Shown piece by piece: positions 1-38,427 of a stretch of DNA of 38,427 nucleotides (the first letter of the stretch is position 1; every line of letters begins with the position of its first letter). The notes below the pieces were generated by a model. It was not told the origin of the DNA. It saw only the letters and a list, made by a program, of their open reading frames with translations, and searched no databases. The translations under genes and the position numbers were made by a program. This stretch comes from Lacinutrix sp. (GTDB lineage: Bacteria > Bacteroidota > Bacteroidia > Flavobacteriales > Flavobacteriaceae), in NCBI RefSeq assembly GCF_023299985.1, contig NZ_JALZVX010000053.1, positions 1 to 38,427 of the forward strand. Reading direction: 5' to 3'.

Positions 1-417
1 CCAAAAATTAACCGAAAACTTAAAACCATTAAAGATGTTGGTTTAGGTTACATTACTCTTGGACAGCAAAGCACAACATTATCTGGTGGTGAAGCTCAAC
101 GTATAAAATTAGCGACAGAATTAAGTAAACGCGATACTGGAAATACCTTTTATATTCTTGACGAGCCAACTACAGGACTACATTTTGAAGATATAAGAGT
201 GCTTATGATTGTCTTGAATAAGTTAGCAGACAAAGGCAATACCGTATTAATTATAGAACATAATCTAGATGTTATTAAAACGGTAGATTACATTATAGAT
301 GTTGGCTACGAAGGAGGACAAGGTGGTGGACAGATAGTTGTTAAAGGCATTCCAGAAGAGGTTGCAAAACACAAAAAAAGTTATACGGCTAAATTCTTAA
401 AAAAAGAACTAAATTAG
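1..417 (+). CDS. uvrA: UvrA, excinuclease ABC subunit A (3' end only)
   Basis: The reading frame is open from base 1 and gives the last 138 residues of UvrA, the damage-recognition ATPase of nucleotide excision repair. Visible in order are the ABC signature region ([12 protein letters not shown]), the Walker B segment ([12 protein letters not shown]), the H-loop ([10 protein letters not shown]) and the glycine-rich tail ([12 protein letters not shown]) typical of UvrA's C-terminal ATPase. The protein ends normally at a TAG. The rest lies upstream of the window. The match to the family is strong. The next gene on the same strand starts 72 bases further on. Confidence 0.97.
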
Positions 418-489
418 TAAGTTGAAAAAAGAAAAAATAGAAACAATATTTAAAATATTTAAACCACTGAATACTAATTACTTATAATT

Positions 490-1179
490 ATGAGAAAAGA
501 ACTACATCCAAAAGGTTGGAACGAAAATAAAACAAACGATTCTTGGGCAATCTTCAAGATTATGGGAGAGTTTGTTAACGGATTTGAAAAAATGAGTCAA
601 ATAGGACCTTGTGTTTCTATTTTTGGTTCTGCAAGAACAAAACCAGATCATAAATATTACAAATTGGCAGAAAGTGTTGCAAAAAGTATTTGCGAAGCTG
701 GCTATGGTGTTATAACAGGTGGTGGACCAGGAATTATGGAAGCTGGTAATAAAGGTGCACATTTAGCAGGAGGAACTTCGGTTGGATTAAATATCGATTT
801 ACCTTTCGAACAACATGACAATCCGTATATCGATAACGATAAGAGCTTAGATTTTGATTACTTTTTTGTAAGAAAAGTAATGTTTGTAAAATATTCTCAA
901 GGCTTTGTGGTTATGCCAGGAGGTTTTGGAACTTTGGACGAATTGTTTGAAGCAATTACATTAATTCAAACTAATAAAATTGAAAAATTTCCAATTATTC
1001 TAGTAGGCACAGATTTCTGGTCTGGTTTAATGGATTGGGTAAAAGCGACAATGCTAGATAAGTTTAGTAATGTAAGTCCTGAAGATTTAGACTTAATTCA
1101 CTTAGTAGATACAGAAGAAGAAGTCGTGAGTATTTTAGACGCATTCTATAAAGAATATGGCTTAAGTCCTAACTTTTAA
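490..1179 (+). CDS. LOG-family protein (TIGR00730; probable nucleoside 5'-monophosphate phosphoribohydrolase)
   Basis: This 229-residue Rossmann-fold protein belongs to the LOG (Lonely guy) family. The two family signatures are present: GGGPGIMEA at residues 77-85 and PGGFGTLDE at residues 143-151, with the usual R128-K129 pair between them. Characterised members hydrolyse cytokinin riboside monophosphates or other nucleoside 5'-monophosphates such as AMP to base plus ribose 5-phosphate. No signal peptide is visible, so it should be cytoplasmic. Length is normal for the longer bacterial subgroup. Only 19 bases separate it from the downstream secreted EEP-fold gene, so the two may be co-transcribed. 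The exact substrate cannot be read from the sequence. Confidence 0.92.
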   Translation: MRKELHPKGWNENKTNDSWAIFKIMGEFVNGFEKMSQIGPCVSIFGSARTKPDHKYYKLAESVAKSICEAGYGVITGGGPGIMEAGNKGAHLAGGTSVGLNIDLPFEQHDNPYIDNDKSLDFDYFFVRKVMFVKYSQGFVVMPGGFGTLDELFEAITLIQTNKIEKFPIILVGTDFWSGLMDWVKATMLDKFSNVSPEDLDLIHLVDTEEEVVSILDAFYKEYGLSPNF

Positions 1180-1198
1180 AATTGATTTATACACATTA

Positions 1199-2476
1199 AT
1201 GATGAAAAATAAGATTTCCCTAATTCTATTTTTTACTGCTTTAAGTTGCAATATTAGTTTTTCGCAAGAAACCTTTAAAACCATGTTTTATAACTTGCTT
1301 AACTTTCCTTTACAGGAACCTGCAGCCTCTAGATTAAATGATTTAGAGGTTGTTTTAACAGATTATCAACCAGATTTGTTGATGGTATGCGAACTTAATA
1401 ATGCAACTGGTGCAACTACTATATTAAATAGAATACAACAAAATATTAATGCCAATTATGTTATGGCAAATTTTGTTTTAAATTCTTCAGACGATACTAT
1501 TGGTGATCAAAACGACTTGCAAAACCTAATTTATTACGACAGCACTAAGTTTAGTTTAGAGTCTCAAGCCGAAGTAACAACTATATTTAGAGATTTTAAT
1601 CATTATGTATTAAAGCTAAACACTGTAAATAAAGATACAAATCCAATTATATTAAATGTGATTGTAGCACATTTAAAAGCTTCTAGTGGTACAGCTAATG
1701 CTGCTTTACGCTTTCAAATGGCTCAAGACTTAACTGCTTATTTAGACACTTTTCCTAGTTCGGAGTACGTTTTATTTGGAGGCGATTTTAATTTTTACAC
1801 TAATAGTGAAGATGGATTTCAAGAATTTTTAGATACCGATAATAATATTACGTTTATTGATCCTGCAAATCGAATGGGCAGTTGGCACAATAATACTAAT
1901 TACATAGATGTATTTACGCAATCTACAAGAACTACAACTTCTTTAGGAGGAGCTTCTGGAGGTTTCGATGATCGTTTCGATTTTATATTAACCTCTCAAA
2001 ACATGCAAAACAATCCAGAATTACAGTTTGAAAATGGAAGTTATAAAGTGTTTGGAAATAACGCAAATATTAATTGTTACAACAACCCAATTAACTCTTT
2101 AGATTGTGCAGGAAATGATTATAGTTTTACAATTAGAAATGCTTTACACAATTTTAGCGATCATCTTCCCGTTACTATTAACATAACCACTACAGAAAAC
2201 CTTTTAAGCGTAGACGAATTTGAAGAAAATTCTATAACTTTTAAAATATTAGGCACTAATATTATTAAAAACCAGCTTAAAATTAAAGCAAATAGAAAAC
2301 CAACTTTTGCTAATTACGTAAGTATATACAACACATTGGGACAAACAATAGAAACCGTTTCTATTAAAGATAATGAAGAATTAATTATTAATACAACTTC
2401 ATATTCAAACGGATTATATTATGTTGTATTAAATGGTGTAAATGTTAAATCTTTAAAGTTTATAAAAGTCAATTGA
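1199..2476 (+). CDS. Secreted endonuclease/exonuclease/phosphatase-fold protein with C-terminal sorting domain
   Basis: This 425-residue protein starts with a Sec signal peptide (hydrophobic stretch at residues 6-22, then SFSQ). The EEP fold is supported by a metal-binding Glu in MVCELNN (E65), the GGDFNFY motif (D196, N198) and a C-terminal SDHLP motif (D321, H322), so the catalytic set looks intact. Family members cleave phosphodiester or phosphomonoester bonds in nucleic acids, lipids or sugars; the substrate is unknown here. The last ~85 residues (from about LLSVDEF to the end) resemble a type A sorting domain for type IX secretion, with the typical YNTLGQ, GLYYV and KFIKV segments. Two adjacent ATGs (1199 and 1202) are possible starts. 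The stop overlaps the TTG start of the next gene. Confidence 0.88.
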   Translation: MMKNKISLILFFTALSCNISFSQETFKTMFYNLLNFPLQEPAASRLNDLEVVLTDYQPDLLMVCELNNATGATTILNRIQQNINANYVMANFVLNSSDDTIGDQNDLQNLIYYDSTKFSLESQAEVTTIFRDFNHYVLKLNTVNKDTNPIILNVIVAHLKASSGTANAALRFQMAQDLTAYLDTFPSSEYVLFGGDFNFYTNSEDGFQEFLDTDNNITFIDPANRMGSWHNNTNYIDVFTQSTRTTTSLGGASGGFDDRFDFILTSQNMQNNPELQFENGSYKVFGNNANINCYNNPINSLDCAGNDYSFTIRNALHNFSDHLPVTINITTTENLLSVDEFEENSITFKILGTNIIKNQLKIKANRKPTFANYVSIYNTLGQTIETVSIKDNEELIINTTSYSNGLYYVVLNGVNVKSLKFIKVN

Positions 2477-5310
2477 ATCTAAATTTAAGCTCTTTTTTAT
2501 TATGTCTATTCTTATGTTTTTTGGCAACTAGCCAGAACAAACTCGCTATTGATGCTACTTTCGATATTGAAAATAAAAGCATTAATATTGAACAATCTAT
2601 AGAATACTTTAATGCTTCAAATGTTGCTTTAGATACAATCTATTTAACAGACTGGAGTCATAGTTATTCTGCAAAAAACACACCATTAGCAGAGTGGTTT
2701 GCAGATGAATTTAAAAATACATTTCATTTTGCTAAAGAAGAAGATCGTGGTTTCACTATTATTAATTCAATTAAACAAAACAATATAGAAACTAGCTTTA
2801 ATCGTCTAGAAAACAAACCAGATATTATAAAAGTAGTACTAAATAAACCACTATTACCAAAAGAAATCTATACACTTAAACTTAACTATATTGTACAAAT
2901 CCCTAACGATAAATTTACACGTTATGGTATTACAAACAAAGGCGATTATAATTTAAGGTATTGGTATATTACACCTTCTGTTTTTGATGGCGAATGGCAT
3001 TATTTTAGTAATAAAAATTTAGACGATGCTTTTATACCTAAATCAGATATTAGTTTAAAAATTAACTACCCAAATAATTTTACTTTAATAAGTGAGTTAG
3101 ATGAAGAATCCACAGAAAATAGTAACAAAAACGGAACTAAATCAACAGTACTTAAAGGAAATAATCGTATTAACTCTAAGCTATTTTTAAACAAAACAAA
3201 CACTTATAAAACAGTTGAAACAGATTTTTTTACTGTAGAGTCTAATATAGATCAAGAAAATCTAAAGCCTGAAGAAATAGCAGTAATTACGGATAAGGTT
3301 GCCGGTTTTATTTCTAATAATCTTGGAGATTATCCACATAAAAAAGTATTACTAACAAAAATTGACTACAAAAAAAGCCCTATTTACGGCCTAAATTTAT
3401 TACCAGATTTTGTGCGTCCGTTTTCTGATACTTTTCAATACGAATTAAAAATACTGAAAACAACATTACATAATTATCTTGAAAACACGCTACTAATAAA
3501 TCCAAGAAAGGACCAATGGGTTTTAGATGGTATACAAACGTATTATTTAATAAAATATGTTGAAGAAAATTATCCAGACATGAAGATTTTAGGAAATCTG
3601 GCTAATATTTGGGGAGTAAGAGCATTTCATGCTTCAGATTTAAAATTTAATGACCAATACAACTTCCTTTACATGCACATGGCACGCTCTAATATAGATC
3701 AACCTTTGGATATGGCGAAAGATTCTCTTCTTAAATTTAACAAGAATATTGCAAACAAATACAAAGCAGGAGTTGGTTTAAACTATTTAGACAAATACAT
3801 GGATGGCAATGTAATGGATGTTATACTTACACAATTTTTAAAAGAAAATAAGTTAAAAACAACTACTGCCAATGATTTTAAAACCCATATTAAAGAAAAA
3901 ACAGATAAAAATATCGATTGGTTTTTTGATGATTATGTTGGAAGTAGTAAAAAAATAGATTTTAAAATTAAAAAAGTTAAAAAAACCGAAGACTCTTTAA
4001 TAATTACTATTAAAAATAAAAAAGACCATTTAATGCCTGTCTCTTTATTTACAGTAAAAAATGATAGTGTATTATCTAAACAATGGATTGAAGGATTTAA
4101 AGGTTACAAAACAATAACCATAGTAAACAATGATGCAGATAAATTAGCTCTTAATTACGATAGTACTATTCCAGAAATGAATTTAAGAAACAACTGGAAA
4201 TCTTTAGGTGGTTTTTTATCTAATAACAAACCACTTCAATTTAGACTGTTTAAAGATATTGAAGACCCTAATTACAGTCAAGTATTTTTTATACCTGAAT
4301 TTGCCTATAATTTTTACGATGGTTTTTCTCCTGGTTTAAAACTTTATAATAAAACACTTTTATCTAAAAATTTTTTATACCGTGTTAGTCCAAAATACGG
4401 TATAAAAAGTAAACAATTAGTTGGTAGTGCCTCTGTAAGCTACGTTGACCGTAAAGAATATTCAAAAAATTATTATACTAAATATGGTATTAGTGGAGAA
4501 AACTTTAACTACGCACCAGAATTATCTTATACTTCTTACACACCTTTTATAGATTTTAGATTTAGAGACCCTAATAACCTTAGAGACAACCGAAAAAGCT
4601 TCTTAAATTTTAGATATGTAAATATCGATAGAGAGGTCGACCCAACAGGTGAATTTGAAACAGATGGAGAGCCAAAATATAGCGTGTTTAATGCTCGCTA
4701 TGGACAAAGTAATCCTAATTTAAAGAACTTTACTTCTTGGAATACAGACTTACAGTTAGCTAATAACTTTGGTAAACTATCTGCTACTGCAGAATTTAGA
4801 ACATTAACACAAAGCAATAGACAGTATAATTTAAGACTCTTCGCAGGTACCTTTTTATATAACCAAACATTTGAAACAACAGATTTTTTTAGTTTTGCTT
4901 TAGACAGACCAACAGATTACTTATTCGATTACGATTATCTTGGTCGCTCAGAAGAAGCAGGATTACTAAGTCAGCAATTAGTGGTTTCAGAAGGTGGCTT
5001 TAAATCTCAACTAGAACCAGCATTTGCAAACCAATGGATTACTACAGCTAATGGTAGCACAACTATTTGGCGCTATATTATGGCTTATGGCGATTTAGGT
5101 TTAGTAAAAAACCACGGTACAAATCCTAAATTTGTTTACGATTCTGGCATTCGCTTAAATTTAGTAGAAGACTATTTTGAGTTATATCTTCCAATATACT
5201 CTAATTTAGGATGGGAAATTGGACAACCTAATTACGACCAAAGCATTCGTTTTATAGTAACGCTATCTCCAAAAACACTACTTAAATTATTTACACGAAG
5301 GTGGTATTAG
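2473..5310 (+). CDS. Degenerate M1-type peptidase domain fused to a probable outer-membrane beta-barrel
   Basis: This 945-residue secreted protein starts at a TTG that overlaps the previous stop (TTGA). No ATG lies near, and a signal peptide follows directly (about residues 4-19). Residues ~20-500 resemble the N-terminal and catalytic parts of M1 (gluzincin) aminopeptidases. Where M1 enzymes have HExxH, here there is H333-N-Y-L-E337, and the third zinc ligand region (normally NEG) reads LDGIQTYY, so zinc binding is probably lost. The GxMEN motif is also not recognisable. Residues ~600-945 are rich in alternating aromatic and polar residues and end in RRWY, as outer-membrane barrels do. The barrel call is inference from composition and the aromatic C-terminus. 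A hairpin terminator follows. Confidence 0.75.
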   Translation: MNLNLSSFLLCLFLCFLATSQNKLAIDATFDIENKSINIEQSIEYFNASNVALDTIYLTDWSHSYSAKNTPLAEWFADEFKNTFHFAKEEDRGFTIINSIKQNNIETSFNRLENKPDIIKVVLNKPLLPKEIYTLKLNYIVQIPNDKFTRYGITNKGDYNLRYWYITPSVFDGEWHYFSNKNLDDAFIPKSDISLKINYPNNFTLISELDEESTENSNKNGTKSTVLKGNNRINSKLFLNKTNTYKTVETDFFTVESNIDQENLKPEEIAVITDKVAGFISNNLGDYPHKKVLLTKIDYKKSPIYGLNLLPDFVRPFSDTFQYELKILKTTLHNYLENTLLINPRKDQWVLDGIQTYYLIKYVEENYPDMKILGNLANIWGVRAFHASDLKFNDQYNFLYMHMARSNIDQPLDMAKDSLLKFNKNIANKYKAGVGLNYLDKYMDGNVMDVILTQFLKENKLKTTTANDFKTHIKEKTDKNIDWFFDDYVGSSKKIDFKIKKVKKTEDSLIITIKNKKDHLMPVSLFTVKNDSVLSKQWIEGFKGYKTITIVNNDADKLALNYDSTIPEMNLRNNWKSLGGFLSNNKPLQFRLFKDIEDPNYSQVFFIPEFAYNFYDGFSPGLKLYNKTLLSKNFLYRVSPKYGIKSKQLVGSASVSYVDRKEYSKNYYTKYGISGENFNYAPELSYTSYTPFIDFRFRDPNNLRDNRKSFLNFRYVNIDREVDPTGEFETDGEPKYSVFNARYGQSNPNLKNFTSWNTDLQLANNFGKLSATAEFRTLTQSNRQYNLRLFAGTFLYNQTFETTDFFSFALDRPTDYLFDYDYLGRSEEAGLLSQQLVVSEGGFKSQLEPAFANQWITTANGSTTIWRYIMAYGDLGLVKNHGTNPKFVYDSGIRLNLVEDYFELYLPIYSNLGWEIGQPNYDQSIRFIVTLSPKTLLKLFTRRWY

Positions 5311-5314
5311 TTTT

Positions 5315-5341
5315 TTTTGAGTTATCCTCAAAAGTTTTTTG
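5315..5341 (+). terminator. Hairpin terminator after the M1-like/barrel gene
   Basis: Stem TTTTGAG / CTCAAAA (7 bp, loop TTATC), then G and a run of T. It begins 5 bases after the stop codon of the upstream gene. Confidence 0.6.
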
Positions 5342-5422
5342 TTTAATTGCGTAATTATACATTATTCACAATTAAAACATCTTATTATTAAAAATTTGGT
5401 ATTTTTTTAAGATAGTTTCCTA

Positions 5423-5453
5423 TTGCAAAAATAACTTTTATTCTTTAAATTTG
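5423..5453 (+). promoter_or_regulatory. Bacteroidetes-type promoter for the E1 dehydrogenase gene
   Basis: TTG at 5423-5425, a 20-base spacer, then TAAATTTG at 5446-5453, a perfect fit to the TAnnTTTG -7 element used by the primary sigma factor of Bacteroidetes. The ATG lies 24 bases after the -7 element. Confidence 0.75.
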
Positions 5454-5476
5454 TATTCCAAAAAAAGCAGTTAACC

Positions 5477-7888
5477 ATGAGCACAAATTCCGAGTTAAAA
5501 AAAGAGTTATCGTTTAATGATTTTAAAACACAAGTTTTAGAAGATTATAAAATAGCTGTAACAAGTCGAGAATGTAGCTTACTTGGTCGTCGTGAAGTAT
5601 TAACAGGAAAAGCTAAATTTGGTATTTTTGGAGATGGAAAAGAAGTACCACAACTAGCTTGGGCAAAAGCCTTTGCTAATGGAGACTTTAGATCTGGCTA
5701 TTACAGAGACCAAACCTTTATGATGGCAATTGGTCAATTAACAATCCAGCAATTTTTTTCTGGTTTATATGCCAATACAGATATTAATTTAGAACCAATG
5801 TCTGGAGGTCGACAAATGGGTGGACACTTTTCTACTTTTAGTTTAGACGAAAACGGTAACTGGAATAACCTTACAAAACAAAAAAATTCAAGCTCAGATA
5901 TTTCGCCTACAGCAGGACAAATGCCCAGACTTTTAGGTTTAGCACAAGCTTCTAAAATTTACAGAAATGTAAACGGAATAGATACAACTAAGTTTTCAGA
6001 CAAAGGAAATGAAATTGCTTGGGGAACAATAGGAAATGCAAGTACAAGCGAAGGTTTGTTTTTCGAAACCATTAATGCTGCTGGTGTTTTACAAGTACCA
6101 ATGGTTGTTAGTGTTTGGGACGATGAATATGGTATTTCTGTTCATGCAAGACACCAAACAACTAAAGAAAATATATCTGAAATATTAAGTGGTTTTCAAC
6201 GAGATAATGAAGCTAAAGGTTACGAAATTCTTCGTGTTAAAGGTTGGGACTATGTTGCACTAATAGAAACATATCAAGAAGCTGCAAGAGTATCTAGAAC
6301 AGAGCATGTGCCTGTTTTAATACATGTAAACGAACTAACACAGCCTCAAGGACACTCTACCTCTGGTTCTCACGAACGCTATAAAGACAAAGACCGTTTA
6401 GATTGGGAAGCGAAAATGGACTGTAATGTGCAGTTAAGAAAATGGATGATAGAAACTGGAATTTCTACAGACGAAGAATTAACTACCATAGAAAAAGCAA
6501 TTAAAAAAGAAGTTAGAGAAGGTAAAAAAGCTGCTTGGAATGCGTATTTAAATCCAATTATAGCAGAAAGAAATGACATTTCTACAATTATTACTCAAGT
6601 TGCTGCAGCAAGTACAAACAGAGTTTTTATTGAAAAAATTAATAACGATTTAACTGCTATAACAGAACCAGCTCGTAAAGATTTAGTTTCTGCTGCAAGA
6701 CGAGTACTTAGATATGTTGTTTCTGAAAATTCTTCAGCTAAAACACAATTAACAGATTGGATTGATGGATATTTCAAATTAATTCAACCAAAATACAGTT
6801 CTCATTTACATAATGAAACGATAACTGCTGCCAAAAACATTAAAGAAGTATTACCGCTTTACGATGCTAATAATGAAGATGTTGATGGTCGTGTAGTTTT
6901 AAGAGATAATTTTGATGCTATTTTTAGCAAATATCCAGAATCGTTGATTTTTGGTGAAGATGCAGGAAATATTGGTGATGTAAATCAAGGCTTAGAAGGA
7001 CTACAAGAAAAATATGGTGAATTACGTATCGCAGATGCTGGTATTCGTGAAGCTACTATTATTGGTCAAGGTATTGGTATGGCAATGCGTGGTTTAAGAC
7101 CAATTGCAGAAATTCAATATTTAGATTACATTATGTATGCGCTTCAAATAATGAGTGACGATCTTGCTACTGTACATTACAGAACTAAAGGTCGCCAAAA
7201 AGCACCATTAATTGTGCGTACTCGTGGACATAGATTAGAAGGCATTTGGCATTCTGGATCTCAATTAGGAGGTGTTTTAAACCTAATACGTGGTATTCAT
7301 GTATTAGTGCCTAGAAATATGACTAAAGCTGCCGGCTTTTATAATACTTTACTAGAAAGCGATGAACCTGCTCTAGTTGTAGAATGCTTAAATGGCTACA
7401 GGCTTAAAGAAAAAAAACCAACCAATTTTGGTGAATTTAAAACGCCTATTGGTGTTGTAGAAACTGTAAAAGAAGGAAAAGACATAACTGTTGTTTCTTA
7501 TGGTTCTACTTTAAGAATTGTACAAGAAGTCGCTAAAGAGTTACTACAAGTTGGTATCGATATAGAAGTTGTTGATGCACAATCCCTATTGCCTTTCGAT
7601 ATAAACCATGATGTTGTTAAGAGTTTAGCAAAAACTAACCGCTTAATGATTATAGATGAAGATGTTCCTGGAGGTGCATCGGCTTATTTGTTAGACCAAA
7701 TACTGAACAAGCAAAATGGTTATCAGTATTTAGATTGTGCGCCTAAAACATTAGCTGCAAAGCCTCACAGACCAGCATATGGAACAGATGGTGATTATTT
7801 CTCTAAACCTTCCGCTGAAGATATATATGAAGCTATTTACGATGTAATGCATGAGAACAATCCAAATGATTATCCAAAATTAAGATAG
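5477..7888 (+). CDS. Fused E1 alpha/beta subunit of a branched-chain-type 2-oxoacid dehydrogenase
   Basis: This 803-residue protein carries both E1 subunits in one chain. The N-terminal half holds the thiamine-diphosphate-binding E1-alpha fold, with the region around GNASTSEGLFF and VSVWDDEYGIS as the cofactor motif. The C-terminal half is the transketolase-like E1-beta fold, with the catalytic/activating Glu region FGEDAG, RTRGHRLEG, and a closing transketolase C-terminal domain (ITVVSYGSTLRIV). It decarboxylates 2-oxoacids and passes the acyl group to lipoyl-E2. The alpha-beta fusion is common in Flavobacteriia and is usually annotated as branched-chain oxoacid (2-oxoisovalerate) dehydrogenase; substrate preference is inferred. 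E2 and E3 are not in the window. It has its own promoter and terminator, so it is monocistronic here. Confidence 0.93.
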   Translation: MSTNSELKKELSFNDFKTQVLEDYKIAVTSRECSLLGRREVLTGKAKFGIFGDGKEVPQLAWAKAFANGDFRSGYYRDQTFMMAIGQLTIQQFFSGLYANTDINLEPMSGGRQMGGHFSTFSLDENGNWNNLTKQKNSSSDISPTAGQMPRLLGLAQASKIYRNVNGIDTTKFSDKGNEIAWGTIGNASTSEGLFFETINAAGVLQVPMVVSVWDDEYGISVHARHQTTKENISEILSGFQRDNEAKGYEILRVKGWDYVALIETYQEAARVSRTEHVPVLIHVNELTQPQGHSTSGSHERYKDKDRLDWEAKMDCNVQLRKWMIETGISTDEELTTIEKAIKKEVREGKKAAWNAYLNPIIAERNDISTIITQVAAASTNRVFIEKINNDLTAITEPARKDLVSAARRVLRYVVSENSSAKTQLTDWIDGYFKLIQPKYSSHLHNETITAAKNIKEVLPLYDANNEDVDGRVVLRDNFDAIFSKYPESLIFGEDAGNIGDVNQGLEGLQEKYGELRIADAGIREATIIGQGIGMAMRGLRPIAEIQYLDYIMYALQIMSDDLATVHYRTKGRQKAPLIVRTRGHRLEGIWHSGSQLGGVLNLIRGIHVLVPRNMTKAAGFYNTLLESDEPALVVECLNGYRLKEKKPTNFGEFKTPIGVVETVKEGKDITVVSYGSTLRIVQEVAKELLQVGIDIEVVDAQSLLPFDINHDVVKSLAKTNRLMIIDEDVPGGASAYLLDQILNKQNGYQYLDCAPKTLAAKPHRPAYGTDGDYFSKPSAEDIYEAIYDVMHENNPNDYPKLR

Positions 7889-7937
7889 ATTTCTGTTTTA
7901 AAATATTTTATTATTTGCAGTTTATTATTCTGCTATA

Positions 7938-7968
7938 AAGTGCTTGCATTTAGTAAGCGCTTTTTTTT
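7938..7968 (+). terminator. Rho-independent terminator of the E1 gene
   Basis: Ten-base-pair stem AAGTGCTTGC / GTAAGCGCTT (two G-T pairs), loop ATTTA, followed by T8. Confidence 0.85.
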
Positions 7969-7994
7969 ATATCTTTAAACTATAATATTAAAAA

Positions 7995-9596
7995 ATGCTT
8001 ACAAAAAAAGACAAAGTACAACTAAGAGGAACTATTTTTAGACATCTTGATGGTATAGCAACTGCTACCACTATGTTCTCGTTACATAAAAAAGGTGTTT
8101 TAGAGTTTCTGTTAAAAAATAAATCTATAGAACTTTCAAAAATAGTAACAGCGTTTAATGCTAATGATGGTTATTTAAATATTGCACTAAGAGTGTTGTG
8201 TTCTCAAGGTTGGTTAGAACAAAACATAGATAATAAAAACAATACAGTAACCTATTCCACAAATAAAAATAGTGAACTCGCATTTAAATTAGCCTATTTA
8301 TATGAAGATGCTGTAAATTTATTAAGTTATGCTGCTCGCTTTCCCGAAGAGCGAAATATTGGTACTGACGCCTTTATTGTTTTAGAGCGCATATTTAAAA
8401 AATACAATAATAATTATGGTTTAGCTACACCAGAAGAAAATACTGTAGCTTATCAAGTTTTAAAGCATATAGAAGGTTGTATTGTTGCACCAATTACTGT
8501 AATGTTAGGTGTTAATGGGTTGTTTCATAAATATTTTATGGAAGCTTCTTTCTCTGCCGAAGAATACCATAAAGATCCAGAAAGTTTTAAAAAAATATTA
8601 GACTTTCTAAGTCATATTGGGTGGTTTAAAAAGAAAAACAGAAACTATCAATTTACAGACGAAGGTTTATTTTTTGCTAAACGTGCTTCAGCTTATGGTG
8701 TTACAGTATCTTATTTGCCAACCTTTTTGCAGTTAGATGAACTACTTTTTGGTAATCCATTAGTATTAAAATCTGAAGAAGGTGAAACCGAAAAACATGT
8801 AGATAGAGAAATGAATGTTTGGGGAAGTGGTGGAGCACACTCTACTTACTTTAAAGTTATAGACCAGGTTATTATTAAACTCTTTAACAAACCAATAGAC
8901 GAGCAACCAAAAGGCATACTAGATATGGGTTGTGGCAATGGTGCTTTTATTCAGCATATTTTCGATGTAATTGAGCACCAAACTTTACGTGGTAAAATGC
9001 TTGAAGAACATCCACTTTTACTCGTTGGAGCAGATTTTAATAAAGCGGCTTTAAAAGTAACACGAGCCAATTTAATAAAAGCAGATATTTGGGCTAAAGT
9101 AATTTGGGGAGACATTGGCAGACCAGATTTACTAGCAAACGATTTACGAGAAGATTACAACATTGAACTTAAAGATTTACTTAACGTTCGTACCTTTCTA
9201 GATCATAATCGTATTTGGGAAGCACCAAAAAACCCAACAAAACGTATAAGCAATTCTTCTGGTGCATTTGCATATAAAGGCAAGCGTATTAGCAATAATT
9301 TGGTAGAAGATTCTCTTTTAGAGCATTTACAAAAATGGAAACCTTATGTAGAACAATTTGGCTTATTAATTATAGAATTACATACTATAAACCCAGAATT
9401 AACATCAAAAAATATTAGCAAAACTGCAGCAACAGCTTACGATGCTACGCATGGTTATAGCGATCAATACATTTTAGAGGTTGCTGTTTTTAATAAAATT
9501 GCAGAAGAAGCTGGTTTAAAACCAGATAGCAATCATTTTTCAAGATTTCCAGATAGCGATTTAGCTACAGTTAGTGTAAATTTGTTAAAAGGATAA
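7995..9596 (+). CDS. Class I SAM-dependent methyltransferase, large (AprA-MT2-like)
   Basis: This 533-residue cytoplasmic protein has an N-terminal winged-helix-like/dimerisation region (residues ~1-120), a middle helical part, and a Rossmann-fold methyltransferase domain in the C-terminal half with motif I LDMGCGNGAF near residues 315-324 and an acidic motif II (GADFN). The C-terminal segment DATHGYSDQYILE recalls methyltransferase domains associated with polyketide-type loading modules (AprA MT2); this is recognition from memory and tentative. No acyl carrier or ketosynthase gene is nearby, so the substrate is unknown. The DUF202 gene follows after 4 bases and is probably in the same transcript. 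A weak -7-like TATCTTTA is seen at 7970-7977. Confidence 0.75.
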   Translation: MLTKKDKVQLRGTIFRHLDGIATATTMFSLHKKGVLEFLLKNKSIELSKIVTAFNANDGYLNIALRVLCSQGWLEQNIDNKNNTVTYSTNKNSELAFKLAYLYEDAVNLLSYAARFPEERNIGTDAFIVLERIFKKYNNNYGLATPEENTVAYQVLKHIEGCIVAPITVMLGVNGLFHKYFMEASFSAEEYHKDPESFKKILDFLSHIGWFKKKNRNYQFTDEGLFFAKRASAYGVTVSYLPTFLQLDELLFGNPLVLKSEEGETEKHVDREMNVWGSGGAHSTYFKVIDQVIIKLFNKPIDEQPKGILDMGCGNGAFIQHIFDVIEHQTLRGKMLEEHPLLLVGADFNKAALKVTRANLIKADIWAKVIWGDIGRPDLLANDLREDYNIELKDLLNVRTFLDHNRIWEAPKNPTKRISNSSGAFAYKGKRISNNLVEDSLLEHLQKWKPYVEQFGLLIIELHTINPELTSKNISKTAATAYDATHGYSDQYILEVAVFNKIAEEAGLKPDSNHFSRFPDSDLATVSVNLLKG

Positions 9597-9600
9597 TTTT

Positions 9601-9864
9601 ATGATTAACGAAAACGACCTAACAACAAGAGATTGGTTAGCCATAGAACGTACTAAACTAGCTAATGAACGTACGTTTTTGGCTTATTTTAGAACGTTTG
9701 TTGTGTTTTTAGGCTCTGGAATAACCATACTTAAACTTGAGTTTTTAACAGAGCTTAAAACCTTCGGTATTATATTAACTATTATTTCACCAGTAATTCT
9801 TATTATTGGAATGGTTAGACTTTTTAAAGTAAAACGTACGATAAAGAAACATTATAAAATCTAA
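9601..9864 (+). CDS. DUF202 (YidH-like) small membrane protein
   Basis: The 87-residue protein has the DUF202 hallmark, repeated ERT motifs (AIERTKLANERTFLAYFRT, residues 14-32), followed by two transmembrane helices (about 33-50 and 55-73) and a basic C-terminus. The family is an inner-membrane protein of unknown function. It starts 4 bases after the methyltransferase stop, so translation is probably coupled to it. Confidence 0.9.
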   Translation: MINENDLTTRDWLAIERTKLANERTFLAYFRTFVVFLGSGITILKLEFLTELKTFGIILTIISPVILIIGMVRLFKVKRTIKKHYKI

Positions 9865-9872
9865 ACTTTGTC

Positions 9873-9892
9873 ATTCCTGCGAAGACAGGAAT
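9873..9892. repeat. REP-like intergenic palindrome
   Basis: ATTCCTG - CGAAGA - CAGGAAT, a 7-bp inverted repeat inside the wider motif TCATTCCTGCGAAGACAGGA. This resembles a short dispersed intergenic repeat often seen in flavobacterial genomes (from memory; only one copy lies in this window). It could also act as a weak hairpin after the DUF202 gene. Confidence 0.55.
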
Positions 9893-9896
9893 CTAT

Positions 9897-9904
9897 TATA
9901 TTTG
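9897..9904 (+). promoter_or_regulatory. Candidate -7 element upstream of the 156-residue protein gene
   Basis: TATATTTG matches TAnnTTTG exactly. The nearest TTTG (9867-9870) is 26 bases upstream, longer than the usual 19-21, so the -33 part is not convincing. The start codon is 73 bases downstream. Confidence 0.4.
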
Positions 9905-9977
9905 AAATCGTGAATCGAAGATTTTAAAGGACTAACAAAAACTAATTTAAAAATCCTTTTTTTTAAAAGTAATAAAT

Positions 9978-10448
9978 ATGAAAGCAGTCTCAGTTGTTAC
10001 CATAAGAAAAGAACTAAAGCACAAGTCTAGCGAAGAGTTGGCAGAGCTTTGCTTACGTTTATCGCGTTTTAAAAAGGAAAACAAAGAGCTACTTACCTAT
10101 TTACTTTTTGAAGCAGATAGCGAAGCTGGTTATATAGAAACCGTAAAAGCAGAAATAGATGAGCAGTTCGAGCTTATTAACACAGACAGCTTTTTCTACA
10201 TTAAAAAAAGTGTTCGTAAAATACTAAGAAACACTAAAAAGTACATTCGTTATTCGCTTAATAAAGAAACCGAAGTAGAACTCCTACTCTATTTTTGTAA
10301 ACAATTAAAAGCAATGAAACCTTCTATTTCTAGAAATACAACGCTTACTAATATTTACGAGCGTAATATTGAAGCCATAACTAAAAAGGTTTTTGCTTTG
10401 CATGAAGATTTGCAGTACGATTATACTTTGGCTTTAGAAGAAATGTAA
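9978..10448 (+). CDS. Conserved-looking helical protein of unknown function
   Basis: The 156-residue protein is not recognised. It has no signal peptide or membrane segment, is rich in Lys, Glu and Leu, and is probably all-helical. It begins with MKAVSVVTIRKELKHKSSEEL and has a basic centre (KKSVRKILRNTKKYIRY). The high charge and compact size would suit a cytoplasmic protein; no catalytic motif is visible. The methyltransferase gene starts 20 bases downstream on the same strand, which suggests co-transcription. Codon use resembles the neighbours. Confidence 0.75.
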   Translation: MKAVSVVTIRKELKHKSSEELAELCLRLSRFKKENKELLTYLLFEADSEAGYIETVKAEIDEQFELINTDSFFYIKKSVRKILRNTKKYIRYSLNKETEVELLLYFCKQLKAMKPSISRNTTLTNIYERNIEAITKKVFALHEDLQYDYTLALEEM

Positions 10449-10468
10449 ATGTTTAGCTTTAGTTAATT

Positions 10469-11128
10469 ATGAACAAAAAAACCTTAAAAAAACCATGGCC
10501 AACCAAAGCTGCTATGGAGCAGGTTTACGCCTTAAATCTTTGGGGAAACAATAACACTTCTTTTTATTCTGGTGAAGGCTCACATAATCCAGAACTTGTA
10601 AATCCATATATAAATGTTGTAACCTCGTTTTTAAAATCTTTTAAAACACCACTTGTTTTGTGCGATTTTGGTTGTGGCGATTTTAACATAGGAAAACAAT
10701 TAGTAGAACACACTAAAAAGTATGTTGCAATCGATATTGTTACAGACCTTATAGATTACAACAAAACACATTTTAAAGCAGATAATTTAGAATTCCAATG
10801 TTTGGATATTGCAGTAGATAATTTACCTTCTGGAGATTGTGTATTATTAAGGCAAGTATTACAACACCTCTCTAATTTTGAAATACAAAGCATACTTAAT
10901 AAACTCACCCAATACAAATACATTATATTAACAGAACATCTGCCTAAAGACGACTTTACTCCAAACAAAGACATTATTTCTGGACAAGGTATTAGACTAA
11001 AAAAGCAAAGTGGTATAAATTTATTGGCTTCTCCTTTTTATTTTAAAGTGAAAGAAGAGAAACAATTGTTGAGTATTGATTTGGGAGATGGTAAAGGTGT
11101 TATTTTAACTATGTTGTATAGGTTGTAA
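10469..11128 (+). CDS. Class I SAM-dependent methyltransferase, small
   Basis: This 219-residue protein has a clear SAM-binding motif I, VLCDFGCGDFNIGKQL (near residues 69-84), an acidic residue after strand 2 (YVAIDIV) and a motif-IV-like segment (DCVLLRQVLQHL), then a post-motif ILTEHLP. Length is typical of small stand-alone methyltransferases. The acceptor is unknown. It follows the 156-residue protein gene by 20 bases. It is the last gene before the accessory cassette beginning near 11129, whose gene is on the opposite strand. Confidence 0.85.
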   Translation: MNKKTLKKPWPTKAAMEQVYALNLWGNNNTSFYSGEGSHNPELVNPYINVVTSFLKSFKTPLVLCDFGCGDFNIGKQLVEHTKKYVAIDIVTDLIDYNKTHFKADNLEFQCLDIAVDNLPSGDCVLLRQVLQHLSNFEIQSILNKLTQYKYIILTEHLPKDDFTPNKDIISGQGIRLKKQSGINLLASPFYFKVKEEKQLLSIDLGDGKGVILTMLYRL

Positions 11129-11141
11129 TTTATAAATGTTT

Positions 11142-11289
11142 AGGGTTTCGCTTAGCTTTTGGTGTAAGAATTGTAGCCGATTGCGTGGCACATTCTTGTC
11201 AAGTTACTCAGAAGTTGAAGCGGGCTACAACCCTTGATTTTAGTACTGAACCGGCTATTATTTTTATATATTGTTAGCATTTCATGTTT
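11142..11289. repeat. Structured palindromic intergenic element next to the CoiA-like gene
   Basis: This non-coding stretch folds extensively. TTGTAGCC (11171-11178) pairs with GGCTACAA (11223-11230); AAGAAT (11166-11171) with ATTCTT (11192-11197); CGCTT (11149-11153) with AAGCG (11218-11222); and AGGGTT (11142-11147) could alternatively pair with AACCCT (11229-11234). It is more GC-rich than the surroundings. Its right edge, TTAGCATTTCATGT (11274-11287), is repeated in inverted form beyond the other end of the adjacent gene. It resembles folded recombination sites such as integron attC or a dispersed intergenic repeat, but canonical core sites are not clear. Confidence 0.55.
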
Positions 11290-12962
11290 TATTTATATTC
11301 GATTCCTGCATAAATCTCTGGGTATAATTCATTTATTAATTCGTCAATTTCAAAATTTTGTTGAGGCATTTCTGAATAATAATTATGCAACTTTCTTGAA
11401 AATGATTTTTTTGAATCTTCTTCTTCAACCAATTTCCATGTGTCATAATATCTAAAAGCTAATTCGATATACTCCCAATACTCCTTGTAAAACTGAATCG
11501 CTAGATTAGCCAATTGAACCCACTTCTTGGTTTTATATTTATATACGATTAGTTCTTGTCTTTTGGCTGATTCAATTATTTGCAAAATCTCAGGATGATC
11601 AAAAACCAAAGGAACTAAACTTCTGTTTTTAAGCTTATTACAAGTTTCAAATAGGAATATTTTATCAGGATTAGATAATAATCTATTTAATTTTGCTTCA
11701 TCTATTGAATCAAGCTCATAGTCAAACTCTAATAGTTTCTTTACAAGAATAATTTTTTCATACTCCTTAATTTTTTCATTTTCTATTAAAGTCTGTAAAA
11801 CAGTTGTATTCTTTTGAGTTTTTTCATTAATATCCTTGTCAATTTTTCTGCAATTAATTAGAAAGTCTAGAAATGGGATATCTTCATTTTTTGCTGACTT
11901 AAACCATTTGATTATTGGTGTTTGTCTTGATTTTAAAGCAATTTTTGAATTAAGTATTTTTAATTCGAAATGTGAAAGTTCATCGATTCTGTTCTTCACA
12001 TTTTCAAAACTGAAATATTTCTTCTTCCTTAATTCTTGAATTTTTAATATTATGTTTTCAGCTTTTTCCTTCGCTTCTTGGAGTTTTAATTCTTCAAGTC
12101 TTAATTTTTCAAGTTTCTGAATCTCTTCATTTCTTATTTTTTGTTCTTTTTCCGTATTAGTCCTGTTATCCCCAAAATTGTAGAAATAAGCCTGAAATGC
12201 AGAACTGTCAAATTTTAATTGTGAAATGGAAACTGATTTATTAAGCCATTTTGTAAGTAATTGATTTTCATTAGTCAAGAATGGGAATTTGTATTCACAT
12301 TTGAGTTTAAATGAATCTGAATTTTCATCAAGTTTGAAGAAATTTTCATACTTAGTTAGATATTTTATATCTCTTTCAAGTGTTCCTTGATTATGGATAT
12401 CAAAATCATCAAGTATCCAAATTAGATAAATTTCATGCTTCTTGTAAAATTCATAACGACTTAATATATAAGCAAGGGAAAGGTCAGAAAGTTGAATTTC
12501 AAAAACAAGTTCTTTGTCTTTATATTTACAGTAAACATCTGGTCGTCTTTTCTCATCTCCTAAAATAATAAATTTATCATCAATTGATATTGCAGAAGAA
12601 TCAACACCGTCAACATGTTTTAGTAGTGTTCCAATTTTGTTTTTTAATTCAATGTGGCGTTCACTTTCTTTAGCTATTAAAATCCTATTAAAAACATCCT
12701 GTTCTTTTGGTGTCAAATTTCCATCAGATAATATACAATAAGAATGACCATGTTTATGTTTAAAGTAAAGTCTATTATATTTACTATCAGATACTGCTAA
12801 ATCTTGTTGACATTCAAGGCACGAAAGTTCAATTTCCTTTGCATGATAGCGTCTCCTTATTTTGAATGGGTCATTAGATTTTTGAAATATTTTATCTGCT
12901 TCAAGAATTTCTCCTGAAGATTTGTCAAATGCGCTTTTTATTGACCTTTCATTTAGACTCAT
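11289..12962 (-). CDS. CoiA-like nuclease-fold protein with zinc-ribbon-like N-terminus
   Basis: This 557-residue protein has an N-terminal cysteine/histidine cluster (C48-x2-C51, H69, H71, H73, C76) that could bind zinc. A PD-(D/E)xK-type nuclease core follows: RRPDVYCKY with D142, then VFEIQLS with E155 and Q157, the ExQ variant seen in CoiA-like competence nucleases. Residues ~275-315 form a charged coiled coil (repeats of KLEKLRLEELKL). The C-terminal ~240 residues are helical and unrecognised. No signal peptide. It stands alone on the minus strand between plus-strand genes, is flanked by short inverted repeats, and may be horizontally acquired. A role in DNA processing or defence is inference from the fold. 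Confidence 0.75.
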   Translation of the reverse strand: MSLNERSIKSAFDKSSGEILEADKIFQKSNDPFKIRRRYHAKEIELSCLECQQDLAVSDSKYNRLYFKHKHGHSYCILSDGNLTPKEQDVFNRILIAKESERHIELKNKIGTLLKHVDGVDSSAISIDDKFIILGDEKRRPDVYCKYKDKELVFEIQLSDLSLAYILSRYEFYKKHEIYLIWILDDFDIHNQGTLERDIKYLTKYENFFKLDENSDSFKLKCEYKFPFLTNENQLLTKWLNKSVSISQLKFDSSAFQAYFYNFGDNRTNTEKEQKIRNEEIQKLEKLRLEELKLQEAKEKAENIILKIQELRKKKYFSFENVKNRIDELSHFELKILNSKIALKSRQTPIIKWFKSAKNEDIPFLDFLINCRKIDKDINEKTQKNTTVLQTLIENEKIKEYEKIILVKKLLEFDYELDSIDEAKLNRLLSNPDKIFLFETCNKLKNRSLVPLVFDHPEILQIIESAKRQELIVYKYKTKKWVQLANLAIQFYKEYWEYIELAFRYYDTWKLVEEEDSKKSFSRKLHNYYSEMPQQNFEIDELINELYPEIYAGIEYK

Positions 12963-12983
12963 AATTGTCGTCTTGGGTTTTTG

Positions 12984-12996
12984 ACATGAATGCTAA
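12984..12996. repeat. Right member of the inverted repeat bracketing the CoiA-like gene
   Basis: ACATGAATGCTAA is the reverse complement of TTAGCATTCATGT. The left member (11274-11287) is TTAGCATTTCATGT, identical except for one extra T. The pair lies immediately outside the start and stop of the minus-strand gene. Confidence 0.5.
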
Positions 12997-13006
12997 TGTT
13001 TCGTTA

Positions 13007-13033
13007 ATAAAAAATCATTTTAATGTTTTTTAT
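13007..13033. repeat. AT-rich hairpin upstream of the CoiA-like gene
   Basis: Stem ATAAAAAAT / GTTTTTTAT (9 bp with one G-T pair) around a 9-base loop. It lies between the cassette gene's start and the GTTAAGCG motif at 13040-13047. The 12963-13282 interval otherwise holds no credible gene; it carries the promoter of the next gene at its right end. Confidence 0.4.
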
Positions 13034-13216
13034 CAGACGTTAAGCGAAGTTATATTTTTAAAAACTAAAAATCAAGTGTTTATAATGTTCAATAATAAAC
13101 ACTTATTAACAAAAACACATCACTTTCAAGTCGCTTTTAGCCTATAAATATTCAATTAAGGTGTTTTATTATTAGTAATTTATAGCTCTAATTACTCTAC
13201 AATTAATTTAACTACT

Positions 13217-13247
13217 TTTGAATGCAGATTTTTCTTTGGTATATTTA
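13217..13247 (+). promoter_or_regulatory. Bacteroidetes-type promoter for the 483-residue secreted protein
   Basis: TTTG at 13217-13220, a 19-base spacer, then TATATTTA at 13240-13247 (TAnnTTTG with the last base changed). The ATG is 36 bases after the -7 element. Confidence 0.6.
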
Positions 13248-13282
13248 TTGACTAACCTGTTTTAAACATATAAACCCAAAAC

Positions 13283-14734
13283 ATGAAAAAAATTATTTTT
13301 ACACTTTTATTTGTATTACCATTACTAACTTTTGGTCAAAAAATCAAGCTTAAAAAAGGACTTTTAACTATCGATGGTAAATCTGTTGCTATGGTAGACG
13401 ACGATACACGTAACTTTTACAAGTTTAAAACACTAGATGGCGAAAAAGTATTCGATGTTGCCTTTAAAGGCTTATCTGCTTCTAACCTAGAAGGTTTTCA
13501 ATGGTTAGAAATAACATCACCAGATGGTAAAATAACCGAAATTCCTTATGAAGTTTTAATGACTTCATTTAACACCACTAAACTAATTGTTAAACTGTTA
13601 AGTTCTAAATACGAACTTTTAGATGCTAGTGGTTTAAAAACGGATAATATTACTGCCTTTTTTGAGCAAGAACGAGAAAAACTAAGCGATAAATACGCAA
13701 AAGCTGTTGTGGCTTCTAAAGCAGATGCTGCTGCAAGACAAAAAGCTATTGGTGCATACAATCCACATGTAAAAGATAACGGAACAGTTGTTTTTGGTGG
13801 CTCTCAAGGCACAAAAATTGTTGGTAAAGTTGTTTACCAAATGAATGCTAATCGCAGTAGCAACTACGTTGCTGTAGATTTAGATGGTATTACAGTTGCC
13901 ACGGCTTCTGGATGTTCTACTTGTACAGAAACTAAAGTAAAAACATACACAGATGAAGAATTCTCTTACGATTACGGCTCTAAAACCATGATGACTGGTC
14001 GTTTCTCGAATTCTCAAGCAAAGATTTTTATTGAAGAATTGGTTGGACGTGGTTATAAATTAGGGCGTGAAGCTAAAACAAAAGGAAAACAATTACGAAA
14101 CGAAAAAATTAAGATTGCAAAAGAAAACAGTACTAACTTATATGGTATTGCTGGTAATGTTACAGATAAAGATGGTGTAGTTTATAATGGTACAATTTAT
14201 GCCGTTTTTGAAGCATTAGTAATTGACGATAGCCAACGTGAAAGCGGAATGGCAGATTTAGATGTTATAGATAACTATGGAAAAACGGTTAACGTAAAAT
14301 ACAAAAACGAAAAAGGGAAAACACGTACTAAAAAATTAATGGCAAAACAAGGCGCTACTTTTTGTACAGAAATTGAAGGCGAAAACACTTGTTTTTATGG
14401 TATGAAAACTAAAGGAAACGCATTAAAAAAATTATCTAATGCTGCAAGTCTTGGTTTTAACAACTCGTACTTTTACAAAGAAGTTAAAAAAATAAATGGT
14501 CATCAATTATTAGTTAAACCTGGAGACGAAGGCATTTACGTTATTAAGTTTAAAAATAAAGACGCAGGTTTTATGATAGATGGACGTAACAACGAAAAAA
14601 TATCTACAGCCTTTGCTAAATTCTTAAAAGACGATTGCAAATCACTTTCTGAAGATTTAGGTAACAATGAGTTCGATTTAAAAAATGTTGAAAACCTTAT
14701 CAATATTATAGAAGAATATAATGCTTGTAAGTAA
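13283..14734 (+). CDS. Secreted protein of unknown function
   Basis: The 483-residue protein has a clear Sec signal peptide (MKKIIFTLLFVLPLLTFGQ, cleavage after about residue 19). The mature part is rich in Lys, Gly and Asp, begins KIKLKKGLLTIDGK, and contains a CSTC motif (near residue 212) and two further cysteines in FCTEIEGENTC. It does not match a family I can name. No membrane anchor, lipobox or T9SS sorting domain is seen, so it is probably periplasmic. It is a single-gene transcription unit bounded by a recognisable promoter and a strong terminator. Confidence 0.8.
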   Translation: MKKIIFTLLFVLPLLTFGQKIKLKKGLLTIDGKSVAMVDDDTRNFYKFKTLDGEKVFDVAFKGLSASNLEGFQWLEITSPDGKITEIPYEVLMTSFNTTKLIVKLLSSKYELLDASGLKTDNITAFFEQEREKLSDKYAKAVVASKADAAARQKAIGAYNPHVKDNGTVVFGGSQGTKIVGKVVYQMNANRSSNYVAVDLDGITVATASGCSTCTETKVKTYTDEEFSYDYGSKTMMTGRFSNSQAKIFIEELVGRGYKLGREAKTKGKQLRNEKIKIAKENSTNLYGIAGNVTDKDGVVYNGTIYAVFEALVIDDSQRESGMADLDVIDNYGKTVNVKYKNEKGKTRTKKLMAKQGATFCTEIEGENTCFYGMKTKGNALKKLSNAASLGFNNSYFYKEVKKINGHQLLVKPGDEGIYVIKFKNKDAGFMIDGRNNEKISTAFAKFLKDDCKSLSEDLGNNEFDLKNVENLINIIEEYNACK

Positions 14735-14754
14735 ACTTATTTTTAGAAAATAAT

Positions 14755-14786
14755 AAAAAACGCCTTTTAATTAAAAGGCGTTTTTT
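14755..14786 (+). terminator. Strong, bidirectional Rho-independent terminator
   Basis: Perfect 14-bp stem AAAAAACGCCTTTT / AAAAGGCGTTTTTT around AATT. T-tracts occur on both strands, so it can end transcription of the 483-residue gene and of the minus-strand META/cupin/holA side. Confidence 0.93.
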
Positions 14787-14851
14787 ATTTAGTCTATAAT
14801 ATAGCTTTAAAATATTTTTTTTGAGATAAAGACTTAAAAGTAAAGTAAGCT

Positions 14852-15202
14852 TTAGTCTACCTTTTTGTATCGCAGCAACTCTTCGCCTTTAGTATTATAA
14901 AGTAACAATTTAAGGTTTTCAATTTTATATGCTTGAGTTTCAGCCAAAGCCTTTTTAATAGCGTTAGACAACGTAATATTAGGGCAAGCCATTTTTGTTC
15001 CTGCTAAAGCATTAAATGCTAATCTATTATTATCTACTGTTTTAAGGTCTCCAAAAAAATTATTACAGCTATCGTTTCCTAAAACGCTACTAGTAGTGAG
15101 GTTAATTTCTAAATTTGGATGTTTATTGTACTTATTAAGGTCTATTTCTTCTCCTTTAACAGCTTCTAAAGCCCAAATATCGTGCAGTACTAATTTAATA
15201 TC
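14852..15202 (-). pseudogene. Second META domain, detached by a frameshift
   Basis: Read on the minus strand from 15202, the frame gives DIKLVLHDIWALEAVKGEEI, then GNDSCNNFFGDL, GTKMACPN and a closing ENLKLLLYN, ending at a TAA (14852-14854). This is a complete META domain parallel to the one just upstream (GNDGCNRFTG, GTEMACPN). It has no start codon: the frame is closed by TAA immediately upstream and the first ATG lies inside the KMACP motif. Removing one A from the A8 tract at 15203-15210 would join it in frame to the first META domain. It is therefore the C-terminal half of a tandem META protein, lost by frameshift, unless slippage rescues it or the base is a sequencing error. Confidence 0.8.
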
Positions 15203-15644
15203 TTTTTTTTAGATCTTGCTTATAATTAAGAACTTCCTTTTTATTAGCATCGTATAAAAAGAGTTGAGAATCTTCAATTTTATAAGATTGTACTTGACGC
15301 AATGCTTGATTAATTGCTGAAGAAACTTCCATATTAGGACATGCCATTTCTGTGCCTATAAATTTCGAAAACACTAATACCAAAGTATCAACCTTATCTA
15401 TTTTACCTGTAAATCTATTGCAACCATCGTTACCAGAAACACGGTTATTAGAAATATCTAATTCTAATATTGCTTTTTTAATTAAAATTTTAGTATTTAA
15501 TGCTTCACCATTAATACTATTTAAAGCCCAAATACCATTTAGTTCTGTTTTATTACTTAGCATCGTTTTATCAATTATAGCAGCGTTTTTAACAGATTGA
15601 CAAGACGTTAATAAGATAACGCATAGCAGTAATTGTAATTTCAT
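15195..15644 (-). CDS. META-domain (HslJ-like) lipoprotein, probably truncated
   Basis: The 149-residue product begins with a lipoprotein signal (LLLCVILLTSCQS, lipid-carrying Cys at residue 15) followed by one META domain with the signature GNDGCNRFTGKI and FIGTEMACPN. META domains occur in HslJ and other envelope proteins linked to stress or motility; the biochemical role is unclear. The end of the protein, DLKKRY, comes from reading through an A8 tract (15203-15210) and stopping at once. Directly downstream lies a second META domain in another frame, so the ancestral protein was probably a two-domain lipoprotein of about 263 residues. Confidence 0.8.
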   Translation of the reverse strand: MKLQLLLCVILLTSCQSVKNAAIIDKTMLSNKTELNGIWALNSINGEALNTKILIKKAILELDISNNRVSGNDGCNRFTGKIDKVDTLVLVFSKFIGTEMACPNMEVSSAINQALRQVQSYKIEDSQLFLYDANKKEVLNYKQDLKKRY

Positions 15645-15774
15645 GATTGTACTTTTTATTACTAAATGTTTTTAGTTATTGTTAACTGTAACCCAAATTT
15701 CATACCAAATTAATACACTAAAATTATTACTAATTATTAGGTGTTAAATGCTAAAGTTTAATTTAAAACAAATA

Positions 15775-16143
15775 TTACTTTGGTTCTACAATTAGAAATA
15801 AAGCAGTACTATCTCCAATATTAAGTACTTCGTGCTCGCTTAATTCTGTTTTAACCCAATTAACACCTGTTGTAACAGGCACATCTCGTGTGCCTTTATT
15901 GTCTGTAATTTTAAAAATGCTTCCAGCTAATGTATAACCAAAATGTGGTTTATGGTAATGCTTTTGGTGACCTACATTTGGAGGGAAAACACATTTTAAA
16001 ACGCGTTGTTTTTTGGTTTCGCTTAATACTTCGCATACTTTTTCTCCTTCCCAACCTGCTTCTAAAGGATCTGGAAGTGTTTGTGTAGTTTTACAAGAAA
16101 AGATTAATAATAGTAAAACAATTAAAGTGTATTTAATGTACAT
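15775..16143 (-). CDS. Cupin-domain lipoprotein
   Basis: The 122-residue protein has a lipoprotein signal (LIVLLLLIFSCKT, Cys at residue 17) and a single small cupin barrel: a metal-binding-type motif HQKHYHKPHFGYTLAGS in the first cupin motif and a looser second motif (LSEHEVLNIGDSTALF). It should be anchored in the envelope facing the periplasm or surface. Ligand is unknown. It begins 7 bases after the holA stop, so it is probably translated from the same transcript. Confidence 0.82.
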   Translation of the reverse strand: MYIKYTLIVLLLLIFSCKTTQTLPDPLEAGWEGEKVCEVLSETKKQRVLKCVFPPNVGHQKHYHKPHFGYTLAGSIFKITDNKGTRDVPVTTGVNWVKTELSEHEVLNIGDSTALFLIVEPK

Positions 16144-16150
16144 AAACGTT

Positions 16151-17155
16151 TTAATTTAAAATGCGAACGAGGAGCTCTTTCAATAAATCTTTTTGAGGCA
16201 CAGCATTAGAGTTTACACCTTTACTTTTTAAATCGAACTCACGAATAACAGCTATAATTCCACTAACTTTTCGCATTGGAAAATTACGAGCAGCATCTAA
16301 ATACTCGCTTACAAAATATGGGTTTACGCGTAAAACAGAAGCCACACTTCTAGGTGATTTATCTTTCATGCCATGCAATTGCAACAATTGTGAAAAGAAA
16401 TTAAATAGTAACGAAACTGTTACTACCATTGGATTATCTTTTGGGTTATCACCAAAATAATTTACTATTTTAAATACTTTTGCATCATTTCGAGCACCAA
16501 TAGCTTTTCGTAATTCAAAGTTATTATAATCTTTACTTATACCTATATTTTCTTCAATATGTAATGGTGTGATTTCTGAACCTTCAGGTAAAACAATTTG
16601 AAGTTTTTCTAATTCGTTATTAATTTTACTTAAATCGGTACCCAAAAACTCTACTAGCATTTGTGATGCTTTTGGTGCTATTTTATAGCCTTTTGTAGAT
16701 AAGGTTCTTCTAATCCAATCTGGAACTTGATTATCATACAAACGTTTACTCTCGAAAACAACACCAGTTTTTTTAATGGTTTTGTAAACTGCTTTGCGTT
16801 TATCTACGCTTTTGTATTTATAACAAAGCACCAAAACAGTAGATGGTTGTGGGTTTTTAGCATACTCTGCTAATTTATCGATAGTACGCGATAAATCTTG
16901 AGCTTCTTTTACTATAACTACTTGTCGTTCTGCCATCATTGGAAAACGTTTGGCATTACCAACTATATCTTCTATTGTAACATCGCGACCATACAATACC
17001 ATTTGGTTGAAACCTTTCTCTTCTTCGGCTAAAACATTATTTTGAATAAAATCTGATATTTTATCAATATAATAAGCTTCCTCTCCCATTAGTAAATAAA
17101 TAGGTGAAAGCTTTTTATTTTTTATGTCTGTGACTAATTGTTTTACTTCGTCCAA
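16151..17155 (-). CDS. holA: DNA polymerase III delta subunit
   Basis: At 334 residues this has the normal length of HolA. Typical features are the N-terminal LSPIYLLMGEEAYYIDKISD, RFPMMAERQVVIVKEAQ, an AAA+-like fold without a functional Walker A, LVEFLGTDLSKINNELEKL, and the C-terminal collar-type helical region ending in a KDLLKELLVRIL tail. Delta opens the beta sliding clamp within the clamp-loader complex. It is transcribed divergently from the small HsdR-N-like gene at 17278. Confidence 0.94.
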   Translation of the reverse strand: MDEVKQLVTDIKNKKLSPIYLLMGEEAYYIDKISDFIQNNVLAEEEKGFNQMVLYGRDVTIEDIVGNAKRFPMMAERQVVIVKEAQDLSRTIDKLAEYAKNPQPSTVLVLCYKYKSVDKRKAVYKTIKKTGVVFESKRLYDNQVPDWIRRTLSTKGYKIAPKASQMLVEFLGTDLSKINNELEKLQIVLPEGSEITPLHIEENIGISKDYNNFELRKAIGARNDAKVFKIVNYFGDNPKDNPMVVTVSLLFNFFSQLLQLHGMKDKSPRSVASVLRVNPYFVSEYLDAARNFPMRKVSGIIAVIREFDLKSKGVNSNAVPQKDLLKELLVRILN

Positions 17156-17173
17156 AATTGTAATTTCATTTCA

Positions 17174-17257
17174 TTATCAGTTCGAGTTGAGGCTTTGTGC
17201 CGAAGTATCGAGAACTTCTCAATAAAATTTTTTATCAAAAATCACTCGAAGTGACGT
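17174..17257. repeat. Palindrome-rich intergenic repeat between holA and the HsdR-N-like gene
   Basis: Contains AGTTCGAGT near the left edge, TATCGAGAACTTCTC in the middle and ATCACTCGAAGTGACG at the right edge, giving nested inverted matches (GTTCGAG/CTCGAAG, TCGAGAAC/GTTCGAG). It resembles the CAGTTCGAGTG-type dispersed repeats common between flavobacterial genes (from memory). No coding potential. Confidence 0.5.
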
Positions 17258-17265
17258 TATAGTTA

Positions 17266-17273
17266 TAAATTTG
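17266..17273 (+). promoter_or_regulatory. -7 element placed almost on the start codon (possible leaderless mRNA)
   Basis: TAAATTTG matches TAnnTTTG exactly and ends only 4 bases before the GTG start at 17278. Transcription would begin at or within a few bases of the start codon. No good -33 element is visible at 19-21 bases upstream. Confidence 0.5.
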
Positions 17274-17277
17274 TACA

Positions 17278-17730
17278 GTGCAAGAATTAAACTTTCCTAC
17301 ATATTCGTTCCGATTCAAAAATAGCGAAAATAAAGTATCTATATTCGATGCTATTCGTAAAAAATTTGTGATTTTACAACCCGAAGAATGGGTTAGGCAA
17401 CATTGCGTGCAGTATTTAATGGAAGTAAAAGGTTACCCGAAATCGCTTATTAATGTTGAAAAAGAACTTAAAATCAACGATTTAAAAAAACGTTATGACA
17501 TCGTAATTTTTAATACAGATGGCAGCATACACTTAATTGTTGAGTGTAAAGCGCCTAAAATAAAAATTAAACAAGATACTTTCGATCAAGTCGCGCGTTA
17601 TAATTTAGCATTAAATACAACGTATTTAATGGTGACTAATGGATTAAATCATTATTATTGTGTAATGGATTTTGAAAATGAGAAGTATAATTTCTTACAA
17701 GATATTCCTAATTATAAAAAAGATGAATAA
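17278..17730 (+). CDS. Orphan HsdR N-terminal-like (PD-(D/E)xK) protein
   Basis: The 150-residue protein corresponds to the 'type I restriction enzyme R protein N-terminal' family (HSDR_N_2). The nuclease core is readable: KRYDIVIFNTDGSIHLIVEC, with D in YDIV and E-C-K in VECKAP, followed by QVARYN. There is no helicase part and no HsdM or HsdS gene, so this is not a type I restriction system. The protein starts at GTG, supported by the family-like opening (V/M)QELNFPTYSF; the next in-frame Met is about residue 48. The gene is divergent from holA and its end overlaps the start of the DUF998 gene by 8 bases. Confidence 0.85.
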   Translation: MQELNFPTYSFRFKNSENKVSIFDAIRKKFVILQPEEWVRQHCVQYLMEVKGYPKSLINVEKELKINDLKKRYDIVIFNTDGSIHLIVECKAPKIKIKQDTFDQVARYNLALNTTYLMVTNGLNHYYCVMDFENEKYNFLQDIPNYKKDE

Positions 17731-18370
17731 AACAGCTGTTTTTTGGTTTGGAATAATAGGCTCAATTTTATTTATAATTCCATCAATTTTAGGTGGATTA
17801 CAGTTCGAAAACTATAATCACATACAACAGTTTATTAGTGAAGGTTTTGCAATAGACACACCATATGGAACTTATCTTAGGTTTCTAGGCTATATACCAA
17901 GTGGTATTCTTATTGCGGCTTTTTCTTTCTCGGCAATACAAACTTTACCTAAATCTAACCTCGCAAAAATAGGATTGATTTTGTTTGGTGTCTTTTATGG
18001 AATTGGAAATATTATTGTTGCTGTTTTTCCTTGCGATTCTGGATGTAACAAAGAATTAATTGACCCAACAATTTCGCAAATTATTCATAACACCTCTGGT
18101 ACATTGACCTATTTGATTGTTCCTATTAGTTTAATTTTAATTGGTTTAGGTATTAAAAAATGGAAAAACGGTAAAAGCATTTCTCTTATTTCTTTTGTTT
18201 GTGCTAGTATAGCTATTTTGTTTAGCATCCTGCTATCAGGAAATCCTAACGGAAATTATATAGGCTTGTTTCAAAGATTAATAGAAAGTTCTATCTTATT
18301 TTGGTTGATTAACTTTGCCTTTTATTTAAAAAACACAACTACACTTAAAAATAGCTATCGCAATTCTTAA
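17723..18370 (+). CDS. DUF998-family membrane protein
   Basis: Starting at the ATG at 17723 (opening MNKTAVFWFGIIG), the protein has 215 residues and six or so transmembrane helices. The loop motif VFPCDSGC and following HNTSGTL match DUF998 proteins, whose function is unknown. An upstream in-frame ATG at 17672 would add a charged extension that lies entirely inside the preceding gene, so the internal start, which overlaps the previous stop by 8 bases, is preferred. Confidence 0.85.
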   Translation: MNKTAVFWFGIIGSILFIIPSILGGLQFENYNHIQQFISEGFAIDTPYGTYLRFLGYIPSGILIAAFSFSAIQTLPKSNLAKIGLILFGVFYGIGNIIVAVFPCDSGCNKELIDPTISQIIHNTSGTLTYLIVPISLILIGLGIKKWKNGKSISLISFVCASIAILFSILLSGNPNGNYIGLFQRLIESSILFWLINFAFYLKNTTTLKNSYRNS

Positions 18371-18393
18371 ATGGAACTTAAAAGTATTGTTAA

Positions 18394-18477
18394 AACAAAG
18401 AAAACGGAGGTTATGTAAAAGGTTATAAAGATGCTCTAAAACATTTACATGAAGATATTCCAAAGTATGGTTTGTAG
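18394..18477 (+). pseudogene. Decayed fragment of the downstream glycosyltransferase gene
   Basis: Bases 18394-18458 match 19084-19148 inside the intact glycosyltransferase at 58 of 65 positions by my count. The fragment translates as NKENGGYVKGYKDALKHLHE, against NKENGGYAKGYNDALKHLDE in the intact protein, and then runs into a stop at 18475. Upstream similarity (GTTAAA) resumes after a ~10-base deletion that breaks the frame. Four of the seven changes are synonymous, so the copy was probably under selection as coding sequence for some time. Confidence 0.75.
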
Positions 18478-18491
18478 TATTCACAATAAAC

Positions 18492-18510
18492 TTAAATATT
18501 AAAAAAGCAG
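18492..18510 (+). repeat. Imperfect copy of the glycosyltransferase start region
   Basis: TTAAATATTAAAAAAGCAG resembles 18903-18922 (TTAAATATTGAAAATAGCAG), which contains the TTG start of the glycosyltransferase; in the copy the TTG has become TTA and one T is missing. The two copies flank the 118-residue membrane protein gene. The sequence is AT-rich, so chance is possible. Confidence 0.4.
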
Positions 18511-18533
18511 ATAATTAATAATAAAGTAAAGAT

Positions 18534-18890
18534 ATGTTAGGATTAATATTATTGTATTGGGTAGGTAAATATTTCTACAAATTAGCTGGAGAGTATAATA
18601 AAAGTGAATGGGGATTTGCAATTTTAGGGATTGTATCTTACTATGCTGGAACGATATTGTTTGGTCTTATCATTGGAATTATTGCAGAAATTATTTCTCC
18701 TGGATTTTTTGATGAGTTTAATGATATTGGTTTAGGCTTATTAATGATACCATTTGGTATTTTAACCTGCTATTTACTGTATAAATATTTAGAAAACACA
18801 TGGAAAAAAAACCAACCTAATCCAAGTAAATTGATAGATGAGATTGGTAGAGATAGAAATAATAAAGATAAAATTGAAAGAATAGAATAA
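18534..18890 (+). CDS. Small membrane protein of unknown function
   Basis: The 118-residue protein has three hydrophobic segments (about residues 1-15, 27-52 and 62-84) and a charged C-terminal tail ([24 protein letters not shown]). No family is recognised. It sits between a decayed glycosyltransferase fragment and the intact glycosyltransferase, so it may have been inserted or trapped during a duplication there. Confidence 0.7.
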
Positions 18891-18909
18891 CGCTTATAAT
18901 TTTTAAATA

Positions 18910-19899
18910 TTGAAAATAGCAGTAGTCATACTAAATTGGAACGGAAAAGCACTTTTACAAAAGTTCTTACCATCTGTTATTGCTTATTCTCAGGAAGCCA
19001 CTATTTATGTTGCAGACAATGCATCTACAGACGATTCTGTATCATTCTTAAAAGCCAAATTTCCTCAAGTTAAAATAATACAGAACAAAGAAAATGGTGG
19101 TTATGCAAAAGGTTATAATGATGCCTTAAAACATTTAGATGAAGATATATTCTGTTTGATAAATAGCGATATTGAAGTCACTAAAAATTGGCTCACTCCT
19201 ATTCTTAACACTTTTAAAACTGAAAAAACCACTTCTATTATTCAACCCAAAATATTAGATTATAATAAGAAAACACATTTTGAATATGCTGGTGCTGCTG
19301 GTGGTTTTATAGATAAATATGGCTATCCGTTTTGTCGTGGTCGCATTTTCGATACTATTGAAGAAGATACTGGACAATACAACAAAGATTCTGAAATATT
19401 TTGGGCTTCTGGAGCATGCTTTTTTATTAGAAAAGATGTTTTTAATTCCTTAAATGGCTTTGACGAATCGTTTTTTGCACACATGGAAGAAATAGACTTG
19501 TGTTGGCGCGCTCATAATTTAGGCTACACCTCTAAATATGTTTGGCAATCTACAGTATATCATGTTGGAGGAGCAACTTTGAGTAGCACCAATCCTAAAA
19601 AAACATATTTAAATTTTAGAAATAGTCTGGCAACATTAACTAAAAATGTATCTGGATCTCTTTTTATAATGCTCTTTATTAGAATGACTTTAGACGGTTT
19701 AGCTGCTGTTAAATTTTTATTCGAATTAAAATTTGCACATATTTTTGCAATTTTAAAAGCACATATTCGTTTTTATGGTATGTTGCCTAAGCTATTAAAA
19801 GAACGAAAAATGCTTCCACAGAAAACAAAACACTTTAAAGTAAAATCTATCGTATGGTCTTATTTTATTGATAAAAAGCAACGTTTTTTAGATTTATAA
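18910..19899 (+). CDS. Family 2 glycosyltransferase (rhamnosyltransferase-like)
   Basis: The 329-residue protein has a GT-A fold: KIAVVILNWNGKALLQKFLP at the N-terminus, VADNASTDDSV, QNKENGGYAKGYNDALKHL, and the DxD-type LINSDIE motif near residues 81-87. The acceptor-side motif FASGACFFIRKDVF is altered only slightly (FWASGACFF), followed by EEIDLCWRAHNLGY. Such enzymes transfer sugars from nucleotide-sugars onto polysaccharide or lipid carriers. The start is a TTG at 18910, chosen because strand 1 begins immediately after it and no ATG is near. No other polysaccharide genes are adjacent. Confidence 0.9.
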   Translation: MKIAVVILNWNGKALLQKFLPSVIAYSQEATIYVADNASTDDSVSFLKAKFPQVKIIQNKENGGYAKGYNDALKHLDEDIFCLINSDIEVTKNWLTPILNTFKTEKTTSIIQPKILDYNKKTHFEYAGAAGGFIDKYGYPFCRGRIFDTIEEDTGQYNKDSEIFWASGACFFIRKDVFNSLNGFDESFFAHMEEIDLCWRAHNLGYTSKYVWQSTVYHVGGATLSSTNPKKTYLNFRNSLATLTKNVSGSLFIMLFIRMTLDGLAAVKFLFELKFAHIFAILKAHIRFYGMLPKLLKERKMLPQKTKHFKVKSIVWSYFIDKKQRFLDL

Positions 19900-19950
19900 G
19901 TCTTTTAGTAAAAATTTTGTTAATACTGCTTTTAACATATTAAAATTAGC

Positions 19951-19958
19951 TATTTTTG
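19951..19958 (+). promoter_or_regulatory. -7 element for the OmpA-family lipoprotein gene
   Basis: TATTTTTG fits TAnnTTTG, 33 bases before the ATG. No convincing TTTG at the right distance upstream. Confidence 0.5.
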
Positions 19959-19991
19959 GCATGTAAAATTTAATTTTATTAAATAATTATT

Positions 19992-20849
19992 ATGAAAAAA
20001 CTATTGGTATTTGGTGCTTTAGCACTATTAACTTTAAGTTCATGTGTGTCTAAAAAAGATTTTTTAGCACTTGAAGAAAAACACAAAAACACACAAGATT
20101 TATTAAATACAGCTACTGTTAAACTTAATAAGTGCTTAGCAGATGAAGCTGCTTCTGCTGCGCGTTTAAAAGAATTAAGAGAACGCCTTGCAGACATGAA
20201 AACAAATAACCTAGCATTAATAGAAAGCACTAAAGACATGACTGTTTTAACTGCTCAAGGTGCTAGAAATGTTGAAAAATCTTTAGAAAGTTTAAAAGAA
20301 AAAGATTTACGTATTTCTAGATTACAAGATGCATTAACTAAAAAAGATAGTGTAACACTAGCTTTAGTTAGTAGTCTTAAAAAAGAAGTAGGTTTAAACG
20401 ATTCAGACATTGAAATTAATGTAGAAAAGAGTGTTGTTTTTATCTCCTTATCTGATAAATTATTATTTACAACAGGAAGTTATAATATTTCTTCTAGAGC
20501 TAACGAGATTTTAGGTAAAGTTGCTACAGTAATTAATAGCAAGCCTAACTTTGAAGCAATGGTAGAAGGCCATACAGACAATGTACCTTATAGAAGCGGT
20601 GTACTTTTAGATAACTGGGATTTAAGTGTAAAGCGTAGTACTGCAATAGTTAGAGCGCTACAAAGTTTAGGCGTTAAACCAGAACAATTAATAGCTGCTG
20701 GACGTGGAGATCATTTACCTTTAGTTACTAATGACTCTCCTGAAAATAGAGCAATAAACCGTAGAACTAAAATATACATTCTTCCAAAAATCGATCAATT
20801 CTATGAAATGATTGAAACAGAAATGAAAGAACTTTCTAAACAAGGATAA
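19992..20849 (+). CDS. OmpA-family peptidoglycan-binding lipoprotein
   Basis: The 285-residue protein has a lipobox signal (LLTLSSCVSKKDF, Cys at residue 17), a long alpha-helical coiled coil (about 22-115), and a C-terminal OmpA domain with VEGHTDNVPYRSG, NWDLSVKRSTAIVRAL and NRAINRRTKIYI. The conserved Asp and Arg that bind diaminopimelate (D of WDLS, R of NRR) are present. It should tether the outer membrane to peptidoglycan. It is expressed alone, with a -7 element upstream and a terminator downstream. Confidence 0.93.
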   Translation: MKKLLVFGALALLTLSSCVSKKDFLALEEKHKNTQDLLNTATVKLNKCLADEAASAARLKELRERLADMKTNNLALIESTKDMTVLTAQGARNVEKSLESLKEKDLRISRLQDALTKKDSVTLALVSSLKKEVGLNDSDIEINVEKSVVFISLSDKLLFTTGSYNISSRANEILGKVATVINSKPNFEAMVEGHTDNVPYRSGVLLDNWDLSVKRSTAIVRALQSLGVKPEQLIAAGRGDHLPLVTNDSPENRAINRRTKIYILPKIDQFYEMIETEMKELSKQG

Positions 20850-20873
20850 TTATATTTCTAGAATAATATTATT

Positions 20874-20901
20874 AAGCTCAATCGAAAGATTGGGCTTTTT
20901 T
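20874..20901 (+). terminator. Rho-independent terminator after the OmpA-family gene
   Basis: Ten-base-pair stem AAGCTCAATC / GATTGGGCTT (one T-G pair) capped by a GAAA tetraloop, followed by T6. Between here and 21110 no gene is seen; the stretch ATAGCGTCTGGCATTCAGCT and what follows looks like a dispersed intergenic repeat. Confidence 0.9.
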
Positions 20902-21110
20902 ATGGCGTTAACCTTATTTTGAAAAAATAAAATAGCGTCTGGCATTCAGCTATATCTTTTGCAGTAAAAGCGAAAGGATACTACTAAAACTGTGAAGTAA
21001 TCACGTGTTATTATTTATTAAATAAGAATGAACGAGCAATCTTTAATGCCGTTTTTGTGGTGTTTAAGTCTTAAAATTAAGATTATTTTACGCTTTTACG
21101 CGTCAGTTTT

Positions 21111-21447
21111 CTAAACAGCAATCTCATTCCCAGATGGATCTAAAAACTGAAACCTACTACCTCCAGGAAAAGAAAATATATCTACTTTAATTTCACCACC
21201 AAATTCTATAACTTTTGCTTTAGCAAGGTTTAAGTCTTCATTATAAATTACTATTAATGCTCCATTTACAATAGTATTGTCTGTTTTTTTTTAAACCACC
21301 AGTAATACCACTGCCTTCAAATGCGACATAATTAACACCATAATCTGTAAATTTTCAACCAAAGACTTTAGTGTAAAAAGATTTTACTACCTCTAAATTA
21401 TTAGCTTTAAACTCGACATAATTAATATAATTATTAGTTGATTTCAT
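21111..21447 (-). pseudogene. VOC (glyoxalase/bleomycin-resistance) family pseudogene
   Basis: From the ATG at 21447 the minus strand reads MKSTNNYINYVEFKANNLEV, then SFYTKVFG, an in-frame TGA (21355-21357, where a Trp codon TGG would be expected), then KFTDYGVNYVAFEG. A frameshift in an A9 tract (21284-21292) follows; after removing one A the frame continues as TIVNGALIVIYNEDLNLAKA through PGGSRFQFLDPSGNEIAV to a TAG at 21111. This is a whole VOC protein of about 112 residues with two lesions. It starts 3 bases after the upstream gene's stop, so it was probably the last gene of that operon. Confidence 0.85.
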
Positions 21448-21450
21448 TGG

Positions 21451-21687
21451 TTAATTAAGTTTTTTATTTCTAGCTCTTCTTTTTAAAGCCAAAATATTGA
21501 TAACAGAGAACACAAGTAAAAATACGCCTAAAATAGTTAAACTATTCCATTCTAAATTCTTGGTATCTGGATTCACTATTTTACTAACTAAAGAAAGTAA
21601 AAAGCATAAAACGGTAAGTGCAAAACAAAAAATCCACATCTGAAAAAGGGCATCTAATACAAACTTAAAAATTAATTTAATATTCAT
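21451..21687 (-). CDS. Small two-helix membrane protein
   Basis: The 78-residue protein has two transmembrane helices (about residues 13-36 and 50-66) and a basic C-terminus (LKRRARNKK). Family not recognised. It lies 9 bases after the YciO-like gene and 3 bases before the VOC pseudogene on the same strand, so all three were probably one operon. Confidence 0.7.
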   Translation of the reverse strand: MNIKLIFKFVLDALFQMWIFCFALTVLCFLLSLVSKIVNPDTKNLEWNSLTILGVFLLVFSVINILALKRRARNKKLN

Positions 21688-21696
21688 TTTTTATAA

Positions 21697-22317
21697 TTAT
21701 AATATATCTAAACTTCCTTTTCCTTCTCTAATAACTACAGGCTCATCACCAGATAAATCTACAATTGTAGAGGCTTCATTTCCACCATAACCACCATCTA
21801 TTACTATATCTACGAGCTTATCCCATTTTTCAAGAATTAATTCTGGGTCTGTTGTATATTCTAAAATTTCGTCTTCATCTCTAATAGATGTAGAAACTAA
21901 AGGGTTTCCTAAAGCTTTTACAATTTCTAATGTGATGTTATTTTCTGGAACACGAATACCAACTTCTTTTTTCTTTTTAAAAACAGATGGTAATGATTTA
22001 GAACCTGGCAATATAAAGGTATAAGGTCCAGGTAATGCTCGTTTTAAAATTTTAAAAGTCGATGTATCTATTTGCTTTACATGATCGCTTAAATTACTTA
22101 AATCGTGACATATAAAAGAGAGTTTTGCCTTTTCCAGCTTTACGCCTTTAATTCTTGCAATACGTTCTAAGGCTTTATTATTATTAATATCGCAACCTAA
22201 ACCATAAACGGTATCTGTAGGAAATATTACTAATCCGCCTTGTTTTAAAACGTCTATTACCTTTCTAATTGCTTTAGGATTAGGATTTTCTTCGTAAATT
22301 TTAATAAATTCAGCCAT
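21697..22317 (-). CDS. Sua5/YciO/YrdC-family protein, YciO-like
   Basis: The 206-residue protein has the YrdC fold: GGLVIFPTDTVYGLGCDI near residues 27-44, a central RIKGVKLEKAKLSFICHDLS, GPYTFILPG, VGIRVPEN and VDIVIDGGYGGNEASTIVDL. The order and wording follow E. coli YciO more closely than TsaC: the KxR...SxN signature of true threonylcarbamoyl-AMP synthases is not clear (STS in place of SxN). It may still make threonylcarbamoyl-AMP for tRNA t6A, or act as the less active YciO paralogue. The gene is divergent from the esterase gene. Confidence 0.85.
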   Translation of the reverse strand: MAEFIKIYEENPNPKAIRKVIDVLKQGGLVIFPTDTVYGLGCDINNNKALERIARIKGVKLEKAKLSFICHDLSNLSDHVKQIDTSTFKILKRALPGPYTFILPGSKSLPSVFKKKKEVGIRVPENNITLEIVKALGNPLVSTSIRDEDEILEYTTDPELILEKWDKLVDIVIDGGYGGNEASTIVDLSGDEPVVIREGKGSLDIL

Positions 22318-22365
22318 AATAACTACCTTGCTCTAACGTTTACTAAAGTAAATACTATTTTGTTT

Positions 22366-23253
22366 ATGAAAAAAATATCCACTCCTTTTTTATTTGCTAT
22401 ATCACTATTTATAATTAGTTTTTCGTGCTCTGAAGATTCTGATAATTCTATAGATAATAATAATAATATAGATAACACAACAGAACCTCAAGACACAAAC
22501 GCTCCTGTAGAAGCTACCCAAATGCTTAATGTAGCTTATGGCAGTGACAGCACTCAAGTTTACGATATTTATTTACCAGAAAATAGAGACGAGAACACAA
22601 AAGTTTTAATTCTTGTTCATGGTGGTGGTTGGACTTCTGGCGACAAAGCAAGTATGGATCCTTATAAAGACCTCGCGCAAATAGAGTTAGCAGAATATGC
22701 TATTGTAAATATTAATTACCGTTTGGCATCACAAGGTGTATCTCCTTTTCCTATGCAACTAAACGATATTAGTGCTGTAATAAATCATTTAAAAACAAAT
22801 CAAAATAACTATATAATTTCTCAAGAATATGGTTTTGTTGGTGTAAGTGCTGGTGCACATTTATCTCTGTTATGGAGTTATGATTATGACTCCCAGAATA
22901 ATATAAATATGGTAGCAAGTATAGTTGGTCCTACTAATTTTACAGATACTGCTTATACTTCGATAGTTACTCCTGCTTTTCTGTTTTTTGGTGTTACGCC
23001 TTCTGTAGAATTTGCAGAGTTATACAGCCCATTTCATCAAGTAGAAGCTATTTCGCCTCCAACCATTTTATTTTATGGTGGAATGGATCCATTAATACCA
23101 AGCTCGCAAGGTATAGATATGGATGCTAAACTTACTACTTTAGGAGTTACACACGAATTTACATTTTATCCAAATGAAGGTCATGGTTGGGAAGGTGATA
23201 ATTTATTAGATACTTGGACAAAGTTAAAAGCGTTTATTGAAGCGCAACATTAG
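22366..23253 (+). CDS. Alpha/beta-hydrolase (carboxylesterase-like) lipoprotein
   Basis: From the ATG at 22366 (a TTG two codons upstream is less likely), the 295-residue protein has a lipoprotein signal (LFIISFSCSED) and an Asn/Asp-rich linker. The esterase core has an oxyanion HGGGW motif, the nucleophile elbow GVSAGAHL, an acid in GGMDPLIP and the histidine in NEGHGW, so the Ser-Asp-His triad appears complete. It resembles hormone-sensitive-lipase/BD-FAE-type esterases acting on small acyl or sugar esters. It is lipid-anchored in the envelope. Confidence 0.88.
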   Translation: MKKISTPFLFAISLFIISFSCSEDSDNSIDNNNNIDNTTEPQDTNAPVEATQMLNVAYGSDSTQVYDIYLPENRDENTKVLILVHGGGWTSGDKASMDPYKDLAQIELAEYAIVNINYRLASQGVSPFPMQLNDISAVINHLKTNQNNYIISQEYGFVGVSAGAHLSLLWSYDYDSQNNINMVASIVGPTNFTDTAYTSIVTPAFLFFGVTPSVEFAELYSPFHQVEAISPPTILFYGGMDPLIPSSQGIDMDAKLTTLGVTHEFTFYPNEGHGWEGDNLLDTWTKLKAFIEAQH

Positions 23254-23285
23254 TTATTTACAGCAAACAGTAACTGAATAAAATA

Positions 23286-24182
23286 TTAATTTTCTTTCTT
23301 ATTTTTTATTGAGTCAATAATATACTTAAACATAACTAGAGAATTAAATTGATTATTCTCTATGGCTATTTTGAATAAACCTTCTTCAAAACGCTCATTA
23401 TAGTTATTTTCAATTTGAAGCCATTTAGTAAATTTTAAAAATGATGCTTTAATGTTTTTTACATAAAATTCATCTGACAATAAATTATTATTAACTAAGT
23501 TCTTGAGATCGGTATATTGCTCTAAATTTCTTAAGTCTTCTATATAATTAGTTGCCTCTTCATAATTGAAGATGTTAAAATTAGATTTAATATCAGAATC
23601 TTTAAGCACTTGCTCTAATGATTCGCCTTTTGAATTAGTTTCGTTAAGAATTTTTCTTAAAAGAGAGATTCCATTGGTTTCTGAATTAAAATCAGAACTA
23701 GATTCTAATAACTTCTTGATACTTTCATAACGATTAGCATTAGAAATTTCCATGTAGTGGATATTGTCGAAATGATTAAAGACAAAAAACATTTCTAATG
23801 AATCATTCTCAAATACAAAAGAAGTGTTAGCTCCAACAGTTGAAATCTTAGATTTCATTGTTACGTCACTATTTGCGTCATTAAATCTATTATATACTCT
23901 TTCTAGGTCGCTTTCAATAACGTTTAGGGTTATTATAGTACCATCGTCATAATTGCATACATTATATAAAACTGTTGTTTTATCGTTATTGAGTTTATAA
24001 CCCAAACAGTCTTCATTAGGAATTTCTTCTACAACCTTATAACCCGAGTCTTTAAGTAAAGATAAAACTGAATCAGTGTCTGTAGATATTAAATTTTTAT
24101 AGAAATCTAACGATTGCGCACTAATGTTTAATGACAAAAAGAGAATAAATACAGTAATAAATTGAATTTTAGAGTTACCCAA
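23286..24182 (-). CDS. Secreted protein of unknown function, overlapping the helicase gene
   Basis: About 298 residues when started at the TTG at 24182, which overlaps the helicase stop (24175-24177) and places a good signal peptide at the N-terminus (LGNSKIQFITVFILFLSLNI followed by SAQ). An upstream TTG at 24230 would add 16 residues that are only a helicase shadow. The mature protein is acidic, Asn- and Ser-rich, with no recognisable domain; the C-terminal ~100 residues look helical. It is probably translated by coupling to the helicase and is likely periplasmic. Confidence 0.65.
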   Translation of the reverse strand: MGNSKIQFITVFILFLSLNISAQSLDFYKNLISTDTDSVLSLLKDSGYKVVEEIPNEDCLGYKLNNDKTTVLYNVCNYDDGTIITLNVIESDLERVYNRFNDANSDVTMKSKISTVGANTSFVFENDSLEMFFVFNHFDNIHYMEISNANRYESIKKLLESSSDFNSETNGISLLRKILNETNSKGESLEQVLKDSDIKSNFNIFNYEEATNYIEDLRNLEQYTDLKNLVNNNLLSDEFYVKNIKASFLKFTKWLQIENNYNERFEEGLFKIAIENNQFNSLVMFKYIIDSIKNKKEN

Positions 24183-26514
24183 TAATCTGCAATTTAGCAA
24201 AACGAAGTAACAGTTTTTTAAGTCCTCCAAACTCGAAATTAATTTCTGCTTTTAAATCTGTTCCTTTTCCTTCAATTTTTAACACTTCTCCTCTACCAAA
24301 CTTTAAATGTTTTACTCTATTACCAACTACAAGTTCTCCTCCAAATAGATTTGCGTCTGCTGGTGCTTCAATTTCTGAAGCTTTTTTCATTTTTTTTGGG
24401 GAACTTATTTCAAAGTTTACTGGTTCTTTCTTCTTTGCCACTTTTTTCTGGAATTTTGGTTGTACTGCTTTTTTAAATCTAATTTTATTTGGTGCTACAT
24501 CTCCAAAAATATCTGCTGATAACATTGGATTGATGCGACGCTCTTCAATTGGTGTAATAATATCTAAAAACTCGTCTTCTATTTCTTCAATAAAACGACT
24601 TGGTTCAGAATCTACTAATTTTCCCCAACGATAGCGAGAAAGTGCATATGTTAAATACGCTTTTTTCTCTGCTCTTGTCAAAGCTACGTAAAATAATCGT
24701 CTTTCTTCTTCTAATTCGCTCCTCGTGTTCATACTCATGGCACTTGGAAACAGATCCTCTTCTAGACCTACAACAAATACATGATTGAATTCTAAGCCTT
24801 TAGATGAATGAATGGTCATTAATGCTACATGATTTGGATCTCCTTTATCTCCATCCATATCTGTAGCCAAAGCCACGTCTTCTAAAAACTCTGCTAAATC
24901 GTCTTTAGAATCTGCAATTTCTAATTGGCCTTCAACAAAATCTTTAATACCATTTAAGAGTTCCTCAACATTTTCAAGTCTCATTACACCTTCTGGTGTG
25001 CCATCTTTATTAAACTCTCTTATTAAGCCACTGGTTTTAGTAACATATTCTGCTAAATCAAAAGCGTTTGCAGTCTGGTTCATTACTTGGTAACTTTCTA
25101 TTAAAGTTACAAAATCTCTTAGCTTATTTTTAGTACCATTATTTATATTAATAGCAACTGTATCAATTTCTTTTAACAAGCCAAAAATAGTTTTACCAGT
25201 AGTATTTGCTGCAACTACTAGCCTATCTATAGTTGTTTGCCCTATTCCACGTGCTGGATAATTAATAACACGTTTTAATGCTTCTTCGTCTGCAGAGTTA
25301 AGTATTAAGCGCAAATAAGCTGTAACATCTTTTATCTCTTTACGTTGGTAAAATGAAGTACCACCATAAATACGATAAGGTATGTCTCGTTTACGCAAGG
25401 CATCTTCCATAGCACGCGATTGCGAATTGGTACGATACAAGATAGCAAAATCGCTGTTAAGTAATTGTTTGTTCATCTTTTCTTCCCAAATGGTACTTGC
25501 AACGTAACGTCCTTCATCTCCATCTGTTAACGAGCGGTGTACTTTTACTTTGTCTCCTTCATCGTTAGCTGTCCAAACTATTTTCTCTAGTTTCGTTTTA
25601 TTATGCTCAATTACTGAGTTTGCTGCACCAACAATATTTTTTGTAGAACGGTAATTTTGTTCTAATCGGTACATTTTAACATCGTCGTAATCCTTCTGGA
25701 AATTCAAGATATTGTTAATATTTGCACCACGAAAGGCGTAAATACTTTGCGCATCGTCACCAACAACACATATGTTTTGAAAACGGTCTGCAAGAGCTCT
25801 CACTATAAGGTATTGCGAGTGGTTTGTATCTTGATACTCATCTACCAAAATGTAGCGAAACTTATCTTGATATTTTGCTAATACTGCAGGAAAACGTGTT
25901 AGCAACTCGTTTGTTCTTAACAATAAATCGTCAAAATCCATTGCTCCTGCTTTAAAACAACGGTTTACATATTCTGCATAAATATCTCCCATTTTTGGAC
26001 GACGCGTCATGGCATCGGCTTCCATTAATTCTGGATTTTTAAAGTATGCCTTTACTGTAATTAAACTGTTTTTGTATGATGAAATCCTACTGTAAACTTG
26101 CTTCGTTTTGTAGATATCCTTTTCTAAACCCATTTCCTTAATAATGGATCCTAAAAGTTTTTGTGAATCTTGAGTATCGTAAATTGTAAAATTACTTGGG
26201 AACCCTAAATGGTGACCTTCAAACCTTAAAATTTTAGCAAAAACCGAGTGAAATGTTCCCATCCAAAGATTTTTTGCTTCACCATCACCAACAATATCAG
26301 CAATTCTGCCTTTCATCTCCTTGGCTGCTTTATTGGTAAACGTAAGTGCTAGAATATTAAAAGCATCAATACCTTGACTCATTAAGTAAGCAATACGATA
26401 GGTTAAAACACGAGTTTTACCAGAACCTGCTCCTGCGATAATAATCATAGGTCCTTCTTTTTGAACCGTAGGTTCGTATTGTGCTTCGTTTAACTGACTT
26501 AAATATTTTTCCAA
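24175..26514 (-). CDS. pcrA: UvrD/PcrA-type ATP-dependent DNA helicase
   Basis: The 779-residue superfamily 1A helicase carries the whole motif set: Walker A AGAGSGKTRVLTYR (from residue 27), motif Ia FTNKAAKEMKGR, Walker B DEYQDTNHSQY, motif III DDAQSIYAFRGA, motif IV YRSTKNI, motif V TIHSSKGLEF and motif VI YVALTRAEKKAYLTY. A C-terminal Tudor-like element (RVKHLKFGRGEVLKIEGKG) is present, as in PcrA/UvrD. It unwinds DNA in nucleotide excision and mismatch repair. Whether it is best called uvrD or pcrA cannot be settled from sequence alone. Its 3' end overlaps the next gene. Confidence 0.94.
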   Translation of the reverse strand: MEKYLSQLNEAQYEPTVQKEGPMIIIAGAGSGKTRVLTYRIAYLMSQGIDAFNILALTFTNKAAKEMKGRIADIVGDGEAKNLWMGTFHSVFAKILRFEGHHLGFPSNFTIYDTQDSQKLLGSIIKEMGLEKDIYKTKQVYSRISSYKNSLITVKAYFKNPELMEADAMTRRPKMGDIYAEYVNRCFKAGAMDFDDLLLRTNELLTRFPAVLAKYQDKFRYILVDEYQDTNHSQYLIVRALADRFQNICVVGDDAQSIYAFRGANINNILNFQKDYDDVKMYRLEQNYRSTKNIVGAANSVIEHNKTKLEKIVWTANDEGDKVKVHRSLTDGDEGRYVASTIWEEKMNKQLLNSDFAILYRTNSQSRAMEDALRKRDIPYRIYGGTSFYQRKEIKDVTAYLRLILNSADEEALKRVINYPARGIGQTTIDRLVVAANTTGKTIFGLLKEIDTVAININNGTKNKLRDFVTLIESYQVMNQTANAFDLAEYVTKTSGLIREFNKDGTPEGVMRLENVEELLNGIKDFVEGQLEIADSKDDLAEFLEDVALATDMDGDKGDPNHVALMTIHSSKGLEFNHVFVVGLEEDLFPSAMSMNTRSELEEERRLFYVALTRAEKKAYLTYALSRYRWGKLVDSEPSRFIEEIEDEFLDIITPIEERRINPMLSADIFGDVAPNKIRFKKAVQPKFQKKVAKKKEPVNFEISSPKKMKKASEIEAPADANLFGGELVVGNRVKHLKFGRGEVLKIEGKGTDLKAEINFEFGGLKKLLLRFAKLQIIG

Positions 26515-26674
26515 ATTGTGCTTTTATTTAGACTGTAAAAATAAGAATTGTATAGGTTTCTAACCTTTGGTTTTATTAATAATTATGAACAATTATAATG
26601 AAATGGCTAGTTGGTTTTTTTTGAATATATTTACAGTGCTATTATCAAAAAAAACTAATTCACTATTATTCTAT

Positions 26675-29671
26675 ATGAATAAAGGTATTCTCTACTTACT
26701 TTTCTTTTTCTCTGTAGTATCGTATGCGCAATCAAACATGTTACATCAAAAAAAATTCACCAAGCAAGATGGTGTTGAAATCGATAACATACACAGTATA
26801 TGTTATGATAATGATGGTTTTCTATGGATTGGTGGCAGTAATTTAGACAGTCGCACAATAATACTTAGTGATAGAAAACTAGTGCTACAACGCTTTAATG
26901 GTAATATGTTTCACAACATTAACTTACCAGATTATAAAAACCCAATATTAAGTGTATTACAAATTTACAAAAGAAAAGATGGCCAATTTTACATAGTTGT
27001 TATGCTAAATGATGGTTATAAGTTATTACTTTTTAATCCCTTTACAACAGGATTTAAACCTGTTAATCTTGAAGACCAAGACTCTAATTTAGATGGTTTA
27101 TCAAAAATATTTAGCTACGATGGAAAAGATTATATATTATCGCAAAAAGGAACAACTATTTCTTTAAAAAAGTTAGACTCAAATTTATCGTCTTCTACAT
27201 TATTTAATTTTACAAGTTCTGAAACTAAATTTTTAATGGAGAGTTCTAGTCGCATCACTCCTTTTAAAGACTTTATTTTAATTTCTGATGATAATTTTGA
27301 TACTAAAGTATTTAAATGGGATGGTACTTTAATAAAGTCAATAGATACTGTAGAGGCTGCAACATATAGGGTTCAAGAAAAAATTACAATAGACGAAGTA
27401 TTTTTTTTAAATAATATACATTATGCGTTTCTCTACAAAAACCCAAATCTTTATAAAATAAATGAAGCTAAAAAAAGCCTAGAAATTGTAAAAAACAATA
27501 GCTTACCTAACATTCATCTAAATACAGTTAATGACGCTAATGGTAATGCGCTAATATTTTCTTCTACTGAAGAATTGTTAACGATTAGCACCTTAAAAAA
27601 CAACCTTTTAAAAGAAGAACATAAGTTAGAAATTAAAGCAACAAATGGTATAAAAGTGGCTTATAAAAATTTAAAAAAAGAAGTATGGATTGCCACCAAT
27701 GGAACATTATATTATCTAAAATTTCCAAATAAAACAATTAAAAACTATCTACCAAATGCAGAGCATAGAAGTATAAAACCATTAGACTCCTCTAACTACT
27801 TACTTGCTACCGAAAATAAAGGATGGTACAAAATAAACCCAATATTAAATACCGTTACACCATATAAACTAACAAGAAACGGCAAGACATTTACTACCTC
27901 ATCTACAAACTTAATTATAGAAGACTCTACTATTTGGAGTAATGGAAATGCTGGAATTTTAAAAATAAACAGAAAAACAAGAACCATAGAAAGCTTTAAG
28001 CATTATCCATCTATTTCTCCGCTAAAAATTAACGATAGTATAATTGTTTATGGTACAAATGGATACAGTTTAATGCAATTTAATACTAAAACTGAAGAAC
28101 ATAGTAAATTACTAAATACAGACTCTTTAGACATATCAGACTTACATGCTTTAGACAATAGCAATTTAATTATTGCAGCAACAAGTAAAGGCTTACTTAC
28201 CTATAATTTTAAGTCTAAAAAAAGTGCTTTTTATAATGATAAGAATACACTGGAAGACCCATATTTATTAATGAGTGATTACCGTAAAGACTATGGTTAT
28301 TTACTAGGTTCAAGATCTGGAATTATTTATAGTTTTAATCCTGAAAGCAAAAAAATTACTACGCTTTATAAAGATGAGTTAAAAGCAGGTATAGCCACCA
28401 TATTATTTGACAAAGACACCTGGTGGATTAACACCTTTAATGGTTATGTAGCGTATAACACAAAAGACAAAAGCAAAACACGCTTCTCTGAAAAAGACGG
28501 TTTTAGTCATTATGAAGCGAATCGCTTTAGTGCTCTAAAAACCGAAAACGGATTATTTGTTGGCTCAATTGGAGGATTAAATTATTTTGATCCTGAAATT
28601 TTAAAAACCCAAAACGATAGTGTTTCTCTTACCTTATTAAAGGTTAGACATTTTAACAAAAAACAAAAACGTTTTGAAAACAATTTTAACAGACAAAACT
28701 TAGATAATAATCCTACTATAAACTTACCATCTGAAAATAGAACATTAGATATTGATTTTGGACTAAAATACTGTAATGCAGTAGACAAAGGCTACACTTA
28801 TAAATATAGATTAGATAATAGAAGTTGGACTGCATTAAAAAACAAAAACAGTATACAGTTTCCTAATCTAGCCTCTGGAGATTACGTATTAGAAATTGAA
28901 GCCGAAAATTTTTCTGGTAATAAAGTTGGTGAATCTTTATTTATAAAAATAAATAGCAAAGAATTTTTCTATAAAACCTGGTGGTTTTTCACCATAGTTT
29001 CTATTGCTATAATTAGTTTTTTATTATGGTTACTTTATCAAGCAAAACAAAGAAAAATTTTGCAACAAGAATTCTCGCAAGGTTTAATACAATCTCAAGA
29101 GAATGAGCGTAAACGCATAGCTAGAGAGTTACACGATAGCATTAGCCAGCAACTTACACTCATTAAAAAGAAAGCTCAAAAAACAAAGCAAGAGGATATT
29201 ACTTTACTCACTCACAACACCTTAGAAGAAGTGCGTGCTATTTCTCGTGGTTTATATCCTCCATTATTAAAACAATTAGGATTAACTGAAAGCATAGAAC
29301 AATTAATTTTGGATGTAGATGAACAAACCGAGTTATTTATCTCTGGAGATATTGCTAAAATTGATAATTATTTTAACGAAGACCAAACATTAAATTGTTA
29401 CAGGTTTATTCAAGAGTGTATAAATAACTGTTTAAAACATGCTGAAGCAAAAGCCATTTCTATAGCTGTTAATAAGGATAATGATGATATAGTAATAGTA
29501 ATCCAAGACAATGGAAAAGGTTTTGATATTACTAATGCTAAGAAAAAAAACAGCTTAGGTCTTAAAACTATTTACGAGCGTATTCGTATATTAAAAGGCG
29601 AATTAACAATAGACAGTAAACCAAATCAAGGCACAATAATTACCGTAAAAATACCATTAAGTAATGTCTAA
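26675..29671 (+). CDS. Beta-propeller/Y_Y_Y sensor histidine kinase (NarL/LuxR-system type)
   Basis: From the ATG at 26675, which places a signal peptide (GILYLLFFFSVVSYAQ) at the N-terminus, the protein has 998 residues. A long periplasmic sensor follows, with beta-propeller-type repeats (e.g. DNDGFLWIGGS, KKEVWIATNGTL), then a Y_Y_Y-type domain (YKYRLDNRSW), one transmembrane helix (about 770-790), and a HisKA_3 domain with ENERKRIARELHDSISQQL (phospho-acceptor His820). The ATPase domain shows N (ECINNCLKHA), DNGKGFD and LGLKTIYERI. It phosphorylates the response regulator whose ATG overlaps its stop by 8 bases. The earlier in-frame starts from 26567 would put a charged extension before the signal and were rejected. 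Confidence 0.88.
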   Translation: MNKGILYLLFFFSVVSYAQSNMLHQKKFTKQDGVEIDNIHSICYDNDGFLWIGGSNLDSRTIILSDRKLVLQRFNGNMFHNINLPDYKNPILSVLQIYKRKDGQFYIVVMLNDGYKLLLFNPFTTGFKPVNLEDQDSNLDGLSKIFSYDGKDYILSQKGTTISLKKLDSNLSSSTLFNFTSSETKFLMESSSRITPFKDFILISDDNFDTKVFKWDGTLIKSIDTVEAATYRVQEKITIDEVFFLNNIHYAFLYKNPNLYKINEAKKSLEIVKNNSLPNIHLNTVNDANGNALIFSSTEELLTISTLKNNLLKEEHKLEIKATNGIKVAYKNLKKEVWIATNGTLYYLKFPNKTIKNYLPNAEHRSIKPLDSSNYLLATENKGWYKINPILNTVTPYKLTRNGKTFTTSSTNLIIEDSTIWSNGNAGILKINRKTRTIESFKHYPSISPLKINDSIIVYGTNGYSLMQFNTKTEEHSKLLNTDSLDISDLHALDNSNLIIAATSKGLLTYNFKSKKSAFYNDKNTLEDPYLLMSDYRKDYGYLLGSRSGIIYSFNPESKKITTLYKDELKAGIATILFDKDTWWINTFNGYVAYNTKDKSKTRFSEKDGFSHYEANRFSALKTENGLFVGSIGGLNYFDPEILKTQNDSVSLTLLKVRHFNKKQKRFENNFNRQNLDNNPTINLPSENRTLDIDFGLKYCNAVDKGYTYKYRLDNRSWTALKNKNSIQFPNLASGDYVLEIEAENFSGNKVGESLFIKINSKEFFYKTWWFFTIVSIAIISFLLWLLYQAKQRKILQQEFSQGLIQSQENERKRIARELHDSISQQLTLIKKKAQKTKQEDITLLTHNTLEEVRAISRGLYPPLLKQLGLTESIEQLILDVDEQTELFISGDIAKIDNYFNEDQTLNCYRFIQECINNCLKHAEAKAISIAVNKDNDDIVIVIQDNGKGFDITNAKKKNSLGLKTIYERIRILKGELTIDSKPNQGTIITVKIPLSNV

Positions 29672-30308
29672 AAACTTAAAAATTGTAGTAGCAGACGATC
29701 ACCCAATGTTATTAAAAGGCTTAACTGAAGAGTTATGCGCTAACAACTATAAAGTTGTTGGATCTGCTATAAATGGTGCCTTAGCACTAGAACTAATAAC
29801 CAAACTAAATCCAGATATAGCTATTTTAGACATTGAAATGCCGCTACTTACGGGTTTTGAAATTATTAAAAAATGTGAAGATGAAGATTTAAAAACTAAA
29901 TTTATTGTATTAACATCTCACAAAGAAAGCAGGTTTATTTATAAAGCAAATAACTTAAATATTTCAGGATATCTATTAAAGGACGAGCCATTTACTGAAA
30001 TACAAAACTGCATTGAAGCCATAAAAAATGGTAAAAATTATTTTAGCAAAACGTTTAATACCGTTTTTGAAAGTGAAATTTCTCCAGAACTAGAAAAAAT
30101 AAAGCTATTATCTCCTTCGGAAAGAACCATAGTAAGACTCATTGCTCAAGGCAATACCTCTAAAGACATTTCTGAGTCTCTACTTATCTCATTGCGAACT
30201 GTACAAAAACATAGAACAAATATTCTAAATAAGCTCAACCTGGCGTCAAACTTAGATGCGCTCTCCATATGGATAAACGACAATAAAGACATAATACTCT
30301 CATTATAA
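29664..30308 (+). CDS. NarL/LuxR-family response regulator
   Basis: The 214-residue protein has a receiver domain with D11-D12 pocket, phospho-acceptor D56 (AILDIEMP), T84 and K106 (YLLKDEP), then a C-terminal LuxR-type HTH (LSPSERTIVRLIAQGNTSKD through RTVQKHRTNILNKLNL). It is the cognate partner of the upstream sensor kinase, overlapping it by 8 bases. The palindrome and direct repeats just after its stop (30332-30368) are plausible targets for this or another regulator. Confidence 0.93.
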   Translation: MSKNLKIVVADDHPMLLKGLTEELCANNYKVVGSAINGALALELITKLNPDIAILDIEMPLLTGFEIIKKCEDEDLKTKFIVLTSHKESRFIYKANNLNISGYLLKDEPFTEIQNCIEAIKNGKNYFSKTFNTVFESEISPELEKIKLLSPSERTIVRLIAQGNTSKDISESLLISLRTVQKHRTNILNKLNLASNLDALSIWINDNKDIILSL

Positions 30309-30331
30309 ACATTTTAAACACAAGCCACTAC

Positions 30332-30368
30332 TACGTACTAGTACGTATAAATCTACATGAGTACGTAT
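30332..30368. promoter_or_regulatory. TACGTA palindrome with a 20-base direct repeat (candidate operator)
   Basis: TACGTACTAGTACGTA at 30332-30347 is a perfect 16-base palindrome. AGTACGTAT at 30340-30348 recurs at 30360-30368, exactly 20 bases on, about two helical turns. The array is the only such sequence noticed in the window and lies between the LuxR-type regulator and a possible -7 element (TACTTTTG, 30422-30429). Binding by the regulator is inference. Confidence 0.55.
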
Positions 30369-30430
30369 TGTTTAAGCTATAAATTCAATATACCTTGCTA
30401 ATGCTATTAATCAATTTATTATACTTTTGA

Positions 30431-30464
30431 AAAACCATTGTTACTCGTAACAGTGGTTTTTTTT
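30431..30464 (+). terminator. Strong Rho-independent terminator after the sensor/regulator pair
   Basis: Stem AACCATTGTTAC / GTAACAGTGGTT (12 pairs, one T-G; TC at the tip) flanked by A's and followed by T8. It lies about 120 bases after the regulator stop and just downstream of a -7-like TACTTTTG (30422-30429). Confidence 0.9.
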
Positions 30465-30499
30465 GTAAGAGTATTTAATATCTTATTAAAGATTATCCT

Positions 30500-30507
30500 T
30501 ATTTTTG
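30500..30507 (+). promoter_or_regulatory. -7 element for the glutamate-synthase-like gene
   Basis: TATTTTTG fits TAnnTTTG, 19 bases before the ATG. No TTTG at the expected -33 position. Confidence 0.5.
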
Positions 30508-30526
30508 AAAAAACCTTTAAAAATTT

Positions 30527-32083
30527 ATGGATACTATTTTAACCTTTCTTTCTTCTATCTCTTGGTGGCTGTGGATTATTATTGTTTTAATTTTTATTGC
30601 GCTTCGAGATATTTTTCAAAAAAACCACACTATTAGTCATAACTTTCCTATTGTTGGACATATACGTTATTGGTTTGAGAGTATTGGACCAGAAATTAGA
30701 CAATACTTTGTGGCTAACAATAGAGAAGAATTACCATTTAACCGCATAGAGCGTGGTTGGATTTATGCGTCTTCAAAAAACGAAAATAACTACGAGGGTT
30801 TTGGTACAGACAGAGACATTTACGCGCATCATCATATTTTTATAAATAATGCCATGATGCCTTATGAGGTTAAAGGCGATCATCCACATGTTAAAGATAA
30901 AAGTTTTTTGCCTTGTGCAAAAGTAATGGGAGAATACAACAAACGTAAACGTCCTTATCGTCCAGCGTCTGTTATAAACGTCTCTGCAATGAGTTTTGGC
31001 TCACTATCTGCAAAAGCTGTAGAATCAATTAATAAAGGTGTTAAAATGGCTGATGCTTACCATAATACTGGTGAAGGTGGTTTATCACCTTACCACAGTT
31101 ATGGTGGCGATGTGGTGTTTCATTTTGGAACAGGCTATTTTGGTGTACGTGCAGAAGATGGTGGTTTTTCTATGGAAAAAATGGTAAAATTAGTAGAAGA
31201 CAACCCGTTTGTTCGCGCTATTGAAGTCAAACTGTCTCAAGGTGCTAAACCAGGAAAAGGTGGTGTGTTACCAGGTGCTAAAATAACACCCGAAATTGCT
31301 AAAATTAGAGGTGTTGAAGTTGGTAAAACTGTATTATCGCCTCCAAACCATAAGGCGTTTTCTAACGTACCAGAATTATTAGATTTTGTAGAAACTATAG
31401 CTGAAGCAACAGGTTTACCAGTTGGTATAAAAGCTGCAATAGGAAAACTAGAACAATGGGAAGAACTGGCAGATATTATGGTGAAAACTGGTAAAGGTCC
31501 AGATTTTATATCTGTAGATGGTGGCGAAGGTGGCACTGGTGCTGCACCTCCAAGTTTTGCAGACCATGTTAGTTTACCTTGGGTATATGGGTTTACAGAC
31601 TTATATAAGCTGTTTCAAGACAAAGGATTAAGCGAGCGTATTGTATTTATAGGAAGTGGTAAACTTGGTTTTCCTGCTAAAGCTGCTATGGCTTTTGCAA
31701 TGGGAGCAGATGTTATAAATGTTGCAAGAGAAGCAATGATGAGTATTGGTTGTATACAAGCACAAATTTGCCATACTAACAAATGTCCAGCAGGAGTTGC
31801 TACACAAAATAAATGGTTGCAAAATGGTATTGATCCTACTTTAAAATCGGTTAGAGCTGCACAGTATTTTAAGAGCTTTAGAAAAGAATTAGTAGAGATT
31901 ACACATGCTGCTGGATATGAGCATCCTTGTGAGCTTAAAATGAGCGACGTAGAGGTAAATGTGGATGACAGAAATTTATCGCAAGAATTAGATAGTACTT
32001 ATGGCTACATAAAAACACCTGTACCATTTAATGGTATACAAAGTTTAAAAGACTGCCTTCATCTTGGAGGTGCAAAAAAATAA
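30527..32083 (+). CDS. FMN-binding glutamate-synthase-family protein
   Basis: The 518-residue protein has an N-terminal membrane helix (about residues 10-27) and then a GltB-type FMN/glutamate-synthase central domain. Key segments are VINVSAMSFGSLSAKAVESI, GEGGLSPYH, KLSQGAKPGKGGVLPG, SVDGGEGGTGAAPPSFADH and the cysteine-rich CHTNKCPAGVATQ that corresponds to the iron-sulfur ligand region of GltB. It lacks the amidotransferase and GXGXG domains of full glutamate synthase, so it is a stand-alone synthase-domain protein. Such proteins are common in Bacteroidetes, usually with unknown electron partners. It is monocistronic, ending in a bidirectional terminator. Confidence 0.92.
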   Translation: MDTILTFLSSISWWLWIIIVLIFIALRDIFQKNHTISHNFPIVGHIRYWFESIGPEIRQYFVANNREELPFNRIERGWIYASSKNENNYEGFGTDRDIYAHHHIFINNAMMPYEVKGDHPHVKDKSFLPCAKVMGEYNKRKRPYRPASVINVSAMSFGSLSAKAVESINKGVKMADAYHNTGEGGLSPYHSYGGDVVFHFGTGYFGVRAEDGGFSMEKMVKLVEDNPFVRAIEVKLSQGAKPGKGGVLPGAKITPEIAKIRGVEVGKTVLSPPNHKAFSNVPELLDFVETIAEATGLPVGIKAAIGKLEQWEELADIMVKTGKGPDFISVDGGEGGTGAAPPSFADHVSLPWVYGFTDLYKLFQDKGLSERIVFIGSGKLGFPAKAAMAFAMGADVINVAREAMMSIGCIQAQICHTNKCPAGVATQNKWLQNGIDPTLKSVRAAQYFKSFRKELVEITHAAGYEHPCELKMSDVEVNVDDRNLSQELDSTYGYIKTPVPFNGIQSLKDCLHLGGAKK

Positions 32084-32114
32084 AAAAGAGGCTTCTTTTG
32101 AAGCCTCTTTTTTT
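32082..32114. terminator. Bidirectional terminator between convergent genes
   Basis: Stem AAAAAAGAGGCTTC / GAAGCCTCTTTTTT (14 bp) with a TTTT loop. It serves the glutamate-synthase-like gene from the left and the minus-strand lipoprotein gene from the right. Confidence 0.92.
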
Positions 32115-32132
32115 GTTTTATAATATTTATTT

Positions 32133-33887
32133 TTAATGATCTCTAATAACATGTACTGAAGCAGACAATGTCCTAACTACACCACTGTTATCAGTATAAT
32201 CTCCTGCGATATTCATATCTATATACCCTCCAATTACACCAAAGTTATTAAGCGTATATTGTAAAGTATCTGGAACATTAAAATCCTGGTCTATACCAAA
32301 TTCAAATAAAAAATTTGAAACTCCAGTACTCATATATGTACCAGGAGTAGTTGATCCTCCTAATATTATCAAACTAGCAGTAGTCGTTTGAGTACTAATA
32401 CCAAAAGAAGTTGTACTACCATTTGAACCTGCATTAAAATTAGTTAAAAAATAATCTACTGGGTCATTATCTATTTGTATCGATACAAATTCTGTAACTG
32501 TAGAACAAGCAATAATATTACCAACATTAGCATTACTAAAGTTAAAAGGAAGCACTGTAGTTGATTGAAACGTATCAAAGTCCAAACCTTCTAAAGTAAA
32601 TGTTGGTAAAGAAGCACATTGTATTACACTTAAAGAAAAACTACCATTTACAACATCTACAGTTGAGTAATCATTTCCGTAATTAATAGCTACATAACCA
32701 TTTACGATATTTGTATTAGAACAATCTATAAGGTTACCTGTAATAATTGTAGCAGTTACAGCTGGCATAACTACATTACCTAAATTAGTATCTGTAGAAA
32801 AAGGCCCTATTGTAGTACTAAAAACTTCTACACCACATTGATCAAATGCTTTTAATGTTAGTGTTTCGTTAGCCGGAATTAAACCACATATTTCGCCATT
32901 TCCATTAGAGATTCCTATATTAGGATAAGTTGCACCACTTCTCCATAACTCGACTAAAGCATTTGATACAGGATTACTTGAGGCATCTACAACATTTAAA
33001 CATAAGTCTACTGTTGGAAAAGGTGCATCACAATTCCACCAAGAAAAATGAGATACTTCACCAATATATTTATTACCAACTAATGTTGCTTGTCCTTCTT
33101 CTACCCAATACCCATTAACCTCATCAAAATGCCATAGTGGTATTGTTGTAGGCGCAATACTCATTTGTGCTAGATCTACAGGCAATTCTATTTTTGCAAC
33201 AGATCCATCTGCAATATTTAATTCTTGACCAGCAGCACCTCGTAATTCTACATTTAACATACCGTAAGATTCTAGAACACGCTCGTTACCTGTTTCGTTT
33301 ACTGCTTGTAAACTTCCTGGCATTGTTGTATTTATGTCTGGATTTGAAGTCTCTAAATGATATAGATAGACGTCTACATTTCCAGAATATGCATTTCCGT
33401 TATCGTCTTTAAAATTACCATCAAAAGTTACTTTTGTTCCGTTTGGCAAAGTAACATCATTACTAGACCCAGAGGTTATTGTAGATACTAAATTTTGTGT
33501 TATTAAAGTGATTTTAATGTTGTTAGTTCCTTCTGTTGGGACTACAGATCGCATCCCTTTAAAATAACCTGTTTTTTCTACAACAATAAAGGCTTGTCGT
33601 TCTTTTACATTGGCACTGTTAACAATAAATATACCGTTTGTATCCGTAGTTACAATTTGAGACCCAATGGTAACCACTGCATTATCCACTGGTAAGTTAG
33701 ATTGATCTACAATTCTACCCATAAAATCGCGTTGGATACTTGTCCCTAAATCTATTTGAGATTCTGGATTGGTATTAGAGTCTGATAGTCCATTATCTGA
33801 ATCATCTGGATTACATGACGTAAAGAGTGAACCAAGCACTAGCATTAAGCCAATAATAAGTTTAAGTTTTGTTTTAAAAAGTTTCAT
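32133..33887 (-). CDS. Large lipoprotein with carboxypeptidase regulatory-like domain
   Basis: The 584-residue protein has a lipoprotein signal (LMLVLGSLFTSCNPD, Cys at residue 25) and an Asn/Asp/Ser-rich linker. A carboxypeptidase regulatory-like beta-sandwich follows (FMGRIVDQSNLPVDNAVVTI through GYFKGMRSVV), then a region resembling extracellular CILP/FAM171-type beta domains (VDVYLYHLET, GYWVEEGQATLVGNKY) and a second carboxypeptidase-like repeat (CLNVVDASSNPVSNALVELW). No catalytic residues are seen. It is probably a surface or periplasmic binding/adhesion protein. It shares a terminator with the convergent gene on its left; its upstream flank is gene-free. Confidence 0.78.
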   Translation of the reverse strand: MKLFKTKLKLIIGLMLVLGSLFTSCNPDDSDNGLSDSNTNPESQIDLGTSIQRDFMGRIVDQSNLPVDNAVVTIGSQIVTTDTNGIFIVNSANVKERQAFIVVEKTGYFKGMRSVVPTEGTNNIKITLITQNLVSTITSGSSNDVTLPNGTKVTFDGNFKDDNGNAYSGNVDVYLYHLETSNPDINTTMPGSLQAVNETGNERVLESYGMLNVELRGAAGQELNIADGSVAKIELPVDLAQMSIAPTTIPLWHFDEVNGYWVEEGQATLVGNKYIGEVSHFSWWNCDAPFPTVDLCLNVVDASSNPVSNALVELWRSGATYPNIGISNGNGEICGLIPANETLTLKAFDQCGVEVFSTTIGPFSTDTNLGNVVMPAVTATIITGNLIDCSNTNIVNGYVAINYGNDYSTVDVVNGSFSLSVIQCASLPTFTLEGLDFDTFQSTTVLPFNFSNANVGNIIACSTVTEFVSIQIDNDPVDYFLTNFNAGSNGSTTSFGISTQTTTASLIILGGSTTPGTYMSTGVSNFLFEFGIDQDFNVPDTLQYTLNNFGVIGGYIDMNIAGDYTDNSGVVRTLSASVHVIRDH

Positions 33888-33969
33888 AATTTAGTAGATT
33901 TAATTGTTTTAATATTAATTATTTACACTTACATACATTTAGTGTGAATTTTGTTACCCTTATTATTAA

Positions 33970-34008
33970 AAAATCCTCAGTGATTTTTTTAAAAAAACTA
34001 AGGATTTT
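33970..34008. repeat. Long AT-rich inverted repeat (possible terminator)
   Basis: Left arm AAAATCCTCAGTGATTTTTTT, right arm AAAAAAACTAAGGATTTT: the arms pair throughout except one C-A mismatch and a two-base GA bulge. It would form a hairpin of about 18 pairs. No gene ends near it on the plus strand. Confidence 0.5.
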
Positions 34009-34157
34009 AATGATAAAGTATAATAACAATTCAAATGTAATAGGTCTTTAATAGTATAAAACACACTATTCGCTAAGCTGTAGTTTTGAGTGAATAAAGA
34101 GGAGCTTTCATTCTATTATCGGTTTTTTAGCAAATAACTATTAGAAATTATTTGAAC

Positions 34158-34184
34158 AAGCTTATAACGGTTTTTTATAAGCTT
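34158..34184. repeat. Perfect 9-bp inverted repeat
   Basis: AAGCTTATA (34158-34166) and TATAAGCTT (34176-34184) with a 9-base loop. No adjacent gene explains it. Confidence 0.5.
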
Positions 34185-34379
34185 TAGATATTGGGACATG
34201 CTTTTGGTTATCTAAAACTAGACACCTTTTTTTTTAGATTAGACATATTATTGGAATTGTCTTATCTGGAGAAATTACTCACGATTTTAATACTGTAATA
34301 GCATTAATCAATTATTAAACGCATATACAACAGAAGAACAGCATTATAGTTTTAAATATAATCTATTAAAAAAAGACTC

Positions 34380-35771
34380 TCATTTTACTAATCGTGTCTT
34401 TGGGTATGACGCTTTCCAACCAAACCAAAACGCATTAAATGTATTAATTCGTTTTAAAACAGTTCCGTTATTGTCTTCTAATCTGTCTTCATACACAGTC
34501 CATTCTTGACCTTTATTATCAGTCGCAGTATTTATTTTATCGTATTTTAAAAATAGTATTTCTCCAGCCTCAAACACACGATTAGCTCCAGTTTTATCTG
34601 TAAATACTACAAATTTATGGTCACCAATTTTATCTTGATAAATAGCATGTTTTTTTAAATATTTTACTGAAATAGCTAATGGATTCTCTTGAGATTCTGG
34701 AAAACGAATAGCTAAAATAGACTGCTTGTTCTTTAATTTAGTATCAACTTTAGGTACATTAAACATTAAGTCGTCTGTTGCAAAATAATTTTGATATGCA
34801 ATACCTTCATTATAATTTCTTTTAAAACCAGTATTAATATCTAATACTTTTGTTTTAGGGTGTCTTTTTTTCCAATCTCCCCAAGTTGTTGTTACTACAC
34901 TTAAGTATTCAAGTTCTATACCTTTTCCTACTAATGGTCCAACAACAGGTTTACCCCATAAAGTATTCCATAAAGATTGTGTTTTTTCATCATACATCAA
35001 TTTATTAGATCGGTATAAAAAACCACTGGTTCCTATTTTATATTTTACTCCGTTATGTTCTGTTTTATACAAGATTACAGTGCCACAAAGCGTACAATAT
35101 ACACCTGCAACCTCAATTCCTCCAATAGTATCAGTAAACATTTCATGCCATGCTAAAATACGTTTTGGGTAGGCTCTAAATTGACCATTAACTTCAATAC
35201 CAAAAACGACATTATCATCATCTAGATAAGTAGCCTGCACAGCAGTTGTCATTTTTGGGCTTCGCAGTGGCGGAATACCATCTTGCAAAACACCTCCCCA
35301 ACGAATTTCATCTAATCTAATAGTACGCTGACTATCTTCTTGTCTATTTGCAAAATATTTTGAAAAGTGATAATCAATATTAGCATGCATTTCTGCTTTA
35401 AATTTATGGTATTCTGGAATTAAGTTTTCTTCCTTATTCCAAATCCATTGGTACCAAGCATTAAAGTCATAACCAAATGTTTGGTTTGTATTTTTTTCTA
35501 ATAATTTTAATAATTTATTACTAAGTAATGCATCATTGACTTTAAAATAAAACAATTCTAAAATCATGATTTCATATTCAGGTTTCCAATTTTTATCAAT
35601 ATATTCTAATTCTGATGATTGTATCTTACTATTTATAGAAGCTATTAAATTTGTAAAATGCTTTAATTCTTTAGATGAAGATTCATTATTCTGCGAATTG
35701 CTAACATAAAACGTTAATAAAAAAAGGATACTTAAAGTGGTAGTTAAAACTCTTAATTTATTTGTATACAT
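34380..35771 (-). CDS. DUF3179-family secreted protein
   Basis: The 463-residue protein has a signal peptide (about residues 8-26, YVSNSQ) and a large DUF3179 domain from about residue 150 on. Recognisable segments are DGIPPLRSPKM, VNGQFRAYPKRILAWHEMFT, the conserved cysteine pair in GVYCTLCGTVI, YKIGTSGFLYRSNKLMYDEK and SLWNTLWGKPVVGP. The function of DUF3179 is unknown. It is the nearest gene downstream of the LytTR response regulator (about 100 bases), so it may be co-regulated with that system or a target of it. Confidence 0.9.
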   Translation of the reverse strand: MYTNKLRVLTTTLSILFLLTFYVSNSQNNESSSKELKHFTNLIASINSKIQSSELEYIDKNWKPEYEIMILELFYFKVNDALLSNKLLKLLEKNTNQTFGYDFNAWYQWIWNKEENLIPEYHKFKAEMHANIDYHFSKYFANRQEDSQRTIRLDEIRWGGVLQDGIPPLRSPKMTTAVQATYLDDDNVVFGIEVNGQFRAYPKRILAWHEMFTDTIGGIEVAGVYCTLCGTVILYKTEHNGVKYKIGTSGFLYRSNKLMYDEKTQSLWNTLWGKPVVGPLVGKGIELEYLSVVTTTWGDWKKRHPKTKVLDINTGFKRNYNEGIAYQNYFATDDLMFNVPKVDTKLKNKQSILAIRFPESQENPLAISVKYLKKHAIYQDKIGDHKFVVFTDKTGANRVFEAGEILFLKYDKINTATDNKGQEWTVYEDRLEDNNGTVLKRINTFNAFWFGWKASYPKTRLVK

Positions 35772-35871
35772 CCTAGACTAATTTTAATTTAAGTCGTTAA
35801 AGAGGATGATTACTGACTTGTGAATTGTTAAAACCGTATTAAATTTATTAGAAGAAAAACAAAATATATCC

Positions 35872-36615
35872 TTAATTAAATATGTTTAAAAACTCTTTTT
35901 TATTAGCTCTAGATATTGGTACGCGCTGTCTGTTTTCTAAAACTAAATAACCTTCGTTTTCGAAATGTCTAACTTTTTCTAAATTGACAATATGAGACTT
36001 ATGGCATTTAAAGAATTTAATACATAATAACTTTTCAAACTTGCCTAAATTATAAGAGCTAATAATTGTGGTGTTATTAGTTAAGTGGATTTTAGTATAA
36101 CCTTCATAGCCTTCTAGATGCATCACTTCTTCTTTAGGGATAAAAGACATACCTTTTGCTGTTGGTACAATAATTTTATTATTACTCGAAATATTTTCAG
36201 ATAAAAGGCTAACCAGTTTATGATTACTCACAGCATCTGTTTTCGCTTTTATAAATGCTTTAGCCTTATCTACAGCTACAACCAAATCTTGATTATCTAT
36301 AGGTTTTAATATATAATCTACAGCATTTTGCTTAAATGCTTCTATCGCATATTCACTGTAAGCAGTAACAAATATAATTTGGAAATTAATTTCTTTTAAT
36401 TTTGTTAATAGTTCAAAACCATTAATTCTAGGCATTTCAATATCTAAAAACACTAAACTTGGTTGTGATTTACAAAGATACTTTATGGCTTCTTCTGGTT
36501 TTTGAAACGTATGTTGAATAATTATGTCTGGAAATAATTTGCCTAGTTTTTGTTCTAATCCTTTTAGATTAGAAATTTCATCATCAATTAATATAGCTGT
36601 TAACTGTGTTTTCAT
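35872..36615 (-). CDS. LytTR-family response regulator
   Basis: The 247-residue protein has a receiver domain with D11-D12, phospho-acceptor D58 (VFLDIEMP), T84 and K104 (YILKP), followed by a LytTR DNA-binding domain (GMSFIPKEEVMHLEGYEGYT, then FKCHKSHIVNLEKVRHFE and RVPISRANKKEF). It follows the sensor kinase gene by 4 bases and must be its partner. Confidence 0.93.
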   Translation of the reverse strand: MKTQLTAILIDDEISNLKGLEQKLGKLFPDIIIQHTFQKPEEAIKYLCKSQPSLVFLDIEMPRINGFELLTKLKEINFQIIFVTAYSEYAIEAFKQNAVDYILKPIDNQDLVVAVDKAKAFIKAKTDAVSNHKLVSLLSENISSNNKIIVPTAKGMSFIPKEEVMHLEGYEGYTKIHLTNNTTIISSYNLGKFEKLLCIKFFKCHKSHIVNLEKVRHFENEGYLVLENRQRVPISRANKKEFLNIFN

Positions 36616-36619
36616 AAAT

Positions 36620-38427
36620 TTACAATTGGGTAATTTTAAAGGTTGATTTGTTTCCTTTATCTTTTAAATCTGGATGTAACTCTTCTTCTTCATAAGATAT
36701 GTTCCATAATCCAGATTGATTTAAATATTTTAATCGGTCTTCTAAAACATTAGAAGACTTCACTTTTTTATTATTTCTTTTTTGGGTGTTTATAAATCCA
36801 ACACCATCATCAATAATTTCTACTTTTATACTGTTATTAGAAATTAAGTTAATGTTAATGGTTACTTTTCCATTATCAATTTTATTAAACACACCATGAT
36901 TTATAGCGTTTTCTACTATTGGTTGTAATAGCATCGTAGGTAATTTTACTGTATTTAAATTTATATTTTTATCTACATTAAAACTGTATTCAAAATTTTC
37001 TTTAAATCTTAATTTTTCAATATCAAGATAGTTTTTAATGAGTTTAATCTCTTCTGTTAAACTAATTTCTGTCTCTTTGGATAATTCGAAGAATTGACGA
37101 ATAAGCTTAGAAAACTTAACCAAATATTTTTCTGATGCTTCAATTTCATTATTATTTATATAATACTGTATTGCTGCTAAAGAGTTGAATACAAAATGAG
37201 GATTCATTTGAGATCTTAGCGCAGTAAGTTGTAATTCTGAAATGCGCTTATCTTCAATTATTTTTTGGTTTTTTTGTTGTTGCGATCTTTTTAAGAAAAA
37301 TCTAGACATTAAAACAATTAAAAACACAGATAATAATAGCGCTAATAATCTAACCCATTGATTTTGCCACCATAAGGGTTGTATTTTAAAATTTAAGTTT
37401 TTTTCAATGTCATTAAGTTTTACATTAAAGGTATAATTACCAGGTTGTAAATCGTTAAAATTAAAGTTATTGTTTTTAGAACTTATCCAGTCTTTATGAA
37501 TAGGCTCTAATTTATAATTATAAGAAAAATTAGACTGATTCTCTGAAAAATCGATATTAGAAACCGTAAAATTTACATTGTTATTATCTTGATATTTAAA
37601 AGCTGAACCATTAGCATTAATTGCTTCATCATTATACTTAGCCTTTTCTATATAGATATCTAATAATTGCGGTTTACTAACTTGATTTTTTGGTAAAATA
37701 GCTATACCATTATTAGTCCCTACAATAAGGTTTACATTATCTACATATAATGTGTTTATATGGTTTGTTGGTAAACCATCACTCATACTAAAGCGTTTTT
37801 CAAACTGAAATGAGTCGTTATTTTTTTTAAATTTTAAGACCCCAGAATTAGTTGCTAACCATAAAACATTATTATCAACAAACGCTTCTTCAACAATTAA
37901 ATACTCGGTTAAATGTAAAGGAGTTACAGTTTGCAAATCTGTAATGTATGACCCAAAACCATCTGTATTAATTAATATATGCGAGTCATCAATTTTATTT
38001 AAACTTAAAATTGATTTTTTAAAAGCTGTATTCTTAAAAACTACTGGTATTAACGTCTCGTTTTTAATTTCTTTTAGACCATTAGCAGTAGCTATTAAAA
38101 GCCTGTTATTAAAATTGATAATATCATTACACCCTCTTTGAATGTGTGTTTTTTCAATAACAAATGGTTCTGGATTAATTCTATTAATTCCGAATGAATA
38201 ATTACCATATAATTTTTCATTAAAATAGACTGTTTTACGAGCAACCTCATTTGCTGTAACATTTTCCTCGAAAAGTTCTGAAAAATTTATTTTTTCTATT
38301 TTTCCGTTCACCTCTTTTAATAAAGTGTTTTTTAATGAATAAAAATTGGTTTTTATTGGTTTTACTTCGCTAGCTTCAAAAATGTAGTCATCACTTTCAA
38401 TAAATTTTTTAAATGTTTTTTCATTTT
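36620..38427 (-). CDS. LytS-type (His_kinase) sensor with beta-propeller and Y_Y_Y domain, 5' end outside the window
   Basis: The frame is open to the right edge: upstream of the GTG at 38311 it continues through codons reading YSLKNTLLKEV with no stop to 38427, so the N-terminus is missing. About 600 residues are visible: propeller repeats (LWLATNSGVLKFK, DGLPTNHINTLYVDN), a Y_Y_Y-type domain (YNYKLEPIHKDWISSKNNNF), a transmembrane helix (LLALLLSVFLIVLM), a His_kinase domain with the phospho-acceptor in QMNPHFVFNSL (His codon at 37197-37199), and an ATPase domain with VENAINHGVF and DDGVGF. It pairs with the LytTR regulator 4 bases downstream. Confidence 0.92.
   Translation of the reverse strand, partial: NEKTFKKFIESDDYIFEASEVKPIKTNFYSLKNTLLKEVNGKIEKINFSELFEENVTANEVARKTVYFNEKLYGNYSFGINRINPEPFVIEKTHIQRGCNDIINFNNRLLIATANGLKEIKNETLIPVVFKNTAFKKSILSLNKIDDSHILINTDGFGSYITDLQTVTPLHLTEYLIVEEAFVDNNVLWLATNSGVLKFKKNNDSFQFEKRFSMSDGLPTNHINTLYVDNVNLIVGTNNGIAILPKNQVSKPQLLDIYIEKAKYNDEAINANGSAFKYQDNNNVNFTVSNIDFSENQSNFSYNYKLEPIHKDWISSKNNNFNFNDLQPGNYTFNVKLNDIEKNLNFKIQPLWWQNQWVRLLALLLSVFLIVLMSRFFLKRSQQQKNQKIIEDKRISELQLTALRSQMNPHFVFNSLAAIQYYINNNEIEASEKYLVKFSKLIRQFFELSKETEISLTEEIKLIKNYLDIEKLRFKENFEYSFNVDKNINLNTVKLPTMLLQPIVENAINHGVFNKIDNGKVTININLISNNSIKVEIIDDGVGFINTQKRNNKKVKSSNVLEDRLKYLNQSGLWNISYEEEELHPDLKDKGNKSTFKITQL

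Follow-up and report, generated by a model that had tools for sequence, protein, structure and literature searches.

Integrons are known chiefly from Proteobacteria, and reports from 2025 are said to place defence genes in them. In the sedentary chromosomal integron, of which the Vibrio superintegron is the example (PMC11014356), a recombinase adjoins a row of compact genes, and every gene has a hairpin site behind it. Cassettes are also described outside integrons, at attG or single attC sites (Loot 2024, via excerpts of PMC12444791), and attC-like arrays away from a recombinase are known as CALIN (excerpts of PMC9668308). According to PMC4792948 and PMC8138268, the I2 insertion has not been identified outside integron integrases and is essential to integron function. 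For Bacteroidetes, IntegronFinder 2.0 (PMC9024848) gives integrase-only elements, found in earlier work by its authors, and a single complete integron, that of Salinibacter ruber; excerpts of two further papers list Bacteroidota among the integron-bearing phyla and leave Flavobacteria unmentioned (PMC9668308, PMC8618304). In our search of openly accessible journal articles, no title among the matches listed dealt with integrons on the chromosomes of Flavobacteriaceae.

Here we describe a cassette system of Flavobacteriaceae that, judged from its sequence organization, works like an integron. It combines a gene with a hairpin site, complementary R'/R'' cassette ends, a G^TT junction and a recombinase beside an array. 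We do not claim the classical IntI class for it because the IntI-specific insertion (I2) was looked for, by comparing one recombinase (genome G026) with IntI4 2A3V, and is absent. The resemblance to the sedentary chromosomal integron extends to the recombinase next to compact genes with a hairpin site after each, to the junction, to the complementary ends and to a ParE toxin cassette; the differences are a recombinase without the IntI-specific insertion, mostly with about 100 aa of extra N-terminal sequence, and an additional set of dispersed, promoter-bearing recipient sites. As with attG, cassettes lie outside the array, but in this system they enter a conserved, repeated element that bears a promoter motif and in several cases occupies common loci with different cassettes, and instead of the many unrelated loci described for attG we found aligned recipient sites that share sequence and promoter motif across genera. 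As with CALIN, attC-like arrays occur away from the recombinase (for example at 3205330-3226222 of genome G009), whereas a promoter-bearing recipient precedes the cassette at the dispersed sites.

The window, meaning the whole stretch analyzed, comprises 38,427 nt of Lacinutrix sp. (contig NZ_JALZVX010000053.1). A preceding sequence-only reading had pointed to a lone minus-strand gene within a plus-strand run, and the open reading frames of the window bear this out, with plus-strand genes on both sides of 11289-12962 (-). This nuclease gene is very probably the cargo of an integron-type gene cassette seated in a dispersed recipient site, termed A, as the following arrangement of predicted features suggests.

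11156..12996, minus strand: whole inserted cassette, 1841 nt, bounded by the cassette-start TT and the last base ahead of the displaced resident arm
11289..12962, minus strand: cassette gene, 557 aa, with DUF7830 (17-82), DUF6035/CoiA-like (87-264), a helical linker and DUF7829 (330-549)
12984..12996, minus strand: cassette start TTAGCATTCATGT, repeat arm 1, junction 12997/12996
11273..11287, minus strand: R''-like arm of the cassette, ACATGAAATGCTAAC, repeat arm 2
11148..11283, minus strand: B-type hairpin recombination site of about 127 nt, attC-like (covariance model 68 bits, E 2.2e-10; nhmmer 50.6 bits; both models built from 25 sites that include this one)
11145..11156, minus strand: displaced resident R' arm GCTAAGCGAAAC, at the far end of the cassette
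12998..13081, minus strand: A-type recipient site, consisting of promoter motif, R'' and hairpin (nhmmer 45.7 bits, from a profile whose 75-sequence training set includes this site)
13038..13049, minus strand: resident R'' CTTCGCTTAACG
13005..13035, minus strand: hairpin of the recipient site, TGATAAAAAACATT..AATGATTTTTTATTA
13045..13075, minus strand: promoter motif TTG-N20-TAACTTCG, oriented towards the cassette gene

Read in the orientation of the gene, the upstream part runs from TTG-N20-TAACTTCG, which we take to be the Bacteroidetes-type promoter consensus, through arm CTTCGCTTAACG and the hairpin to the cassette start at ACA^TTAGCATTCATG and the gene; the downstream part consists of ACATGAAATGCTAAC, hairpin site B of about 127 nt and G^CTAAGCGAAAC, the displaced arm. 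The junction is thus A^TT, as against the usual G^TT type. The displaced R' arm carries one T-to-C change relative to the expected GTTAAGCGAA, and 8 nt of it (TAAGCGAA) are complementary to the resident R'', at a distance of 1.9 kb. Arms TTCGCTTA / TAAGCGAA of the resident site make up a second pair, interleaved with the pair of cassette ends.

The sequence-only reading had proposed a mobile cassette on the ground of a short inverted repeat at the edges of the gene. The repeat is found where it had been placed, with TTAGCATTTCATGT occupying 11274-11287 and its inverted counterpart TTAGCATTCATGT occupying 12984-12996, the difference being one inserted T. Taken by itself it means little: the longest exact inverted match of the flanks is 9 nt, a length reached in 311 of 1000 dinucleotide shuffles. 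It is significant because of its position and its family, its arms being the cassette start and the first arm of the recombination site, a pairing also seen in many other cassettes. By its sequence the repeat is the complementary pair of cassette ends that integron insertion predicts. The proposal of a mobile cassette is therefore supported as an integron-type cassette in a dispersed recipient, and terminal inverted repeats fall away as the reason for it. The limits first given were nearly right, although they left out the recombination site as well as the half site of the recipient; the actual unit spans 11156-12996 and is enclosed by a recipient site extending to about 13081.

An independent basis for the A-site of the window is a blastn comparison of the right flank of the cassette with its own genome, where the flank proved to be a dispersed repeat with 35 matches at E <= 1, eight of them besides the query below 1e-6. 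The aligned copies show a promoter-like stretch, the arm TTCGTTTAACG, the hairpin, CG^TT and, in most, soon afterwards a gene start. The stretches fetched from this incomplete genome hold 15 A-sites. Contig C9 of this genome has a single recipient unit repeated four times in tandem. One copy is empty (..ACG^TTAAACAAACC); of the three filled copies, the first contains a ParE toxin with its presumed upstream partner, the second a gene of 162 aa and the third a gene of 259 aa. Each insert is followed by ^TTAAACGAA(C/T)C and a nearly identical downstream flank, so that the sequence itself displays the recipient, the insert and the join.

Across the family, the A-site hairpin matched in 51 of 299 sampled Flavobacteriaceae, empty or filled (65 matched the 251-nt query, 14 of them outside the hairpin part), a number that is likely an underestimate because only two candidates were scored per genome. 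The hosts include Lacinutrix, Algibacter, Wocania, Flaviramulus and Confluentibacter. The promoter motif is present in 66 of 86 A-sites, 59 with the N20 spacing. Automatic parsing of 83 of the 91 A-sites in the fetched loci, the window's being among the eight left over and parsed by hand, gave 16 empty and 67 filled; at least four of the latter (L098, L116, L120, and L126 at 3067) are by eye mis-parsed and empty or empty-like, and a few cassette starts are some bases off. For 59 filled sites the cassette start was compared with the 200 nt preceding a resident-like R'; in 22 of them it is exactly complementary to an arm there (mean 1.4 and maximum 4 in 20 shuffles), at a spacing of 122-129 nt in 15 of the 22. 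Covariation between resident R'' and R' is weak: only 5 of 22 non-consensus sites have their own complement downstream (swapped, mean 1.5 and maximum 6), and two of the five matches, those in the window (+2736) and in L111 (+4031), lie away from a cassette end, while several other non-consensus sites have the consensus arm instead. Similar sequence also occurs on a plasmid and in phages. A 7-kb Pontimicrobium plasmid has an A-site (NZ_CP157200.1, 2026-2111; 84% over 98% of the query), and an A-like piece of about 85% is found at 1412-1450 of KC821617.1 and in nine other Cellulophaga phage records; in Cellulophaga baltica phage it comprises R'' and part of the hairpin, and it is intergenic in the one record opened.

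In several cases A-sites occupy common chromosomal places at which the content changes, as a comparison of 16 locus pairs illustrates. Two genomes of the window's genus (L107 and L108) have flanks 97-99% identical and the same A-site with different cassettes. In L140/L141, L152/L165, L100/L133 and L151/L159 the filled and empty versions aligned from either flank up to some 25 nt from the predicted join; L145/L162 aligned upstream only, and the remaining pairs were more diverged, rearranged or cut by contig ends.

The cassettes themselves share the hairpin site B. From 57 laxly defined cassettes, a strict filter on site length (122-132 nt) left 28, and removal of one poor case, one duplicate from an overlapping locus and one without B features left 25. 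Across the aligned sites of these 25, 92.9% of stem cells are paired against 75.1% when shuffled, with 45 double changes against 15.7 (none of 500 shuffles as high) and only two G-U cells. The cargo is compact, with a coding fraction of 0.8-0.98 in 23 of the 25 complete cassettes, the other two being one masked by N and one at 0.57. A family scan of 13 cargo proteins, 12 of them from the 25 cassettes, returned AbiU/AIPR, ThsB/TIR-like and caspase-like families together with aquaporin, AraC-type and S41, and several proteins matched nothing. At L158 3666-5479 (Wocania ichthyoenteri) an A-site cassette has three genes, of which two were scanned and match ThsB/TIR-like models, the third resembling the first; the cassette at L130 (G264:C13) has two genes antisense to the A promoter and is toxin-antitoxin-like by layout only, the one protein scanned having no family match.

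A B profile built solely from A-site cassettes led to long B arrays beside a tyrosine recombinase. Seventeen recombinase loci (323 kb), hand-picked mostly from complete genomes, contain 93 B-sites, 91 of them in one direction per locus; sixteen loci have at least one, 13 at least two and one has none. An eighteenth locus, L269, was left out as its match is XerD-like at 30% identity. Thirteen XerC/XerD control loci (149 kb) contain no B-site and two A-sites. Exactly complementary ends occur in 63 of 72 consecutive array cassettes, against a mean of 2.0 and a maximum of 6 in 200 shuffles. The window's own genome has 29 B-sites in all, including a row divergent from the array recombinase on contig C6, and the one-contig genome G009 has 66.

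Relatives of this recombinase (E <= 1e-40) are present in 189 of the 299 sampled Flavobacteriaceae, with open frames of 284 to 450 codons in the 19 examined. Roughly 95-190 residues precede the recombinase match in 16 of the 17 array recombinases (L252-L268), the genus of the window having the short form; three of these extensions were scanned against Pfam and gave no match. None of 60 genomes has an IntI above the TIGR02249 cut-off, the C6 recombinase reaching 164 of 265 bits. The G026 recombinase aligned with IntI4 2A3V in two halves that skip IntI residues 199-247, about 45 being missing, and the nearest PDB sequences of two array recombinases are XerA and a XerC-like protein. Recombinase and recipient tend to occur together: 42 of the 51 genomes with an A hairpin have the recombinase as against 147 of 248 others (Fisher p 0.002, uncorrected for kinship), or 51 of 65 as against 138 of 234 when every A match is counted, which leaves 9 of 51 (14 of 65) without it at the threshold used. 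No A-site lies within the 17 recombinase loci, and for this reason the enzyme that fills A-sites is inferred from the shared B-sites.

We propose that a recombinase of the C6 type would excise array cassettes as circles and insert them at the G^TT junction of A-sites. Insertion would shift the second arm of the palindromic A-site to the far end of the cassette, and the A promoter would then express the inserted cassette. A foreign or transient classical integron integrase, using A-sites as attG-like or single-attC targets, might instead have delivered the cassettes. This would agree with the lack of an IntI above the cut-off in the 60 genomes searched, with a resident recombinase devoid of the IntI insertion and with the description, in PMC12444791, of attG as genomic cassette targets that are neither attC nor attI; we nevertheless consider it unlikely, since attG insertions are reported in the same text as broadly spread over many loci, whereas A is one conserved promoter-bearing sequence at common positions in several genera, and since cassettes in A-sites and those of the resident arrays have one B-site family in common. 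Still less probable is movement by XerC/XerD through folded single-stranded sites in the manner of phage CTXphi, a precedent described in PMC4792948. Proteins of both types are present in the window's genome, the A arms are short and palindromic, and A-sites adjoin xerC in 2 of 12 XerC loci, but the B arrays stand beside a third recombinase and are absent from all 13 XerC/XerD loci. XerC, considered as the cassette integrase on account of an A-site beside xerC in two genomes, was rejected on these control loci.

A reading of A and B as regulatory or REP-like palindromes that spread in some other way, the intervening genes not being inserted as units, appears highly improbable: the promoter motif in A-sites and the A-like pieces in Cellulophaga phages would suit it, yet filled, empty and swapped loci have their joins at the predicted point and the cassette ends are complementary. 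An ordinary transposon, IS or MITE whose terminal repeats bracket the gene is barely credible. The short imperfect inverted repeat at the gene edges would be its mark, but this repeat is at chance level, the cassette ends differ, each being complementary to its own partner far more than to others, and the only gene in the segment encodes no transposase domain. A transposon terminal inverted repeat was rejected on the chance-level 9-nt match. Insertion of cassettes by the resident recombinase remains our preferred reading of the A-sites.

As the sequence-only reading had suggested, the locus was compared with related genomes, and 59 relatives, 12 of them of the window's genus, have no match to the gene at E <= 1e-10. 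Four homologues with DUF7829 occur in other Flavobacteriaceae; they do not appear to sit in such cassettes because their fetched flanks contain no A or B site. Searches of genome and viral contigs with the single window protein confirmed no relative; an alignment-based search found one, on a viral contig from IMG/VR (L301). This relative, at 4001-4909, is 68% over residues 1-303 of the window protein and is cut by the contig end; its neighbours match tail and baseplate families. In genome G002, of the same genus, the same locus holds another gene, of 259 aa, at a degenerate A-site. Homologues of the window genes 5477-7888, 7995-9596 and 9978-10448 (by eye, from the list of open reading frames) are followed there by four other open reading frames, the 259-aa gene and the orthologues of the genes starting at 13283 and 15775 (84.9% and 83% DNA identity). 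The 259-aa gene begins where the A-site stands, of which 31 nt are 93.5% identical to the window; the hairpin has diverged, so that the A profile gives it no more than 7.1 bits (E 0.03-0.04). Neither a B-site nor a resident R' was recognized after the gene. The closest relative, G003, lacks 11129-15774, the stretch lying between the methyltransferase and the gene at 15775-16143, which amounts to the cassette plus genes 13283 and 15195; it was rejected as an empty site on account of the two missing genes beyond the cassette.

Pfam assigns DUF7830 and DUF6035 to the N-terminal part of the protein and DUF7829 to residues 330-549 (E 1.5e-59), so the stretch of about 240 residues first described as unrecognized belongs to a named family. 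The CoiA-like nuclease assignment held when the protein was compared with both profiles proposed for it: PF06054 (CoiA) matches at 2.8e-10, 41 bits over a cut-off of 20.3, and PF19500 (DUF6035) at 2.2e-85. Seven residues are invariant in five homologues, namely the zinc-ligand-like C48, C51, H69 and C76 of the proposed C/H cluster, to which H73 does not belong by this measure, and D142, E155 and Q157 of the D...EXQ core. A single-sequence structure model had a mean pLDDT of 36, and a PDB sequence search gave one match, at E 0.086. The protein is most likely a metal-dependent DNA nuclease with a putative zinc ribbon and a predicted EXQ-type PD-(D/E)xK core. The EXQ motif III is common to the CoiA-like and YhgA-like PD-(D/E)xK nucleases (PMC1913061), from which the window protein differs by its added DUF7830 and DUF7829 domains.

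The weakest step of our explanation is the role of this nuclease, which may be an accessory one and possibly directed against phages. Suggestive of such a role are the AbiU/AIPR, TIR and caspase-like proteins of other cassettes, the relative on a viral contig beside tail- and baseplate-like genes, and the recovery of a CoiA-domain protein in a functional selection for anti-phage systems (PMC9519451); PADLOC gave no match for the window protein. Another gene of the window, at 17278-17730 (+), encodes a 150-aa HSDR_N_2 protein (type I restriction enzyme N-terminal), and none of five other window genes scanned is a partner. The DUF6035 protein could alternatively serve DNA uptake or recombination, as CoiA does. 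The CoiA profile match would favor this, but we regard it as the less likely role given the patchy spread of DUF7829, in 5 of 299 genomes of the family including this one, and its mobile contexts, a cassette and a viral contig with tail- and baseplate-like genes.

Our broadest proposal, advanced tentatively and with rather less than even confidence, is that Flavobacteriaceae have a "distributed integron", separate from IntI or branched off before it, in which a recombinase without I2 would build the cassette arrays, and many promoter-bearing docking sites at conserved chromosomal loci would draw single cassettes from these arrays for expression. If this is true, positions across the genome, rather than one platform, would decide which cassette is on. 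Large arrays have a problem in expressing their genes, which scattered sites that bring a promoter along would lessen. A system without I2 would make the question of integron evolution directly testable. The dispersed promoter-bearing sites would also offer a place to look for new defence genes, and it appears that in one marine family a cassette system passed over by the standard integrase profile is present in many members.
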